A program made the position numbers and the translations under genes. A DNA stretch of 64,000 bases from Ohtaekwangia koreensis (GTDB taxonomy: Bacteria > Bacteroidota > Bacteroidia > Cytophagales > Cyclobacteriaceae). This document shows, one piece after another, positions 1-64,000 of the stretch (the first letter of the stretch is position 1; each line of letters starts with the position of its first letter). The notes under the pieces were generated by a model that was not told where the DNA came from, did no database searches, and was given only the letters and a program-made list of their open reading frames with translations. The stretch spans positions 67,001 to 131,000 of the forward strand of contig NZ_FUZU01000005.1 of assembly GCF_900167975.1 (NCBI RefSeq), in the 5' to 3' direction.

Positions 1-825
1 TACTATGAAATGTTTACGAGTTCAAAGGCAAACAATAATGTTGAATCATTATTTGCTTGGCAATGGGCCGCAGCGGGCGGATATTCAATTGGAAATCCAA
101 TTCAAGCTTACTGTGGAACACAGGCTTTGTTAAAACCAACAACGGGTGCGGGTTATGGATCTGTAATTCCTACTATAGATTTAATAAAATCATACGATCC
201 GTTAGATAAAAGAAAAGACTGGTCAATCATGCAGCACGGATTCTTCAGAAAGGATTGGACAAATATAAATTTCCCTAACGGATATACCTATGATACTACA
301 TCTATAGGTGGTGATGACGCCTTCAAAACAAAAAATGGCTCACGTGCAAACGCAATGAAATATGTTGTTGGCCCAGGTTCTAACGGAGAGAATGTAAATG
401 GATCTTCAACAGACATCTGCACATATATACTCAGATACGCAGATATTGAATTGATATATGCAGAAGCAATTCTGGGTAATGATGCGTCTACCAGTGATGA
501 AGCCGCATTAAAAGCCATAAACGATGTAAGAAAGAGAGCTGGCTTACCAGATTTAACATCAGTAACCAAGGATGATATATTGATGGAACGCCGACATGAG
601 TTTGCCTTTGAAGGCGACTATTGGTTTGACATTCAGCGGCAGGGATTTAATAATGCTAAGGAGATAATAAAGAAACAAGAGAGAGGCTCGTATGACTTCA
701 ATGGTAAACTTCAAAGTGAAAAAATCATATTAAGTTCTCCTGATCAAATGTTCTTGCCTATTCCGCAAACAGATTTATCAGCTAGTCCTATGCTAAGAGA
801 ACCTGCTGTTCCGTATTATCAATAA
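1..825 (+). CDS. RagB/SusD-family outer-membrane lipoprotein, C-terminal part (5' truncated by window edge)
   Basis: The reading frame is open to base 1, so the gene starts left of the window; the ATG at 10 is internal. The visible 275 codons show the SusD C-terminal pattern: the segment YILRYADIELIYAEAI, followed by a helix with AALKAINDVRKRAGLPDLT, then the ILMERRHEFAFEGDYWFDI signature and a final LPIPQTDLSASP motif. SusD proteins are surface lipoproteins that bind glycan and lid a partner SusC transporter, whose gene is expected just upstream, outside the window. A TIG lipoprotein and two mannanases follow on the same strand, so a mannan-type substrate is inferred. Family assignment is firm; the substrate is inferred from neighbours. 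Confidence 0.93.
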   Translation, partial: YYEMFTSSKANNNVESLFAWQWAAAGGYSIGNPIQAYCGTQALLKPTTGAGYGSVIPTIDLIKSYDPLDKRKDWSIMQHGFFRKDWTNINFPNGYTYDTTSIGGDDAFKTKNGSRANAMKYVVGPGSNGENVNGSSTDICTYILRYADIELIYAEAILGNDASTSDEAALKAINDVRKRAGLPDLTSVTKDDILMERRHEFAFEGDYWFDIQRQGFNNAKEIIKKQERGSYDFNGKLQSEKIILSSPDQMFLPIPQTDLSASPMLREPAVPYYQ

Positions 826-853
826 ACCTTTTTCGAAAGTTAAAATATCAACT

Positions 854-1915
854 ATGAAAAATTATCTGAATATAATATTCACGATGGTGTTGTTTGCAGG
901 AGCATTGTACTTGACCTCCTGTAAAGACGATGAAGTCTCTCCATCTGTTGCGCATGTCTCACCGGAGTCTGCGGCTGCTAAATCTCTTTTGACTGTCACG
1001 GGCGCAGGCTTAAAAGACATTCAGAAAATTACGTTTGAAAATGGAAGCGTTCCTGCCAGCTTTACTTCAACATTTAACACAGATGGAGCCATTCTTTTCA
1101 GAGTACCAACTGATGCTGTTCCTGGCCAACAGAATATCATTTTTGAGAATGCTTCCGGTAAAATATTTACAGTGCCATTTACTGTGTTGGGATTAGCAAC
1201 TATAAATGATGTTTCGGACTACAACTTCAAGAAGGATACTGAAATTATACTGACGGGTAAAAACCTGGACGATGTAACGAAAGTTACTTTTACCGGGACG
1301 ACTACAGAGCTTGAAGTCGTTAATAAAAGTGCGACAACGCTCACCGTAAAATTTCCACAACCTGATCCGGGTTTCTATGAGTCTACCTTAACAATTACGA
1401 ATGCTGCTGGCCCTGCGACAACTACACAATCATTTGTGGCTATAGATAATGCTGTGCAATTATTTACGGACGATTATGGTATAAATCCTTCAGGTAATGC
1501 TTTCCAGAATGCATCATGGGGACCTTCATCTATTAGTACAACGCAGTTTAAGTCAGGAACCGCTTCGTTGTCTTTGGGATATGCTAAAGGTAACTGGAGT
1601 CAGGATGGATTTGGTTGGGATAATATATCGAATGACGGTTATAAATATCTGTCGTTCTGGTTGAAAGGTGCATCAAAAGACTATACGCTATACGTGTGGT
1701 CTTCGGCCCAGCCAGGAACCTTCAATACATTTGATGATTTTAAGAAAATTACTGTACCTGCTAACGTATGGACGTACTATAAACTTCAGGTAAGCAGTTT
1801 GAAAATTTTTGGTGAAAATAATACTACATCATGGAACCAGATTGGATGGAGGATTCAAGGACCGGATGATCAGGATGAAACCTTCTATATAGATGATGTG
1901 ATCTTGATAAAATAG
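854..1915 (+). CDS. IPT/TIG-domain surface glycan-binding lipoprotein
   Basis: A 353-residue lipoprotein. The N terminus is a signal peptide ending in lipobox LTSC (Cys23), followed by KDDE, which matches the charged surface-export signal of Bacteroidota lipoproteins. Residues about 30-115 and 117-200 look like two IPT/TIG Ig-like domains (SPESAAAKSLLTVTGAGL; DTEIILTGKNLDDVTKVTF). Residues about 205-353 form a beta-rich carbohydrate-binding-like module with many Trp and Tyr residues and an ending FYIDDVILIK typical of jelly-roll CBMs. It begins 28 bases after the SusD-like gene and is likely co-transcribed. This is the usual position of the SusE/SGBP-type protein that captures polysaccharide at the surface. 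The ligand, probably mannan, is inferred from the GH26 genes. Confidence 0.85.
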   Translation: MKNYLNIIFTMVLFAGALYLTSCKDDEVSPSVAHVSPESAAAKSLLTVTGAGLKDIQKITFENGSVPASFTSTFNTDGAILFRVPTDAVPGQQNIIFENASGKIFTVPFTVLGLATINDVSDYNFKKDTEIILTGKNLDDVTKVTFTGTTTELEVVNKSATTLTVKFPQPDPGFYESTLTITNAAGPATTTQSFVAIDNAVQLFTDDYGINPSGNAFQNASWGPSSISTTQFKSGTASLSLGYAKGNWSQDGFGWDNISNDGYKYLSFWLKGASKDYTLYVWSSAQPGTFNTFDDFKKITVPANVWTYYKLQVSSLKIFGENNTTSWNQIGWRIQGPDDQDETFYIDDVILIK

Positions 1916-1920
1916 ATTAC

Positions 1921-1955
1921 TATAAACCTGCGGGACTGCGTTCTGCAGGTTTATA
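1921..1955 (+). terminator. Hairpin after the TIG lipoprotein gene
   Basis: Perfect 11-bp inverted repeat: arms 1921-1931 (tataaacctgc) and 1945-1955 (gcaggtttata), with a 13-nt loop. It starts 6 bases after the stop codon. The right arm runs into TATATATA rather than a clean T tract, so it may be a terminator or an RNA-stabilising end that lowers read-through into the GH26 gene. Confidence 0.55.
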
Positions 1956-1962
1956 TATATAG

Positions 1963-1990
1963 TTCTCTCTCTAACTCTCTCCCTCTCTCT
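1963..1990. repeat. CT-rich low-complexity tract
   Basis: Bases 1963-1990 are almost pure pyrimidine made of CT dinucleotides, interrupted by AA at 1973-1974. The tract sits between the hairpin at 1921-1955 and the GH26 start at 2148. A tract like this could vary in length by slippage. No protein reading of it is convincing. Confidence 0.6.
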
Positions 1991-2048
1991 ATTGACGGAG
2001 AATTGGGGTTCATTGCATATATCCTTAAACATATCATCGCACCCGAAG

Positions 2049-2065
2049 TGTTGATTGTATCAACA
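2049..2065. promoter_or_regulatory. 17-bp palindrome upstream of the first GH26 gene
   Basis: TGTTGAT-TGT-ATCAACA is a perfect 7-bp inverted repeat with a 3-bp centre, about 85 bases before the GH26 start. Its size and symmetry fit an operator for a dimeric regulator. A short hairpin or chance are alternatives, and no cognate regulator is identified. Confidence 0.3.
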
Positions 2066-2147
2066 ACAAGTGCTGCAAGAGGTAAATTATTTATGCAATA
2101 GAGAGTATAGATTTTATAAATATAGATGTTGAATTATTTTTTATAAG

Positions 2148-3365
2148 ATGAAAAACAAATTAGCTGCAGTTTGGGTAATCTCAATGTTTTTTTGTTTCGC
2201 TTGCTCGAAAGACAAGGAAACTGACGCTATGCCCCAACCTGAAAACCCGGCATCGCTAACCAAGCAAAATGTAACAACGTATATGGTTGACAAAAATGCG
2301 ACAGTCGAAACAGTCGCATTGTTCTATAATTTAAAAGTAATGGCTAAAACCAGTTTTGCTGTTGGCCAGCAAGACGCGTTTGATGGATTCTATAAAAATA
2401 CTGGAGATATATCTGATATAAAAAAGACAACCGGTAACGATCCTGCTTTACTGGGATCAGATTTTATGTTTATTACAGATAAGAATAATACAGGCCAAAG
2501 CGATAATTGGTTTTTCCAACAGGAAGAGAAGATCATCAACAATGTTAAGCAAGCGTATAACAATGGGATGATAAATATTTTTTGCTGGCACCTGCGGGAA
2601 CCCTATAAGGAAGAATCATTTTATGTATCTGACATGACTGCTGATGCGAAAGCAAAAGCATTCAAAAGTATTTTGCCAGGAGGAGAGAATCATGAATGGT
2701 ATAAAAAGAAATTAGATAAAGTTGCATCTGTTTTTAGCAGCCTGAAAGGAGCAAACGGAGAATTGATTCCGGTAATATTCAGACCATTCCATGAGTATGA
2801 TGGCAGCTGGTTCTGGTGGGGAGCTGAGTTTTGTACAGCCGATGAATATAAAACAGCATATCGCTTTACTGTTGATTATTTAAAAAATACCAAAGGTGTA
2901 CATAATGTCTTATATGCGATGTCACCAGATAACAGTTATGATACAAAGGATAAGTATTTAAGTCGATATCCGGGTGATGATTATGTTGACATTCTGGGTA
3001 TGGATAATTATGGCGACCTGAGCACAGGCAAAGGACAAGCAGGATCTGACCTCGCCAATAAAAAGTTAAAAATCGTATCCGATTTGGCAATTGAAAAAAC
3101 AAAAATCGCAGCGATGTCTGAAACCGGCTACCAGATAACACCATCCACTACACCGATAACCGGATGGTTTTCAAACTATGTATATAATGCTCTTACTGCA
3201 AATGACATTGAAGTAGCCTTTGTTATGTTTTGGGTTAATGGAGGCGATAATTATTTTGTTCCTGTATCTTCATCTTCAAATGCCTCTGATTTTGTTGACT
3301 TTACCAATAAGCCAAAAGCATTATTGCAAAATGAATTACCTGATATGTATGTCATTCCAAATTGA
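2148..3365 (+). CDS. GH26 endo-beta-1,4-mannanase, lipoprotein
   Basis: A 405-residue enzyme. Lipobox CFAC (Cys19) is followed by SKDKE, a charged stretch suggesting export to the cell surface. The clan GH-A GH26 signatures are clear: FRPFHEYDGSWFWWG carries the acid/base Glu216, and AAMSETGYQ carries the nucleophile Glu325. Other family blocks are CWHLREP near residue 147 and YPGDDYVDILGMDNY near residue 276. GH26 enzymes cut beta-1,4-mannan with retention. Being lipid-anchored, it is likely the surface enzyme making oligosaccharides for the SusCD importer. It lies 232 bases after the TIG gene, beyond a hairpin, so partly independent expression is possible. A paralogue follows at 3549. Confidence 0.93.
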   Translation: MKNKLAAVWVISMFFCFACSKDKETDAMPQPENPASLTKQNVTTYMVDKNATVETVALFYNLKVMAKTSFAVGQQDAFDGFYKNTGDISDIKKTTGNDPALLGSDFMFITDKNNTGQSDNWFFQQEEKIINNVKQAYNNGMINIFCWHLREPYKEESFYVSDMTADAKAKAFKSILPGGENHEWYKKKLDKVASVFSSLKGANGELIPVIFRPFHEYDGSWFWWGAEFCTADEYKTAYRFTVDYLKNTKGVHNVLYAMSPDNSYDTKDKYLSRYPGDDYVDILGMDNYGDLSTGKGQAGSDLANKKLKIVSDLAIEKTKIAAMSETGYQITPSTTPITGWFSNYVYNALTANDIEVAFVMFWVNGGDNYFVPVSSSSNASDFVDFTNKPKALLQNELPDMYVIPN

Positions 3366-3480
3366 TCGTTCTTCTATTGGTAATTCCGTTAGGAGGAAGT
3401 AATAAAACTAAGCGCTTTAACACTTCGCTGATATTTTAGTCGGGAGTCATGCCTTTTAAATTAACGGTGCTTCTTTTTTT

Positions 3481-3514
3481 CGATGCTATAGATGTTACTA
3501 TAGCATCGATTTTT
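3481..3514 (+). terminator. Intrinsic terminator between the two GH26 genes
   Basis: Perfect 11-bp arms 3481-3491 (cgatgctatag) and 3498-3508 (ctatagcatcg) with a 6-nt loop, followed by ATTTTT. A run of T also precedes the left arm. It lies 115 bases past the first GH26 stop and 34 bases before the second GH26 start, so the second gene may have its own promoter or rely on read-through. Confidence 0.75.
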
Positions 3515-3548
3515 AGTATAATTGTTATAATAAAGTAGAATTAGGGCT

Positions 3549-4682
3549 ATGAAAGTAATATTGATTTGTTTGGCGTTGGTATCAGGTTCGTTGCTACTGT
3601 CAGCACAAGAGTTGATTGACAAGCGCGCTACAGAACAAACAAAAACGCTTTACGTAAACTTGAAAAGAATCTCCAGTCAGGGAATTCTCTTTGGCCACCA
3701 GGACAGTGACGCCTATGGCGTTCGATGGAAAGGACAACAGGGCCGGTCGGATGTGAAAGACGTATGCGGTCAGTACCCTGCTATACATGGATGGGACATC
3801 GGCAATCTGGGTAAAAAGAGCGATGCTCCCTATCAGAATAAACTGCATGAGTGGATCCGGAATGTATATAAACGCGGTGGGATCAACACAATATCATGGC
3901 ATGTTGATAACCCTGTTACCAGACGCAACGCATGGGATACTGTGCAGGCAGTAAGTGAGATTTTACCGGGAGGAAAAGAGCATGCATACTTCCTCACACA
4001 ATTGGATGCTGTCGCAGATTTTCTGAAGAACTGTAAAGATGGAACTATAGATATACCAATCATCTTTCGTCCTTATCACGAACACAATGGCAGTTGGTTC
4101 TGGTGGGGAAAAGGTGTGTGTTCGGAAAAGGACTATATAGCGCTGTGGAAATTTACAGTAACCTATCTGCGTGATAAGAAAAATCTCCATAACATCATTT
4201 ATGCATTCTCGCCCGACAGGAGCAGAATGAAATTAGAGGATGCACAGAAATCATATCTATATGCATATCCGGGCGATGAGTATGTAGACTTACTAGGCCT
4301 AGATGACTATATGGATGTAGGCGTTACGTGGAACCGGAAATCAATTTCAGAACAACAGCAGGATTTTGTTACGGTGATGCGAACTATATCTACCCTTGCA
4401 AAGGAAAAAAATAAAGTAGCTGCGCTTACGGAAACAGGTTTGGAAGGAGTGACCAATTCGCAATGGTTCACACAAGTTATACTCAACCCCTTAAAAGCAA
4501 ATAGTGATATACAGGTTGCTTATTTTATGGTATGGCGCAATGCGAGCGACAAGCATCACTATGCTCCCTATACCGGCCATGCTTCCGCCAAAGATTTTGT
4601 CACTTTTTTTGAAGACAAGTATTCACTTTTCGAAGGTGACATTCAGAATATGTATCTGCCTGGTAAGCCTTTGTTGAAATGA
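3549..4682 (+). CDS. GH26 endo-beta-1,4-mannanase, signal-peptide form
   Basis: A 377-residue enzyme with a typical signal peptide ending LLLSAQ, with no lipobox cysteine, so the mature protein is probably periplasmic. Catalytic motifs are intact: IIFRPYHEHNGSWFWWG with acid/base Glu178, and AALTETGLEG with nucleophile Glu295. YPGDEYVDLLGLDDY is the same structural block as in the upstream paralogue. The pair suggests division of labour: the lipoprotein acts on polymer at the surface and this one acts on imported oligomannosides in the periplasm. That split is inferred from the signal peptides. It is close in layout to Bacteroidota mannan loci with two GH26 enzymes. Confidence 0.93.
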   Translation: MKVILICLALVSGSLLLSAQELIDKRATEQTKTLYVNLKRISSQGILFGHQDSDAYGVRWKGQQGRSDVKDVCGQYPAIHGWDIGNLGKKSDAPYQNKLHEWIRNVYKRGGINTISWHVDNPVTRRNAWDTVQAVSEILPGGKEHAYFLTQLDAVADFLKNCKDGTIDIPIIFRPYHEHNGSWFWWGKGVCSEKDYIALWKFTVTYLRDKKNLHNIIYAFSPDRSRMKLEDAQKSYLYAYPGDEYVDLLGLDDYMDVGVTWNRKSISEQQQDFVTVMRTISTLAKEKNKVAALTETGLEGVTNSQWFTQVILNPLKANSDIQVAYFMVWRNASDKHHYAPYTGHASAKDFVTFFEDKYSLFEGDIQNMYLPGKPLLK

Positions 4683-4774
4683 AGATTTATATGAAAACAA
4701 AAGATGCAGTACGAAATTAATTTTCGATTGCCGATATTTCCGGCTGATTACATCTAATGTTTTAAATAACCCAC

Positions 4775-5287
4775 ATGGTAACTTTTTCAAACACAGACTC
4801 AAAGCAACAGATTTTCAACACCGTGCAATCCTACCTGGATCAATTGGGATTAAAGGTAGTGGCAAAGGATTTTGAACGCCCTTGGGGAGGCTTCTTTGTT
4901 ATTGATGAAACACAGGCACGGAAATTCGCCAGTCATTTTTTCCCAGGCATCGAAGTAAATGATTTGAAGATCAGCGAAAAGTTAAGTCCTAAAATTCTAA
5001 TGGTACAACCCGACAAGCGTTTGTCGTGGCAATATCACCACAGACGTGCAGAGATCTGGAAACTTGTAGCAGGAGAAGCTGGTGTTATTACCAGTGAAAC
5101 AGATAAAGAAGGTGAACTTCGCTCGCTTGAGATTGGAGAAATAATCCGGTTGAATTGCGGACAACGTCATAGACTGGTAGGTTTAAAAGGATGGGGAATG
5201 ATCTCCGAGATCTGGCAACATACCGATGCAAATCATCCTTCAGATGAAGATGACATCGTGCGTGTGCAGGATGATTTCGGAAGATAA
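4775..5287 (+). CDS. Cupin protein like the mannose-6-phosphate isomerase domain of ManC
   Basis: A 170-residue cytosolic cupin with no signal peptide. It shows RPWGGFF near residue 41, the metal-site block RLSWQYHHRRAEIWKLVAGEAGV, GQRHRL near residue 130, and the C-terminal EDDIVRVQDDFGR. These match the C-terminal phosphomannose isomerase domain of ManC, but the nucleotidyltransferase part is absent. Some databases label relatives as phosphoheptose isomerase. In a mannan locus the sensible role is mannose-6-phosphate to fructose-6-phosphate conversion, feeding glycolysis; this is inferred from family and context. It starts 92 bases after GH26 and ends 8 bases before the HTCS gene, so co-transcription with the regulator is likely. 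Confidence 0.8.
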   Translation: MVTFSNTDSKQQIFNTVQSYLDQLGLKVVAKDFERPWGGFFVIDETQARKFASHFFPGIEVNDLKISEKLSPKILMVQPDKRLSWQYHHRRAEIWKLVAGEAGVITSETDKEGELRSLEIGEIIRLNCGQRHRLVGLKGWGMISEIWQHTDANHPSDEDDIVRVQDDFGR

Positions 5288-5295
5288 TATATAGC

Positions 5296-8200
5296 ATGTG
5301 TGATGTTCGGAGACGATATTGGACAGTAGTAATTCTTTTCTTTCTTATAAGATTTGCTGCTGCCCAACCGTCCGGACTTCCTGAAAAAGAAATCATCTTC
5401 GATCAGCTTCCTGAGAAGCTTGGATTGTCTCAAAGTTCAATCAATTGTATCCTTCAGGATCGCGAAGGTTTTTTGTGGATAGGCACATGGTCGGGCTTAC
5501 TCCGCTATGATGGCTACTCCACCGTTGTATACCATTCTGATAATGCTCCCAATAAAATAAAGAGTAACAAGATCTCCGCGATCTACGAAGATAAGCAAGG
5601 ATACCTGTGGGTGGGTACACACATGGGTGGACTATTCCGCTATGATAAAAACAAAGATATATTTACACAGTTCAGTCACCACGAAGGTGATGCAAAAAGT
5701 CTTTCACACAACAATGTCAATTGCATAGGTGAAGACCAGTATGGAAATCTGTGGGTTGGTACAGAGAACGGCCTAAATGTATTTGACCCAGAAAATAAAA
5801 ACTTCGCATCTTTTTTTTCTACACCCAACGACACCACTTCGCTTGCCCAAAGTATAGTTACCGATATTTTTCTTTCTTCTTCGAAGGAACTATGGATCGC
5901 TACAGCAAATGGTTTGCAAAAAGTTTCAAAAGATGTCGCATCTCGCTATAGATTTAAAACCTATAGATATACACTTGACCCCGCAAATCAATATCATCAT
6001 AACTATATTTACAAGATATGTGAGCTTCCCGTTAATGGAAAGCCTGCGATATGGTTCTGTACGATTCGCGGATTAAAGAAGTTGCAGGATGGTGTGATCA
6101 CAAATTACCAGGTTCCGGATAAACCCAGCAGCTTTAGTTTTATCCGCTCCATGTATGCAGTGAAAGGAGCGCGTCCCTATATAATCACAGGTTCTGAGAA
6201 GGGGCTCAGTTTTTTCGATCCCGCTACAAATATATTTACAAAATTTATAGGTGACTTTGATCAGCGTGTAAACCTTTCACACGGTACAGTAACCGCCCTA
6301 TACCTGGATCGCAGTGGAGTGTTTTGGGTGGGCACAAAAAAAGGTCTTAATAAATTTGATAGCTACTCAAAAGACTTTCAGTCTTTCAAAACGGATTCCT
6401 TTGATACAGGTAAAAATATTATAACCGGACTGCGAAGTTCAACCGATCAGGGATACTGGATATCGACCATCGGTGGAGGACTCTATAAATTAAAGGGGAA
6501 GACGTTTCAGCGTGTTCGCATCATCGATCGTGATGATAATGACTTTGTGAATTTCATCCAGACAATATATACCGATACACGGGGCAATGTATGGTTGGGC
6601 ACTGCTGGAGCAGGTGTCTATCGGTTTCACCAGGATGATGTAGACGCTTCCACAGGGCGGGTAAGGAAGTTTGAACACTACGCTGCATTTTCTACTCCTT
6701 CTTTTAACAGTAACTATATCATGTCGCTGACAGAGGATAATATAGGCAATGTATGGATTGGAACGTGGAGTGGCGGACTTTACAAGATCACACCGGAAGG
6801 AAAGGTAACTCCCTATAGCGATGCATTGTTGCGCGAAGCTCCTCTCGTTGTGATGCATGCAGATCTTGCCGGCACGCTTTGGGTGGGTACGCGCGGTAAC
6901 GGATTATATAAGATCAAACCAAAAGGCGACTCGTTGGACATTCGTCAATTCCACAGACATGATAGCATCAAGGGAAACCTTTCCAACAACTTTATCAATG
7001 CTATATATGAAGATCATGCAGGACTGTTATGGATTGGTACAGAAGGCGGACTCAACTCGTTTGACCGAAGAACAGAATTATTCAAATACTATAAAATTGA
7101 AGAAGGACCAAGCAGCGATGTTATCGTAAGTATATTGGAAGATGATTCAGGTAAACTCTGGTTGGCACATTGGGACGGACTCACCGTTATAGATCCTTTG
7201 GATGCAAAGTTTGTAAAGCATTACGATCATCATGATCGCTTAGCGGGTGGCTTTTTTTACAACAACGTAAGCTATAAAGACGAAAAGGGTCGCTTGCTTT
7301 TTGGTGGATCAGAAGGATTTAACATCATTGATCCGAATGTCGTTGTAACCAATCCTAATTTTCCGAAAGTTGTTATCAACGATTTCCTGATCTTCAATAA
7401 GTCTGTTCCAACCGGAAGTGAATTTGACGGAAGGGTGATTCTCGACAAGCCTTTGTCCGCTATAGATCAGGTAACTTTAGAATATAGCGAGAACTCTATA
7501 TCATTTGAGTTCACGGCACTCGACTATGCTGCTCCTGAGAAAACGCGGTACGCCTATATGCTGGAAGGTTTTGATAAAGACTGGAATTACACCAATGCTT
7601 CGAGGCGCTACGCAAACTATACCAACCTGAACGAAGGGAAGTATATATTTAAAGTAAAGGCTGCCAACAGCGAAGGTGTGTGGAATGGAAACGTAAGTAG
7701 CGTAACGGTTGTAATGAATCCTCCGTGGTGGAAAAGCACGTGGGCAAGATTTATATACTTTGTTTTGGCATTGGGGATGTTGCACCTCTTTCGCACACTT
7801 GTTTTGATGCGGGCAAACTTTAAACATGATCTCCGGCTTGAACGGTTACAGCGTGAGAACATGGAGCAGCTTAACTATGCCAAGCTGCAGTTCTTTACCA
7901 ATATATCACATGAGTTTCGTACACCGCTTACACTGATTCTTGGTCCATCTCAAAGTTTACTGGATAAAGGTGAAGGTGGTAAAGAAACGCGCGACCAGTT
8001 ATTGAATATAAATAACAATGCCCAACGCTTGCTGCGCCTGGTCAACCAGTTATTGGATTTTCGTAAGGCAGAATCCGGTAATCTGAAACTTGAAGTGTCC
8101 GAAGGTAACATTGTCAAATTCATTAAAGAAGTTAAACTTTCGTTTGATACATTGGCAGAGCAGATGCGAATTGATTTTTCGCTATATGCTTCATCCAATA

Positions 8201-9462
8201 TTATCAAAGCATGGTTTGATCGCGATCAGTTCGAAAAGATCATGTTCAATCTTCTTTCAAATGCCTTTAAGCATACTCCGGAAGGAGGAAAGATCACCAT
8301 GCAAATCGTGGAAGGACAGGACGAGATCTCCATTACGGTAGAAGACAACGGTAAAGGAATCAAACGCGAACATTTTGATAGTATATTTCAAACGTTCTTC
8401 AGCTACGATGAAGATAAACATCACACCGGTACTGGTATAGGTCTTGCATTGGCGAAGAGTCTGGTGGATATGCATCACGGCAAATTGATGGTGCAGAGTG
8501 AAGAGAATTCGTTCACACGGTTTGTAATAACGTTACCTAAAGGATCTGCACACTTCGATGCAGCCGAGCTGCTGTCGGTGTCTAAGGATATAGAGAGTAT
8601 GGATCGTTATCCGACATTTAAACCACAGCCTATACTTATACCTGAAAAAGATACCCAGGCCATTGCGGAAAACTTGAAGGACCTTCCCAAACTGTTGTTG
8701 GTGGAAGACAATGATGAAGTACGTACCTATATCAGATCCATTTTTGACGGAACCTATATAGTGCTGCAGGCATCAGAAGGAAAAGAAGGGCTGGATATAG
8801 CCTTGGAAGAAATGCCGGACCTGGTGATCAGTGATGTGATGATGCCGGTGATGGATGGTATAACATTGTGTACACAACTGAAATCAAATGTAAAGACTTC
8901 ACATATACCGGTAATTCTGTTAACGGCAAGAACTTCGCTGATCTTTAAAGTAGAAGGACTTGAGACTGGTGCCGATGACTATATAACAAAGCCATTCAAT
9001 CCCAAAGTACTTCAATTGAAAGTACGCAACCTGATGCGTATGCGCGAACTCATGCGCAAAATGTTTCGGGACAATGAAGTACTCACAATCGAGCCGAAAC
9101 GGGTAACGCTTACTTCCGCCGATGAAACATTTGTGCAGCAGGCGTTGGAGAGTATCGAAAAAAACATGAGCAATCCAGATTATGCTGTTGATGATTTGGG
9201 ACGTGATGTTGGGATGAGCCGCACGCAGTTATACCGTAAGCTTAAAGCTCTCACTGGACAATCTGCTAACGAATTCATTCGGGTTATTCGCCTGAAGCGT
9301 GCAGCACAATTACTCGAGCAAAATCAACTTACCATAGCCGAAGTTACATACGAGGTAGGATTTACCGATTTGAAATATTTCCGTGAGTGCTTTAAAAAAC
9401 TCTTCGGAGTTACACCTTCCGAGTTCGTTCAGAGAACAAGTGACGATTATCAGCTAGAGTAA
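5296..9462 (+). CDS. Hybrid two-component system (HTCS) regulator of the mannan locus
   Basis: A 1388-residue one-protein signalling system. Order: signal peptide (1-23), two seven-bladed propellers made of Reg_prop repeats (repeated LWIGT/LWVGT), Y_Y_Y domain (about 700-790), a membrane helix (about 815-835), histidine kinase with H-box NISHEFRTP (His872) and ATP-binding HATPase motifs, a receiver with VEDNDE and phospho-Asp1180 in SDVMMPVMDG, and a C-terminal AraC-type HTH (about 1285-1385). HTCS proteins sense imported oligosaccharides in the periplasm and activate the linked SusCD and enzyme genes. The gene lies 8 bases after the cupin gene, on the same strand as the mannanases, so its ligand is probably a manno-oligosaccharide. 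Its target promoter should be upstream of susC, outside the window. Confidence 0.94.
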   Translation: MCDVRRRYWTVVILFFLIRFAAAQPSGLPEKEIIFDQLPEKLGLSQSSINCILQDREGFLWIGTWSGLLRYDGYSTVVYHSDNAPNKIKSNKISAIYEDKQGYLWVGTHMGGLFRYDKNKDIFTQFSHHEGDAKSLSHNNVNCIGEDQYGNLWVGTENGLNVFDPENKNFASFFSTPNDTTSLAQSIVTDIFLSSSKELWIATANGLQKVSKDVASRYRFKTYRYTLDPANQYHHNYIYKICELPVNGKPAIWFCTIRGLKKLQDGVITNYQVPDKPSSFSFIRSMYAVKGARPYIITGSEKGLSFFDPATNIFTKFIGDFDQRVNLSHGTVTALYLDRSGVFWVGTKKGLNKFDSYSKDFQSFKTDSFDTGKNIITGLRSSTDQGYWISTIGGGLYKLKGKTFQRVRIIDRDDNDFVNFIQTIYTDTRGNVWLGTAGAGVYRFHQDDVDASTGRVRKFEHYAAFSTPSFNSNYIMSLTEDNIGNVWIGTWSGGLYKITPEGKVTPYSDALLREAPLVVMHADLAGTLWVGTRGNGLYKIKPKGDSLDIRQFHRHDSIKGNLSNNFINAIYEDHAGLLWIGTEGGLNSFDRRTELFKYYKIEEGPSSDVIVSILEDDSGKLWLAHWDGLTVIDPLDAKFVKHYDHHDRLAGGFFYNNVSYKDEKGRLLFGGSEGFNIIDPNVVVTNPNFPKVVINDFLIFNKSVPTGSEFDGRVILDKPLSAIDQVTLEYSENSISFEFTALDYAAPEKTRYAYMLEGFDKDWNYTNASRRYANYTNLNEGKYIFKVKAANSEGVWNGNVSSVTVVMNPPWWKSTWARFIYFVLALGMLHLFRTLVLMRANFKHDLRLERLQRENMEQLNYAKLQFFTNISHEFRTPLTLILGPSQSLLDKGEGGKETRDQLLNINNNAQRLLRLVNQLLDFRKAESGNLKLEVSEGNIVKFIKEVKLSFDTLAEQMRIDFSLYASSNIIKAWFDRDQFEKIMFNLLSNAFKHTPEGGKITMQIVEGQDEISITVEDNGKGIKREHFDSIFQTFFSYDEDKHHTGTGIGLALAKSLVDMHHGKLMVQSEENSFTRFVITLPKGSAHFDAAELLSVSKDIESMDRYPTFKPQPILIPEKDTQAIAENLKDLPKLLLVEDNDEVRTYIRSIFDGTYIVLQASEGKEGLDIALEEMPDLVISDVMMPVMDGITLCTQLKSNVKTSHIPVILLTARTSLIFKVEGLETGADDYITKPFNPKVLQLKVRNLMRMRELMRKMFRDNEVLTIEPKRVTLTSADETFVQQALESIEKNMSNPDYAVDDLGRDVGMSRTQLYRKLKALTGQSANEFIRVIRLKRAAQLLEQNQLTIAEVTYEVGFTDLKYFRECFKKLFGVTPSEFVQRTSDDYQLE

Positions 9463-9565
9463 TGAATTCAATAGAGAATATATACCTGTGGATCTTACAC
9501 CGTCACATTCTGAGTCGATGAATCTCTTGATGTCTTCGCTGGTATATAATAACGAATAGATAAAT

Positions 9566-12500
9566 TTAGACATCTCCTTTGGAAATAGGATCAATCTCAA
9601 TACTGTTCTTACTCATCTTTTGTTGATACTCTTTTGGCGTAACGCCAAATTCAGCTCTGAAGCATTTTGAAAAGTAAGATAGATTTGAGAATCCTACTTC
9701 ATACATGATCTCCGAAATGTTACCTTCTTTATTGCCCAACAATAGCGAAGCTTTCTTGATCCTGTATTTACGAATGATATCGTTTGGTGAAAGTTGCGTA
9801 GTGGATTTCAGCTTGCGGTATAAATGCGTTGAGCTCATGCCTACTTCATCACTCAGCATCTCGACACTGAAGTCCGGATTCGAAATATTTACTTCAATGA
9901 TGTTCATCACTTTCCGTATGAACTTATCATCTACATTTTCACCCGTTGCTGTTGACGAAGGTTGTACGAGCAATTCATGTTTAAAATAATCTGCAAGTTC
10001 TTTCTTACGCTTTAGTAAATGATCAATATGCGCTTCCAGCAAGTCAACCTCAAAGGGCTTGGTAAGGTATATATCGGCTCCAATGGTAAGACCTTCGATC
10101 TGTTGTGAAGTCAAGCCTTTCGCCGTAAGTATAATAATGGAAATATGAGTCGTCTTGGGATTACTTTTTATTTTCTTACACATGGAAAGCCCATCCATCA
10201 CCGGCATCATAATATCGCTGACAATTATATCAGGCAAAAAATTGCTCGCTTTATTTAAACCATCCTCACCATTCAATGCCGTAACGAAATTATACTTCTC
10301 TTTCAGACTCACTTGAATAAATTCGATAATGTCCGGATTGTCTTCAATGATCAATACCAACGGTTTGCCCGATTCCAATCCATAACGATACGCTTTCGAA
10401 TCATCTTCTGCCACAGATGATTTAACAGCAACCAGCTTCACTTCCGAATGATCTGTAGATTCGAATGGGAAATGTTGTGATCCCAATGGCAGGACTAACG
10501 TAAAGCAAGCGCCTTTACCGACTGTACTTTCCACTTGTATTTCTCCATGGTGAAGCTTCGCGTATTCTGCTACCAGCGTAAGCCCTATACCAGAACCTGC
10601 TTCAAGTTTTTTGGCGGCATTCGTTTGGTAAAAGCGTTCGAAAATTTTAGAAAGTTCATCCGGAGCTATACCTATACCTGTATCCGTTACCTTTACTTCA
10701 ATCGCGCCTTTGGTATACGTATCGTTTTTTCCAAGGAGCTCTACGGTCAGATCAACTACGCCACTCTCCGGAGTAAATTTGAAAGCATTGGATAGTAGAT
10801 TGAAGAGTATCGTTTCTATTTTTTCAGTGTCTGCCCATACCAGGCATTCATCTACACCTGCGTGAAAAGTAAAATTGATTTCCTTGCGATTCGCTTTATC
10901 CGTAAAGAGAGAATACATCTCACGACAAAACTGTACAAGGTCAAACGAAGTAACTTTTAATTGCAGACTATCATTTTCAAGTTTTCGAAAGTCAAGGATC
11001 TGGTTAACGACACGCAGCAGACGTTGTGAATTCTTTTCTGCCAAAGTTAGCAGGCGTCTGTTATCATCCGGAAGATGGCCACGCTTTATTAATTCCTGTA
11101 TAGGAGGAAGAATGAGACTGATCGGTGTTCGCAGTTCATGCGAAATGTTCGCGAAGAATTGCTGTTTGGTTTGTACGATCTCTTCAGCATGTTCTTTTTC
11201 GATGCGCGTGATTTTTAACTCATTTCTTAAATGTAGTCGGGCGGAGTATGTTCGCAAGGCGACAATCGTAACTGTGATCAACAAGAATATATAGAGTGCA
11301 ATGAAACCCGTACTTAGAAACAAAGGAGGCTTCACCCGTATATGGATAGTTGCTACATGATCACTCCATATACCATAGTTATTTGTGCCTTTTACAGTAA
11401 GTGTATAGTCACCAGGCGACAGGTTAGAATATACGGCAAAGTTCTTCAGCCCTGAAACATAGTTCCAGTCATGATCGAATCCATCCAGTTTGTATGCATA
11501 TACATTGCTTGAAGGCTGCCAATAATGCAAGGATGAAAACTCAAAAGCAATGGAACGTTGCGCATACTCCAGTGTCAGTTCATTGGTAACGGAGATGTCT
11601 TTCTGAAGTAACACTTCGCCATCGATCGCTTCATCGGTAGTTATGATTTTATTGTTGATCTCCAAAGCGGTGATGTATATATTCGGCTCGAACACGTTCG
11701 GCTTTACACGTGGTGAAAGCGTAATATACCCATTGTCGCCACCGAAAATAATTTCACCTTCAGGTGTATTGGCAACGCAACCGTCAAAGAAATTTTTCAA
11801 CGGTATATCTTTATCCAAAGGAAATATTTCAAGTTGGTGATCCGGCACGGAAAACTTTAGAATGAAATTACTGGCAGCACACCAGATGTTTCCTTCTGCG
11901 TCTTCCGTAATGCTGGCAAGCGTAATTTCATTTCCGGTAGTCACAGGATAAAATATAGCCGAATCGGTTTGTGGTTTATATTCAATCAATCCATTAGTAA
12001 CACCGGCCCACAAACTTCCTCTTCGTGAAAAGTATAGGCAGGCTATATCTTTTTTTTGAGATATAGAATTGAAAGCCTGAATGCTTGTGCTTTTATGCGA
12101 TTGCAGATCAATACGAAATAACTCTGCATAATGCGAGGCCCAGAGCGCATTGGCTCCACTTACATTTTTAGGTGACCCAAAATCACCGGCCAGTTCAAAA
12201 TGTATGGAAGATATCTCCTGAAAATTTCCGACTACTTTGAATAGCCCACCTTCCCATGCACTAACCCAGAACGAGCCGTCTGTACCTTTGGTAAAGCGCG
12301 CTATATAATTAGAGGTAAGTCCGTTGGTGGCATTCGCGCTGATAGCGTGCATTTTCTGTTTGGCTTCATCCCAGATATTTATACCTCCTGCAGTACCAAT
12401 CCAGATGCGCCCATAGTCATCCTCTTCCAGCGCAAATGTATTGTTGAGTTGGATGCGATTATTTTCGGGAGCACCGGTCTCAAATACCTGACGCGTTTTT

Positions 12501-13660
12501 TTTACCGGGTCAAAGCGGATTACTCCATGGAGTGTAGCAAGCCAGAGAATTCCTTTGCGTGTAACCAGCACAGCCTTTACCTGGTTGCCTATTGTTTGAT
12601 TGTTGATCGGGTAAGATACTTCGTGATAGGTATAAAAATTTCTGAACTTGTTAAGCCTGCTTAATCCATTGGAGGTAACAAACCAGATAACACCGCCAGT
12701 GTCTTCAAAGATCTGCCAGATCACATTGTTCGCTATAGAATACGACAATTGCGGATTGTGGAAATATACTGTATTGTTTTTCGAAGCAGGATTAAAAACA
12801 TTTAGTCCAAAGTCGGTGCCGAGCCACAGATTCCCATTCCCATCCGGATATATACATTTGATAACTTCGTTGCTAAACGGTATAGTCTTCTCGGTAAAGT
12901 TCTCAAAAGTATGGGTATAGGTGTTAAAAAGACAAAGGCCTGTTTCGGTTCCAATCCATAGTAATGAATCTGATGACGGCGAAGCAGGTTTGATATCGCC
13001 GCAAATCAGGTTGTTCTTCAACGAAGGTTTATAGCTTCCTTTCAGGTCGAAAGTAGTAAATGTATTCTTCCCTTTGGCAAGCTTGTTAAGTTTGTCATAC
13101 GTACCAACCCACAGGTTCCCACGCGAATCTTCAAAGATCGAGCGGATGGTATTGTGACTAAGGTGATTGTTGCGCGCTGTATATAGTATATATTTTCCGT
13201 CTGCCAAGGTATACTGTACGAGCCCGGTGGCTGTACCGATCCAGAGTTTCCCATTCGTACCTTTATATAATGTGCGCACTACTACATTTTTTCCAAGATC
13301 AATACGCGTCACTTCGAAAGTAGTCGTATTGATTTTGCAGAGTCCCTTCCAGGTGCCTACCCATAGATAATCACCAATCACCAGCAGTGAGCTCACCTCG
13401 TTGGCGGATAGGGTGTTCGTTGCCTCTCCTTTTTTAAAAGTGATAAACCGATATCCATCATAGCGGCAAAGTCCATTGGAGGTGCCGATCCACATAAAAT
13501 TATTTTTATCCTGGGCTACCCAGCTGATGATGTTGGATGGAAGTCCGTCACGCATGGAGAGCGTGGAAAAGAAAGGTGAATCCGCAAAAGCGACCGTAAC
13601 TACGGTTGTGATCAGGAGCAGGAAACTGATTGAAAATCTTTTAATAGAGGAGCCTGTCAT
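9566..13660 (-). CDS. Hybrid two-component system (HTCS) regulator of the galactan locus
   Basis: 1364 residues with the same architecture as the HTCS at 5296 and ending tail-to-tail with it: signal peptide ending near AFADSP, double propeller with LWIGT/LWVGT repeats, Y_Y_Y domain, one membrane helix, kinase H-box NISHELRTP (His841), HATPase motifs, receiver with EDNPD and phospho-Asp1149 in SDIMMPVMDG, then an AraC-type HTH ending FGVTPKEYQQKM. It is divergent from susC at 13890, which is a common HTCS/PUL arrangement. The shared 229-base intergenic region has a 21-bp-period direct repeat suited to a two-HTH AraC domain. The likely ligand is a beta-1,4-galacto-oligosaccharide, inferred from the GH53 genes. 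Confidence 0.94.
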   Translation of the reverse strand: MTGSSIKRFSISFLLLITTVVTVAFADSPFFSTLSMRDGLPSNIISWVAQDKNNFMWIGTSNGLCRYDGYRFITFKKGEATNTLSANEVSSLLVIGDYLWVGTWKGLCKINTTTFEVTRIDLGKNVVVRTLYKGTNGKLWIGTATGLVQYTLADGKYILYTARNNHLSHNTIRSIFEDSRGNLWVGTYDKLNKLAKGKNTFTTFDLKGSYKPSLKNNLICGDIKPASPSSDSLLWIGTETGLCLFNTYTHTFENFTEKTIPFSNEVIKCIYPDGNGNLWLGTDFGLNVFNPASKNNTVYFHNPQLSYSIANNVIWQIFEDTGGVIWFVTSNGLSRLNKFRNFYTYHEVSYPINNQTIGNQVKAVLVTRKGILWLATLHGVIRFDPVKKTRQVFETGAPENNRIQLNNTFALEEDDYGRIWIGTAGGINIWDEAKQKMHAISANATNGLTSNYIARFTKGTDGSFWVSAWEGGLFKVVGNFQEISSIHFELAGDFGSPKNVSGANALWASHYAELFRIDLQSHKSTSIQAFNSISQKKDIACLYFSRRGSLWAGVTNGLIEYKPQTDSAIFYPVTTGNEITLASITEDAEGNIWCAASNFILKFSVPDHQLEIFPLDKDIPLKNFFDGCVANTPEGEIIFGGDNGYITLSPRVKPNVFEPNIYITALEINNKIITTDEAIDGEVLLQKDISVTNELTLEYAQRSIAFEFSSLHYWQPSSNVYAYKLDGFDHDWNYVSGLKNFAVYSNLSPGDYTLTVKGTNNYGIWSDHVATIHIRVKPPLFLSTGFIALYIFLLITVTIVALRTYSARLHLRNELKITRIEKEHAEEIVQTKQQFFANISHELRTPISLILPPIQELIKRGHLPDDNRRLLTLAEKNSQRLLRVVNQILDFRKLENDSLQLKVTSFDLVQFCREMYSLFTDKANRKEINFTFHAGVDECLVWADTEKIETILFNLLSNAFKFTPESGVVDLTVELLGKNDTYTKGAIEVKVTDTGIGIAPDELSKIFERFYQTNAAKKLEAGSGIGLTLVAEYAKLHHGEIQVESTVGKGACFTLVLPLGSQHFPFESTDHSEVKLVAVKSSVAEDDSKAYRYGLESGKPLVLIIEDNPDIIEFIQVSLKEKYNFVTALNGEDGLNKASNFLPDIIVSDIMMPVMDGLSMCKKIKSNPKTTHISIIILTAKGLTSQQIEGLTIGADIYLTKPFEVDLLEAHIDHLLKRKKELADYFKHELLVQPSSTATGENVDDKFIRKVMNIIEVNISNPDFSVEMLSDEVGMSSTHLYRKLKSTTQLSPNDIIRKYRIKKASLLLGNKEGNISEIMYEVGFSNLSYFSKCFRAEFGVTPKEYQQKMSKNSIEIDPISKGDV

Positions 13661-13834
13661 ACGGCAAAGTTCTTTCTCGCGAAATGAAGTACGCTACATT
13701 TTAAGTGGGATGCAATCGTTTTTTGCGCGCCCGCTTGCACGCTGTTGCGGATGACTGAAAATTCATGCAAAAAGAAGGATTATAACTTCCAGTGGTTGGT
13801 TTTTTGTCGATTCCTGTAAGATTTGTGTCAAGCC

Positions 13835-13869
13835 TTGCAATCGTTTGAATATACATTGCAATCGGTTGA
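13835..13869 (+). promoter_or_regulatory. Direct repeat upstream of susC, candidate HTCS operator
   Basis: TTGCAATCGTTTGA at 13835-13848 and TTGCAATCGGTTGA at 13856-13869 match at 13 of 14 positions and start 21 bases apart, two helical turns. A third core, TGCAATCGTT, lies at 13711-13720 in the same orientation. AraC-type regulators carry two HTH motifs and typically bind direct repeats about 21 bp apart. The repeat ends 20 bases before the susC ATG, close for an activator site, so the exact transcription start is uncertain. Confidence 0.6.
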
Positions 13870-13889
13870 GAAAATTAAACCATCTACGT

Positions 13890-16800
13890 ATGAGCAGAAA
13901 ATTACTCTTTACAATTACAATGCTGATAACGGCCTGTTATAGCCTTCAGGCACAGCAAAAGGTTATCAACGGAAAGGTTACAGACGAGAACGGGAGTGAG
14001 CTTCCGGGTGTAAATGTTCTTCTGAAGGGGACGAGCCTCGGCACCGTAACGGATCAGACAGGATCGTACTCTTTGAGTGTTCCCGAAACGGAAAATACTT
14101 CAGGTATATTGACCTTCTCTTTTATAGGATACTTGTCAGAAGAAATCGCGATCAACAACCAGACAGCGATTAACATCCAATTGATGCCAGACATTCAAAC
14201 ATTGAGTGAAGTGGTTGTAGTCGGGTACGGAACACAACGCAGAGAAGATATTTCAGGGGCAGTGTCTTCTGTTAAAGCAGCCGACCTTCCACAGGTTGCT
14301 AACACTTCGATCGATAATTTATTACAAGGCCGTGCTGCGGGTCTTAACCTCACACAACGCAGTGCGCAACCGGGCGGTGGACTCACCGTGAATATACGCG
14401 GTGCTATATCTCCGAATGGTAACAATACTCCGCTATATGTTATTGATGGCGTGCCGGTATTAAACAATGGTACTTCCGAACCTTCGCTCACGGATAGCGA
14501 TCTTGGGTACTACGGTGGTATAGATCGTAATCCGCTCAGCAGTATCAACCCTTCTGATATCGAGTCCATTGATATTTTGAAAGATGCCAGTGCTACCGCT
14601 ATATATGGATCTGCGGCCGCAAATGGTGTAGTACTCATCACAACCAAACGCGGAAAGGCAGGTGCTGTAACCACCGAGTATCGCGGAAGCTATACTATAC
14701 AATCGCCCAAAGACTATTACAACCTGATGAACGCAACGGAGTTCATGCAACAGCAGAACCGTTTGGCGGGAGATAAATATCTATACGACAATGGAATTGC
14801 TCCCTATGGAAATACAGATCCGTCTTCAGTAGGAGCATTCGTTCCGAAATTTACGAACGAGCAAATTCAACAGGCCGGTGTTGGTACCGACTGGCTCGAT
14901 AAAGTAATGCGCAACGGAAGTATACAGGAACATAATATATCTCTTTCCGGTGGAACGGATAAGGCTAAATTATATACTTCGTTCAACTACTATAACAACA
15001 AAGCGATTTTAGAGAATTCGGATTTCGTGCGCTATACCGGCAGAATAAACCTGGAACAGAAACTTGGTGGCCGCGTTAAGTTCGGACTGAATCTTACATT
15101 AAGCCAGATCAACAATAAGAATGCATCGTCAGGGGCAAATGCCGGGGGTGTGGAAAAGTATAATATGCTGCAATCTGCATACGCGTATTCACCAACGGTA
15201 GGAGTATACGATAATAACGGAAACTATACAAAGACTTTTGATCCACTGATCACGAATCCTGTGGCATTTCTGAGTATAAAAGACAAAACACGTACAAGCC
15301 GTATCATTGCATCGCCTACATTGGAGATTAAGGTAACAGATGCCTTGAAAGCGAATGTTGTAGTCGGTATAGACAAACAATCATCAACGCGTAACTTCTA
15401 TTTACCACGTGCTGTACAAAATGCGCAGCTTCCACAAGGTATGGCGCAGTTAGGTTCCGGTAGTCTGGATAATTATACCACGGAAGCATACCTCACATAC
15501 GATAAGAAAGTTGGTCTCGGAAACCTTTCATTGGTGGCCGGTGCCGGATACTATAATAGTATACAGGAGTCGTTCAGCCTCCAGGCCGTTGATTTCTTTA
15601 CCGATGCGCTGGACTATAATAACATTGGTATAGGTGCCAATAAAGACAAGGCAATTATGAGTTCATACCGCTCTCCGAATGCTACAAAGATATCACAGTT
15701 CTTCCGGGCTAATTACTCACTGCTCGATAAGTATATCATTACGTTTACCGGAAGACGTGATGGATCGAGTACATTTCCAAAAGACAAATACGGATTCTTC
15801 CCGGGTATATCTGCAGCATGGCGCCTCAATCAGGAAGATTTCCTGAAGAGCTCTCCGCTGATTTCTGATTTGAAACTCCGTGCAGGTTATGGTACTGTAG
15901 GGAACGATCGTATCTCTCCAACCAACGCACTGGATCTTTATGAATCCGGATTTTATTACCTCATAGGCAATACATACTATAATGGTGTTACCCTTGCGCA
16001 GGTAGGAAATCAAAACCTGACCTGGGAAACGGATGTGATGATTAACGTAGGTATTGACTTTGGCTTGTGGAGTGATCGCATCAGCGGATCATTGGAAATA
16101 TACCAACGCACGGCAAAGGATCTGCTCGACTTCAATAAACTCCCTTCCAATAATGCTGACGGACAAGTGGCAGCCAACGTAGGATCTACACGCAGTCGTG
16201 GTTTCGAACTTTCCGTTACTTCCCGTAACATCGACAACGGCTCGCTTCGCTGGTCTACCACACTGAATCTTTCAACCTTCAAGAGCTATTGGGTGGAGCG
16301 CAATCCGCAAGTAGCATTGCCTGAATATATAGGAGCGAATGATCCCATCAATGCAGTATATGGCTGGAGAACGGATGGTATCATCACCAGCACAGCAGAT
16401 GTACCCGACTATATGGCCGGTGCAAAACCTGGTAACATCAAGTATATAGATGACAATGGCGATGGTGAACTAAACAGTGAGGATGTAGTGCTCCTCGGTA
16501 ACACGAGCCCAAAATGGAATATCGGTTTTGGTAATACAGTGTCCTACAAGAATTTTGATTTGAATTTTTTCTTCTATGGATTCCTGGGACAATCTGCATT
16601 TAATAACTATTCAGGTTTCTATGATCCGCTGCGTATCGCAAACAGCAATTCACAAAATACACTGACGGATGTAACGAATATCTGGACTGCTGAAAATCCA
16701 ACCGGAACATTGCCCGGTGTTGCAAGCAATCCGTATAGTGGCAACAATCCTACAGGCACGCATGACTTCTATTTAGAGAAAGCAAGCTTTGTGCGGTTGA

Positions 16801-16997
16801 AGAATATTACCCTCGGATATCGCTTGCCGGACCAACTGTGGGGTAGCAAGAAATTCATTCAGTCTGCCCGTATCTTTTTAGATGTACAAAACCTGGCGGT
16901 CTTCTCTAACTATAAAGGATACGACCCGGAGTATACGGAAGTTAATCCGTATCCACAGGCATTGTCCACAACCTTTGGTGTTAATCTTAAATTCTAA
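13890..16997 (+). CDS. SusC/RagA-family TonB-dependent outer-membrane oligosaccharide transporter
   Basis: About 1035 residues from ATG 13890. This start is chosen because it begins the clean signal peptide MSRKLLFTITML...LQAQ; an upstream TTG at 13845 adds 15 residues that do not fit and lies in the repeat. It has the N-terminal carboxypeptidase-D-like domain (VINGKVTDENGSELPGVNV), the SusC signature VVVVGYGTQRREDISGAV that includes the TonB box region, the plug with DILKDASATAIYGSAAANGVV, and a barrel ending FGVNLKF. It imports oligosaccharides across the outer membrane using TonB energy, with SusD as lid. The stop is one base before the susD start, so translation is probably coupled. Confidence 0.95.
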   Translation: MSRKLLFTITMLITACYSLQAQQKVINGKVTDENGSELPGVNVLLKGTSLGTVTDQTGSYSLSVPETENTSGILTFSFIGYLSEEIAINNQTAINIQLMPDIQTLSEVVVVGYGTQRREDISGAVSSVKAADLPQVANTSIDNLLQGRAAGLNLTQRSAQPGGGLTVNIRGAISPNGNNTPLYVIDGVPVLNNGTSEPSLTDSDLGYYGGIDRNPLSSINPSDIESIDILKDASATAIYGSAAANGVVLITTKRGKAGAVTTEYRGSYTIQSPKDYYNLMNATEFMQQQNRLAGDKYLYDNGIAPYGNTDPSSVGAFVPKFTNEQIQQAGVGTDWLDKVMRNGSIQEHNISLSGGTDKAKLYTSFNYYNNKAILENSDFVRYTGRINLEQKLGGRVKFGLNLTLSQINNKNASSGANAGGVEKYNMLQSAYAYSPTVGVYDNNGNYTKTFDPLITNPVAFLSIKDKTRTSRIIASPTLEIKVTDALKANVVVGIDKQSSTRNFYLPRAVQNAQLPQGMAQLGSGSLDNYTTEAYLTYDKKVGLGNLSLVAGAGYYNSIQESFSLQAVDFFTDALDYNNIGIGANKDKAIMSSYRSPNATKISQFFRANYSLLDKYIITFTGRRDGSSTFPKDKYGFFPGISAAWRLNQEDFLKSSPLISDLKLRAGYGTVGNDRISPTNALDLYESGFYYLIGNTYYNGVTLAQVGNQNLTWETDVMINVGIDFGLWSDRISGSLEIYQRTAKDLLDFNKLPSNNADGQVAANVGSTRSRGFELSVTSRNIDNGSLRWSTTLNLSTFKSYWVERNPQVALPEYIGANDPINAVYGWRTDGIITSTADVPDYMAGAKPGNIKYIDDNGDGELNSEDVVLLGNTSPKWNIGFGNTVSYKNFDLNFFFYGFLGQSAFNNYSGFYDPLRIANSNSQNTLTDVTNIWTAENPTGTLPGVASNPYSGNNPTGTHDFYLEKASFVRLKNITLGYRLPDQLWGSKKFIQSARIFLDVQNLAVFSNYKGYDPEYTEVNPYPQALSTTFGVNLKF

Positions 16998-16998
16998 A

Positions 16999-18510
16999 AT
17001 GAACGTACGTATGAAAAATATTCATCGATATAGTAAGCAATCTGTGATGCGTACACTGGTGGTGATGGCCGTGTTGCTGATCCCCCTGGCAAGTTGTGAT
17101 GATGCGCTGGAGACGAAAGTATATACCCAGGTGAGTCCTGAGAACTTCTTTAAAACAGAAGCTGATTTCAATGTTGCAGTGGTAGCCCTGTATAGCCCGT
17201 TCTCTACGAACTGGGGCATGGCCGATCCGGGCGACAATACGTGGTATAATTCACTGTATAATGCTGATAACAAAACCTACCTGATGCGCAGCATCCTGAC
17301 CACAGACGAAATGTTGAATGGCTGGGATCCGAACCTGGAGAATTTTACGTTTGGTCCTTCTACGTGGTCGGGTGGTAATGAAACGGTATACTATAAAATA
17401 CGTTTTGTTGCGCGGGCTACAGATGTTATCAACAAGATCAGCAATGCGACCGATGTTAGTGAATCCATCCGCAATAAATATGTAGCAGAAGCGAAAGTGC
17501 TGCGCGCCTGGCTCATGTATATACTATACGATTTCTTTGGCCCGGTAAACGTGAAGCTTGATCCGGCTACTTTAAATGATACTGAAATTCTTCCTCGTTT
17601 GAGCGATGAAGTATACACGGCACAAATGGAGACCGATCTGACAGAAGCAATTCCTTTTCTCGCAGAGAAATACAATGGAAATACAACCGAGTGGGGGAGA
17701 GTCTCGCAAGGTGTAGCGCGCATGGTATTGCTAAAGCTATATATGCATACAAAGCAATGGTCCAAAGCTGAGGCGATCGGAAAAGAAATTTTGAGTATGG
17801 GGTATGCACTCGAAGATAACTATGCGGATGTTTTTACAAAGAAAGGTAACAATGAGTTGATCTACGCGGTACCCTCAAGCGATGCAACGCCAAACTACTA
17901 TATACAAGAAGTTCTTCCTTCGGATTTCCGTCAGGCGGGAAACATCACACGTAAAGCAGGAGGATGGAGTGGCTATAATATGCCGTGGAGTTTCTACGAT
18001 AAATTCGAAGCAGATGATGAGCGCAAAACTGCAATCATCGATGCGTATACTGCGGACTGGGGCGAAGTAGACCGCACGGATACCTGGTGGAAAGGTCCGC
18101 TACCATTGAAATATACTTCTTTCACAGGCGATGGTCCCGGGTATGCAATCGATATGGTTGTATTCCGTCTCGCGGAAGTATATCTGTCGGTGGCAGAAGC
18201 GATCAATGAACAACGCGGTCCTGCGGAAGCATATACGTATGTGAACGAAGTGCGCAGACGCAGCGGTGTTGCCGACTTCGAAGATATGACGGAAGATGAA
18301 TTCCGTGATGCAATTCTTGATGAGCGCGGCCGTGAACTATTTGCGGAAGGTGTTCGCAGACAAGACTTGATCCGTCATGGTAAATTTATATCGGGTGCTA
18401 TAGCGCGTGGTAAGGATGCCAAGCCGCACCAGGTTCTGTTTCCGATTCCGAGTGCCGTGATTATCGAAGGCAGGGGCATCATCGAACAAAACGATGGCTA
18501 TACCAACTAA
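16999..18510 (+). CDS. SusD/RagB-family glycan-binding lipoprotein
   Basis: 503 residues from ATG 16999; ATG 17011 is an alternative. Signal peptide with lipobox LASC (Cys about 33) followed by DDALETK. SusD features include SPENFFKTEADFNVAVVALY at the start of the mature protein, the TPR-like region with LRAWLMYILYDFFGPVN and GVARMVLLKLYM, and the C-terminal VFRLAEVYLSVAEAINEQRG ... ILDERGRELFAEGVRRQDLIR and LFPIPSAV. It works as the surface lid and binding partner of the SusC encoded immediately upstream, with only one base between the genes. Bound ligand is presumably galactan fragments. Confidence 0.95.
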   Translation: MNVRMKNIHRYSKQSVMRTLVVMAVLLIPLASCDDALETKVYTQVSPENFFKTEADFNVAVVALYSPFSTNWGMADPGDNTWYNSLYNADNKTYLMRSILTTDEMLNGWDPNLENFTFGPSTWSGGNETVYYKIRFVARATDVINKISNATDVSESIRNKYVAEAKVLRAWLMYILYDFFGPVNVKLDPATLNDTEILPRLSDEVYTAQMETDLTEAIPFLAEKYNGNTTEWGRVSQGVARMVLLKLYMHTKQWSKAEAIGKEILSMGYALEDNYADVFTKKGNNELIYAVPSSDATPNYYIQEVLPSDFRQAGNITRKAGGWSGYNMPWSFYDKFEADDERKTAIIDAYTADWGEVDRTDTWWKGPLPLKYTSFTGDGPGYAIDMVVFRLAEVYLSVAEAINEQRGPAEAYTYVNEVRRRSGVADFEDMTEDEFRDAILDERGRELFAEGVRRQDLIRHGKFISGAIARGKDAKPHQVLFPIPSAVIIEGRGIIEQNDGYTN

Positions 18511-18519
18511 TTAATTCCT

Positions 18520-18554
18520 GATGATACATGAATCGCGCAGGTTCATGTATCATC
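18520..18554 (+). terminator. Strong hairpin between susD and the enzyme genes
   Basis: Perfect 13-bp arms, gatgatacatgaa at 18520-18532 and ttcatgtatcatc at 18542-18554, with a 9-nt loop, beginning 10 bases after the susD stop. There is no T tract after it. It most likely stabilises the upstream susCD message or partly attenuates read-through to the GH53 genes, giving more transporter than enzyme. Confidence 0.6.
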
Positions 18555-18591
18555 GACCTTAATCATGATTTAAACCTCAAATCAACAAACC

Positions 18592-19770
18592 ATGAAAAGA
18601 TATATAGCTATAGCATTGGTTGCATGTACATTGATATTTTTGGCAGGTTGCGAGCAAGAGGTTGTTGTAAAAGATGGGCAGGTAGAGCAGGATATAGTAC
18701 AGCAACCAGGCACTTCCTCTGCGAACGCAAAGGCTAGTGGTCTTACGTATCGGGGCATGGATTTATCTTTCGCGTATAAAATTGAAACGCAACGCGGTGG
18801 TAAATTTTATTATGCGAATGGTTCGGCCGGTACCGTGTTTGACATTGCGAAAAGCTCGAATGTAAATCTGGTGCGTTTGCGCCTGTGGGTTAACCCCGAT
18901 GCAAATCATAAAGAATGTAGTCTCGCAGCAGTAAAGGAACAAGCGAAGAAAATTGTTGCGAAGGGTATGCAGTTCATGCTCACGTTGCATTACTCAGATA
19001 CATGGGCTGATCCAGGCACGCAAACTAAACCGTCTGCATGGAGCAGCCTCACGCAGCAACAACTGATTGATAAAATCTGGTCCTATACCAGCGATGTCAT
19101 GAACCAGTTAAAAAGCCAGGGTACAGCACCTGCAATTGTACAGATCGGTAATGAAATCAACGGAGGTTTTTTATGGCCAACGTTCAAAGTATCTGCTGAC
19201 AGCGACACGAATTGGGACAACAGTTTCGAGTATGCTATCAACTCCGGGTATAATGCTGTAAAGACTGTATTCCCGAATACAAAAGTGATGTTACACTATG
19301 CGGGTATATGGGCTGATAATTTTTTCTGGCGCTGCAGCAAGTTCGGAATACAATATGATATCATGGGTTTCTCCTGGTACCCCGAGTGGCATGGGAAAAG
19401 CTTTTCAGATGTATATAATCAGTTGAACAACCTCACATCATGGTATAGCAAAACGTGTATCGTAGTGGAAACGGCCTATCCATGGACAACGGGCTATGCT
19501 GATCAGGCGGGAAATGTACTGGGCACCGGAAGTCAGATGTCCGGATACGCCATGACACCAGCGGGACAGCAAGCATTCATTGAACAACTGATGGCAACGG
19601 TGAAGTCTATTCCCAACAACAAAGGATTAGGCGTAGTATACTGGGAGCCTGACTGGACAGCCTATAATGGAGCATCTGCTACCAACTGGGAGAATGGTTC
19701 TAGTTGGGAAAACGCTGCGCTGTTTGATTTTAGCTGGAAAGCAATGCAAGGATTCAATGCCTTTAATTAA
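18592..19770 (+). CDS. GH53 arabinogalactan endo-beta-1,4-galactanase, lipoprotein
   Basis: A 392-residue lipoprotein. Lipobox LAGC (Cys20) is followed by EQEVV. GH53 motifs are clear: YRGMDLSFAYKIE at the start of the domain, VRLRLWVNP, MLTLHYSDTWADPGTQTKP, the acid/base in VQIGNEINGG (Glu188), GFSWYPEWHG, and the nucleophile in VVETAYPWT (Glu293), ending GVVYWEPDW. GH53 is dominated by a single activity, retaining hydrolysis of beta-1,4-galactan as in pectic arabinogalactan I. Lipid anchoring suggests action at the outer membrane, supplying SusCD. It is the first of two tandem GH53 genes, which differ clearly in sequence and so are not a recent copy. Confidence 0.94.
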   Translation: MKRYIAIALVACTLIFLAGCEQEVVVKDGQVEQDIVQQPGTSSANAKASGLTYRGMDLSFAYKIETQRGGKFYYANGSAGTVFDIAKSSNVNLVRLRLWVNPDANHKECSLAAVKEQAKKIVAKGMQFMLTLHYSDTWADPGTQTKPSAWSSLTQQQLIDKIWSYTSDVMNQLKSQGTAPAIVQIGNEINGGFLWPTFKVSADSDTNWDNSFEYAINSGYNAVKTVFPNTKVMLHYAGIWADNFFWRCSKFGIQYDIMGFSWYPEWHGKSFSDVYNQLNNLTSWYSKTCIVVETAYPWTTGYADQAGNVLGTGSQMSGYAMTPAGQQAFIEQLMATVKSIPNNKGLGVVYWEPDWTAYNGASATNWENGSSWENAALFDFSWKAMQGFNAFN

Positions 19771-19783
19771 TCTATAGTATACT

Positions 19784-19832
19784 ATATACTTCAGGTATGA
19801 GAGATATAACTCTCTCGATACTTGAAGTATAT
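19784..19832 (+). promoter_or_regulatory. Long imperfect hairpin between the two GH53 genes
   Basis: Left arm 19784-19804 and right arm 19811-19832 pair over about 21 bases with one G-T pair and one bulged base, around a 6-nt loop (tataac). It lies in the 98-base gap between the GH53 coding regions, with no T tract. Like the hairpin after susD, it may set relative expression within the operon. Confidence 0.5.
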
Positions 19833-19868
19833 AAGAGTGAATTTAAACTAAAGACGAGTATTCAAGAG

Positions 19869-21074
19869 ATGAAATTCAGAAGCGCGCTAGCGATCGCCCT
19901 CACAATATGTCTGTTTTCTTTTGTGAATTGTAAGGAAGATGATGATCCGACAATAGATGATCCGGATGGAGAAGAACCACGTGACCTCACCGGTTTTTAC
20001 TTTGGTGCCGATCTCTCGTATGTAAACCAGGTGTTGGATCACAACGGTGTATATAAAGATGGTGGTGTTGTAAAGAATCCATATCAGATTTTTAAAGATC
20101 ACGGTACCAACCTGGTGCGCCTACGGTTATGGCATAACCCTTTATGGACGAAAGAAGTATACGGCGCTCAGGGAACTCAATTGTATAATGATCTTTTTGA
20201 TGTAGCGAAGTCGATGCGACTTGCCAAAGAGCAGGGCTTACCGGTGCTGCTTGATTTTCATTATTCGGATACATGGGCTGATCCGGAGAATCAAAAGATA
20301 CCGGTTGCATGGAAGGAGATCAGGGACATTACGGTGTTGCGTGATTCAGTATATAATTATACCTATAAAACGCTTCAATACCTCAATGCACAGGGTATCA
20401 TGCCGGAGCTGGTGCAGGTTGGTAACGAAACGAATTGTGGCATGCTCTATACCGATGCTCCCGAGGGTTTCCCTGCCTGCAATGTATGCAACGGCGCATG
20501 GCAACAATTCGGAACGGTAGTGAAGGCTGCTATAGATGCAGTGAAGGCAGTTTCAGCAGTATCATCTGTAAAAACTAAAATTATACTTCATGTTGCAGAT
20601 CCCAAGAACGTGGAGTGGTGGTTCGATAATATTATGGCAAAAGGTAGTGTTACTAATTTTGACATGGTCGGTTTTTCTTATTATCCATTGTGGCATCCAA
20701 CCGTAACACTCGATCAACTTTCTGATAGAGTAGCGGCATTTAAAAATAAATATAGCAGGCCTGTTATCATGCTTGAGACAGCATATCCTTGGACTACCGG
20801 AAGTGACGATGCCTATAATAATAACTTCGGAAATGAATCGGCTATTGCCGGATTTCCTTTTTCTAAAAAGGGCCAGTCAGATTTGCTCATCAAGCTTACG
20901 CAAGAGATGCTTGATGGCGGAGGGCAAGGTGTTGTCTATTGGGAGCCTGCATGGATCAGCTCAGGTATGAAAGACCTTTGGGGTACCGGATCATCGTGGG
21001 AGAATTGCGCCTTCTTTGATTTTGAAGGCAACGCCACAGAGTCTATTGACTTTACAAAGTATAGTTATAAGTAA
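19869..21074 (+). CDS. GH53 endo-beta-1,4-galactanase, second copy, lipoprotein
   Basis: 401 residues from ATG 19869. This start is chosen because it gives a proper signal peptide with lipobox FVNC, while the upstream ATG 19797 lies in the hairpin. Cys20 is followed by KEDDDPT, fitting a surface-export signal. GH53 motifs are FYFGADLSYVNQV, LVRLRLWHNP, DFHYSDTWADPENQ, VQVGNETNCGM (acid/base Glu187), FSYYPLWHP and LETAYPWT (nucleophile Glu303), ending VYWEPAW. It carries an internal NVCNGAW segment absent from the first copy, so the two enzymes may prefer different chain lengths or branching. Both probably work on galactan at the surface. Confidence 0.93.
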   Translation: MKFRSALAIALTICLFSFVNCKEDDDPTIDDPDGEEPRDLTGFYFGADLSYVNQVLDHNGVYKDGGVVKNPYQIFKDHGTNLVRLRLWHNPLWTKEVYGAQGTQLYNDLFDVAKSMRLAKEQGLPVLLDFHYSDTWADPENQKIPVAWKEIRDITVLRDSVYNYTYKTLQYLNAQGIMPELVQVGNETNCGMLYTDAPEGFPACNVCNGAWQQFGTVVKAAIDAVKAVSAVSSVKTKIILHVADPKNVEWWFDNIMAKGSVTNFDMVGFSYYPLWHPTVTLDQLSDRVAAFKNKYSRPVIMLETAYPWTTGSDDAYNNNFGNESAIAGFPFSKKGQSDLLIKLTQEMLDGGGQGVVYWEPAWISSGMKDLWGTGSSWENCAFFDFEGNATESIDFTKYSYK

Positions 21075-21162
21075 ATCTAATGATCAGTGATACTTTGTTC
21101 ATTCTGTCTGAAGGGATATTTCCTATTAGGCCAGGTGAATAACGTGTATTAAAAAAGTATAT

Positions 21163-23763
21163 ATGAAGGTGAACAGCGAAGAACGTAGGAAGTATCAAAT
21201 AGTGGTTGCTTTTTTTCTGTTTTTTATAACAGTGTTGAGCGCGCATGCACAAAAATCAAACGATGTGTATGTTGATAAAAACGGAATAATGCGCTGGGGA
21301 AAAACAAATGAAGAGGTGCATGCCTTTGGCGTCAATTATACCGTACCCTTTGCACACGGATACCGGGCGGCAAAGAAGAAAAATATTTCCTTGGAAAAAG
21401 CTATCGATGATGATGTATACCACTTTGCGCGGTTGGGATTTGACCTATATCGTGTACACGTATGGGATTGTGAGATCAGCGACAGCGTTGGAAATATACT
21501 GAACAACGAACATCTTAAACTTTTCGACTATATGTTGAAAAAGATGAAAGACCGAGGTATGAAATTTATGTTGACTCCTATAGCATACTGGCCCAATGGT
21601 TATCCGGAGCCGGAAGAAAAAACACCGGGCTTTGCAACCAAGTATGGCAAAGATACGTGTCTCACAAATGAAGATGCTATAAAAGCGCAGGAGAATTACC
21701 TGTTTCAATTTTTGAACCATGTGAACCCCTATACGGGCATTGCCTATAAAAATGATCCGGATATTATAGCGTTCGAGATTTCAAACGAACCACATCACCA
21801 GGAAGCTGCGGAGAAAGTTACCGCGTTTATTAGCCGTATGGTGAAATCCATGAAAAAAACCGGCTGTGGTAAACCGATCTTCTATAACATCAGCCACAGC
21901 ATACATCTTGCTGATGCGTACTTTGATGCAGGTATACAAGGCGGTACGTTTCAATGGTATCCTACAGGGCTTGGCTCAGGACATGAACTTGGCGGGAATC
22001 TGCTACCCAATGTAGACCGGTATAGTATTCCATTTGCGAATAATCCAAAATTTAAAAAGACAGGTAAGCTGGTATATGAGTTTGATGCAGCCGATATCGG
22101 GCGGTCCTATATATATCCTGCAATGGCCAGAAGTTTCCGTGAAGCAGGGCTCCAGATTGCAACTCACTTTGCATATGATCCAACCTATATGGCGGATGTT
22201 AACACAGAGTATAATACGCACTACATGAACCTGGTATATGCGCCACAGAAGGCGTTAAGTCTTAAAATTGCAGGTGAAGTATTCCATCGTCTGCCATTGT
22301 ATAAAAACTATGGCAGCTATCCGGCCAATACTTCATTTGGTGATTTTAAAGTGAGCTATGAAAAAGATTTGGCGGAGATGGTTACGGAGCGTGAGTTCAT
22401 CTATACCAATCATACAACCACAACACCTCCCGCTGCAGAGAAACTACAGGAGATTGCAGGTTGGGGAAATTCTCCTGTAATAAAGTATCAAGGGACTGGT
22501 GCATATTTTCTGGATCGTATTGACGCCGGTGTGTGGCGTTTGGAAGTGTTGCCTGATGCGGTTTGGGTAAATGATCCCTTCGGACAGAATAGTCCTAGAA
22601 AGAAAGTTGCTGTTGTTAACTGGCGTGAATGGCCTATGACCATCAACCTTTCTGATCTTGGTGCGAACTTCAAGGTGAAAGGTATCAATGAAGGGAATAT
22701 GTATTGGGTTACAGCCTCAGGCAAAACATTTGCAATTACACCGGGTACATATTTATTGACTGGTGAGAATACGGCGGCAAAAATTAGCCCTGCTGCGCGG
22801 TGGAAGAACATTAATCTTAATGAATTTGTAGCGCCACGTTCGTCTGTGGACAAAGTATACACATTGCATAAGCCGCTGGCTCAGCTTTCCGAAGTAAGCA
22901 CATGGACATTGCAGGCCACGGTTGTAACACCGACACCGGCACACGCCGTGGAAGTATATATCTACGGGTCAGGATGGAGACCGGAAGTGTTACCCATGGA
23001 ACATGTGACTGGCTATACCTATAGCGTTACGCTTCCTGAGAAATTTGTAAAGGTAGGAATGCTCCGCTATTTCATTGCTGTGAAGTCGAACGATGTATGT
23101 ACTACCTATCCATCCGCTGTAGAAGGTAAGCCTGCAGATTGGGATTTTTATGGTGAGCCCTTTGTAATTCCGGTAACGGCAAAAAAAACTGCAATATATT
23201 TATTCGATGCCGCCACCGATGCAAGTGACTTGTCGCGTCAATGGTTGAGAAGCTCAATGGTAGTGCCATTGGCCGAACCAGGGAAAGCAGAACTTCAGGT
23301 GAACGTTAACCGGTTATTCGAGATTGATCCGGAAAATAAAAATGCTGAAGTAATTCATGATTACTCCATGCGGTATTTCTTTGGTGATAAAATCAGCGGA
23401 TTGAAATCCGGTCTCCCGCAAGCGAAAAAGCTTGTATTCCGAGGTCGCGCTCTGAATGAGAATCCGTGCAAACTTCAACTCGCGTTGGTAATGAAAGATG
23501 GCTCCGCTTATGGCGGTGTTATCACGGTAGGGGTAGACGCCACAGAATATAGCATCAACCTTTCGGAACTTCAGAATGTAAAGCTCGTGACATTGCCCAG
23601 GCCGTATCCCGGTTTTCTGCCATACTTCTTCAAGCCTTCGGCTCTTTGCGATTTTGACATCACGGCCGTGGAGTCTTTACAGATTTCAGTCGGGCCAGGT
23701 ATAGCAGTGTCCGAACTGCAATCCAAACACGGCATTGCTATCGAAAGCATTCGTGTAGAGTAA
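21163..23763 (+). CDS. Large multidomain clan GH-A glycoside hydrolase (family uncertain, GH147-like possible)
   Basis: An 866-residue secreted protein with a signal peptide ending SAHAQ. Residues about 35-380 form a (beta/alpha)8-type catalytic domain: YRVHVWDCE, MKFMLTPIAYWP, EISNEPHH with the probable acid/base Glu209, and KLVYEFDAADI with the probable nucleophile Glu306, both at strand ends as in clan GH-A. The C-terminal half (about 420-866) is beta-rich, with Ig-like and carbohydrate-binding-like segments. It follows two GH53 genes in the same direction. Galactan loci often include GH2 or GH147 enzymes that trim galacto-oligosaccharides. I cannot assign the family with certainty; GH5 relatives are an alternative. 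Without a lipobox it is probably periplasmic. Confidence 0.75.
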   Translation: MKVNSEERRKYQIVVAFFLFFITVLSAHAQKSNDVYVDKNGIMRWGKTNEEVHAFGVNYTVPFAHGYRAAKKKNISLEKAIDDDVYHFARLGFDLYRVHVWDCEISDSVGNILNNEHLKLFDYMLKKMKDRGMKFMLTPIAYWPNGYPEPEEKTPGFATKYGKDTCLTNEDAIKAQENYLFQFLNHVNPYTGIAYKNDPDIIAFEISNEPHHQEAAEKVTAFISRMVKSMKKTGCGKPIFYNISHSIHLADAYFDAGIQGGTFQWYPTGLGSGHELGGNLLPNVDRYSIPFANNPKFKKTGKLVYEFDAADIGRSYIYPAMARSFREAGLQIATHFAYDPTYMADVNTEYNTHYMNLVYAPQKALSLKIAGEVFHRLPLYKNYGSYPANTSFGDFKVSYEKDLAEMVTEREFIYTNHTTTTPPAAEKLQEIAGWGNSPVIKYQGTGAYFLDRIDAGVWRLEVLPDAVWVNDPFGQNSPRKKVAVVNWREWPMTINLSDLGANFKVKGINEGNMYWVTASGKTFAITPGTYLLTGENTAAKISPAARWKNINLNEFVAPRSSVDKVYTLHKPLAQLSEVSTWTLQATVVTPTPAHAVEVYIYGSGWRPEVLPMEHVTGYTYSVTLPEKFVKVGMLRYFIAVKSNDVCTTYPSAVEGKPADWDFYGEPFVIPVTAKKTAIYLFDAATDASDLSRQWLRSSMVVPLAEPGKAELQVNVNRLFEIDPENKNAEVIHDYSMRYFFGDKISGLKSGLPQAKKLVFRGRALNENPCKLQLALVMKDGSAYGGVITVGVDATEYSINLSELQNVKLVTLPRPYPGFLPYFFKPSALCDFDITAVESLQISVGPGIAVSELQSKHGIAIESIRVE

Positions 23764-23812
23764 AAAAATGTTTCAGGCTGTGTACTACTACATCAGATAC
23801 ACAGCCTGAAAC
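23762..23812 (-). terminator. Terminator between the convergent GH-A hydrolase and Ig-like protein genes
   Basis: Perfect 15-bp arms, gtttcaggctgtgta at 23770-23784 and tacacagcctgaaac at 23798-23812. On the minus strand the stem is followed by seven T (A tract at 23762-23768), a textbook intrinsic terminator for the gene at 23819. On the plus strand the same stem lies 6 bases after the hydrolase stop and probably ends that operon too. Confidence 0.85.
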
Positions 23813-23818
23813 TATATA

Positions 23819-24232
23819 TCAATTGCGTGTTACCGTATCGTTGGGTCCTTCTGCAACTACCAGTTTCAGCGTTGCACCTTTATTTTTATTTTGCATTGCA
23901 CTGGTCAGAATAATTCTGTAGTCACCTGTCTTTGTATTCGCTGCCACCGATATTTTAGCAATACTATTTTCAACCACACCTTCCGCAGGTTCGAATGTTA
24001 CCGTTACACCTTCCGGTAAGCTTGAGGAAATGCCGAGCGTTGCTTTTGATTTCGAATATGCTTTGGAGCGGTTCAGGGAAATCGTCACGTCTTTTGTTTC
24101 ACCAGGTTTAATTTCAAGTGTAGACGATGAAAGTTCGACTGTGTACTCTGTGCGTGGAGCAGGTTTTTCTTGCGCTACAGATACCGTGATGGTAGCTATA
24201 GCTAATGTTAGTGTTGCGATAAAATTTTTCAT
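23819..24232 (-). CDS. Small secreted Ig-like (NEW3/APHP-type) protein
   Basis: A 137-residue exported protein with signal peptide MKNFIATLTLAIATITVSVAQ. The mature part is a single beta-sandwich pattern: LEIKPGETKDVTISLNR, LPEGVTVTFEPA and TGDYRIILTSA are typical of NEW3 or alpha-galactosidase-associated Ig-like domains. There is no catalytic motif and no membrane anchor. It is transcribed away from the LytTR gene and converges on the galactan operon. It could be a periplasmic binding or structural protein; I do not recognise a specific function. Confidence 0.7.
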   Translation of the reverse strand: MKNFIATLTLAIATITVSVAQEKPAPRTEYTVELSSSTLEIKPGETKDVTISLNRSKAYSKSKATLGISSSLPEGVTVTFEPAEGVVENSIAKISVAANTKTGDYRIILTSAMQNKNKGATLKLVVAEGPNDTVTRN

Positions 24233-24247
24233 ATGGCAGTATTTTAT

Positions 24248-24268
24248 ATTTCCTTACGCGAAGGAAAT
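24248..24268 (-). promoter_or_regulatory. Small perfect hairpin in the leader of the Ig-like protein gene
   Basis: Arms atttcctt (24248-24255) and aaggaaat (24261-24268) with a 5-nt loop (acgcg), 16 bases upstream of the gene starting at 24232. It may be a leader hairpin or a weak end for the LytTR transcript. The rest of the 146-base gap shows nothing clear. Confidence 0.35.
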
Positions 24269-24378
24269 CGTGCGCGATGAAAATTGCTGTTCAATGAAGT
24301 AAACAGCATCATGGATGTCGCGGATTGTAAACGGCTGGGGTAAAAAGAAAACGCTTTGGGGCGAACGGTATAGCAATT

Positions 24379-25278
24379 TCAGGCGAGCTCCATCAGATTT
24401 CGAAGCTGTTGGATCTTTTCAATTACTTCCTTTCCTTTTGGCCTCGACACGGGGATGAAATAATCGGTGTCCAGTATCTGAAGCTTATAACCGTTCGTAT
24501 TGCCGGTAATGTTACTGATGGCGTTAACATTTACTATATAGGAGCGATGGCACCGAATGGCAAATGAATTATTGATCTGTGCTTCAATACTTTTGAGGTT
24601 GACACGCAGCAACTTCTTTTGGATGCCTTGTCCGTTTTTCCACACAACAGTAGAGTAATTGTCATCGGCTTGAATGAACAGCAGATCCGGCAGATGCAGG
24701 CTTAGCGTCTCGCTGGTATCAGAATGTAAAATCAACGGAGCATTCGCATTTGATTTAACAGGGACTTCTTTTTTAAGTGTCTTGATTTTTTCCAACTCTT
24801 GATTCGCTTCCAATGCACTTCGCAGATTTTGCTGCAGCATTTTATTTTTCAGAAAGAGAAACATAATCGTCACAGGCATAAATCCGGTAAGTGCTACCTG
24901 CAAGTTTGCTCCTTTTATGTTCGCCCAGAGGGTACGTTGCGGGCAGATAAATAATTCATCGATGATGGTGCTGGCTATACCAATGAGTACAAGGTGAAGA
25001 ATGGTGATGAGAATATATTTACCGATGGTGAAGTTATCGAATGCCTTCGGAAACAATCTGGGTAAAATAATAATGTCTACAAAAAGTACTACGAAGGTGA
25101 CACCACCAAAGAGAAATTTCTGTGCAACTGTTAATGTTGTGTGATGCGAAAAATTTGGTTTAAAAACACTGAGGAAGGCCACCACAAAAAGACTCACCAC
25201 GAGGATGAAGACTATATTCTTTCGATCATCGTCCAGGTAAAAAGGAAATGGAGCTTTTAATTTCTCAGACCAATTCAT
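24379..25278 (-). CDS. Membrane-anchored LytTR-type DNA-binding regulator
   Basis: A 299-residue protein with about four membrane helices in residues 25-160 (FILVVSLFVVAFLSVF; LFGGVTFVVLFVDIIIL; YILITILHLVLIGIAST; TGFMPVTIMFLFL), a short coiled linker, and a C-terminal LytTR domain (about 195-292) with LLFIQADDNYSTVVW, LRVNLKSIEAQI and AIRCHRSYIVNV. LytTR domains bind DNA. Here the domain is attached directly to the membrane part with no receiver, so it probably works as a one-component membrane sensor. No LytS-type kinase is adjacent. A small lipoprotein gene lies 74 bases upstream in the same direction. Targets are unknown. Confidence 0.85.
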   Translation of the reverse strand: MNWSEKLKAPFPFYLDDDRKNIVFILVVSLFVVAFLSVFKPNFSHHTTLTVAQKFLFGGVTFVVLFVDIIILPRLFPKAFDNFTIGKYILITILHLVLIGIASTIIDELFICPQRTLWANIKGANLQVALTGFMPVTIMFLFLKNKMLQQNLRSALEANQELEKIKTLKKEVPVKSNANAPLILHSDTSETLSLHLPDLLFIQADDNYSTVVWKNGQGIQKKLLRVNLKSIEAQINNSFAIRCHRSYIVNVNAISNITGNTNGYKLQILDTDYFIPVSRPKGKEVIEKIQQLRNLMELA

Positions 25279-25352
25279 ACAATGGCGTTCTTTCCGAAAA
25301 GTACGAATTGATTCGATTATAAGTTGCGTTGCTGTGTACGATCCGTCATCCG

Positions 25353-25730
25353 TTAATGTCGAACATTCTTATAGGAAGATGTACGCACTGAATCTGTTTC
25401 GCTTCCTTCATTTCCGGAGTTTATTTTTTTCATGTTCTTCCGGATGTTCTGCTTAACCTTTTTGGGCATATATTTTTTCTTGCCAGGTTGTGGACAATCC
25501 CATTCTTCAACGGATACGTGACTGATCATTTTGGAATTGCTCTTTGAAGCTTTGGACTGGTGATGATCATCTGTAGTTTCTGTTTCTGAAAGTGGTGGCG
25601 ATGGATCAAAGTATCCTTTGTGTGGCGTGGACCTTTTTATTTTCGCAAACTTCGGCTCGGGACAAGGAAGTTTACCAGACTGGCATGCAGTCGATAATGC
25701 GAGTATCAGTAATATCAATCGTCCGTACAT
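25353..25730 (-). CDS. Small basic lipoprotein of unknown function
   Basis: 125 residues. The signal peptide MYGRLILLILALSTAC ends in a lipobox with Cys16. The mature part is low-complexity and hydrophilic: PSPPLSETETTDDHHQSKASKSN, then a lysine-rich stretch KKKYMPKKVKQNIRKNMKK. There are three more cysteines or prolines around PCPEPK and WDCPQPG. No family is recognised. Lipidation is well supported; the strong positive charge could favour binding to lipopolysaccharide or nucleic acid, which is speculation. The 183 bases upstream hold its promoter region, with no clear element. Confidence 0.6.
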   Translation of the reverse strand: MYGRLILLILALSTACQSGKLPCPEPKFAKIKRSTPHKGYFDPSPPLSETETTDDHHQSKASKSNSKMISHVSVEEWDCPQPGKKKYMPKKVKQNIRKNMKKINSGNEGSETDSVRTSSYKNVRH

Positions 25731-25913
25731 ATTTCGTGGTTTTTATATACGACTCCTTACTAAACGACCACCTAAGGTACAGAAGTATACAGACAAGCTC
25801 AATGGTTCAACATAAAAATCAAAAAGGTCTATTATAAAAACAGACCCCTCAGATAGCTCGTCTATCCTATGACAAAATTAAATTTGGTTTCAATTTGCGC
25901 TATAGGGGTATTG

Positions 25914-28313
25914 CTATTCGTATCGCAGCGCCTTTACCGGATTGGCCCGGGCGGAGCGAAGTGTATGATAGCTGATGGTGAGCAACGCAATGGTAAGCGC
26001 CAAGACACCCCCCAGTAAAAATGTCAGCGGGTTGATGTTGATCCGGTAGGCAAAGTTTTCAAGCCAAGCATGCAGTAGCCAATACGTTATAGGACTCACC
26101 ACTATAAAAGATATAGCAATAAGCCACGTGAAATTCCGAGATAGCAGAACGGTGATTTGTGTTTCTGTTGCGCCCAATACTTTTCGGATGCCGATCTCCT
26201 TTGTTTTCTTTTCAGTAGTAATTGCAGCAAGGCCAAACAGTCCCATACACGAAATTAGAATTGCTAGGCCGGCCATGATCGAAACGACTGCACTCATTTG
26301 CTCATCCGAGCGATATAGATTTGCAAAATGGGAATCGAGAAAAGTATAGGTAAACGGATAGCTGGTAATGTTCTTGTCCCATATATTCTTTACAACACCT
26401 ATAGATGCTTCTACATTCTGACCATTTACTTTAATAGACATTTCATCATAGCCCCATTCGGGATGTACCACCATCGACAATGTATTTATTTTATAGTGCA
26501 GTGAATTGAAATTAAAATCTTCCGCAACACCAATGATCGTACCCAGGGAATCGTTGTGATACCAACTGTGACCGGCTGATGCACCAACCGTTTCTTTCAG
26601 CGCAAGTTCTTTCGCGAACGATTCATTAATGATGAAAGCTTTACCATTATCGCTCGCGTGTTCTTTTGAAAAGCCGCGGCCTTCTTTTAGTTTGATGCCA
26701 TATACTTTCAGGTAATCATAATCGACATTCACATTCGAAGGAGTGATCTCCACAATACCGGTATCTGCTTTTACTTTGAATCCCCATTGATGGAAGTTAT
26801 TACCGAGTCGCTGACCAGCAGCCGTTACACCTACAATGTTACTGTTGGCAAGCAACTCGTTCTTCAGTGTCTCAAATTTATCATTGACTTCTTTATTCAT
26901 ATCTACCAGCATGATCTGGTCTGTGGAAAACCCGATGTCTTTGTTCTTCATGAAATATAGTTGCTGCAGCACAATGAATGTGCTCACAATCATGGCGAGT
27001 GCTAAACCAAATTGCACCACCACGAGACTACTGCGAAATATTGATTTACCTTCGCCTTTGCTGCCTCCTTTTAATATACGCGCAAGAGTAAAAGAAGTCA
27101 TATAGAGAGAAGGATATATACCCGTTAGAATTCCCAGCCCGAGTGTTATACCAAGCAGAAGCATTGGCTGCGCGGGATGATCGAATAGCGTTGTTAACGC
27201 AAGCTGCCTTCCAATCAAATTGTTTAATAAGGGTATACATACCAGGTCAAATAAAAAGGCCACTGCCAGGGCAATGACCGCTAATAAAACGGATTCAAAA
27301 ATAAACTGCGAAAAGAGTTGAAGTTTTTTGGCTCCTATACTTTTGCGGACGCCAATCTCCTTCCATCGGTGTGAAGCACGCGCGGTGGTAAGGTTCATGA
27401 AATTAACACCTGCAATGAGCAGGATGAACATGCCTATAATAAAGAATACGTCCAAGTATTTGCCGTTGAACTTCCGGTAGTTATTATAGTCATGCTCTAT
27501 ATCCATGGAAGCTAAATGTACTTCCTCTAGTGGCTGCAGGAATAATGTATAGTATTTATTTATATCCTTGTTGGTAGTATGCCGCAATAGAAATTCAGGG
27601 AACTTCGCCTCCAGCGCTTTTATATCGGTAGCCGGCTGCAGGAGTAAATATGTATTTAGAAAGTTCGAACCCCAGCGCGCATTGAATTCAGGATCACGTC
27701 TCGTAAAAGTTGTAATTGAAATCAGTGCATCGAATTGCAGATGTGAATTCTCGGGTACTTCTTTTATGATACCACTGATTTTAAATTCTTCATCTACAAT
27801 CGTGATCATATTACCTATAGCTTTTTCCACAGATGGAAAGAACTTAAGGGCAGTTTCTTCCGACAGCAGAATACTTTGCGGTTCATCCAACGCTGTGGAG
27901 GGATCACCAGCCAGCAATGGAAAATCAAATAAATCGAGAAACGTACTGTCCACTGCGAACACCTGCTCCACAAGTATTTGCTTCTCGTCCTTCTTGAATA
28001 ACTTTTTGCCATGACTCCAGAACCGCGTAAAGTTTAGCACTTCCGGATAGTCTGCTACCATGCTTGGTCCCATGCCCGGCATGGAGAGCGCTACCTTCTG
28101 CAGATTGGTTCCGGTAAAATTCTGGATTTCATCCAGCCGGTATAGCGTTTCCTTTTTATGGTGAAAAGAATCGAAGCTTCTTTCATCTTTAATAAAGAGG
28201 TAAATAACCATGCAGGCGGCCAGTCCGATGGCAAGGCTAAAGATGTTGATGAATGCATACAACTGGCTTTGGCGAATATTGCGTATAGCAATGGAGAGGT
28301 AATTACGGAGCAT
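25914..28313 (-). CDS. ABC transporter permease, MacB/FtsX type
   Basis: A 799-residue permease with the Bacteroidota double-FtsX layout. It has an N-terminal helix (IRNIRQSQLYAFINIFSLAIGLAAC), a periplasmic MacB-PCD domain (about 50-250), an FtsX domain with three helices and the motif RASHRWKEIGVRKSIGA (about 290-400), a second periplasmic domain, and a second FtsX domain with TEKKTKEIGIRKVLGAT (about 675-790). Such permeases pair with a LolD/MacB-like ATPase to move lipoproteins, peptides or drugs or to signal envelope stress. No ATPase gene is adjacent, so the partner is encoded elsewhere. The gene looks monocistronic. Confidence 0.9.
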   Translation of the reverse strand: MLRNYLSIAIRNIRQSQLYAFINIFSLAIGLAACMVIYLFIKDERSFDSFHHKKETLYRLDEIQNFTGTNLQKVALSMPGMGPSMVADYPEVLNFTRFWSHGKKLFKKDEKQILVEQVFAVDSTFLDLFDFPLLAGDPSTALDEPQSILLSEETALKFFPSVEKAIGNMITIVDEEFKISGIIKEVPENSHLQFDALISITTFTRRDPEFNARWGSNFLNTYLLLQPATDIKALEAKFPEFLLRHTTNKDINKYYTLFLQPLEEVHLASMDIEHDYNNYRKFNGKYLDVFFIIGMFILLIAGVNFMNLTTARASHRWKEIGVRKSIGAKKLQLFSQFIFESVLLAVIALAVAFLFDLVCIPLLNNLIGRQLALTTLFDHPAQPMLLLGITLGLGILTGIYPSLYMTSFTLARILKGGSKGEGKSIFRSSLVVVQFGLALAMIVSTFIVLQQLYFMKNKDIGFSTDQIMLVDMNKEVNDKFETLKNELLANSNIVGVTAAGQRLGNNFHQWGFKVKADTGIVEITPSNVNVDYDYLKVYGIKLKEGRGFSKEHASDNGKAFIINESFAKELALKETVGASAGHSWYHNDSLGTIIGVAEDFNFNSLHYKINTLSMVVHPEWGYDEMSIKVNGQNVEASIGVVKNIWDKNITSYPFTYTFLDSHFANLYRSDEQMSAVVSIMAGLAILISCMGLFGLAAITTEKKTKEIGIRKVLGATETQITVLLSRNFTWLIAISFIVVSPITYWLLHAWLENFAYRININPLTFLLGGVLALTIALLTISYHTLRSARANPVKALRYE

Positions 28314-28392
28314 AGCAGATATATTTAAGAACGTTACTCTGAAGATACGAAATAGTTACAGAGATGCCCCGGGATTTTTTGCTCTTTGATTT

Positions 28393-28434
28393 CTGAAAAA
28401 TAAAAAGGTTGTCTCAGTTTTGAGACAACCTTTT
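28393..28434 (-). terminator. Intrinsic terminator of the lipoprotein gene at 28520
   Basis: Perfect 14-bp arms 28403-28416 (aaaaggttgtctca) and 28421-28434 (tgagacaacctttt) with a 4-nt loop. On the minus strand it is followed by TATTTTTC. It lies 86 bases after the stop of the minus-strand gene ending at 28520. The rest of the 206-base gap (28314-28519) shows nothing clear. Confidence 0.85.
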
Positions 28435-28519
28435 ATAAGATTAAGCCTTAACGTTATTTCGATTCAGCGCTGCAGCGATATTTGTTATGAGCTGCTGGCG
28501 TAGTGTTATCTATAGCAGC

Positions 28520-29467
28520 CTAGTAGTAAGAAAATAAATACGTTCCGTGATCTGTTTCGCTGTCACCGTAAACATCATCATCTTTTACTTCGTATATATT
28601 TACTTTAGCAGGATAGTTCAAACCATCGTAGCTATAGGTAAGTGTAAACGTCATGGTAACAAAGCTGTTTGATGTGTCCGTTCCTTTATATACCATTTTG
28701 GTCGCATTGTTACGATCTGCTGCCAATGTTTCAAAGTACTCCTGGTCAGGATACGATATCAGGTTTAGGTAATATAAAACGCCACCTTGCAGGTTGAACG
28801 GATTGGGTTTGGCATCAAATACATTATCAAGTGTATAGCCTGCCTGTTCTTTTTGTGCGTTAACGTGCGTGATGTTGTTGCCCGTATAGGTATAGGAATT
28901 TTCGTTGCCATACAGGTTCGGCCATACCAAAATGCCATAGTCCGTTCCATTGCGGCTTATAACTTTTCCGCTGCCATCATAAGAATAATCGATGTCAGCA
29001 GTTTCGTCTACAACCAGGAAGTCTTCATCCGGATAAAAGGCAAGATGCTTGTTTGTAACTTCATCGCCACTTATAGCCAGAAAAGCTTTTTCAACACTTA
29101 CAGGGCTGCCGGATGTATAGGTCTTTGCCGTATAGGAAGACGGAGTACACTCACCAGAGGCATAGTGAACTTTCAGTCGAGTAACGATACTGTCGGTAGC
29201 ACTTACTTTAGCACTTGCGTCCGCATAGGACACTCGTACAATGCTATCAATGAGATTGTCTTCATAGAAGAAAGTATACTTCTCCTGGAGCACAGAAGTT
29301 TTGTCGTAGTATACGATCTGTTTTACTTTTCTTTCTTTAGCATATTCCGCAGAGCATTTTACGCATACATCCGGATTGTCATCACAACCGGAAAAGATAA
29401 AACAACTAAGTGCTAAACAGGAGAGGAGTGCGGCAAACATTGCCGAGGTTTTGAGGGTCTTTTTCAT
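28520..29467 (-). CDS. Lipoprotein of unknown function, DUF4595-like beta-repeat style
   Basis: 315 residues. The signal peptide ends FIFSGC (Cys28), followed by DDNPDVCVKCSAEY, so a CxxC pair follows the lipidated cysteine. The rest is rich in Tyr, Ser and Thr and has YD-like strand repeats (YSYDGSGKVISRNG; NSYTYTGNNITHVN; LTYSYDGLNYPAKVN), as seen in DUF4595-type Bacteroidota lipoproteins. No enzymatic motif is visible. It is monocistronic, with a good terminator downstream. Probably an outer-membrane lipoprotein, perhaps surface-exposed; function not recognised. Confidence 0.75.
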   Translation of the reverse strand: MKKTLKTSAMFAALLSCLALSCFIFSGCDDNPDVCVKCSAEYAKERKVKQIVYYDKTSVLQEKYTFFYEDNLIDSIVRVSYADASAKVSATDSIVTRLKVHYASGECTPSSYTAKTYTSGSPVSVEKAFLAISGDEVTNKHLAFYPDEDFLVVDETADIDYSYDGSGKVISRNGTDYGILVWPNLYGNENSYTYTGNNITHVNAQKEQAGYTLDNVFDAKPNPFNLQGGVLYYLNLISYPDQEYFETLAADRNNATKMVYKGTDTSNSFVTMTFTLTYSYDGLNYPAKVNIYEVKDDDVYGDSETDHGTYLFSYY

Positions 29468-29904
29468 GGGTGATTAAAGATTTAAGTCATGACAATAATT
29501 TTAACGGGGTCGAAATTAGAAAATGAAACGGAATGAATGGAAAAAGTATACATGTAATTCGCCTGTATACTACTATTATGTGATATGAATCTGGATAGAC
29601 GTTGTAACATGAAAGTATATTTAGGGTAAATATATACTTTATGAGCGCGGAGAAGTTGCGAAGCTTCGCTTTGATAGCCCGGTTTAGGACAGTTCAATTT
29701 GTAAAGTTACACTTTCAGACACCAACCTTATAGTTCTGTGTTTTGGACAGGTATATATACCATTGTTCTAAGATCTCTGAAATCTGATTTTCTTACAGTA
29801 TAGGTTTTTAGGTGACTGGTGTGGGTTCTTTTGAAATGAAATGCCTGAAACGAAGTTGTTGTATAAGGCTGTATTCCTTAAAATTGTTGTTTAATTCAAC
29901 GGAG
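29468..29904. other. 437-base intergenic region with a short hairpin
   Basis: Divergent promoter region between the lipoprotein gene (minus) and the gene at 29905 (plus). It contains aaagtatat (29612-29620) and atatacttt (29632-29640), a 9-bp inverted repeat with an 11-nt spacer that could be an operator. No reading frame in it looks coding and no TAnnTTTG element was found. Confidence 0.4.
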
Positions 29905-30246
29905 ATGCGGAAGGAACTGGCGAAGGAAGAAGGTCAACGGAAAAAATTCAGGGCAACGTTTAGCCGGTTGGGGAAGAAGGTGAATTTCAAGGGCTACTCG
30001 GAAGAAACGGTATTGTTGCAGAATGTAGTAGACGTTGAAACCAATAAGGCTGTGACGGATCACATTTGGTTCAGCTTTACAAAAGGATTTGAAAAACTGG
30101 CACTCACGGAAGGCGTAACACTAGAGTTTGAAGCTCGTGTAAAGGAATATAAAAAGGGATACGTCAATAGCCGCTACAAAATCAATAACAGTAAAACCGA
30201 CTATAAATTGAGTCATCCCACCAGGATCGTACTCGTAAAATCCTGA
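29905..30246 (+). CDS. Small cytosolic protein of unknown function
   Basis: 113 residues from ATG 29905. An upstream in-frame ATG at 29812 would add a Cys-rich segment that looks non-coding. No signal peptide or membrane helix. The sequence (FRATFSRLGKKVNFKGYSEETVLLQNVVD, WFSFTKGFEKL, VTLEFEARVKEYKKGYVN, YKLSHPTRIVLV) alternates strands with basic residues and resembles a compact beta-barrel such as an OB fold; that is an inference from pattern only. It converges on the TraB/GumN gene with 19 bases between stops. I do not recognise a named family. Confidence 0.7.
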   Translation: MRKELAKEEGQRKKFRATFSRLGKKVNFKGYSEETVLLQNVVDVETNKAVTDHIWFSFTKGFEKLALTEGVTLEFEARVKEYKKGYVNSRYKINNSKTDYKLSHPTRIVLVKS

Positions 30247-30265
30247 TAAGGCATCCTGGCAAAAG

Positions 30266-31174
30266 CTATTTTGTAAGTAAAGGCTTAACGGTATAGCCTG
30301 CATTCCGAAGCAACATTACCAACCCGTTTTCTCCGGCCAGGTGTAATGCACCAACAGCCACGAACGTTGACTGCTGTCTAAATATGCCCGGCAGTTGTTG
30401 CATCCATTTTTTATTCCGGTTGTCAAGCATTACTGCAGCCTCCTTGGGAGTATATACCTGGTCTGCCATGAGCGTTTCAAGTTGTGTAAGGCGCCCTTCG
30501 CGGTATAGCTTGTTCATGCTCTTAAGTTCGGTCAAAGCTTTATCCTTCTCGGCAACAGTTGCTACCAGTAGCTGTGCCTGGCGCTCATACGTAAACTGTC
30601 CAAATATAGCGTGAATCTGGTCGTCAAATGTTTCAAGGCCTATAAGCTGCTTGCCTTCTTTCGCTGCGCGTTGCTGAAAGTATAGATCCATCGCTATATC
30701 TTTTATAGGATCAAGCGGATAATGCCTCTGTTGTAACAACGCTGTGAGCAATACCTGGATCGTCATCGGATTTATACTATTGAACATTTTTAGGTCGTAA
30801 CCCGAAAGTTCCTGCAGCCAATCGTTGGTTTGTTTGAATTGTTCAGGTGTGAGTAGTCTATCCAGTGTAGTTCCTTCTAATTGAGCTGCCGTCATCATCT
30901 TACCGCTCATTGTGCTGTCAAGAAGTATTTCACTTACATGTGTTTTTGCGGCAGCAAACCTGGATGACACCTGTGTTAAGCTATCGGCATAGCGATGGCT
31001 CATCAAATGAAATGTTCCGAACAAATATGAAGGCTGCGCAAGTCCGTTGCCGCTCACTTCCCAGAAAACAGAATTTTCAACGCCAGCTTTTTTCTGTGCA
31101 ACAGACTGGTTAATGGTAACGACTAAAAGAAGCAAGACTACTTTTAGCCGCACATCTTTATTGATGAATATCAT
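30266..31174 (-). CDS. TraB/GumN-family protein
   Basis: 302 residues with a signal peptide ending NQSVAQ. TraB/GumN motifs are the N-terminal FWEVSGNGLAQPSYLFGTFHLMS, which contains the GTxH element, the central KQLIGLETFDDQ with a conserved Glu, and the C-terminal FVAVGALHLAGENGLVMLLRNAGY. The paired GxxH motifs suggest a metallo-hydrolase fold related to Tiki proteases, but activity in bacterial members is poorly known. The start overlaps the stop of the membrane protein gene by 17 bases, making it the third gene of an ECF sigma operon. The protein is probably periplasmic. Confidence 0.88.
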   Translation of the reverse strand: MIFINKDVRLKVVLLLLVVTINQSVAQKKAGVENSVFWEVSGNGLAQPSYLFGTFHLMSHRYADSLTQVSSRFAAAKTHVSEILLDSTMSGKMMTAAQLEGTTLDRLLTPEQFKQTNDWLQELSGYDLKMFNSINPMTIQVLLTALLQQRHYPLDPIKDIAMDLYFQQRAAKEGKQLIGLETFDDQIHAIFGQFTYERQAQLLVATVAEKDKALTELKSMNKLYREGRLTQLETLMADQVYTPKEAAVMLDNRNKKWMQQLPGIFRQQSTFVAVGALHLAGENGLVMLLRNAGYTVKPLLTK

Positions 31175-31781
31175 CTAACAGATTTTTTAATTTATCGAGG
31201 TGATTGCCATATAGTTTTCTCAGGTACCAGTTTGTAAGCCAGGTGCTGCAGAAGAAAAAGATCAGGGCAATCGTGCAGAGATAAAAAATGGTACGCGGGT
31301 TTGTCATGGTGTTGAGGAAATTATCAGTGCCGCGTTCAATGGCTGCAAACAAAAGTCCTAACAGGAAATATATAGGGTATAATATAGTATAACTCCGCTT
31401 GTAAAAACGAAGGTAACTGGAGAGGTTATCGATAAGTCTTTCGAGTGACGCACGCATATTTTCGGCACCCGGATTATAATTCCGCAAGAGCGTGAGTTTC
31501 TTAATATAGTAGAATGAATAAACCACAAACAGCAGGAGAATGGAAACTGCAGTCCACTTCAATGCACCACTCGGTAATGTAAGTGCATGAATAAGCAGTG
31601 CAACACCAGCTACAAATGTAAAAACCAGTTCAAACCAAACGCTGCGTTTTAGTTTATCGACAATGGACTGACTTTTGCCTTTCAGCATCAATGCGATTTC
31701 CGATTCATCTTTCAACCGAAAGCCGGGATCATTATTCTTCCATATACTTTTTAGTTCTTCTAATTCCATACTTACGGGCAC
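31158..31781 (-). CDS. Membrane protein in ECF sigma operon, probable anti-sigma-like regulator
   Basis: 207 residues. A cytosolic N-terminal stretch of about 45 residues (MELEELKSIWKNNDPGFRLKDESEIALMLKGKS) precedes four predicted membrane helices: two at about 48-90, then two at about 135-195. It overlaps the ECF sigma gene by 10 bases and the TraB gene by 17. In Bacteroidota such proteins with a short cytosolic head and several helices accompany ECF sigma factors and are assumed to hold them at the membrane. No zinc-binding anti-sigma motif (HxxxCxxC) is present, so the anti-sigma role is contextual only. Confidence 0.7.
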   Translation of the reverse strand: MPVSMELEELKSIWKNNDPGFRLKDESEIALMLKGKSQSIVDKLKRSVWFELVFTFVAGVALLIHALTLPSGALKWTAVSILLLFVVYSFYYIKKLTLLRNYNPGAENMRASLERLIDNLSSYLRFYKRSYTILYPIYFLLGLLFAAIERGTDNFLNTMTNPRTIFYLCTIALIFFFCSTWLTNWYLRKLYGNHLDKLKNLLDDIHQ

Positions 31782-32263
31782 ATAAGTTTTCTTAATTTCT
31801 CACGGATACGATTCATGCGCACCCGTACATTGTTTTGAGTTATCCCTATAGTCTCAGCGATTTCATCGTACGGAACCTCTTCGAGTGCCATCATAATCAT
31901 GGCGCGTTCAATTTCCGGAAGTTGCCGTACAGCCCATTGAAGTTTCTGAAAATCTTCCTCGCGATCGTCCGCCCAGTTATCAGAAATATTCATGTGTACC
32001 TCTTGCAGGTCTTCGGTTTTTACGAGACGCGTTTGTTTTCTAAAACCCGATATAGCTGTATTCAGCGCGATGCGATACATCCACGTGGTGATCTTTGCTT
32101 CGCCCCTGAACGAGGGAAACGACCGCCATAGTTGCAGTACAATTTCCTGAAACAGATCATTGCGTGCATCCTGGTCATGCTCATACATAAAACAAATCTT
32201 ATGTATGAGCCCCTGATGCTCGTTAATAAGGTTAATGAAATTCTGTTCTTCTCCGTTCGCCAA
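31772..32263 (-). CDS. ECF-type RNA polymerase sigma factor
   Basis: 163 residues with sigma region 2 (DLFQEIVLQLWRSFPSFRGEAKITTWMYRIALNTAI, about 35-70) and region 4 (YDEIAETIGITQNNVRVRMNRIREKLRKL, about 128-160), separated by a short linker with no extra domain. It redirects RNA polymerase to a small regulon, probably including its own operon. It is first in a run of three overlapping genes (sigma, membrane protein, TraB/GumN), so the regulon may concern envelope function. Upstream on the minus strand is TATCTTTC, close to the TAnnTTTG promoter element. Confidence 0.92.
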   Translation of the reverse strand: MANGEEQNFINLINEHQGLIHKICFMYEHDQDARNDLFQEIVLQLWRSFPSFRGEAKITTWMYRIALNTAISGFRKQTRLVKTEDLQEVHMNISDNWADDREEDFQKLQWAVRQLPEIERAMIMMALEEVPYDEIAETIGITQNNVRVRMNRIREKLRKLMCP

Positions 32264-32332
32264 GTGAGAGGGTAACTTTGATGAATGGGTCGAAGATAGG
32301 GAAAGATAATTACAGATCGTTAAGGGTAAATG

Positions 32333-32380
32333 TGAAGTGTTATTTGTGAATGATCGTACTAATTCACAAATAACACTTCA
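32333..32380 (-). terminator. 19-bp perfect hairpin after the cupin gene
   Basis: Arms 32333-32351 and 32362-32380 are perfectly complementary over 19 bp with a 10-nt loop. The stem starts 4 bases after the cupin stop on the minus strand. No strong T tract follows, so it may also protect the 3' end of the message. Confidence 0.7.
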
Positions 32381-32384
32381 GGCG

Positions 32385-32936
32385 CTAATCAATGTGGTGC
32401 TGATAGGTAGATCGATAGCCGAGCAGATATGCAACGGGAAGAATTGTGGTAAAGATTATTTTCTGAATGATATAGGGTGGCTTTGCCAACCTGAAAACAT
32501 CAGAGAACCTGCTCATCAGCAAAGCGATTTGTAGGAAGCCCGGCATACCAATTTTATTTGTCTTGCCATCGCAGGCGAGACCCGTTGTAGTTTCAAGGAG
32601 ATATTCGGTATCACGTGCCGGATATACTTTCCAATGTACAACTGCTTTCTGGTCACTACTATTCCACATGGCATGTACTACATTCGGTGCAACGTGGAGG
32701 CTATCGCCTGCCTGCAGAACTTTCTTCTCTCCATTAATACGCACCGTCAGTTCCCCTTCTGTTACCACAAAATCTTCTGTCTGGTACGGATGATAATGTA
32801 CCGGGGGCTCTTGGGAAAATGCCCGGTAGGTCGATAGCATTTCCAGAAGGGCACCGTTTGTATCCTTTGTAGTTTGCAAAAACTTAATGGTCTGGCCGGT
32901 AACCGGATTGGTGATTTCTTTATTTCTAAAAGCCAT
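32385..32936 (-). CDS. Cupin-domain protein
   Basis: 183 residues, cytosolic. The single cupin domain (about 30-115) has the metal-ligand pattern PVHYHPYQTEDFVVTEGEL (motif 1) and HVAPNVVHAMWNSS (motif 2). The C-terminal 60 residues are more hydrophobic (FLQIALLMSRFSDVF; IIFTTILPVAYLLGYR), with possible membrane contact. Substrate unknown; the fold fits a dioxygenase, isomerase or sensor. It lies 24 bases downstream of the cytochrome c gene in the same direction, and the two are probably one operon. Confidence 0.8.
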   Translation of the reverse strand: MAFRNKEITNPVTGQTIKFLQTTKDTNGALLEMLSTYRAFSQEPPVHYHPYQTEDFVVTEGELTVRINGEKKVLQAGDSLHVAPNVVHAMWNSSDQKAVVHWKVYPARDTEYLLETTTGLACDGKTNKIGMPGFLQIALLMSRFSDVFRLAKPPYIIQKIIFTTILPVAYLLGYRSTYQHHID

Positions 32937-32960
32937 GCTAACTATATAGATTGCGATGTC

Positions 32961-33836
32961 TCAAAGGCTGTTCAAGTATAGATGCAGTGCTTTTAATTCT
33001 ACATCGGTAAACTCTTTTGCCATAGTCCACGGCATTTCGTTTGGTTTCAGAATTTTGCCTTCCGGTGTTTTACCGGTACGAAGGGTCTCGATAAATTGCT
33101 CGTCTGTCCATTTACCGGGTTGCCCTGTAGAGGAAATGTCGGCTACAACAGGGAAGCCAGGCGCCACGGGGTCTCCGCCTTTCATGTTCTCACGGTGGCA
33201 CCCCTGACATGACGTTGATAAATACTTCCCGAACTCAATGGATACTTCTGCTTTTACTTCTTTTACCAACGTTCTTTTATGATCGATCATTTCCGCTGGA
33301 AACATGGGAAGCTTATCCATGTCAGTAAGTATATAGGCGAGCGGGCCAAGCGTATTGCCCTCGTTAAATTCACGGTCAACTTTTGGGAGCTGCGAACAAT
33401 AGGCGATGATCGCGCCCATGTCCTGTTCGCTGAGAAGAAAATATTCCTGTGATGGCATGAACAACAAAGGCTTTTCATCTTTGCGTATACCATGCTTGAG
33501 CGCCAACACCCAATCTTCATAGGTATGGTCTTGCGGAAGCCCCCCTTTACCTTTCGTAAGATTCGGTGCAATGAGGTGCGCCAGCATTGGATCATCGACA
33601 AATACTTTACCACCCAAGTCCTGTCCATGACAATCCGTACAACCTTTCGCTTTCACAAGGCGAGCGCCCAATGCCAACGCTGCTGAATCCTGCTGTATAG
33701 CCAGAGGTTGTGGTTCAACAGTGTAGTGTGTGCTTCGTCTGCTCTCCACACTAAAGTATGCTTTCATGAAAAAGCAAGCGACAATCAATACAATTACTCC
33801 CAGGATAATTCCTGTAATTTTCAGGATCTTCTTAAA
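32961..33836 (-). CDS. Membrane-anchored di-haem cytochrome c
   Basis: 291 residues from ATG 33836; an in-frame ATG at 33863 adds nine residues before the same membrane segment. An N-terminal uncleaved helix (ILKITGIILGVIVLIVACFF) is followed by two class I cytochrome c domains with haem motifs CTDCH (67-71) and CQGCH (210-214). Likely axial methionines are in LLFMPSQEYF and KPNEMPW. It would carry electrons in the periplasm, perhaps between a dehydrogenase and a terminal oxidase; no partner oxidoreductase is adjacent. The cupin gene follows 24 bases later. Its upstream region holds an interesting TCCGTTAAACGGA palindrome. Confidence 0.92.
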   Translation of the reverse strand, partial: FKKILKITGIILGVIVLIVACFFMKAYFSVESRRSTHYTVEPQPLAIQQDSAALALGARLVKAKGCTDCHGQDLGGKVFVDDPMLAHLIAPNLTKGKGGLPQDHTYEDWVLALKHGIRKDEKPLLFMPSQEYFLLSEQDMGAIIAYCSQLPKVDREFNEGNTLGPLAYILTDMDKLPMFPAEMIDHKRTLVKEVKAEVSIEFGKYLSTSCQGCHRENMKGGDPVAPGFPVVADISSTGQPGKWTDEQFIETLRTGKTPEGKILKPNEMPWTMAKEFTDVELKALHLYLNSL

Positions 33837-33898
33837 CATATTCTTTCTGTCAAGTTTTAGCACCTGATACGTAACCGCTATACCGGAAGGTCTACGCG

Positions 33899-33927
33899 TA
33901 ACGGAGTTTGATCTCCGTTAAACGGAG
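33899..33927. promoter_or_regulatory. Palindromic CTCCGTTAAACGGAG cluster upstream of the cytochrome c gene
   Basis: taacggag (33899-33906) and ctccgtta (33913-33920) are inverted with a 6-nt spacer, and a third half-site aaacggag (33920-33927) makes a second palindrome, TCCGTTAAACGGA at 33914-33926. It lies about 63 bases upstream of the cytochrome start, a plausible operator position. A near-identical element precedes the AraC gene at 45464. Confidence 0.45.
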
Positions 33928-33993
33928 TCTTTTGCATTTCTTAAGAGGGAGATCAGGGATTGGACATGAAGCAGAGAAGGCGTGAGGAAGTGT

Positions 33994-34686
33994 TTACGGA
34001 TTGCCGTTTAATGTGAAGCGATGCAATGCTTTTGAAGAATGCTGGCGGTGATACCAGTCGTTGTACACCAATTCAAGCGTGTTCGTTTTTAAAGTGCCGA
34101 AGGCGAAGTATCTGTACTTTTCCATGGTATCTATATACCCTTGTGTGTTTGTAAATGATTTTCGAAAACGGGTAATGGTGCAATGAGCAGTTTGTATAGT
34201 ATACCGTTTATCTATAGTCTGCTCCAATGTCGAGCTTCGGAAGTTCATGCGAAGGCTATCGCGAATATTGTGTAAAGTATCATCCGGAAGGAACCCCTGG
34301 ATCATTACACAAGAAGGCGATGCGGTGACGCCTTTGAATTCGATTATTATACTTTTTTGGGATTGTATACTTTGGTTGATCACCGCTATATATTCCGCGA
34401 CCGGGATGTTCGCTGTCTGAAATCCGCTATAGCATGATATAATGGACATGACTGTGACATGAATATCGGAATTCGGATAGTAGTATTGATCGGGCTCTAT
34501 TGCTCGTAAATCATTCAGCAACGTCTGGATATTATTTTTAATAGTATCGTTTGGGCGAATCAGAAGAGTCATGCCGTAACGATCATCAGCGGGAGAATCA
34601 ATAAGGTTGTCAAGCTGATAACGATCCGATCGTATCTCTTGAATAGCGTGTGTGTAGAGCTTGTCGTAATGCTCAGTCAAATTCAT
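33994..34686 (-). CDS. 2H phosphoesterase / 2'-5' RNA ligase-like protein
   Basis: 230 residues, cytosolic. Two HxT motifs define the 2H superfamily: DIHVTVMS (His76) and TAHCTITRF (His168), about 92 residues apart as expected. Members act on cyclic phosphates or 2'-5' RNA bonds. The N-terminal RYGMTLLIRPNDTI is the usual first strand region. It is monocistronic. The exact substrate cannot be told from sequence; LigT and CPDase-like roles are both possible. Confidence 0.82.
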   Translation of the reverse strand: MNLTEHYDKLYTHAIQEIRSDRYQLDNLIDSPADDRYGMTLLIRPNDTIKNNIQTLLNDLRAIEPDQYYYPNSDIHVTVMSIISCYSGFQTANIPVAEYIAVINQSIQSQKSIIIEFKGVTASPSCVMIQGFLPDDTLHNIRDSLRMNFRSSTLEQTIDKRYTIQTAHCTITRFRKSFTNTQGYIDTMEKYRYFAFGTLKTNTLELVYNDWYHRQHSSKALHRFTLNGNP

Positions 34687-35080
34687 GGGCGATTAAATCA
34701 TTTACTGTAAGCAGATGCTAATTACGAAATACTATACAATAGGTTTAAGCCTTGTTGCGCAAGCTATAGGAATTCAATTTTATCCATCTTCTCGTTTACA
34801 GGCATCAATGTTAGAATTGTGATTATTATACAGAAAAACTTTCTTGAAAAATCTGGTACTTCCAGTCTTTTAAGATTGCTGGTATATATAGGGCTTATCC
34901 GATTGGGGAAAAATGGTAACACTTTTGATTTTTTTAAATGCGACCATTCCAAGGAAACGTAGCGTGATAATTGTAAATTAAGGAAACAAACAGTTAGACT
35001 TATTCCTGAGTGAAGTTTTGAAGTCCGGTATAGTTACTAGTAAGAAACAAATCATTGTGTTAAAAGATTACTCTTCGATA
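34687..35080. other. 394-base divergent intergenic region
   Basis: Between the 2H phosphoesterase gene (minus) and the hybrid kinase gene (plus). It is AT-rich and should contain both promoters. No strong inverted repeat, no TAnnTTTG element and no convincing short gene was seen. Confidence 0.35.
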
Positions 35081-38000
35081 ATGAAATTACGTTTTTGCAT
35101 TTTTGCATTATTTCTCTTTTCAAATTTGATGACGTCAGTCGCCCAGACTGAAAATTTCAAGTTTGACCATCTATCGGTTAAGCATGGATTGTCTCAAGGA
35201 AATGTATGGGACATTCATCAGGGACATTTGGGGTTTATATGGATCGGCACAGAAGATGGTCTCAACATGTATGACGGATATACTTTCACGGTTTTCCGGA
35301 ACGACCCTGCCGATTCGCTCAGTATCAGCAACAACTTTATTCATTGTATAGAAGAAGACGCTGCGGGTAATTTATGGATTGGTACACAGGGAGGGATCAA
35401 TATTTATAACCGCGACAACAATCGTTTCGAACGGTTGATAAATAATAAAAGTATCAATGGCTCCTTGAGTAGCAGTGATGTGATGGCGATGTTTTTTGAT
35501 TCCCAGGATAATTTATGGGTGGGGACTGAAAAAGGACTTAATCTATATGATCGGAAAACGAAGACCTTCAAATATTTTTTGCATGATGCAAATGATTCAA
35601 AGTCGCTTGCTCATAATAGTGTGAAAGCTATACTCGAAGATAACAAAAAACGTATTTGGGTTGGTACGACAAATGGCTTGAGTCTTTTGAATAGTGATGG
35701 AAAAACATTTACTAATTTCTACCATGATGCAAACAATCCGTTAAGCTTAAGCAGTAATAGAATTACTGCGCTGCTAGAAGATAAGAACCATGTACTGTGG
35801 GTGGGTACATTTGATGGCGGTATAAATAAGCTGTTGTTGACACCCGGCAACTTTGTTCATTATGAACAGCGGGAGAATGACCCAAAAAGTTTAGCGAACA
35901 ACTACGTTGTAGACCTGTCAGAAGATGCTGACGGAAATATATGGGCCGCTACAGACGGAGCATTGAGTCGCCTGAACAGGGATCAAACCTTCACCAACAT
36001 CAAGCCTATACAAGGGGATGAAAGTAGTTTGATGGGAAGCACAGTAACAAAAGCCATGTTCGATCGGAATGACCGCATGTGGGTAGCGACTAGGTTTGGC
36101 GGAGTGAATGTATATGATAAAACTAAATATGGATTCATTCATTTCAAGTATAACATTTTCGATAAGCGTAGTTTAAGTAATAACAATGTTACCTCTTTTG
36201 AAGAAGATAAAAACGGAGACTTTTGGGTAGGAACGGATGGAGGAAGTTTGAATCACTACGATCGACAGTCTAATACATTTACAGAGATCGATGCCTTTGA
36301 TACCAAAAAGGTTTTGGCTATTGAAAGGGATTCAAGAGGAGGACTATGGATTGGCACATGGCATAGTGGACTATATTATTACAATCCGGTAACAAAACAG
36401 GTGAAGCATTACCTGTCTGATCCTGACAAAGTCAATACGATCAGCGATGATAATATATTCTATATCATGAAAGACCGCAGGGGGGATATATGGATTGCAA
36501 CCTGGGGAAATGGTGTCAGTCGGTATAATATAAAAACCGATGATTTTACACGGTTCACCTATGATCCGAATAATCCAAATTCCATTACCTATTCGGGAGT
36601 GCAGTATATATATGAAGATTCGGAAGGAAAGATCTGGTTTGGTATGGAACAGCAAGGGTTAGACATGTACGATCCGGAAACGAATATATTTACGCATTAC
36701 AAAAATGGAGGCGAGGAGGGAACACTTTCCAACGATTATGTATCCTCTATATATGAGGATTCTAAAAAAAGACTTTGGATTGGTACACATGGTGGAGGCT
36801 TGAATCTCTTTGATCGGAAGCTTAAAAAATTCAAAGTATATAGACAGAAAGATGGTTTGCCGAACGATGCTGTTGTAGGTATACTTGAAGATTCGAAGCA
36901 TAACTTGTGGGTGAGCACGAATCAAGGGATATCTCGCTTCGATCCGGAAAAAATAACTTTTAAGAATTTTAAAGAGAGTGATGGTTTGCAAGGTGATCAG
37001 TTTAATCGCTGGGCGTTTGCACGATTGTCTACCGGTGAATTTTTGTTTGGAGGAACCAACGGATTCAATTTGTTTTATCCTGACAGTATCAAAGCCAATA
37101 CATTTAAGCCCCCGGTGTTCATCACCGATTTTAAACTTTTTAACAAGACCGTTAGCATTGGAGAAAATGAGGTGTTGAGAAAGAATATTATTCTCACAAA
37201 AGACATCGAGCTTAGCTATAGCCAGAATATGTTCTCGCTTGATTTCGCGGCTCTGAACTATCGGCAGCCGGAGAAAAACCAATATGCGTATAAACTGGAA
37301 GGATTTGATAAGCAATGGAATTATATAGGCACAAAGCGAACCGCTATGTATACCAACCTTAATCCGGGAGAATATATCTTTAAGGTAATAGCCTCTAACA
37401 ATGACGGACTGTGGAATGAGGAGGGTACTTCAATCCGTATCATTGTAACACCACCTTATTGGAGTACATGGTGGTTTCGTACAATTATACTCTTGGCTAT
37501 AGCAGGTGGTATATTTGCTTTTGTACGGACGCGCATCAATGCTATTAAAAACCAGAAGAAGAAACTCGAGGCACAGGTACGAGTGCAAACAGCGGAGGTA
37601 GTGGCGCAGAAAGAAGCATTGCAAACACAAGCCGAAAATCTCCAAAAGTTAAATGATAAGTTGCAGACACAGGCCGGTGTACTCGAAACGATCAATCATG
37701 AACTGGAGGACCAGAAAAATGAGATCGTTGCCAAACGTGAAGAAGCAGAGCAAGCCAGACGTGATGCTGAGCGAGCAAACCAGGCGAAGAGTATATTTCT
37801 GGCCACGATGAGCCATGAGATACGGACACCGATGAACGGTGTGCTGGGTATGGCTTCACTATTAGCGGAAACACAACTTACCACGGAGCAGCAAGAGTAT
37901 ACGGAGACGATCCGCAGCAGCGGTGATGCGCTGCTAACAGTTATCAACGATATACTTGACTTCTCAAAAATTGAATCGGGTAATCTGGAGTTGGACTATC

Positions 38001-39325
38001 ATAGTTTTGACATGCGTCAATGTGTGGAGGAAGTGATGGATGTTTTCTCATCGAAGGCAGCACAAAAAGGATTGGACCTGGTATATCAGATCGATTACCA
38101 GATCCCGGCACAAATTATAGGCGATAGCCACCGGCTAAGACAGGTATTGATCAACCTGATCAACAACGCGATGAAGTTTACTCATAAAGGGGAAGTTTTC
38201 CTGGGTATAGATTTACTTTCTATGGATAACGATCAGCTTGAGCTTGCGTTTCATGTTCGGGATACGGGTATAGGTATACCTTCGGATAAAATTTCACGGC
38301 TGTTCAAAGCTTTTTCACAAGTGGATTCTTCGACTACGCGTAGGTATGGTGGCACGGGTTTAGGACTGGTGATCAGTCAGCGACTTGTAGAATTAATGGG
38401 AGGTATGATCACTGTGGAGAGTACTGTGAATGTAGGCACTACCTTTAATTTTGTAATCAAGAGTGCTGTGAGTCAGGAGTCCCTTCGTCAATATGTACAT
38501 TGTAATACCGTTGGTAACGAAGGTAAAAAAGTATTGCTGGTAGATGATAACGCTACGAACCTTATTATACTCAAAACGCAATTGGATCAGTGGAAGCTGA
38601 CCCCTACATTGGCGCTCTCCGGACATCAGGCGTTAGATATACTCACGCATCACCATGATCATTTTGATCTTGTAATTACGGATATGCAAATGCCGGATAT
38701 GGATGGTGTGCAATTATCGCAGCGTATCAAAGCAAAAAACGCACGGCTCCCGATAATACTATTAAGTTCTGTTGGCGATGAAAGCAAGAAGAAATACCCT
38801 GATCTGTTTAACTCGGTATTAAACAAACCTGTAAAACAACAGCAGTTGTGCAGAGTTATACAGGCAGCCTTGCGACCAGAGGGTATGTTTGTTACTGTAG
38901 AAGCGCAAAAGCCCAAGCAAGTATTATCGGAGGAGTTTGCAGACAAATATCCACTACGGATTTTAATTGCAGAGGACAACCCCGTGAATCAAAAACTCGC
39001 GATTCGTGTACTGAATAAATTAGGGTATAAAAAAGTTGATGTTGCTCATAACGGTGTAGAGGTAATCGAAAAAGTTGCAGAGCAATTTTATGAAATTATC
39101 TTGATGGATGTGCAGATGCCTGGAATGGATGGATTGGAAGCGACTCGTAAATTAAGAACTATGTCAGGCGAACGTCCTACGATTATAGCGATGACTGCGA
39201 ATGCTATGCAGGGCGATCGCGAGGAATGTATCAGTGCCGGTATGGATGACTATATCAGCAAGCCGGTTAAACTTGAGACACTTGTGTCGGTTCTTGAAAA
39301 GTGGGCGGTAAAGAGTGATGTGTAA
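35081..39325 (+). CDS. Giant propeller hybrid histidine kinase with two receiver domains and no HTH
   Basis: 1414 residues from ATG 35081, which starts the signal peptide [14 protein letters not shown]...SVAQ; an earlier frame start at 35018 adds 21 unlikely residues. Order: Reg_prop double propeller (about 25-660, repeated LWIGT/LWVGT), Y_Y_Y domain, membrane helix near residue 805, a long coiled coil (about 820-900, rich in Gln, Glu, Lys), H-box [13 protein letters not shown] (His912), HATPase with two Gly boxes, receiver 1 (phospho-Asp1201 in [11 protein letters not shown]) and receiver 2 (phospho-Asp1343 in [11 protein letters not shown]). Unlike the two HTCS proteins here there is no AraC domain, so it must pass phosphate to a separate protein. 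No SusCD genes or phosphotransfer gene is adjacent. Confidence 0.93.
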
Positions 39326-39443
39326 TTTAAAAGCATGGAGCGCATATACTTTCATGTAGTGCGTGCCCCCTTGCGTTTAAGTCGTGTGTGCTTTTGCGCG
39401 GGGTATAGATTGTGCTTTCTACAAACGCGCAGGCCGCGCGTGT

Positions 39444-39494
39444 AAATTGGTTTATAGGTTTCGGATCAGCGATCCGAAACCTATAAACCAATTT
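39444..39494 (+). terminator. 24-bp perfect hairpin after the hybrid kinase gene
   Basis: Arms 39444-39467 and 39471-39494 are perfectly complementary over 24 bp, with only a 3-nt loop (agc). It lies in the 260-base convergent gap between the kinase and VanW genes, 118 bases past the kinase stop. It is symmetrical and would block both strands. Confidence 0.75.
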
Positions 39495-39501
39495 TGTATT
39501 T

Positions 39502-39531
39502 GTTACAAAATCTTTGATTTGTAACTTTTTT
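39502..39531 (+). terminator. Second, T-tailed terminator in tandem
   Basis: gttacaaa (39502-39509) and tttgtaac (39518-39525) form an 8-bp stem with an 8-nt loop, followed by six T (39526-39531). This is a standard intrinsic terminator for the plus strand, 7 bases after the long hairpin. Confidence 0.75.
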
Positions 39532-39585
39532 ACATGCTATATATAGACACTTAATCACGTTAGGATGATCGCCAATGCGAAAAAA

Positions 39586-40407
39586 TTATACTATATCTTT
39601 ATAAGAATCCGGTGTATAGGTGACGCGTGCAAAATTTTTGGTTACGAGTTCTGTATCAACCACTTTTCCACTTTCAAATTTTAAAATCTTCTCTCGCCAT
39701 ATTTCATTCTTCCGAAAGAACTGTCCATCGATTTTCAGGAACTGGTGATCTTTTTCGAAAACGTGATATGCATAGTTGAGTTCAGTGTCAATACGAAGTT
39801 CTCCTTCCAGACATTTATCTGTGAGCCATAGATTTACTTGAAAGGTATATTTCGTGTTATTGGTGAATTGATAATCACGGTAGTTGTAGAAAACTGTAGC
39901 GCCACTTCCAAAGGGTAAAACCCTTCCATCATCCGGAAAGGGATCGAAGGAGTGATGGTCGCGCTCCGTTACTGTCAGCGGACTATGCATAACCAGCCAA
40001 TGAATCAAATTCGAGATCTGGCAAATGCCACCACCAACGCCCGGCCTGGCTTCCCCAAATGATAGTTCCATTCCTGGCAGGTATCCTTTTCGCGCAGAAG
40101 GAAATCCAACAAGTTTGCAGAATGAAAATGTTTCTCCCGGTTTGATCACGATACCGTCAACCTCTTTAACAGCGATCTTGAGATTCGTTACCTTATTAAT
40201 TTGTAACTGCATATCGCTTTCGCCCAGTTTCTTCAATAAAACCGATTGATGCTTTTTTATTCTATAGGGAAGTTTTTCTGTGGTGTGTAGTGAAGTATAT
40301 CTTTTGCCATCAAAAAGCCAATCAAGATGGCGTCTACCGCGTCTTGCCCATACGGCCAGAAAATATAGGGCAGGATGCCGCTGACTCAGTAATTTTCGTG
40401 ATCTCAT
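39586..40407 (-). CDS. VanW-family protein
   Basis: 273 residues without a signal peptide. The VanW signature is strong: VDGIVIKPGETFSFCKLVG, KGYLPGMELSFGEARPGVGGG, CQISNLIHWLVMHSPLTVTERDHHSFD and GATVFYNYRDYQF. VanW was first seen in vancomycin-resistance clusters but its biochemical role is not known; no other van gene is present here, so resistance should not be inferred. It overlaps the RNase H gene by 4 bases (ATGA-type coupling), so the two are translated together. Confidence 0.88.
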   Translation of the reverse strand: MRSRKLLSQRHPALYFLAVWARRGRRHLDWLFDGKRYTSLHTTEKLPYRIKKHQSVLLKKLGESDMQLQINKVTNLKIAVKEVDGIVIKPGETFSFCKLVGFPSARKGYLPGMELSFGEARPGVGGGICQISNLIHWLVMHSPLTVTERDHHSFDPFPDDGRVLPFGSGATVFYNYRDYQFTNNTKYTFQVNLWLTDKCLEGELRIDTELNYAYHVFEKDHQFLKIDGQFFRKNEIWREKILKFESGKVVDTELVTKNFARVTYTPDSYKDIV

Positions 40408-40895
40408 TCTTGCGCGCTGTTTTTGATATATAGCCGTACTGCTGCGCGGGCAATCATATCCGCCTCACGGTTATAGTCATGCACGTCTGTTCGCTTTTGA
40501 TGCGATGCAACTTTAATGAATGTAACGGGATATACTTCCAATAGTTTTAGAAGCGTTTGTACAAGCTGTGAATTCTGAATATCAGTCCCTCGCCTGGTAT
40601 GAAAATCATTGCTCTTAAATTTGGATGCACGGCCGGGGATGCCCATTACATATTGACTGTCGGTATATATTTCGATGCGTGCAAAATCCAGCGAGAGGTC
40701 TTTGATGTGATGGATGGCTTGAATCACAGCAACAATTTCCATTTGGTTATTGGTAGTATGTTCAGCCGTTCCTTTCAGGATTAACTTCTCCCCTTCCAGG
40801 AGCAGTATAGCTACCCACGCACCTATACGAAGACCGGTATGGCAGCTCCCATCGGTATATATGCGAACAACTGCTGAAGTGTGAGGCAAGTTCAA
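40404..40895 (-). CDS. RNase H family ribonuclease (RNase HI-like)
   Basis: 163 residues. The four acidic catalytic residues of RNase HI are visible: Asp15 in YTDGSC, Glu53 in NNQMEIVA, Asp79 in IYTDSQYV, and Asp146 in NREADMIA. KVASHQKRTDVHDYN matches the region before the last Asp, with a His typical of the flexible loop. It would cut RNA in RNA-DNA hybrids. It is a little divergent from housekeeping RnhA, with an insertion GRASKFKSNDFHTRRG, so it may be a second RNase H of the cell. It is in an operon with the phosphodiesterase (4 bases upstream) and VanW (4-base overlap). Confidence 0.85.
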   Translation of the reverse strand: MNLPHTSAVVRIYTDGSCHTGLRIGAWVAILLLEGEKLILKGTAEHTTNNQMEIVAVIQAIHHIKDLSLDFARIEIYTDSQYVMGIPGRASKFKSNDFHTRRGTDIQNSQLVQTLLKLLEVYPVTFIKVASHQKRTDVHDYNREADMIARAAVRLYIKNSAQE

Positions 40896-40899
40896 AATA

Positions 40900-41862
40900 T
40901 TAAAATTCCAACGGTATACCCTGCTCCGGGTATACCAGTTTGACCTGGAGTGCGTTTAATTCACTCAATTGTTTTTTAATCTTCGTTTCATTGTCGGCAA
41001 CCGGTTTAATATGCGTAATCACAATTGAAAATCCTTTCAAAGAATGATTGCTATAGCTGTTCAGAATGTTGAGTTCGTTCATGAGTAGCCGCGGAGTAAG
41101 GTGTCCAAACAATAGCTTATCAGGTTGCTCATTTGGAAAAGATACTTCAATGAAAATGGCTTTGAGTTGTTTTGCTTTTATCAGTGGGCCAACCTGCCGC
41201 CACAGTAGATGAAGGTTTTGGGAATGTTCAATAGTGTCAGCACCGGTGTCACCCAGATATAGTATATAATTATTATTTTGACGTATGAGAAAAGCAGTAC
41301 TTTGACCCGGTGCAGCATGACTCAGCGCAAATGCTTTTACGCTCATTGAAGTTTGTGCTAACGGAATTTCATTCCCGGTGGAGAGAGCAGTATACTGGTA
41401 CTTGTTGAGCGTTGGTTTTTCTCCTTCATTGCCAAAGTTCGCCCAGCTCTTCCAGCTAAAATATTTTTCTTTAATCACATCGAGACAAAAAGGAAGTCCA
41501 TATATAGGCTTTGGAGAATCCTCCGGTGAGTTGATGATCAACCCTGCAACGTGGTCAAGGTGTGGATGGGAGAGAAGGTATCCCTTAATCATGCTTCGCT
41601 GTATTTCTGAAGGTGTGCCTTTTACAAGACCGCGATCGACTACTCTTTGCAGTCCCGCGTGTATTGTACCTGCATCGAGACATACATAATCCGTTGTGCC
41701 CTTAACGCCCACCAGGTACGATGATAAATTGCTTTCATCGCTGCCGCCTTTTACACCCAATGGAATTACCTGGAATGTAGCTTGCGACAAAACCGTAAAT
41801 GCATATACTGCAAAAATTGCCGTGAGGTAAATTGTCCGATGTATCATGTTGCAATGATACAT
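40900..41862 (-). CDS. Class II 3',5'-cyclic-nucleotide phosphodiesterase, metallo-beta-lactamase fold
   Basis: 320 residues with a signal peptide (FAVYAFTVLSQA). The motif LLSHPHLDHVAGLII (His-Pro-His-Leu-Asp-His, 99-104) is the class II PDE signature of yeast PDE1 and bacterial CpdP. Later metal ligands are seen in ALSHAAPGQS, LGDTGAD and FGHLTP. It would hydrolyse cAMP or cGMP, and the signal peptide places it in the periplasm, as for Vibrio CpdP. Two in-frame ATGs, 41862 and 41847, both lie inside a perfect 12-bp inverted repeat (41836-41865), so start choice is uncertain. RNase H follows 4 bases later. Confidence 0.87.
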   Translation of the reverse strand: MYHCNMIHRTIYLTAIFAVYAFTVLSQATFQVIPLGVKGGSDESNLSSYLVGVKGTTDYVCLDAGTIHAGLQRVVDRGLVKGTPSEIQRSMIKGYLLSHPHLDHVAGLIINSPEDSPKPIYGLPFCLDVIKEKYFSWKSWANFGNEGEKPTLNKYQYTALSTGNEIPLAQTSMSVKAFALSHAAPGQSTAFLIRQNNNYILYLGDTGADTIEHSQNLHLLWRQVGPLIKAKQLKAIFIEVSFPNEQPDKLLFGHLTPRLLMNELNILNSYSNHSLKGFSIVITHIKPVADNETKIKKQLSELNALQVKLVYPEQGIPLEF

Positions 41863-41865
41863 CGG
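41836..41865 (-). promoter_or_regulatory. Inverted repeat covering both candidate start codons of the phosphodiesterase gene
   Basis: ccgatgtatcat (41836-41847) and atgatacatcgg (41854-41865) pair perfectly over 12 bp with a 6-nt loop. Read on the minus strand, the first ATG is in one arm and the second ATG in the other. In RNA this would hide both start codons, suggesting translational control; it could instead be an operator. Confidence 0.5.
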
Positions 41866-41963
41866 ATTGATGAGAATTGCAGTACAAGATTATTTAATCG
41901 GAGCGTGTTAATTTTTGCCAACGCATTTTCTGCTATAGTATCCGTGTAGTATAGAAGACAGGT

Positions 41964-42476
41964 TTACTCTTTCATTTTGATTGGAATCCAGATTTCCTCT
42001 TCCGAATCGGGATCATCGTTTTTGTATTTGTCCCCTAATATTTCGAAATGTTCACGGGTGTCTAACGCATACTCGGATTGTGGCAACCAGGCACCAAATA
42101 TATATTGGAATGTTTTATAAAAAGTCGCAGATGCGCCTCTGTGTAAGAACACAGCATAGAGACCACCACGCAAGGTATAGGGCTCCATTGTTTCAGGAAC
42201 ATCTGTAAAATCAGAGACTTCCTGCGCTGCCCATTTCTCAAATACTGTATCAGGATTGAAATTCTTGAAATCATGTGATGGATCATATACCTGAATGCAA
42301 AGTAAATCAGTAGACAGGCTGTTTTTGATAAGCTTTCGTTCAGGCATAAAGCTTTTCCACAACTCAAAAGTTTTGTTGTTAGACAAACTCATGGTAAGCC
42401 GTTTACCTACCAATTTTTTTTCCGGCAGTGTCTCAATGCGCGGTTCTGTTCCGTATGTAGTTGTATAGGCTTGCAT
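41964..42476 (-). CDS. GyrI-like small-molecule binding domain protein
   Basis: 170 residues, cytosolic. It matches stand-alone GyrI-like/AraC effector-binding domains: KKLVGKRLTMSLSNN at strand 1, ELWKSFMP, the central WAAQEVSDFTDVPETMEPYTLRGGLYAVFLHRG with the conserved Gly-Gly-Tyr-Ala, YIFGAWLPQSEYALD, and a C-terminal EEEIWIPIK. Such SHS2-fold proteins bind drugs or other ligands or act as DNA gyrase inhibitors. There is no DNA-binding domain. Monocistronic between two unrelated minus-strand genes. Confidence 0.85.
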   Translation of the reverse strand: MQAYTTTYGTEPRIETLPEKKLVGKRLTMSLSNNKTFELWKSFMPERKLIKNSLSTDLLCIQVYDPSHDFKNFNPDTVFEKWAAQEVSDFTDVPETMEPYTLRGGLYAVFLHRGASATFYKTFQYIFGAWLPQSEYALDTREHFEILGDKYKNDDPDSEEEIWIPIKMKE

Positions 42477-42612
42477 GTTCTTTATTATTTGGGATGGCGC
42501 GTTATTATATAGGGATGGTTACGTATACAAATATAACAACGTAAGCGCTGCTTCGCATTATCAAGTTTAAGATAGATTAAATGACATGAGGCAGCTCAAT
42601 GTTTCCTGTTTA

Positions 42613-43125
42613 TTACGCTGGTGTGATCAACAGCGCCTCCTTTGTAAAATGCAGGTATTCTACAATCAGTTTTATGCCCGGCTTATAGCGCGAATAGTCT
42701 TCGGGACTTACCCGGATTCTTATTTCACTATTTTTATGTTGTCCTGCAAAGGATAAATATTCGCCGTATTCAGTTTTATCTTTCCCAATAACGATTCCGG
42801 TAAGTTTGCTCTTTCCTCTCAAAATGTCCTTTCTTAAGTTCCGTGCACTATATTTCGTAAACAGCAAGCCTACACCATAGACAAAAAAAAACGTAAACAC
42901 CGAAGCACCCCCCAGGAGTAGAAAATCATAATACTTTAGGTCATTAAATTTTCCCCGAAGCAGATAACCAATAAACGCTATCACGGGCAGTGTACATAGA
43001 GCACATATCCATGGTATTTTTGCTTCTTCCTTGATTTTGTGATCAAACGCTTTCAGTTCGGCACCATTCAACGGAATGTTTTCCTCTACTATAGTATCTG
43101 TATAGTGTACACTAGTTTCTGTCAT
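42613..43125 (-). CDS. Membrane protein of unknown function
   Basis: 170 residues with two membrane helices (WICALCTLPVIAFIGYLL, about 39-56; DFLLLGGASVFTFFFVYGVGLLFT, about 67-90) and a cytosolic or periplasmic C-terminal beta-rich region of about 75 residues (LTGIVIGKDKTEYGEYLSFAG; IRVSPEDYSRYKPGIKLIVEYL). The C-terminal part resembles the domain fused to helices in DUF-type membrane proteins, but I do not recognise a family. It lies 70 bases upstream of no shared operon partner. Confidence 0.65.
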   Translation of the reverse strand: MTETSVHYTDTIVEENIPLNGAELKAFDHKIKEEAKIPWICALCTLPVIAFIGYLLRGKFNDLKYYDFLLLGGASVFTFFFVYGVGLLFTKYSARNLRKDILRGKSKLTGIVIGKDKTEYGEYLSFAGQHKNSEIRIRVSPEDYSRYKPGIKLIVEYLHFTKEALLITPA

Positions 43126-43195
43126 TATACTTTTTAACGTAGCGTTTGAATTCTATTTATACATTCGGTAAATGAAGATATAGGTAATCGCTTAT

Positions 43196-43585
43196 CTAAT
43201 GTATAGCCTTGTGTTTGTTGTGCTCAGCCTCTGTCTTTATTTTACTTCTATGCATCTTTCCCCATGCTGTAAGCGCCTTTAATACATCTTGCAGCGAATC
43301 GGTATAGTCAGTGGCTTTGTATTCGATAATAATTGGAGACGCTTCCTCATGGACGGTTCGCGTTACGAAACCGTTCATCTCCAAATCTTTCAGTTCGTTG
43401 GATAAAACACGGGCAGAGATGCCGGTAACTTTTCGCTGCAACTCATTAAACCGTTGACTTCCTTCAGACAACGCAATGATAATCTTTAGTTTCCATTTTC
43501 CGCCGATGACGTAAAGCGCATCATCCACAGCGCTGAGGCTCCCTGCACATTCACGGTATTCTAATTTGGTTCTCGGTATAGGCAT
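43196..43585 (-). CDS. HxlR-family (DUF24) transcriptional regulator
   Basis: 129-residue winged-helix protein: DALYVIGGKWKLKIIIALSEGSQRFNELQRKVTGISARVLSNELKDLEMNGFV is the complete HxlR signature. A single N-terminal Cys13, ahead of the GGKW motif, is placed much like the redox-sensing cysteine of YodB and HypR in Bacillus, so oxidant or quinone sensing is plausible. It is divergent from an azoreductase gene, which is the same pairing as YodB with AzoR1. A 20-bp palindrome lies between the two genes. Regulation of the azoreductase is thus a strong inference. Confidence 0.9.
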   Translation of the reverse strand: MPIPRTKLEYRECAGSLSAVDDALYVIGGKWKLKIIIALSEGSQRFNELQRKVTGISARVLSNELKDLEMNGFVTRTVHEEASPIIIEYKATDYTDSLQDVLKALTAWGKMHRSKIKTEAEHNKHKAIH

Positions 43586-43607
43586 ATAGTCGAATTCAAG
43601 CTTACGT

Positions 43608-43627
43608 AAAGGTTAGCGCTAACCTTT
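43608..43627. promoter_or_regulatory. 20-bp perfect palindrome, candidate HxlR operator
   Basis: AAAGGTTAGC-GCTAACCTTT at 43608-43627, 23 bases upstream of the HxlR start. A second palindrome, CCATTCGAATGG, lies at 43725-43736 nearer the azoreductase. HxlR dimers bind palindromes of this size in shared promoters. A TAAGTTTG at 43662-43669 matches the TAnnTTTG promoter element. Confidence 0.65.
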
Positions 43628-43820
43628 TGTATACTACTTACAAAGGTATAGCAAAGCTATTTAAGTTTGTAACAACAAATTCCGGAAAAAAGTCGCTGTC
43701 ATGATGCGCAAAATCAATTGTATACCATTCGAATGGCACAGCTATGAGGCCACATGTGATTAAATCCACATGCTGACTGTTTTAAGCATCTGTCCGTTCG
43801 GAACAAACCTTAAAACACAC

Positions 43821-44420
43821 ATGAAAAAAATATTGCATATCGTATCCAGCCCAAGAGGAGAGGAATCAAACAGTACACTACTGGGGAAAAGTATTATAGA
43901 GAAGCTGCTTGCTCAATATCCGGGTAGCACCGTTACGGTTAATAATGTAGTGGAAAAACAATATCAACCGCTGCAGTCGGTTCACGTTGTGGCCTATCGA
44001 CTGCCGGATGATAGCCATACACAAGACCAACGAATTGCACTTCGTGAATCGAATGCAGCCATTGCAGAATTGTTTGCGGCTGATATTATAGTAATCAGCA
44101 CACCGCTATATAATTTTGCTATACCTGCAGCGCTCAAAGGATGGATAGACCATATTGTACGCCCCGGAAAAACGTTCAGCTATCAAACCGGCAAAGTAGA
44201 AGGCTTGTTGAAGCAGAAGGAAGTATATCTGGCCATTGCTTCCAACGGTGTATTTTCAGACGGTCCTATGAAAACTATGGATCACGCAGAGCCATACTTG
44301 CGATTCATACTCGGCTTTGTAGGGATTACCCAGATAGCAACATATCGTATTGAAGGTTCTGGTATACCGGGCGTAATGGAAACCGCAGTACAGAAGGGAC
44401 TGGAAAGCGTAGTGGTATAG
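43821..44420 (+). CDS. azoR: FMN-dependent NADH-azoreductase
   Basis: 199 residues from ATG 43821; an in-frame ATG at 43770 adds 17 unlikely residues. It has a flavodoxin-like fold: KKILHIVSSPRGEESNSTLLG is the FMN phosphate loop region, ADIIVISTPLYNFAIPAALKGWIDHIVRPGKTFSY is the AzoR/AcpD signature, and LAIASNGVFSDGPM binds the flavin edge. AzoR enzymes use NADH to reduce azo compounds and quinones by two electrons, protecting against quinone stress. Divergent from the HxlR regulator with palindromic DNA between. Confidence 0.92.
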   Translation: MKKILHIVSSPRGEESNSTLLGKSIIEKLLAQYPGSTVTVNNVVEKQYQPLQSVHVVAYRLPDDSHTQDQRIALRESNAAIAELFAADIIVISTPLYNFAIPAALKGWIDHIVRPGKTFSYQTGKVEGLLKQKEVYLAIASNGVFSDGPMKTMDHAEPYLRFILGFVGITQIATYRIEGSGIPGVMETAVQKGLESVVV

Positions 44421-44475
44421 GTATATTTCTGTCGGGAGTCATCCTTCCTCTCTCGCAAGTCTTCAGGGTTGTCCT

Positions 44476-44544
44476 ATGACCAAATCACTCTTTTGGGCTG
44501 TTTCTTATATAGTGGGCTTACTATTTTCTTATTCAAGTTGGTAG
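44476..44544 (+). CDS. Possible 22-residue small membrane peptide
   Basis: MTKSLFWAVSYIVGLLFSYS plus SW: a short basic start followed by one likely membrane helix, ending in Ser-Ser-Trp. It lies alone in the 259-base gap between azoR and the DUF2461 gene and is followed 18 bases later by a hairpin, giving a complete small transcription unit. A purine-rich CAGGG precedes the ATG. There is no homologue I recognise; short hydrophobic frames also arise by chance. Confidence 0.3.
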   Translation: MTKSLFWAVSYIVGLLFSYSSW

Positions 44545-44562
44545 AATTGTATATTGCCGGGC

Positions 44563-44595
44563 ATAGTCTCCCGCGTGTTGCACATGCGGGAGACT
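44563..44595 (+). terminator. Hairpin before the DUF2461 gene
   Basis: agtctcccgc (44563-44572) pairs perfectly with gcgggagact (44586-44595); a further GTG/CAC pair inside, offset by two bases, extends it. A GC-rich stem without a long T tract. Probably ends transcription from azoR or the small frame at 44476. Confidence 0.5.
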
Positions 44596-44679
44596 TGTCG
44601 GTTATAAATAATTTTAAGCTATGCTGATCTTTTTCATTAACTTTTTGTTAAAGGTCAACAACGTAATTATACAATCCCT

Positions 44680-45369
44680 GTGAGTAATCCGGTTATAGAA
44701 AAATCAACCCTCGAATTTTTAGAAAAGCTTTCTGCGAATAACGATCGTGATTGGTTCAATGAACATAAAACGCAATATGCGTTGGCCAAAGAAAATGCAG
44801 AGCAGTTTATGGATGCTTTGATAGCAAAAATGAATGTGCACGATCAGTTGGAAACGCCATCCGGGAAAAAAAGTCTGTATCGTATTTATAGTGATGTCCG
44901 TTTCTCGAAAGATAAAGCTCCTTATAATCCGCGATTCTCCGGGTATCTGAGACGTAGTAAACCGTTGCTTCGTGGTGGATACTATATTCGTATCAAACCA
45001 GGTGATTCGCGTATAGCCTGTGGGTTTGGTAGCCCGAATGCAGATGATCTGAAAAGAATTCGTGAGGATATTTCTGGTAACTATGATGCATGGAAGAAGC
45101 TTCTTAACACGAAGTCCATCAAACAAAACTTTGGGCAAATGGAAGGCGAGCAGGTAAAGACTGCTCCCCGTGGATTTTCGGCCGATGATCCTGCTATAGC
45201 GTTATTGCGCTATAAACAATTCTGGTTCGAACGAAAATTTACCGATCGTGAAGTAGCCTCACAGGACTTCCTAAAACAAGTAAACGATACCTATAAATCA
45301 ATCCGTCCTTTTTTCGATTACATGAGTGAATTGTTAACAACGGATTCGAATGGAGAGCCATTGTATTGA
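44680..45369 (+). CDS. DUF2461 (TIGR02453) family protein
   Basis: 229 residues from a GTG start. Matches the DUF2461 family throughout: STLEFLEKLSANNDRDWFNEHKTQYALAKENAEQFMDALI, KKSLYRIYSDVRFSKDKAPYNPRFSGYLRRS and GGYYIRIKPGDSRIACGFGSPNADDLKRIREDI. The family is common in Bacteroidota and Proteobacteria and cytosolic, with no known biochemical function; the conserved Arg, Lys and Asp pattern has been taken as a possible nuclease-like or ligand site. It is followed by the AraC gene 94 bases later. Confidence 0.88.
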   Translation: MSNPVIEKSTLEFLEKLSANNDRDWFNEHKTQYALAKENAEQFMDALIAKMNVHDQLETPSGKKSLYRIYSDVRFSKDKAPYNPRFSGYLRRSKPLLRGGYYIRIKPGDSRIACGFGSPNADDLKRIREDISGNYDAWKKLLNTKSIKQNFGQMEGEQVKTAPRGFSADDPAIALLRYKQFWFERKFTDREVASQDFLKQVNDTYKSIRPFFDYMSELLTTDSNGEPLY

Positions 45370-45423
45370 TCAAGCCTACAATCCTACATAAACATGTTGT
45401 AGCTACAACCCAGTCTTTATATG

Positions 45424-45437
45424 TCCGTTAGACGGAG
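45424..45437. promoter_or_regulatory. TCCGTTAGACGGA palindrome upstream of the AraC gene
   Basis: TCCGT-TAG-ACGGA at 45424-45436, 28 bases before the AraC start. It differs by one central base from TCCGTTAAACGGA at 33914-33926 upstream of the cytochrome c gene. It could be an operator shared by the two promoters. Confidence 0.4.
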
Positions 45438-45463
45438 CATTCTCTCGTTAGAAGTAAATTCAA

Positions 45464-46429
45464 ATGAAGACTCAGACCCTTTCCTATCGTGACGTTGCTA
45501 CTTTTTTTCAGCAGACATCTGTTGCTGATTCACCCGGTCTTATGAAGCGTGTTTCGGGTAAACAACCCTGGGGTACACTGGAAGAAAAGATTCTGTCAGG
45601 CGACCATTACAGGTTTATGGAATATGCAGTTTGTCCTGTCGGAAATTTCCGCATGCAATACCAGGAAGAGCAAATGCCGAACAGTATAAATATATGTATA
45701 GCATTGCAGGGCGAGGTTGGTGTAACGTTGAAAGAGAGTGGCATGTCGGCAGTGTTAACGGGGTTGCGCCATCATTCCATGTATGCGTATGAGCAGGAAT
45801 ATGACTTGATTGTACGGAAGAATATACATGGTATACATATAGCACTGGACCGTGAATACTACGCGAACCTTTTATGTGATAACGATCGGTGGACTGCATC
45901 ACTGAAAGAAAAACTTCTAAGACGTGAGTTTGTGATGCATGGCGATGCTGTGCTTGAAAACGAAATGCAGCAAGTGATTCGAACGATAAGTAATAATACG
46001 CTGAGCGGTAACTTGCGCAAACTTTTGATCGAAGCAAAAATTTTAGAACTGGTTGCGTTGCAGATCAGTCAGTTTATGGCAGTAGAAAAAGCTAGAGGTA
46101 ACATTCCGAAGTTGAAGCGCAATGACATCGATACATTCCACGATTTGCGAATATACCTCGACTCACATTTTACAGAAGACACGTCATTGTCATCGCTTTC
46201 GCGGATGTTCGCTCTGAATGAATTTAAACTGAAGAAAGGCTTTAAAGACTTGTTCCAATCAACTGTATTCGACTATATATATGATCTGCGTATGAATCAT
46301 GCACATCATTTATTGATGGATCAGCGAAAATTTGTCAATGAGGTTGCCAGCGAAGTAGGGTATAAAAATCCAAATCATTTCTCTACCGCATTCAAGCGGA
46401 AGTTTGGAGTTTGCCCGAGTGACATTTAA
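45464..46429 (+). CDS. AraC-family transcriptional regulator
   Basis: 321 residues. The C-terminal AraC domain (about 225-321) has both HTH motifs: LSSLSRMFALNEFKLKKGFKDLF and FVNEVASEVGYKNPNHFSTAFKRKFGVCPSDI. The N-terminal part (1-220) has a cupin-like strand pattern (NICIALQGEVGVTLKESGM), probably ligand binding, but no clear ligand motif. It belongs to the PchR-like subgroup with the helix LLMDQRKFVNEVA. It may control a neighbouring gene or be a distant regulator; convergent with paaC. Confidence 0.9.
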   Translation: MKTQTLSYRDVATFFQQTSVADSPGLMKRVSGKQPWGTLEEKILSGDHYRFMEYAVCPVGNFRMQYQEEQMPNSINICIALQGEVGVTLKESGMSAVLTGLRHHSMYAYEQEYDLIVRKNIHGIHIALDREYYANLLCDNDRWTASLKEKLLRREFVMHGDAVLENEMQQVIRTISNNTLSGNLRKLLIEAKILELVALQISQFMAVEKARGNIPKLKRNDIDTFHDLRIYLDSHFTEDTSLSSLSRMFALNEFKLKKGFKDLFQSTVFDYIYDLRMNHAHHLLMDQRKFVNEVASEVGYKNPNHFSTAFKRKFGVCPSDI

Positions 46430-46489
46430 AGGGACTACCGGTGTTTAGTGGTTATGGTGTGAATATATACTATATAAATAGTAACTGTT

Positions 46490-47239
46490 TTACCATTCTG
46501 CAGCGGGATCAATCCTAAATACTTCCGACATTTCGTCCAGCAGGGGTTGCAGATGTTCAGTATGTTGTCCGTTGCGGCCACCGGTTACAGGGGTTACTAT
46601 ATGCCAGTCGGGGAGGTGCAAGTTTGTTTGTTGTATAACGGCCTCTACTTTCAGAATCCATTTTTCTTTTAAAACCTTCTCACCCTCAAATATACCTTTG
46701 TCTATTAATTCTCCTTCGAAAGGAGATTCTTCAAAAATTCCAAGTGCATAGGGCAATGTAAATTCCAGTGACTGTTGAAGTCTTGTAATGCTCTCTTCGG
46801 TGGCGGTTCCAAGTTTTTTTATAAACGTGTTTGCGTGTAAGGTGTGGTATAGCAATTCTCCTTTGATTTTTCGTGCTAGTTCTGCCAAAGGTTGAAACGA
46901 TGATTGCGCAAGCATTTCAAAGCGGAGCGCTTCTGCGGTATCAAAAAGGAAATGACGGATTAAACTAAAGTCATATTCGCCATTCGGTAATTCTACCAGT
47001 ATACAATTATGGAATTGATTGGCATTGCGCATGAATGCAACCGTGTCGGGTGCTTGTTCTCCGAGTTGTTGGAGAATCTGGTATAAAGCATAGCTCTGCC
47101 CGACTTTATCTTGTGCCATAGAGGAGAACGCTATATCCTCTTCAAGCAGCGGACCGAAGCCTGTCCACTCTGAATTACGATGCCCGAGTATGAGTTGATC
47201 ATCGGCTATTTTATATAGGAGTTCTTTTATGGCATCCAT
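46490..47239 (-). CDS. paaC: 1,2-phenylacetyl-CoA epoxidase subunit PaaC
   Basis: 249 residues, normal length. PaaC is the structural partner of PaaA in the ring-epoxidising complex PaaABCE, and shares its ferritin-like fold but lacks a working di-iron site: where PaaA has DEVGHAQ, this protein has DKVGQSY. It also has WTGFGPLLEEDIAFSSMAQDKVG and GGRNGQHTEHLQPLLDEM near the end, both PaaC landmarks. Eleven bases separate it from paaB, so it is in the same operon. It acts in aerobic phenylacetate catabolism. Confidence 0.94.
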   Translation of the reverse strand: MDAIKELLYKIADDQLILGHRNSEWTGFGPLLEEDIAFSSMAQDKVGQSYALYQILQQLGEQAPDTVAFMRNANQFHNCILVELPNGEYDFSLIRHFLFDTAEALRFEMLAQSSFQPLAELARKIKGELLYHTLHANTFIKKLGTATEESITRLQQSLEFTLPYALGIFEESPFEGELIDKGIFEGEKVLKEKWILKVEAVIQQTNLHLPDWHIVTPVTGGRNGQHTEHLQPLLDEMSEVFRIDPAAEW

Positions 47240-47250
47240 TTGAGTTTCGG

Positions 47251-47859
47251 CTATGACTGGCGTTCAAGAAATAATTTTAATTTGTCGCCTCCTTTGTAAT
47301 CAGAGGCATCGCGAAATTTTTTTTCCGGCAATGTGTTCCAAAGATCTTTTTCCTCCGGTGTGGTAAAACGTATAGTGCTTGTGCGGATGGCCCATACGTT
47401 GTATACCATTTTATCGTTGTTAAATTGTTGTTTTGCAATGAACATCGCTTCTTCCGGAGTAGAAGCTTCCACCGTTCCGATATGCTGATGTTGCTTGCCG
47501 CGTTTCAATAAGTGATAAATTTCAAATGATGATTTAGTATTGTTTTGTGTTACCGGTTCTTCGATTAAAGTATATACATTCTGACTACCTTCTGTTGTTG
47601 GTGATATATGTACATCGCGCGTATCCGTAACATACAATGAGGTGCAGGTAAATCTTCGGGTAAATGTTTCTTTCGCTAATACATATGCCATCTCCAGATC
47701 GGGCGCATGTACGGCACCTTCGTGTTGGAAGGGTTTACCTTCTTTAGGTTGTACGAATACTTCAAATGTACCAAACTGATCCAATGCAGCTTTCGGTATT
47801 ATATTTCCGGCAGTTCCTACAACCGGCAAACGATTTACTCTCGGATCAAGCGATTTCAC
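47251..47859 (-). CDS. paaB: 1,2-phenylacetyl-CoA epoxidase subunit PaaB, tandem duplicated
   Basis: 202 residues, about twice the usual 95 of Proteobacterial PaaB. Two copies of the PaaB fold are visible: residues 31-83 (TFEVFVQPKEGKPFQHEGAV ... SLYVTDTRDV) and 111-163 (SFEIYHLLKRGKQHQHIGTV ... NVWAIRTSTI). Each has the F-E-V/I start, the H-x-G-x-V strand and a helix of the AYVLAKETF/AMFIAKQQF type. PaaB bridges PaaAC dimers in the complex. The fused form may replace a PaaB homodimer with one chain. It is followed by paaC in 11 bases; paaA lies 430 bases upstream across a gap with a gene on the other strand. Confidence 0.92.
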   Translation of the reverse strand: MKSLDPRVNRLPVVGTAGNIIPKAALDQFGTFEVFVQPKEGKPFQHEGAVHAPDLEMAYVLAKETFTRRFTCTSLYVTDTRDVHISPTTEGSQNVYTLIEEPVTQNNTKSSFEIYHLLKRGKQHQHIGTVEASTPEEAMFIAKQQFNNDKMVYNVWAIRTSTIRFTTPEEKDLWNTLPEKKFRDASDYKGGDKLKLFLERQS

Positions 47860-48046
47860 TCTATTTTATATATTTAGTATACGCATTTTATTTCCTGCTT
47901 GCTCTTCTCAGACACTCGGTCATTCCTGCTGATTTTGCTCTTCACGGTCTCTATATTCCACTTCTCCATTGCATCAACCTTTCCTGTTTTTCCGGCTTTT
48001 AAAAAAACTAATTCTTCTCTATTATCGTTGTTAAATTTCACCCACC

Positions 48047-48292
48047 ATGAAATACGTTGACTTCCTTATGGCGTTAGACCTGCTTTCGCGGTACTATCCG
48101 AAGTATCACTCGAACGAATTGTTTCTACTGGCGGACGACATCTGGAAATGGATTAACAATGAATTACCGGAAGACAGCAGCGCGCTGATTTATCTGAAGA
48201 GTCTCTATAGTTCTCCCACAGAAGCATTGTCGGCTGTGTGGAAAGAGATCTTGCTGATTACCGGATCATTCGCAGCCTTTCGAAGAAATTAG
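48047..48292 (+). CDS. Small protein encoded opposite the paa operon
   Basis: 81 residues on the strand opposite to paaA and paaB, filling most of the 430-base gap and ending 4 bases inside the paaA stop. It is likely real: codon choice matches neighbours and the sequence ([53 protein letters not shown]) reads as amphipathic helices with no frame damage. No signal peptide; cytosolic. Not recognised. It could affect paa expression by antisense transcription or by its product, both speculative. Confidence 0.55.
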
Positions 48293-49272
48293 GCAAGCGG
48301 CATTATATATGCAGCCTTCGGTGACTGTAAAGCAGTTCTCACCCACCTTCCTCTCTCTTCTGCAATCCTTCTTACTTCCAGTCGCTCTTTGTTACAAGGG
48401 CCATCGCCATTAATAACGCGTTTGAATTCTTCCCAGTCAGGTTCGGTATAGTCCCATCGACCAGTCTCCTGATTCTTCTTCAGTTTTTCATCCGGTATAG
48501 TAAAGCCGAGTTCCCAGATCTTGGGTATATACATATCAAGAAACTGATTCCGCGTATCGTCATTCGTTGACATCTTTACTTTCCATTTCATCAGCACTTC
48601 TGTGTGCGTAGAAATTTTATCTGCAGGTCCAAAGAAATGCATCATCGGAGTCCACCACCGATTGATCGCTTCCTGGAACATCTGCCGTTGTTGTGCTGTA
48701 CCCGTTGCCAGGTATATAACACAATGATGTCCATATTTTAAATGAAAGGATTCTTCTGCGCAAATTCTTTCCAGCGCTCTGCAATACGGGCCGTAACTTC
48801 CTTTCGCGTTCGCGAGTTGATTAACAATAGCACCGGCATCTACCAGCCAGGAAATGAAACAAGCATCAGCCCAGGTATAGGCAGGATAATTAAAGATGTT
48901 CGAATATTTTGATTTACCAGAGATGAGATCATCGATCATCGCTTCACGCGATTTACCAAGAGTTTCTGCTGCACTATAAAGAAGTTGAGCATGACCTACT
49001 TCGTCCTGTACTTTGGCCATGAGGGCGAGTTTTCGTTTGAAACCAGGAGCTCGCGTAATCCAGGTTCCTTCCGGCAATGCTCCAATGATTTCGCTATGCG
49101 CATGCTGTTCTATCATGCGGATCAATTGTTTGCGATATAGCTGCGGCATCCAGTCTACAGGTTCAATCTTCTCACCGCGATCGATGCGTGCTTCAAACGC
49201 AGCGAGTTGTACTGGATCTTCCTGTAGACTTTCGGTTTGAATTCCTTCGAATGTATTACCTCCACCGTACAT
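48289..49272 (-). CDS. paaA: 1,2-phenylacetyl-CoA epoxidase catalytic subunit PaaA
   Basis: 327 residues. A ferritin-like di-iron protein: the ligand motifs are [13 protein letters not shown] and [13 protein letters not shown] (both ExxH type), with an additional Glu in the preceding helix. PaaA activates oxygen and adds an epoxide to the ring of phenylacetyl-CoA. [17 protein letters not shown] and [15 protein letters not shown] are typical of the family. It is the first paa gene after the TetR gene. paaB and paaC are downstream; paaD is 13 kb away and paaE is not in the window. Confidence 0.95.
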
Positions 49273-49291
49273 AGCTGTAGCCGCTAGGCAT

Positions 49292-49415
49292 TAATCGTTT
49301 ATCCGTTATTGGCTAACCGTTATCTGCAACCGTAGTTACCGGATACACATAACGATTAACCCATAACAGCAAAAGCTATTTACGATTAAAAAATGTTAAT
49401 ACAAACGATTGTTAG
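49292..49415 (-). promoter_or_regulatory. paa promoter and candidate TetR operator region
   Basis: The 150-base tetR-paaA gap has several CGTT/AACG half-sites: CGTT near 49296, 49305 and 49319, AACG at 49351-49354 and 49404-49407. CAAACGATTGTTAG at 49402-49415 is a near-palindrome resembling the CNAACGNNCGTTNG type I recall for a Thermus PaaR. On the minus strand, TTTG at 49405-49402 and TAGCTTTT at 49378-49371 are 23 bases apart, giving a plausible promoter. Confidence 0.45.
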
Positions 49416-49422
49416 TTGAAAT

Positions 49423-50034
49423 TTAGTCGTTTTTCTTTAAGCCGTTCACGAGCATGTCGGCGAGTTGAAAGCCGAGTTGTGAAGGGTCGATAGCTGAATC
49501 CGGATCATACCACATTGGCATCCAGTTCAGGGAAGAAAACAGCGTCATAACGGCAAGCTTCTTATCAATCGAGTCCTTAAACTCTTTGGTTTGAACGCCT
49601 TGCTCAATGATGCTTTTAAAGCGGTTGATGTAATTAATACGCATGAGCAAAAAATCGCGCAGGTAAGGCTGGCTTAAATGCCGGTGCTCATTCATGAATA
49701 CGGCAGACGCTGTAAGGTCTTTCGCCATAACTTGGATGTGACCTATAATTCCATTGCGAAGTTTCTCACTGGCAGATATATCTTTTTTACTTTCAACTTC
49801 TGCTAGTGATTTTTGAAATTCAGCAGCCATGTCGAAACACAGGCTTCTAAGAATTTCTTCTTTTGATTTAATGTGTGAATACAAACTGGCAGCTTCGATA
49901 CCCAGCAGGTGGGCAAGATCACGCATCGAAGCTGCAGCATAACCTTTCTCTTTAAAAAGTTCTGCTGCTTTTCTGATTACTTGTTCTTTCCTCGATAAGT
50001 TTGAAATGGCTTCACTCATAGTTTCAATCGACAA
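49423..50034 (-). CDS. TetR-family transcriptional regulator, probable paa repressor
   Basis: 203 residues. The N-terminal HTH (about 15-60) is typical: QVIRKAAELFKEKGYAAASMRDLAHLLGIEAASLYSHIKSKEEIL. The C-terminal ligand domain is helical and not specific. It lies immediately upstream of paaA in the same direction, 150 bases apart, and the gap holds candidate operators. Repression of paa genes with phenylacetyl-CoA as inducer is the usual role of paa-linked TetR proteins (PaaR); here it is inferred from position. Confidence 0.88.
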   Translation of the reverse strand: MSIETMSEAISNLSRKEQVIRKAAELFKEKGYAAASMRDLAHLLGIEAASLYSHIKSKEEILRSLCFDMAAEFQKSLAEVESKKDISASEKLRNGIIGHIQVMAKDLTASAVFMNEHRHLSQPYLRDFLLMRINYINRFKSIIEQGVQTKEFKDSIDKKLAVMTLFSSLNWMPMWYDPDSAIDPSQLGFQLADMLVNGLKKND

Positions 50035-50152
50035 TTACCTTAAAGTTACGGAATATCAATTCCCCTTAAAAGTAGTATTAGAAATTATGCAGAGAAAGGA
50101 AGTAAAAGAAAAATACAAAGTAATTTCAGGTAACGAGTGTTAGTTATATATA

Positions 50153-50189
50153 ACAAGTCCGAAAGTGTGTATTATACTTTCGGACTTGT
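50153..50189. terminator. 14-bp perfect hairpin between the barrel and tetR genes
   Basis: acaagtccgaaagt (50153-50166) and actttcggacttgt (50176-50189) pair perfectly around a 9-nt loop. It is 15 bases past the stop of the outer-membrane protein gene (minus strand) and probably ends that operon. There is no clear T tract. Confidence 0.75.
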
Positions 50190-50204
50190 GTAAATAGTAC
50201 GCTA

Positions 50205-51197
50205 TTAAAAAATCACACCAAAGCTAAAGGCATTAAGTTTAGGACCTTTACCTTCTTCAAACAGTTCGTTGATATCGTAATTAAAAAAGAGATCCGTAGA
50301 GCGATAGCCTATCTGCAGACGTGCACCATAGCGCAGGTTGTTCAGATAGAAGCTGTCGCGATCTTTATCTTTCTCGCGATCACCATCGTCTTTATATACC
50401 AGTTTAGAGTGACTTGATATTCTATAACCTATGTATGGACCAATGCCTATACGGAATGAATTACCATCGCCTTCCCATAAGCGTGACTTGCGACTGTTGT
50501 CACCAAAATCTATAACGGGTATAAGCGATGCTGTAACATACGATGCTGTTAATTTACTCTTTACAAAATTTACATCGCGTGTGTCTTGAACAAACTGTAC
50601 GCCATCATCAGTTTTCTGAATAAGAATGTTGTCTTCCTGAAACTTGAAATTATACCAGTTGACACCAAGTCCCCATTCGAGGAAAAACTTTTTGCCTAGC
50701 CGTGACCGTTGTATAGAAGACATGCCTACATACCAGGAGCCCCAGGGACGCACAGAATAGTTTGCATTGCTAGAAGGAAAACTTCCATCTTCCAGATAGT
50801 TATTTGTACCGAGCTCAAAGTTGAACGATTGCCATGTACGACCCCAGTGTCTGCTGTTGCGAACATCTACATGCCAATCACTATCATCGCTATCATGGTC
50901 GTGATCTTTATCATCGCCCTCACGTGTCCAGTATACTTCTTCACTATCGCCTTCTTTGCGCGTAGTATCTCTTTGTGCAAGTGCAGTGGTGTCGTTGTTC
51001 TCGAGCTTGGTGAGTATATTTTTGAAGAGCTCATTGTAATTATAGTTCTTGAGCACTTCCAAGTCTTTACGATCTTGTATAGTAAAGATTACACGGCTCG
51101 TTTTGCCTAACTCTACAATCACGGTATCACGCTTCTCCTGCGCTTTTACAGTGATGGTGAGTAATGTTATAGCTGCTATTAGAAATGTTTTTTTCAT
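50205..51197 (-). CDS. Outer-membrane beta-barrel protein
   Basis: 330 residues from ATG 51197 (signal peptide MKKTFLIAAITLLTITVKAQ); an earlier ATG at 51230 overlaps the upstream gene. After an acidic stretch (EGDDKDHDHDSDDSDWHVD) the C-terminal two thirds is amphipathic strands with aromatic girdles (FFLEWGLGVNWYNFKF, YVTASLIPVIDFG, RIGIGPYIGYRIS, LFFNYDINELF) ending FSFGVIF, so an eight-to-ten stranded barrel is likely. The His/Asp-rich loop could bind metal ions. Third gene of an ECF sigma operon, and a likely target of it. Confidence 0.8.
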   Translation of the reverse strand: MKKTFLIAAITLLTITVKAQEKRDTVIVELGKTSRVIFTIQDRKDLEVLKNYNYNELFKNILTKLENNDTTALAQRDTTRKEGDSEEVYWTREGDDKDHDHDSDDSDWHVDVRNSRHWGRTWQSFNFELGTNNYLEDGSFPSSNANYSVRPWGSWYVGMSSIQRSRLGKKFFLEWGLGVNWYNFKFQEDNILIQKTDDGVQFVQDTRDVNFVKSKLTASYVTASLIPVIDFGDNSRKSRLWEGDGNSFRIGIGPYIGYRISSHSKLVYKDDGDREKDKDRDSFYLNNLRYGARLQIGYRSTDLFFNYDINELFEEGKGPKLNAFSFGVIF

Positions 51198-51204
51198 ACT
51201 TGAT

Positions 51205-51996
51205 TTACTTGTTTTGTCCACGTTTTTCATTTTTAAAATTCAGCGCCAGAATTTCATTTTTCTTCTGCCTTAGTTCGCCAACAGGGTCTTGATTATTTTT
51301 AAGATCCTGTGCTTTCTTCAGCAGCTTCTTAAACGTAGATGGTTTCTCTTCATCATCGGTTGCTTCACCTGAAACATTTTTATTTAAATAGCTATTTGTC
51401 TCCTCTGCACTAAACACAAGGGTAATGCTTGATTGTGTAAGAACTACACGTTCTTGCTGCGCAATTACAACGTCTGTAGTTTCTGCATGAGAAGGTTCTT
51501 CTATTTTTTCTTGTGATACTTCCGTTTCAGCGAAAAGCTTTTGTGTTGCTTCAGTTGGTGAAGTAGAAACCGGAGGTATATACTTTTCTTCTTTTTGTAT
51601 TTTATCATCAGTTTTTTGTTCGATCGAAGGCGCTATTTTTTTCAACGGGGTAACTGCATCTGTTTTTTGTGATTGATTGATAACAGGATCGCCAGCCTGT
51701 TGTGGTGTTATATTATGGCTCTCCTCTTTTGCAGGAGAAGTTGTTGATGGTATAGATTCGCTCTTGCGTGCTATAGTAGAAGGTGAAGGAGATATAGCAT
51801 TGTTTCGTGTTGAAGACCAAAGTATATATCCAGCTACAGCCAGCAGTAAAAGTGACGCAGCCACTTTCCACCACAAACCAGGTTTGCTATTTTTATTATC
51901 AAGGCCGGCTTCAATCCTATCCCACGTGCTTGCCGGAGCCGGCTTTGAAAAACCTTCGAGTTTTTCACGAAACAATTTGTCAGGTTGCTGATTCAT
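51205..51996 (-). CDS. Single-pass membrane protein, probable anti-sigma factor
   Basis: 263 residues. A 40-residue cytosolic N terminus (LFREKLEGFSKPAPASTWDRIEAGLD) precedes one helix (WWKVAASLLLLAVAGYILW, about 43-61); the rest is a periplasmic Ser/Thr/Pro/Lys-rich linker and a short C-terminal helix (FKKLLKKAQDLKNN). This is the standard layout of Bacteroidota anti-sigma-like proteins that sit between an ECF sigma and an outer-membrane gene. It overlaps the sigma gene by 17 bases. No zinc anti-sigma motif is seen, so the role rests on layout and position. Confidence 0.78.
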   Translation of the reverse strand: MNQQPDKLFREKLEGFSKPAPASTWDRIEAGLDNKNSKPGLWWKVAASLLLLAVAGYILWSSTRNNAISPSPSTIARKSESIPSTTSPAKEESHNITPQQAGDPVINQSQKTDAVTPLKKIAPSIEQKTDDKIQKEEKYIPPVSTSPTEATQKLFAETEVSQEKIEEPSHAETTDVVIAQQERVVLTQSSITLVFSAEETNSYLNKNVSGEATDDEEKPSTFKKLLKKAQDLKNNQDPVGELRQKKNEILALNFKNEKRGQNK

Positions 51997-52567
51997 CGTT
52001 GCTTATTTTTTGATTCGACATCCAGTCGTGTTCTGTTAATTTTTTTTGCAGGTATACACGTGCTCTGCTCAATTGCGATTTAGACGTGTTCTCGCTTATT
52101 CCCAGTTGCTCTGCTATTTCTTTATGCGAGTACCCATCGATAGCATACAGGTTGAAAACAATTCGATATCCGGCAGGGAGTTCCTGGATGATGTTAAGAA
52201 GATCTTCTGTTTCGAGGTGATCGCTCAGGTTATCGTAATCCGGTTCGCGGTCTGCTTGTTCGAGTTCTGTTTCCAGATACATCGACCGGTTCCTGCGCAG
52301 GTGGGTAAGTGATTCGTTTACTACTATTCGTCTGATCCACCCCTCAAAACTTCCCTCACTTTTGAACTGATCAATCTTATCGAATACTTTCATGAACGCT
52401 GTTACCAGAATATCTTCAGCCTCCATTGAATCTTTGACATACCGGTAGCAGAGTCCATACATTTTGGACGAGTAAGTTTCATAAAGGCGTTTCTGAGCGC
52501 TTCTGTCGCGCTTCATACACCCTTCAATCAACTCATTTTCTTTGGACCGGTAAATCTTTAATTCCAT
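51980..52567 (-). CDS. ECF-type RNA polymerase sigma factor
   Basis: 195 residues: region 2 with MEAEDILVTAFMKVFDKIDQF and FEGWIRRIVVNESLTHLRR (about 47-90), and region 4 with GYSHKEIAEQLGISENTSKSQLSRARVYLQKKL (about 145-180). It heads a three-gene operon with an anti-sigma-like protein and a barrel protein. The operon probably responds to envelope state. The upstream 156 bases (52568-52723) hold no clear promoter element. Confidence 0.92.
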   Translation of the reverse strand: MELKIYRSKENELIEGCMKRDRSAQKRLYETYSSKMYGLCYRYVKDSMEAEDILVTAFMKVFDKIDQFKSEGSFEGWIRRIVVNESLTHLRRNRSMYLETELEQADREPDYDNLSDHLETEDLLNIIQELPAGYRIVFNLYAIDGYSHKEIAEQLGISENTSKSQLSRARVYLQKKLTEHDWMSNQKISNDESAT

Positions 52568-52723
52568 TTAAACGATTCAAAGCTAAGATGCTTATACGGA
52601 CGCAAGGGTTGCGTGGGACTAAAAATATTTGCTTTAGCGTTGCGCGGTATTACAAGTGATCAGGACATCACGAAGAATACTATCTCGATAGCCGTTGAGG
52701 AAGATAAAGAGTTTCCGGGAAAA

Positions 52724-53161
52724 TTAATAGGCTGCCTGGTAATCCACTGCAAGGGTGATCCAGGAATATTTCCGTGGCTTTACCGTAATGCAATTGATGC
52801 AGCCGTTGCCGTCATACAAGTTGGCAAAGAGTCCTTTATCCTCTTTAACAAAAACGGAATATTTTCCTTCAGGTAATTTTACTTTGAAAGATCCATCGGC
52901 ACTACTTAAAACTTTTGCTACCAATGTTGTTTGGATTTCAGAAAAGAAACCGTCTTGTTGTGTTGCATCTTTTAAGGTCGCAGCGTTGTATATATAGACT
53001 TCGCGCACGATACCTTGCTGCGGAGTTATTGCTTTTTCAGGAATGAGTATAGGCATTTGATCTCCGCTAACCCAGAAGACCTGGCCTTGGATGCCTTGCT
53101 TCTGCGCCTGTACAGTTCCGAGTAAACTTATCAATGTGATGAGCAGGATGAGTTTTCTCAT
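52724..53161 (-). CDS. Small secreted protein with a carboxypeptidase-regulatory-like domain
   Basis: 145 residues, signal peptide MRKLILLITLISLLGTVQAQ. The C-terminal half has VLSSADGSFKVKLPEGKYSVFVKEDKGLF, a motif of the transthyretin-like carboxypeptidase regulatory fold, followed by LYDGNGCINCITV with a CxxC. The N-terminal half (GQVFWVSGDQMP, REVYIYNAATL) is a related strand pair. It is probably periplasmic. No operon partner. Confidence 0.72.
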   Translation of the reverse strand: MRKLILLITLISLLGTVQAQKQGIQGQVFWVSGDQMPILIPEKAITPQQGIVREVYIYNAATLKDATQQDGFFSEIQTTLVAKVLSSADGSFKVKLPEGKYSVFVKEDKGLFANLYDGNGCINCITVKPRKYSWITLAVDYQAAY

Positions 53162-53283
53162 ATACCTAATTTACAAAAAATCAATTTAAAAGTTATTTGT
53201 CGCCTTCAAGATTTATTTGGCCTTTACACAGAATTGTAATGCCCATCTAAATTTGCAAAGCAAACTATTACTTTCAGAAAGAA

Positions 53284-53337
53284 TTAGATGATCAGGCAAA
53301 CTAAGTAGACCAGTACTATTAATAAAAAGATGATCAT
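53284..53337 (-). CDS. Possible 17-residue hydrophobic membrane peptide
   Basis: MIIFLLIVLVYLVCLII then stop: every residue after Met is hydrophobic or aromatic, one exact membrane span. Fourteen of the codons have T at the second position, so the pattern is unlikely to be random. An in-frame ATG 81 bases upstream (53418) would give 44 residues but would cross the hairpin at 53384-53408. It lies about 100 bases downstream of the PspC gene, same strand. Not recognised; too short for sequence search. Confidence 0.35.
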   Translation of the reverse strand: MIIFLLIVLVYLVCLII

Positions 53338-53383
53338 GGTATAAGAGGGTTTGGGGTTTAGACATCTATCGCGGTTATGCAGT

Positions 53384-53408
53384 GTGAGGGAGTGTGCTGC
53401 TCCCTCAC
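53384..53408 (-). terminator. Hairpin after the PspC gene
   Basis: gtgagggag (53384-53392) and ctccctcac (53400-53408) form a 9-bp GC-rich stem with a 7-nt loop, 32 bases after the PspC stop. There is no T tract, so it may attenuate rather than terminate. Confidence 0.5.
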
Positions 53409-53439
53409 TACTACACATAATATGAGATACTATACTTTG

Positions 53440-55851
53440 CTAACGGTCGCGTTTTGTAACATCCGGATGACCACGATAATCGATATCGCTGGCAATTCCC
53501 TCTTCCATTTCAAGATGTTCCGTAACGTTTACTTTGGCAGAAGATGCACCGTTTACTTCCACTATAGCATTACGTACTTCAAAGCTATAGGCCCGTAAAG
53601 ATGAAGCACCCTGTATAGTTGCATCCATCGTGTTGGCAGAACCTTCTAATGTCAGCTTTGACGCTCCGCTTAAATGCAGGGTTACATCCTCAGCTTCTGC
53701 TTCTCCGGTTACATCAACGGCACCCACCAGGTCTATATCAAGGTCTGCAGATTTAAATTCCGTAAAGGATATTTTGCCTGCACCTTTCGCTTTTATCTTT
53801 TCAAGTTTCGGCATAGTAATGTTGATCTTGATCCGATCGATGTCCAGGAAATCTTTGCTCCAGTTTATTCCGCGGTCATCATTAAAATCGATTACCAGTG
53901 TACTGCCCTGAAGTTCGATCTTGTACTTTTCTTTTTCATTTTCCGGTCCTGTTAATTCTACAGCATATTCATTTCCGCTGGTTATGCGTACATCGAATAT
54001 ACCGTTCACTTCAACTTCATCGAAATCTTTAAGACCATATTGATCACTGGTTTCTTCTCTTGTTTCAGGATCGCCTTCGGCTACGGGACATGTTAAGCAA
54101 TCCAATCCTTTCGGAGTCATGCGCCAGGTTTCGCCGTCAAGGTAATCGCCATCCACATACTGCGTGATGAAGCGGCTTATGTCTTCCGTCATTGTGAAAG
54201 GAAAGTCGTACGGTATATACAACGTCATGACTAGACGCTGACCACGGAACACCGCATCCTTTTTAAATTGAATGTTGGAGTCGAACGTGAATATAGAATC
54301 CTGGATCAACACGGAGTAGTCTACCATGCGTGCATTCTCTATAGCTTTCTGCCGTGTGCTGCCTTGTGCCTGAAAATCCTGTACAAGCTTGATGTCCCTT
54401 CCATCATAGCCTCTTAAAGACAATGATGTTTGATCATAATCATCCATACCGGTTTGATTCAGTTTTAAGATTGCCTTTTTCCCGGTTACATGATATGTGT
54501 TTTCGATTTTATAGGAGCCATTCTCTTTGAAAGCATAGGCTATACGAGGGATACCTATACCGAGCATAATGACACTCACAAAGAACAGCACGAACAATGT
54601 CCATCCGGCAGCGGCACCAAAAATGATTCGTTTGGCAATGATAGATATACCGAGTAAAAGAATCAGGATGCTAGGAATCAGACATGCTATAAATCCAGCG
54701 AGAGCAATCCATCCGGGGAAAGCGCGCGTCAGAGCATCTACTGGCATACCAAAGTTATCGCCTTGTACCATCCACGGAAGTGAAAAGGCTGTGCCTGAAA
54801 AGATACCCAATGCTATACCACCCATTACCAGTACACTGAATGCAAGGGATATACCCAGAAACGCTATAAAAATTCCGATGAGTATACGCAATGCTTCAAC
54901 TAAAGGGCCTATAACTTTTGCAAGTGCAGACAGGATCATGCCGATTAACCGGAAAGGGAAAAGTAAAATTTTGGTAGTAGCACTTTCCTCTTTGTTCGGA
55001 TCAACGTTCAGATTTTTTTTTATGGTCGACTCTATGTTCGAAAGCGTAACCGGTTCACCTTGCATTTGCATGCGGTCGGTCAGGGTTTTGGCCTCGGGCA
55101 ATGCGATCCATAAGACAATGTAAAGAAGCAAGCCGAGCCCACCTACGATACTAAAAATTACGAACAGAAGACGGATCACCACTACATCTACACCAAAGTA
55201 AGATGCAACGCCAGCAGAAACACCTCCCAGTACTTTACGCTCCGGGTCGCGGTACATTTTCTTATCAACAGTGGGTTCTTCCAAAGTATAGGAACCGGGT
55301 ACAACGATCCACATCACCAGGTATACAACAATTGTAACCCCGTATGCGAATGCTAACACTGCAAAAAACAATCTAATCCACAGTGGGTCTATATTAAAGT
55401 AATTGCCAAGGCCGGCACAGACACCTCCCAGAATTTTACGCTGCTGATCGCGCATTAACTGGCGCGAAGGAGTAAACGTTTTATAAGATGACTGTCCCGT
55501 ATAGGACGTATCCTCTGTGGTGGTCTCCGTATAGGTATTATTGGTAGCCTGCTTGGGAGCTGCGCCTGGTGTAAATTCTTGATCTTCTGCCGCTTTGAAG
55601 TCGCTTACACTACCCATTGTAGTAATAAGTGTATTGACATCTTCGGAAGTGATTACCTGTTTGCCTTCATTTAATTTCGATAAAAAGATCTCGGCAATGC
55701 GACTCTCAATGTCGGCCATGATCTCGCTGCTGTCCTCGAAGGAAGAAAAATATTTATTGATTGAATCCAGATACTTTCGCAGGTTATCATACCCATCTTC
55801 TTCAATGTGGAAGATGATGCCGCTGATGTTGATGCTGATATTCTTTTTCAT
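53440..55851 (-). CDS. Tandem PspC-domain membrane protein with C-terminal GIN (DUF2807) domain
   Basis: 803 residues. An N-terminal soluble region (1-90) is followed by two PspC domains at about 134-188 (RKILGGVCAGLGNYFNIDPLWIR) and 200-254 (RKVLGGVSAGVASYFGVDVVVIR), a block of about four more membrane helices (about 295-435), a soluble domain, and a C-terminal GIN/DUF2807 beta-helix domain (about 610-795, LKDFDEVEVNGIFDVRITSG ... ISFTEFKSADLDI). PspC proteins sense envelope stress; here two copies and a large periplasmic part are fused. It lies 29 bases after the PadR gene and is likely controlled by it. Confidence 0.92.
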   Translation of the reverse strand: MKKNISINISGIIFHIEEDGYDNLRKYLDSINKYFSSFEDSSEIMADIESRIAEIFLSKLNEGKQVITSEDVNTLITTMGSVSDFKAAEDQEFTPGAAPKQATNNTYTETTTEDTSYTGQSSYKTFTPSRQLMRDQQRKILGGVCAGLGNYFNIDPLWIRLFFAVLAFAYGVTIVVYLVMWIVVPGSYTLEEPTVDKKMYRDPERKVLGGVSAGVASYFGVDVVVIRLLFVIFSIVGGLGLLLYIVLWIALPEAKTLTDRMQMQGEPVTLSNIESTIKKNLNVDPNKEESATTKILLFPFRLIGMILSALAKVIGPLVEALRILIGIFIAFLGISLAFSVLVMGGIALGIFSGTAFSLPWMVQGDNFGMPVDALTRAFPGWIALAGFIACLIPSILILLLGISIIAKRIIFGAAAGWTLFVLFFVSVIMLGIGIPRIAYAFKENGSYKIENTYHVTGKKAILKLNQTGMDDYDQTSLSLRGYDGRDIKLVQDFQAQGSTRQKAIENARMVDYSVLIQDSIFTFDSNIQFKKDAVFRGQRLVMTLYIPYDFPFTMTEDISRFITQYVDGDYLDGETWRMTPKGLDCLTCPVAEGDPETREETSDQYGLKDFDEVEVNGIFDVRITSGNEYAVELTGPENEKEKYKIELQGSTLVIDFNDDRGINWSKDFLDIDRIKINITMPKLEKIKAKGAGKISFTEFKSADLDIDLVGAVDVTGEAEAEDVTLHLSGASKLTLEGSANTMDATIQGASSLRAYSFEVRNAIVEVNGASSAKVNVTEHLEMEEGIASDIDYRGHPDVTKRDR

Positions 55852-55880
55852 ATAGTCAATAGACGTGAGATGTTAGACAA

Positions 55881-56216
55881 TTATATGTTAGGCTTAGAAG
55901 TAATAGTTTGCGTGGAATGTACAAGTTCATCCCAAGTCTCGGTAAGTTTTCCCAAAAATTTACTTCCCTTGTCAGTAAGTTTATAATATTTTCGAGGTGG
56001 CCCGGATTTCGATTCGATCCATTTGTATTCAAGCAGCCCCGCGTTTTTGAGGCGTGTGAGGAGTGGGTAAAGGGTACCCTCCACTACAATAATTTTTGCT
56101 GCCGTAAGCTCATCCAGCATATCAGAGGCATAAACTTCGCCTCGTGAGATAATGTGGAGGATGCAGTACTCTAAAATTCCCTTTCTCATCTGTACTTGCG
56201 TGTTTTCAAGGTTCAT
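55881..56216 (-). CDS. PadR-family transcriptional regulator
   Basis: 111 residues, winged helix: MRKGILEYCILHIISRGEVYASDMLDELTAAKIIVVEGTLYPLLTRLKNAGLLEYKW is the full PadR N-terminal signature; the C-terminal helix (FLGKLTETWDELVHST) mediates dimers. It is upstream of the PspC gene by 29 bases. PadR-PspC pairs are common in Bacteroidota, with the regulator repressing its own operon. The palindromes at 56239-56282 are candidate operators. Confidence 0.92.
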   Translation of the reverse strand: MNLENTQVQMRKGILEYCILHIISRGEVYASDMLDELTAAKIIVVEGTLYPLLTRLKNAGLLEYKWIESKSGPPRKYYKLTDKGSKFLGKLTETWDELVHSTQTITSKPNI

Positions 56217-56238
56217 ACATCCCTGGTTATTGTGTTCA

Positions 56239-56282
56239 ATATAGATCTATATACGGATAAGTACTATGTATGGCCAAGTACT
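56239..56282. promoter_or_regulatory. Palindrome and repeat upstream of padR
   Basis: ATATAGATCTATAT (56239-56252) is a perfect 14-bp palindrome 22 bases upstream of padR. AAGTACT occurs at 56259-56265 and again at 56276-56282, 17 bases apart, each containing the palindrome AGTACT. Such elements are plausible PadR binding sites in the divergent padR/C25 promoter region. Confidence 0.45.
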
Positions 56283-56364
56283 AGATGAAAATTTTTAGAA
56301 TATTTTTGAAATTCTCATAGAATCTTGATTTTTAGCAACTTACTTCAATGCAGAAGTTCGTATG

Positions 56365-56372
56365 TACCTTTG
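56365..56372 (+). promoter_or_regulatory. TACCTTTG, -7 promoter element of the C25 protease gene
   Basis: TACCTTTG is an exact match to the Bacteroidota -7 element TAnnTTTG, 34 bases upstream of the ATG at 56407. An AGGAGG at 56375-56380 follows it and could be a ribosome-binding site for either TTG 56386 or, less likely, ATG 56407. No good -33 TTG was found at the usual distance. Confidence 0.55.
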
Positions 56373-56406
56373 TTAGGAGGCGTTATTGAAGTTGAATTCC
56401 AGTTTA

Positions 56407-59400
56407 ATGAACCGTATTTTTTCAGTTTTGCTGATTTTTTCAGCAGTCGTCCGAGCGGATGCCCAGATGGGTAACGAGTGGATTGATTTTGGCCAGTCCT
56501 ATTTCAAAATTCCGGTAGGCAAAGACGGCATTTACAAACTTGACTATTCCTCCTTGCAGGCAGCCGGTTTCCCGGTTGGTTCTGTTGACCCAAAAAAGAT
56601 CCAGCTTTTTCACCGGGGCATAGAGCAGGCTATATATATAGAGGGGGAAGACGATGGACAATTCAATTCTTCAGATTTTATAGAATTTTATGGAAGGCGT
56701 AACGATGGTACACTGGATGCTGATCTTTACAAACCTTCATCGCTTCAGCCGCACAAATATTACAATCTATATAGTGATACAACCAGTTACTTTCTAACAG
56801 CCAGTTCACTTTCAGGCAAACGGATGGTTTCTTTTTCCGAAAACAATACATCAGGTCTCAGCGCTGAGAGTTATCATTTTGATGAGAAGTTGTTGGTGTT
56901 TGTAAACGAGCTTTCTCAAGGCACTGACTACAACGTTGAAATGCGGTATACATTTTTTGATCGCGGGGAAGGATTCACAGGCTCGCAGGTAGTTCAAGCG
57001 CAGTTTATAGACTACACATTTTCAGATGTTACCAATACAGTTACTTCTGCATCGCCTCCAACGTTAGAGCTTTTATTGGTAGGCCGCGGTCCGATGGCAC
57101 ATGCTGTCGAAATATATGCAGGTGCCGGCCAACGATTAATCGGAACGGTAAACTTCTCCGGATATGACGCGTATACCTATAAACAAGATTTGGCGTGGAG
57201 TGATGTAGCAACCGATGGTACATTGCCGATTCGTATTAAAGTGATTGGTACGGGAGGAACGGATCGCGTCAGTGCATCCTATATGAAACTGCGTTATGCG
57301 CAACAGACGACTGCATCATCGTTAAGCGAAAAGGTATTTAACCTTGCTGCGAACGTAGCTGGGAAATCATATATAGAGATACAAAATCCGGCAGTGGGCC
57401 TTCGTCTTTTTGATGTAACCGATCCATCATCCGTAGTGAAAATAGGCACAACTTCCTCATCAACATTAAATGCCGTTGTTCCATCAACCAGTATCTCGCG
57501 TAAAATCTTTTCAGCGGCTGCTACTTTGTCGGCTAAAATAAAGCCGGTAAAATTCAGATCGATTAATCCTCATGATTACAATTATGTTATCATCAGTCAC
57601 CCGATGTTACGAACAGCTGCTGGTGGCTATAGCGACCCGGTAAAGGCATATGCTGAATATAGGGCTTCAACTGCTGGTGGTAACTACGATACGTTGGTGG
57701 TGAACATTGGACAACTTTATGATCAGTTCAATTACGGAGAAATTTCATCGCGTGCTATTTATAAATTCATGCAATACCTGGCTGGTACAAGCTTGCCACG
57801 CTATCTTTTTATTATAGGAAAAGGACTTGACTATGGAGGACGATATCACCGTAATCCTACTGCTGCTGGTTATGCAACATACAAAGATCTGGTTCCTACC
57901 GCAGGGCATCCAGGTTCAGATGCATACTATACCGCAGGTTTATCGGGAACAACAGATGAGCCAGCTGTTCCAACCGGACGCATAACAGCAACGAATGCTG
58001 CTCAGGTTGCTGCTTACTTAAACAAGGTAATTGAAACAGAGGCCAAACCCTTTGATGACCTGCGAAGAAAAAATGTTCTCCACCTAAGTGGCGGAATTGA
58101 AGAGGGTGAGCCTGAATTGTTCCGTTCGTTTCTTGAAGACTATGCCACTATAGCAACAAGTTATCATCTGGGCGGAAAAGTATCCGCCATTGCCAAACGC
58201 TCTACAGATATAGAGCTAATTAACATTGCTGAAGAAGTTAATAAAGGATTAAACCTGATTACATTTTTTGGTCACGCATCCGCCACAACACTGGATTTTG
58301 ATATAGGGTACGTTACCGATCCGGTGATGGGCTATAACAATCCCAATAAATATCCGATGTTGATTATGAATGGATGTAGTGCCGGTGCATTCTTTTCAAA
58401 TAAGATACTATTTGGTGAAGACTGGGTGTTGGCAGCAAACAAAGGAGCTACTGCATTTATAGCGCATAGTGCTTATGGCTTTGTATCCAATCTCAGAATA
58501 TACTCTGAAATGTTTTATAAAGTAGGGTTTGGTGACTCCGTGTTTATCCATAAAGGTATAGGTGATATTCATAAAGAAACTGCCAGGCGGCATATTCTTC
58601 AAACAGGTTCATCGCTTGCCAATACATCACAGGTTCAGCAGATGATTCTGCTGGGCGATCCTGCTGTTCCATTGTTTGGAGCTAGCAAGCCTGATCTGGA
58701 AATAAAAGATGACAATATATACCTTGAATCTTTTGATGGAGGAGATGTTACAGCTTTAACAGATTCATTTGCGTTGAAGATCATTGTGCGCAACTTCGGT
58801 CAGGCAAAGGAAGATACTATGCGCATTGAGGTAAAGCGTTACCTGAATGACAACTCGTTGATTGTATACGATTCTTTATACCCGTCAACGCTCTATAGTG
58901 ATACGTTAACATTTGTGGTGAGAAAAGGTCGTGAAGATGGTTCCGGTAACAACCGTTTTGAAATTACACTGGATCCGGATGGAGTGATTACCGAACTCAG
59001 TGAAACCAACAACACAGCTTCGTTTACATTGCCAATAGCGTTGAATGGAACCAAAAATCTTTTCCCTTCTAATTTTTCAATTGTTCATACTAAAGACCTC
59101 CCACTGTCATTTCAAACATCGGATCTTCTCTCCAATGAACGGGAATTTATAGTGGAGCTCGATACTGTAAATACATTTGACAGTCAGTTTAAAAAAACAT
59201 TTACTATAAAGGGTACAGTGCTGGGTCGCCAAACAATTGCCCTGATAGAAGCTGATACACTTGCCTATTATTGGAGAACTAAATTATCACAGCCCCTTGC
59301 AGGGGAAAGTGATGCATGGACGTTAAGTACGTTTACCTATATAGACAACGGGCCGGAAGGTTGGGCCCAGGTACATTTTCCTCAATACCTTACGAATACA

Positions 59401-61329
59401 ACGGAAGGGCTAGTGCAAGATGCAGCATTGCGAAAATTGAATTTTAAAGAAACTGTAACATCGCTTGATATTAAAATCTTTGGTTCTGCTTATGGTGCAA
59501 CATACCTGGACTATAGTTATAAGATTGGCGGAGCAGAGTATAATCTATATAGGCAAGGCTATGTATGTCGCAGTAACACTATTAACCTGATTGCGTTTGA
59601 TAAACGCTCAACGTCTCCTTATGTAGGCATTCCATTTAAATGGTATAATAGCGGCTTGCGCTCCTGTGGACGTTCGCCTTGGGTGATCAATAGCTTTTAT
59701 TATACCGAGATGATCACGAATAATAATGACGACATCAGAACCTATGTGGATAATATTGCTGAGGGAGATTCTGTAGTATTATTTAACCTTGGAGATGCAT
59801 ACTATCAAAACTGGCCCGCTGCTGCTAAAACAAAGTTGGGTGAACTCGGTATATCAGTAACACAAATCGATGCGCTTGTTCCTGGTGAACCTGTTGTGAT
59901 CTTTGGTAAAAAAGGCACTGCTCCTGGAACAGCAAAGTTTATAAGAACTTCAGGTACTCCCGCCAATAAACAAGTACTAACTGTAAGCGGAACAATTACA
60001 GGAGGGTATACCTCCGGTACTATGGAATCTAAATTGATCGGACCCGCAAAAGAATGGGAATCCTTCATCGCCAATACAAGGAATGTAGAGTCACAGGACG
60101 CCATGAGTTTCGATATACTGGGTATAAAGCTGAATGGAGAAGAAGAAATTATATACCAGGATATTGTCGATGACCTTGATTTGTCGTCTATCGATGCTGG
60201 TGTATATCCTTATCTTAAACTTGTTTATAAGACTGGAGATAATATAAATCTTACTCCTGCCCAACTGGAGAAATGGCTGGTGCTATATACGCCAGTGCCC
60301 GAAGGTTTGCTAGTCTTTAAAAACAATTATGAACCCCAAACTATATCTGAAGGCGAAGTATGGGAAGGGACCTATGGATTTATCAATATCAGTGATAAAG
60401 AGTTTACTGATTCGCTTTCAGTGCGATACGAGTTGTTTAATAAAGACCAACGCGTATCTCAGTTAGAGTATATAAAGATAAAACCTCCTGCGCCTGGAGA
60501 TACATCCAAGTTTAGCCTCAACATTTCGACATCGGGTATGGTTGGCTTGAATGATGTTAATGTATTTGTTAATCCGCAGGTTGAGCCCGAACAATACTAT
60601 GACAACAACGTATTGTCGCTTACGGATTATCTGAATGTAACGCTGGATGAGTTTGCCCCAGTATTAGATGTTACCATTGACGATCGTCATGTACTGAACG
60701 GAGACTTTGTATCTAGCAATCCGTTTATCCTGGTTCGTGTATGGGATGAAAATAAAAAGAATTTTAAGCACGATCTGGAAGGAATGAAAGTATATCTTAC
60801 GTATCCATGTGAAGAAGAAGACTGTAGTCCAACACCTATCGACTTGACGAGTGCCGAAGTCACGTGGTACCCGGCTACTGAAACCTCTGATTTTAGAATT
60901 GAGTTCAAGCCAACAAATCTGCCGGAAGGTAAATATACTTTACGCGTGGAGGCATCGGATGCACGTAATAATAGCAGTGGAGCTGACCCCTATCTTATTG
61001 ACTTTGTAGTGAGTAAGGAAACTTCTATTACAGTTTCTGAGCCTTACCCGAATCCATCTGCCTCTGAGTTCTATTTCAGAATTATTATGAGTGGAGAATC
61101 TTTGCCAGAGAATTTTAACCTTGAGTTAGTGGACGTAAACGGCAAACTGCTCCACGCTTTTTCACAGGATGATATTGCTGATTTTCACATCGGTGTGAAC
61201 AACCTTAAGTGGGATGGGACTGATTTAAATGGCAACACAATGCCGGATGGAGTATATATATATAAGCTGCAGCTTAATCTGAATGGAAGTCAGATAACAA
61301 GAGAAGGCAAACTTGTACTATTAAAATAA
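56407..61329 (+). CDS. C25 (gingipain-family) cysteine peptidase with type IX secretion tail
   Basis: 1640 residues from ATG 56407, which begins a signal peptide MNRIFSVLLIFSAVVRADAQ; TTG 56386 is an alternative supported by AGGAGG. The central C25 domain (about 380-760) has catalytic ITFFGHASAT (His623) and LIMNGCSAG (Cys657), 34 apart, versus 33 in RgpB. CARDB-like and other beta domains follow, then a C-terminal sorting domain from about 1543 (VSEPYPNPSASEFYFRI; DLNGNTMPDGVYIYKLQL) as in FlgD-like/T9SS type A tails. It resembles PorU2-type proteins and is probably a cell-surface or secreted protease. Confidence 0.9.
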   Translation: MNRIFSVLLIFSAVVRADAQMGNEWIDFGQSYFKIPVGKDGIYKLDYSSLQAAGFPVGSVDPKKIQLFHRGIEQAIYIEGEDDGQFNSSDFIEFYGRRNDGTLDADLYKPSSLQPHKYYNLYSDTTSYFLTASSLSGKRMVSFSENNTSGLSAESYHFDEKLLVFVNELSQGTDYNVEMRYTFFDRGEGFTGSQVVQAQFIDYTFSDVTNTVTSASPPTLELLLVGRGPMAHAVEIYAGAGQRLIGTVNFSGYDAYTYKQDLAWSDVATDGTLPIRIKVIGTGGTDRVSASYMKLRYAQQTTASSLSEKVFNLAANVAGKSYIEIQNPAVGLRLFDVTDPSSVVKIGTTSSSTLNAVVPSTSISRKIFSAAATLSAKIKPVKFRSINPHDYNYVIISHPMLRTAAGGYSDPVKAYAEYRASTAGGNYDTLVVNIGQLYDQFNYGEISSRAIYKFMQYLAGTSLPRYLFIIGKGLDYGGRYHRNPTAAGYATYKDLVPTAGHPGSDAYYTAGLSGTTDEPAVPTGRITATNAAQVAAYLNKVIETEAKPFDDLRRKNVLHLSGGIEEGEPELFRSFLEDYATIATSYHLGGKVSAIAKRSTDIELINIAEEVNKGLNLITFFGHASATTLDFDIGYVTDPVMGYNNPNKYPMLIMNGCSAGAFFSNKILFGEDWVLAANKGATAFIAHSAYGFVSNLRIYSEMFYKVGFGDSVFIHKGIGDIHKETARRHILQTGSSLANTSQVQQMILLGDPAVPLFGASKPDLEIKDDNIYLESFDGGDVTALTDSFALKIIVRNFGQAKEDTMRIEVKRYLNDNSLIVYDSLYPSTLYSDTLTFVVRKGREDGSGNNRFEITLDPDGVITELSETNNTASFTLPIALNGTKNLFPSNFSIVHTKDLPLSFQTSDLLSNEREFIVELDTVNTFDSQFKKTFTIKGTVLGRQTIALIEADTLAYYWRTKLSQPLAGESDAWTLSTFTYIDNGPEGWAQVHFPQYLTNTTEGLVQDAALRKLNFKETVTSLDIKIFGSAYGATYLDYSYKIGGAEYNLYRQGYVCRSNTINLIAFDKRSTSPYVGIPFKWYNSGLRSCGRSPWVINSFYYTEMITNNNDDIRTYVDNIAEGDSVVLFNLGDAYYQNWPAAAKTKLGELGISVTQIDALVPGEPVVIFGKKGTAPGTAKFIRTSGTPANKQVLTVSGTITGGYTSGTMESKLIGPAKEWESFIANTRNVESQDAMSFDILGIKLNGEEEIIYQDIVDDLDLSSIDAGVYPYLKLVYKTGDNINLTPAQLEKWLVLYTPVPEGLLVFKNNYEPQTISEGEVWEGTYGFINISDKEFTDSLSVRYELFNKDQRVSQLEYIKIKPPAPGDTSKFSLNISTSGMVGLNDVNVFVNPQVEPEQYYDNNVLSLTDYLNVTLDEFAPVLDVTIDDRHVLNGDFVSSNPFILVRVWDENKKNFKHDLEGMKVYLTYPCEEEDCSPTPIDLTSAEVTWYPATETSDFRIEFKPTNLPEGKYTLRVEASDARNNSSGADPYLIDFVVSKETSITVSEPYPNPSASEFYFRIIMSGESLPENFNLELVDVNGKLLHAFSQDDIADFHIGVNNLKWDGTDLNGNTMPDGVYIYKLQLNLNGSQITREGKLVLLK

Positions 61330-61380
61330 TCTATAGATAGCTGCCGTGGAGTATTAATAATGTCTCCATCAAAGTAGCAA

Positions 61381-61989
61381 TTACTCTTCTGATACCATTT
61401 GGAACATCGGGCGTTTTTCAAGTGGGATATGAGCATCGATATCCTTTATATCTGCCTGATTTTTTTCGAGAAAGCGATTGTAAGAGGCAACAACGATGTC
61501 GTATTCTTCACGATAATTATTAACACGTTGGTCAGCTTGTTGAATTTCTTCTGCAAGCTTTTGAAGCGTTGTATTGTAATTGAATTCAGTTTGTGATTGA
61601 GCCAATGAAAGAAGTTCACTTACAAGTGAATTGGAGGCAAAGTCATACTCTTCAACAACATCACTATTGGCCATTGTTTTCTGCGTATAGCGTAGCCGGA
61701 GCAATTGATCCAGGCGTTGTTCGTATACAGCAAGCTCTTCACTTCGTTCAGGAGATGATATCATTAACTCGTGAATGAGGTTATGCATAGCTTTGATTTT
61801 CTGGTTGTCATCATGGATCATAACATTCCACGCCTGCAGCATACTGTCTTGTAAGCCAAGATAGCAGTCCGTAAGCGAGTCCAGTCGCGTAAATGTTGTT
61901 GTCTGTTCCTGTGCGACTTTTTTTTCACCACAGTTCCAAAACACAAAAGCACAACTGGTAATAACCACACCAGATAACAAAGTTCTCAT
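61381..61989 (-). CDS. Helical lipoprotein of unknown function
   Basis: 202 residues. The signal peptide ends VFWNC (Cys20), followed by GEKKVAQEQ. The mature part is almost all alpha-helical with heptad-like spacing (LYHELMISSPERSEELAVYEQRLDQLLRLR style; LQKLAEEIQQADQRVNNYREEYDIVVASYNRFLEKNQ), so a coiled coil is expected. It lies convergent to the C25 gene with 51 bases between stops. Probably a periplasmic or outer-membrane lipoprotein; no family recognised. Confidence 0.72.
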   Translation of the reverse strand: MRTLLSGVVITSCAFVFWNCGEKKVAQEQTTTFTRLDSLTDCYLGLQDSMLQAWNVMIHDDNQKIKAMHNLIHELMISSPERSEELAVYEQRLDQLLRLRYTQKTMANSDVVEEYDFASNSLVSELLSLAQSQTEFNYNTTLQKLAEEIQQADQRVNNYREEYDIVVASYNRFLEKNQADIKDIDAHIPLEKRPMFQMVSEE

Positions 61990-62149
61990 ACTAGCTTATA
62001 TAAAAAGGCTCCAAGTGACCAATACGGTATAAAGAAATAAAATGTTCCTCTGATTCTCAGCATTTTATGGGATGAGTATGTTTTGAGAACCAATTTCATA
62101 TTTCAGGTTGCAATAGAAGAATCCATCATTGAATAAATAGCACAACGAA

Positions 62150-62638
62150 TCAGTGTATAGGTTTAAATTGTTCGAAGGCTTCTTTACAGGTATGGCAGTA
62201 GTGAATCGAACGGCAGAGGGTGGGGCCGAACGTGTTTCTTAATTCTGTGTTAGTGCCATTGCATCGTGGGCAGGCTACATGTGCGAGTAAATCTATATCC
62301 TGAAAGATTTCTGCGGAAGGAGGAGGAGCCAGTCCGAATTTTTTCAGGGCCAGTTTCCCTTTCTCAGAGATCTTATCAGATGACCATGGCTGTCGAAACG
62401 ACACCGTAATGGCAACCTCGTGAATACCTTTCGCTCGTAGCGTCTCAGTTACTTCGCGTTGCATTAAATCCAGCGCAGGGCAGCCAACGAAGGTTGGGGT
62501 CATTTCGATTTTTACAGTTTCCCCAGCTATAGCTATAGATGTGATTACTCCAAGATCTACCAATGATAAAACTGGTATTTCCGGATCTTTGACTTCTTCA
62601 AGCCATTGGTAAATCTCATCCACTGTAAAAGACGACAT
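62150..62638 (-). CDS. paaD: Phenylacetate epoxidase maturation protein PaaD
   Basis: 162 residues with a DUF59/MIP18-like domain at the N terminus (WLEEVKDPEIPVLSLVDLGVITSIAI, FVGCPALDLMQREVTETLRAKG) and a C-terminal cysteine cluster, VACPRCNGTNTELRN ... CRSIHYCHTCKEAFEQFKPI, as in PaaD. PaaD helps assemble the PaaABCE complex, probably via iron or iron-sulfur handling. It is usually next to paaC; here it sits 13 kb from paaA, between hemA/DinB and a lipoprotein gene, suggesting rearrangement. Confidence 0.92.
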   Translation of the reverse strand: MSSFTVDEIYQWLEEVKDPEIPVLSLVDLGVITSIAIAGETVKIEMTPTFVGCPALDLMQREVTETLRAKGIHEVAITVSFRQPWSSDKISEKGKLALKKFGLAPPPSAEIFQDIDLLAHVACPRCNGTNTELRNTFGPTLCRSIHYCHTCKEAFEQFKPIH

Positions 62639-62663
62639 GCTATAAAGCTACGAATAGATCGCG

Positions 62664-63119
62664 TTAAAATGAACCGGGAATGATCTGGTTCAAATGGTGC
62701 TTCAGATGTCTCACGTAATCAACGGCCAGCCATTCGAGTGAATGAAGTTCAGCTATATCGCGGCCGGTGTTACATTCCAGCGTGTATTTATCTTCGGGCA
62801 TTGAAAGTAGAACACCGCATATGCGCTCATTCATAAGTTTCCAAAGTATAATTACATCTTCTTTTTTTGAAGCCTGGTAATTGTTTACAGCTACCCAGAA
62901 ATTTTGATCGTATAAAATTTGAGGAGGTATACTTTCGTATTGGCCACAGATGAATCTGCGTAGATTATTGTGTCCCGAGTCTATCAAGTGCCCCAACACT
63001 TCTTTCTTACTCCATTTATGAGGTAGCGGTTTTGCTGAGAACTCAGCATCAGGAATATGGGTTAATCGATCAGCAAAAAGATTAACGATTTGCTGGAGCT
63101 CAAGTGCTACAGTTTTCAT
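62664..63119 (-). CDS. DinB-family protein
   Basis: 151 residues, four-helix DinB fold. The metal-site histidines are HLIDSGH (HxxxxxH near residue 45) and YVRHLKHHLNQI (near 140), in the spacing used by DinB/YfiT-like proteins that bind zinc or nickel. The family includes thiol-dependent enzymes such as bacillithiol transferases; the exact substrate is not clear here. It lies 25 bases upstream of paaD and 45 bases downstream of hemA, probably co-transcribed. Confidence 0.87.
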   Translation of the reverse strand: MKTVALELQQIVNLFADRLTHIPDAEFSAKPLPHKWSKKEVLGHLIDSGHNNLRRFICGQYESIPPQILYDQNFWVAVNNYQASKKEDVIILWKLMNERICGVLLSMPEDKYTLECNTGRDIAELHSLEWLAVDYVRHLKHHLNQIIPGSF

Positions 63120-63164
63120 AATGATAGAAGAAAAGCCTGTCGGCTTGTTGATTTTTAACTGGAG

Positions 63165-64000
63165 CTACTTTTTCTCCGATACCTTTTCAAGGTTGAAGAG
63201 TTCGTGGAGCATTTCTGTAAGAGACTCTGCATCGCCACGTTTACAAGCCGCCTTTAGTTGAAGCACCGGGTACTTCAATATTTTCTGCATCAGCGATCGG
63301 CTCATTTCATCAAGCTTTTCAGCTTCTTCCGGTTTCGAATTCTTTAGAAAACGAGCCAGTTCTTCCTGACGAATTTTCTCAAGCGTATTTTTTAGCTTTT
63401 GAATAGTAGGAGAGACTACCATTTCTTTCGACCAGTCTTCAAACTCACCTATAGTCTCGCGAATGATCGCTTGAATTCTAGGTATAGCCGCTTTCCGTTT
63501 TTCTACTGCTTCGTTTGTTTTTTCTTGGATGTCATCGAGGTTATAAACGATGGCACCCGGAATTTCCTCAATTGATGCTTCGATGCTGCGAGGCATGGAA
63601 AGGTCAATGAAGAATTTATGCGAAAAGATTTTGATGTCGTTTAAAAGATCGCGGTTGATCAACGGCTCATTTCCTGAAACAGAACTGATTACAACGTCCG
63701 CTTTTTGTATTTCTTCTTTCAGATTTTCAACTCCGCTAAATCTGAATCCACATTTCTGTGCAAGCTTTTCAGCTTTGTCAAGTGTACGATTCAGAATCGT
63801 AACATTTTGAAGACGCGTATTTACAAGATTCAGACAAACATCCTGACCGATCTCACCTACACCTACCACTAAAATTTTTGGTTCACGAATGCCTGCGGTC
63901 AGGTCATCAGCCATTTCCTTGGCAGCGTATGAAATGGAAGCTGCTCCATCGCGGAAGGAAGTTTCCTGAACAACACGTTTGTTTACAAAGAAAATGGTGT
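63165..64000 (-). CDS. hemA: Glutamyl-tRNA reductase (3' part, start beyond window)
   Basis: The frame is open to the right edge, so the N terminus lies beyond base 64000; the ATG at 63914 is internal. About 278 codons are visible. The NADPH domain is clear: SISYAAKEMADDL leads into KILVVGVGEIGQDVCLNLVN (Rossmann GxGxxG-like), VVISSVSGNEPLI, FIDLSMPRSIEASIEE and YNLDDIQEKTNEAVEKRKAAIPR, then the dimerisation helices (EFEDWSKEMVVSPTIQKLKNTLE). It makes glutamate-1-semialdehyde from charged tRNA-Glu, the first step of tetrapyrrole synthesis. Confidence 0.95.
   Translation of the reverse strand, partial: TIFFVNKRVVQETSFRDGAASISYAAKEMADDLTAGIREPKILVVGVGEIGQDVCLNLVNTRLQNVTILNRTLDKAEKLAQKCGFRFSGVENLKEEIQKADVVISSVSGNEPLINRDLLNDIKIFSHKFFIDLSMPRSIEASIEEIPGAIVYNLDDIQEKTNEAVEKRKAAIPRIQAIIRETIGEFEDWSKEMVVSPTIQKLKNTLEKIRQEELARFLKNSKPEEAEKLDEMSRSLMQKILKYPVLQLKAACKRGDAESLTEMLHELFNLEKVSEKK

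Follow-up and report, generated by a model that had tools for sequence, protein, structure and literature searches.

A 21-bp direct repeat at the susC promoter of an Ohtaekwangia koreensis GH53 locus: a candidate LacI-type operator beside a putative HTCS site

A direct repeat between a divergent HTCS gene and susC

The susC gene of a GH53 locus in Ohtaekwangia koreensis is closely preceded by a 21-bp direct repeat and faces a divergent HTCS gene, which raises the question of whether the repeat is the operator of that HTCS, as the first-pass annotation of the window (the whole stretch of 64,000 nucleotides that was analysed) had proposed. The HTCS (9566-13660, minus strand) consists of a Reg_prop propeller, Y_Y_Y, HisKA, HATPase and receiver domains and an AraC-type HTH. 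It is followed on the plus strand by the genes for a SusC/RagA TonB-dependent transporter (13890-16997), a SusD-like lipoprotein (listed ORF 16882-18510) and two members of the endo-galactanase family GH53 (18592-19770 and 19797-21074), all of which had been named correctly. susC and the listed SusD ORF share 116 bases (16882-16997), which makes a later true start for SusD probable. A second HTCS gene (5296-9462, plus strand) is convergent with the first and adjoins two GH26 genes; the repeat was set aside as a site for the HTCS of this GH26 locus, judged by its place alone.

The repeat is composed of copy C (TTGCAATCGTTTGA, 13835-13848) and copy D (TTGCAATCGGTTGA, 13856-13869), both on the plus strand, which are identical at 13 of 14 positions with a period of 21. 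These letters, coordinates and values agree exactly with the earlier description on re-checking, as do the 20 bases that separate the end of the pair from the susC ATG at 13890. C/D is the sole place in the 64-kb window where lags of 15 to 32 give an identity of at least 13/14, and 200 shuffles within 200-base blocks give a mean of 0.04 such places at lag 21 with a largest value of 3. The pattern of the pair, with up to three mismatches allowed, occurs once as against none in 100 dinucleotide shuffles. In the 7,241,272-base (7.24-Mb) genome, which the first-pass annotation had itself suggested searching, TGCAATCGNTTGA is present at exactly two sites, and both lie in C/D. The shuffle controls and the genome-wide uniqueness rule out a single chance repeat as the source of C/D. 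Neither a sigma-70 promoter nor a terminator was found at the C/D site; to our knowledge, sigma-70 promoters are not expected in Bacteroidetes.

The upstream repeat and a predicted -7 box

Two different 21-bp repeats adjoin at the susC promoter, and only a comparison across species separates them. Orthologues of the HTCS sensor were identified in 32 of 390 genomes of the family (E <= 1e-120); they come from Cytophagales including Dawidia soli, Parachryseolinea silvisoli and Chryseolinea serpens. The upstream regions of 30 of these loci were compared by footprinting, with G350 and G273 left out. The second repeat consists of copy A (TGGTTGGTTTTTTGTC, 13793-13808) and the promoter-proximal copy B (CTGTAAGATTTGTGTC, 13814-13829), both on the plus strand and each a proposed HTCS half-operator. 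Copy B carries ten of the ten letters of the consensus TGTAnGATTTG, at least nine of which are found in 23 of the 30 loci; the remaining seven score below this, and some of them show weaker forms by eye. Across the 23 loci, the upstream stretch that most resembles B is located at lag 21 (6.87 of 13 letters, lags 12 to 31), with lag 19 as the runner-up (5.09 of 13), and A/B (13793-13829) is thus itself a 21-bp direct repeat.

A predicted -7 box (TACATTGC, 13852-13859, plus strand) is located 26 bp past the core of copy B. It is of the form TAnnTTGC and matches TAnnTTTG, which is the -7 consensus known for the phylum (PMC7366714; here and below, papers are cited from excerpts), at only four of six letters. 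Among the 25 loci with a copy B anchor score of at least 8, nine have an exact TAnnTTTG at 26 bp past B and five further loci have TAnnTTGC at the same distance. At 27, three loci show one of the two forms or a form close to them, and another four have a box with five of six letters at 47, which is one repeat further (26 + 21); the box is absent in any of these forms and distances from L040, L041, L045 and L046. The A/B layout is common to loci that contain GH53 only and to those that bear susC, and HTCS orthologues have it in their upstream regions both with and without C/D. A second copy of TGTANGATTTGTG (G000:C2:9064) was rejected as a related site since it has neither a -7 box at 26 nor a direct repeat.

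A comparable arrangement is seen in Dyadobacter, which belongs to another NCBI family. The strict consensus TGTAnGATTTG fails in this genus, where all eight loci score 6-8, and the geometry was found afterwards by means of the anchor GATTAT, which was chosen by eye. All eight loci contain a GATTAT-bearing 21-bp repeat with TACCTTGC, the same -7 form as in O. koreensis, exactly 26 bp downstream. Lag 21 gives the best resemblance (7.88) with lag 18 a close second (7.00). The C/D pair is absent from all eight (L172, L173, L175, L177-L180 and L182).

AraC-type activators usually sit just upstream of the core promoter, where A/B lies. One AraC domain contacts two grooves approximately 10 bp apart, so that a 21-bp repeat suits two AraC domains, as in a dimer, and not the two HTH motifs of a single domain to which the first-pass annotation had matched it. 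Predicted HTCS direct repeats have a mean spacing of 21 bp, and HTCS bind as dimers (Ravcheev 2013, PMC3878776). Like these Bacteroides motifs, A/B as well as C/D repeat a unit of about 14-16 bp in direct orientation with a period of 21 bp, next to an HTCS gene and ahead of susC; unlike them, the C/D copies are dyads and are placed over the core promoter, whereas A/B is free of both problems (PMC3878776). The presence of a 21-bp direct repeat next to the gene for an HTCS does not suffice to identify the operator of that HTCS. A/B appears the likelier operator and a better fit than C/D, because it is conserved together with HTCS orthologues and keeps a fixed distance to the -7 box. Operator, 26-bp interval and -7 box make up a promoter model that can be put to the test in Cytophagales, beyond the Bacteroides of the gut.

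Dyad symmetry of copies C and D

The C/D pair is present in 10 of the 30 orthologous loci, all ten with susC next, and it is absent from eight other susC-next loci in this set; G074 and G359 each have a single copy of this type. What stands of the original proposal is a real and unique repeat with a 21-bp period at the susC promoter, while its assignment to the HTCS gives way to A/B, which fits better. Members of three genus groups retain C and D, with drift outside the core CAAnCGnTTG, which is self-complementary. For 17 distinct copies, column shuffling gives p values of 0.00075 to 0.003 for this symmetry and of 0.002 to 0.005 for C alone and D alone, compared to 0.24 for copy B and 0.04 at best for copy A, in a test which is somewhat favoured by the symmetric search pattern used to call the copies in the relatives. 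Identical copies were merged for this test and the single copies of G074 and G359 taken in, while two stray 7/8 matches (L046 and L057) were omitted along with the third core (13711). CG is found at the centre of 15 of the 17 copies, the other two being GCAACGGGTTGC copies with GG. In O. koreensis, copies C and D read as the LacI-type dyads GCAATC|GTTTGA and GCAATC|GGTTGA, respectively. Individual copies are imperfect dyads with 3-5 of 6 symmetric pairs, and they share a one-sided TTGA end as in a directional repeat. The period is 21 here and 22 in G127 and G156.

LacI operators are even palindromes with a central CG which often occur as tandem sites with a peak at 22 bp, and for two regulators of this family all sites are double, with a spacing of 21-22 bp; RafR and ScrR are examples of regulators with double sites so spaced (PMC4052901). 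C/D is reminiscent of the RafR and ScrR sites in its central CG, its CAAnCGnTTG core, its 21-bp period with both copies on one face and its location less than 60 bp from the start codon, and differs from them in its imperfect outer letters, in having no adjacent lacI and in a binder that is only a candidate (PMC4052901). A scan of the 390 genomes for tandem dyads yields nine matches as against one in the reversed control. Five of these are the GH53 susC locus and one is a chance match in coding sequence with a period of 20. The other three (L072, L073 and L076, each at 1501-1532) are perfect LacI-type dyads with a period of 21, whose neighbours, named by reading their translations, are a divergent lacI, a pectin-locus susC and a GH13-like gene. 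Since the copies form imperfect dyads, mostly centred on CG, which are arranged in tandem at 21 bp over the predicted -7 box and start, C/D is assigned with moderate confidence to the LacI class of operators.

The presumed DNA-recognition regions of the HTCS AraC domain are nearly the same in nine of 12 aligned orthologues and differ at one or two residues in L010, L013 and L014. This bears on the possibility that C/D is after all the HTCS operator, with one AraC domain per copy in an unusual place over the core promoter. Such a role would account for direct repetition with the 21-bp spacing of predicted HTCS motifs (PMC3878776), for the one-sided TTGA end of both copies, for their uniqueness in the genome and for the adjoining divergent HTCS. 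However, a pair restricted to a third of the loci sits poorly with recognition regions that hardly vary, the fixed distance to the -7 box belongs to A/B instead, and the copies are dyads that overlie the predicted -7 box and start, all of which makes this role unlikely. The first-pass annotation was right to worry that an activator at C/D would have an unusual promoter geometry, and the road-block that it offered as an alternative comes near to the repressor now preferred.

Less likely again, C/D may be the site of a palindrome-binding regulator that is not a LacI protein, or the region around the -7 box (TAnnTTGCAA) may have been duplicated in tandem in this lineage and retained for promoter strength. 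Copy D begins with TTGCAA, which follows TACC in the dyad-free -7 boxes of Dyadobacter, and C and D could have arisen as a 21-bp duplication, but the conservation of both copies in three genus groups with drift outside CAAnCGnTTG argues otherwise, and copy C is without the TA of the -7 box. Least probable is an array of four tandem HTCS half-sites, which would make activation stronger or co-operative or let occupancy limit itself. The ATnnTTTG letters common to B and C speak for it, as do the spacings of A, B, C and D by their TTTG/TTG ends (21, 22 and 21 bp), which place all four on one side of the DNA, but B and C differ outside these letters and 20 of the 30 loci are missing the C/D pair.

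A composite promoter and its candidate repressor

The sequences of the two repeats, their conservation, geometry and dyad symmetry are observed directly. By a modest balance of probability, they point to a composite susC promoter in which an HTCS site (A/B) lies upstream of a tandem LacI-type repressor operator (C/D) on the core. An activator bound to C/D would cover polymerase contacts, and an activator on A/B together with a repressor on C/D fits this constraint. The -7 box at 13852-13859 predicts a susC start at about 13862, relative to which A/B would extend from approximately -70 to -34, copy C from -28 to -15 and copy D from -7 to +7. The HTCS would sense a galactan-derived ligand, bind A/B as a dimer and activate transcription from the position typical of AraC-type proteins. 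A LacI-family repressor would occupy C/D as two adjacent dimers on the same face of the DNA, where they would cover the spacer, the -7 box and the start and block the promoter until a sugar ligand releases the repressor. Which two proteins bind, where transcription starts, whether each protein acts positively or negatively and which ligand is sensed are what we infer from the sequence.

In B. thetaiotaomicron, arabinan is an established case of dual control by an HTCS and the sugar-responsive repressor AraR (PMC5061871), and the AraR and HTCS regulons overlap, pectic galactan genes included (PMC4666351). The proposed promoter resembles this system in that a polysaccharide-sensing activator and a sugar-sensing repressor would act on one PUL; unlike LacI proteins, AraR belongs to the NrtR family, and the promoter geometry here is read from sequence (PMC5061871, PMC4666351). 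A limited literature search, which included excerpts of a review (PMC10766802), found no report of HTCS and LacI at one promoter. If the LacI part is true, the locus would be a second case of the logic that joins a polysaccharide activator to a sugar repressor, with a repressor of another family.

The genome encodes nine LacI proteins, none of them in the window. One LacI gene (C3:888337) sits with kduI, an SDR gene and uxaC, and has GH28 and pectinesterase genes near it. Its operator, GCAATCGATTGC, shares the GCAATC half with C/D and is found at three places in the pectin-LacI region. It also precedes the susC of a GH106 locus, 19 bases before its ATG, and, in what may be a rhamnose locus with a RhaA match under its cut-off, has a GntR gene on one side and a GH43-like gene on the other. 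Contexts were viewed for the six GCAATCGATTGC rows (five places) of a 16-row site list and for four others, of which three are in coding sequence and one is before a susC-like ORF. The GCAATCGATTGC sites of this genome (L104:10530, L105:524, L105:10582, L106:9653 and L107:8217) outline a pectin-type LacI regulon whose operator is invariant and which relatives share.

GCAATCGATTGC is near all 11 pectin-LacI orthologues of at least 72%, the own genome excluded, and near 14 of 20 loci overall. Orthologues above this line are present in nine of the ten genomes that carry the C/D pair and in three of the 20 others, and in none of the eight susC-next genomes without the pair; the Fisher p value for co-occurrence is 0.00013, which ignores shared descent and uses a 72% line set post hoc. 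In G127, G156, G305 and G182 the C/D copies have drifted, while in relatives where they read GCAACGGGTTGC / GCAAACGGTTGA the recognition helix of the pectin LacI is the same at 15 of 15 residues and GCAATCGATTGC is unchanged. G182 has the C/D pair and lacks the pectin-LacI orthologue. The unchanged helix and operator, the drifted copies and the case of G182 imply that another LacI may bind, and CAAnCGnTTG sites are also found near three or more of the other LacI loci in the genome. The pectin-locus LacI is the leading candidate for the C/D binder, albeit with low confidence. If it binds there, the uptake of galactan would be coupled to the breakdown of pectin, and a doubtful extension of the model is an AND gate in which the galactan PUL opens only when a side-chain signal through the HTCS coincides with a backbone signal from pectin catabolism through LacI. 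A MalR-like LacI (L082) was rejected as the binder because it is widely present and so not discriminating, and the TCAAnCGnTTGA operator class (20 sites vs 5 in the reversed control) was considered and set aside.

The third core, which had also been described before, is confirmed as TGCAATCGTT at 13711-13720 on the plus strand, 51 bases from the HTCS start. It comprises one good LacI-type half-site, and seven of its eight core letters are kept in three of three close relatives (G177, G213 and G197). The stretch at 13711-13727, TGCAATCGTTTTTTGC, is a half-dyad kept in three relatives and located about 125 bp from copy C, where it may possibly serve as a looping site.
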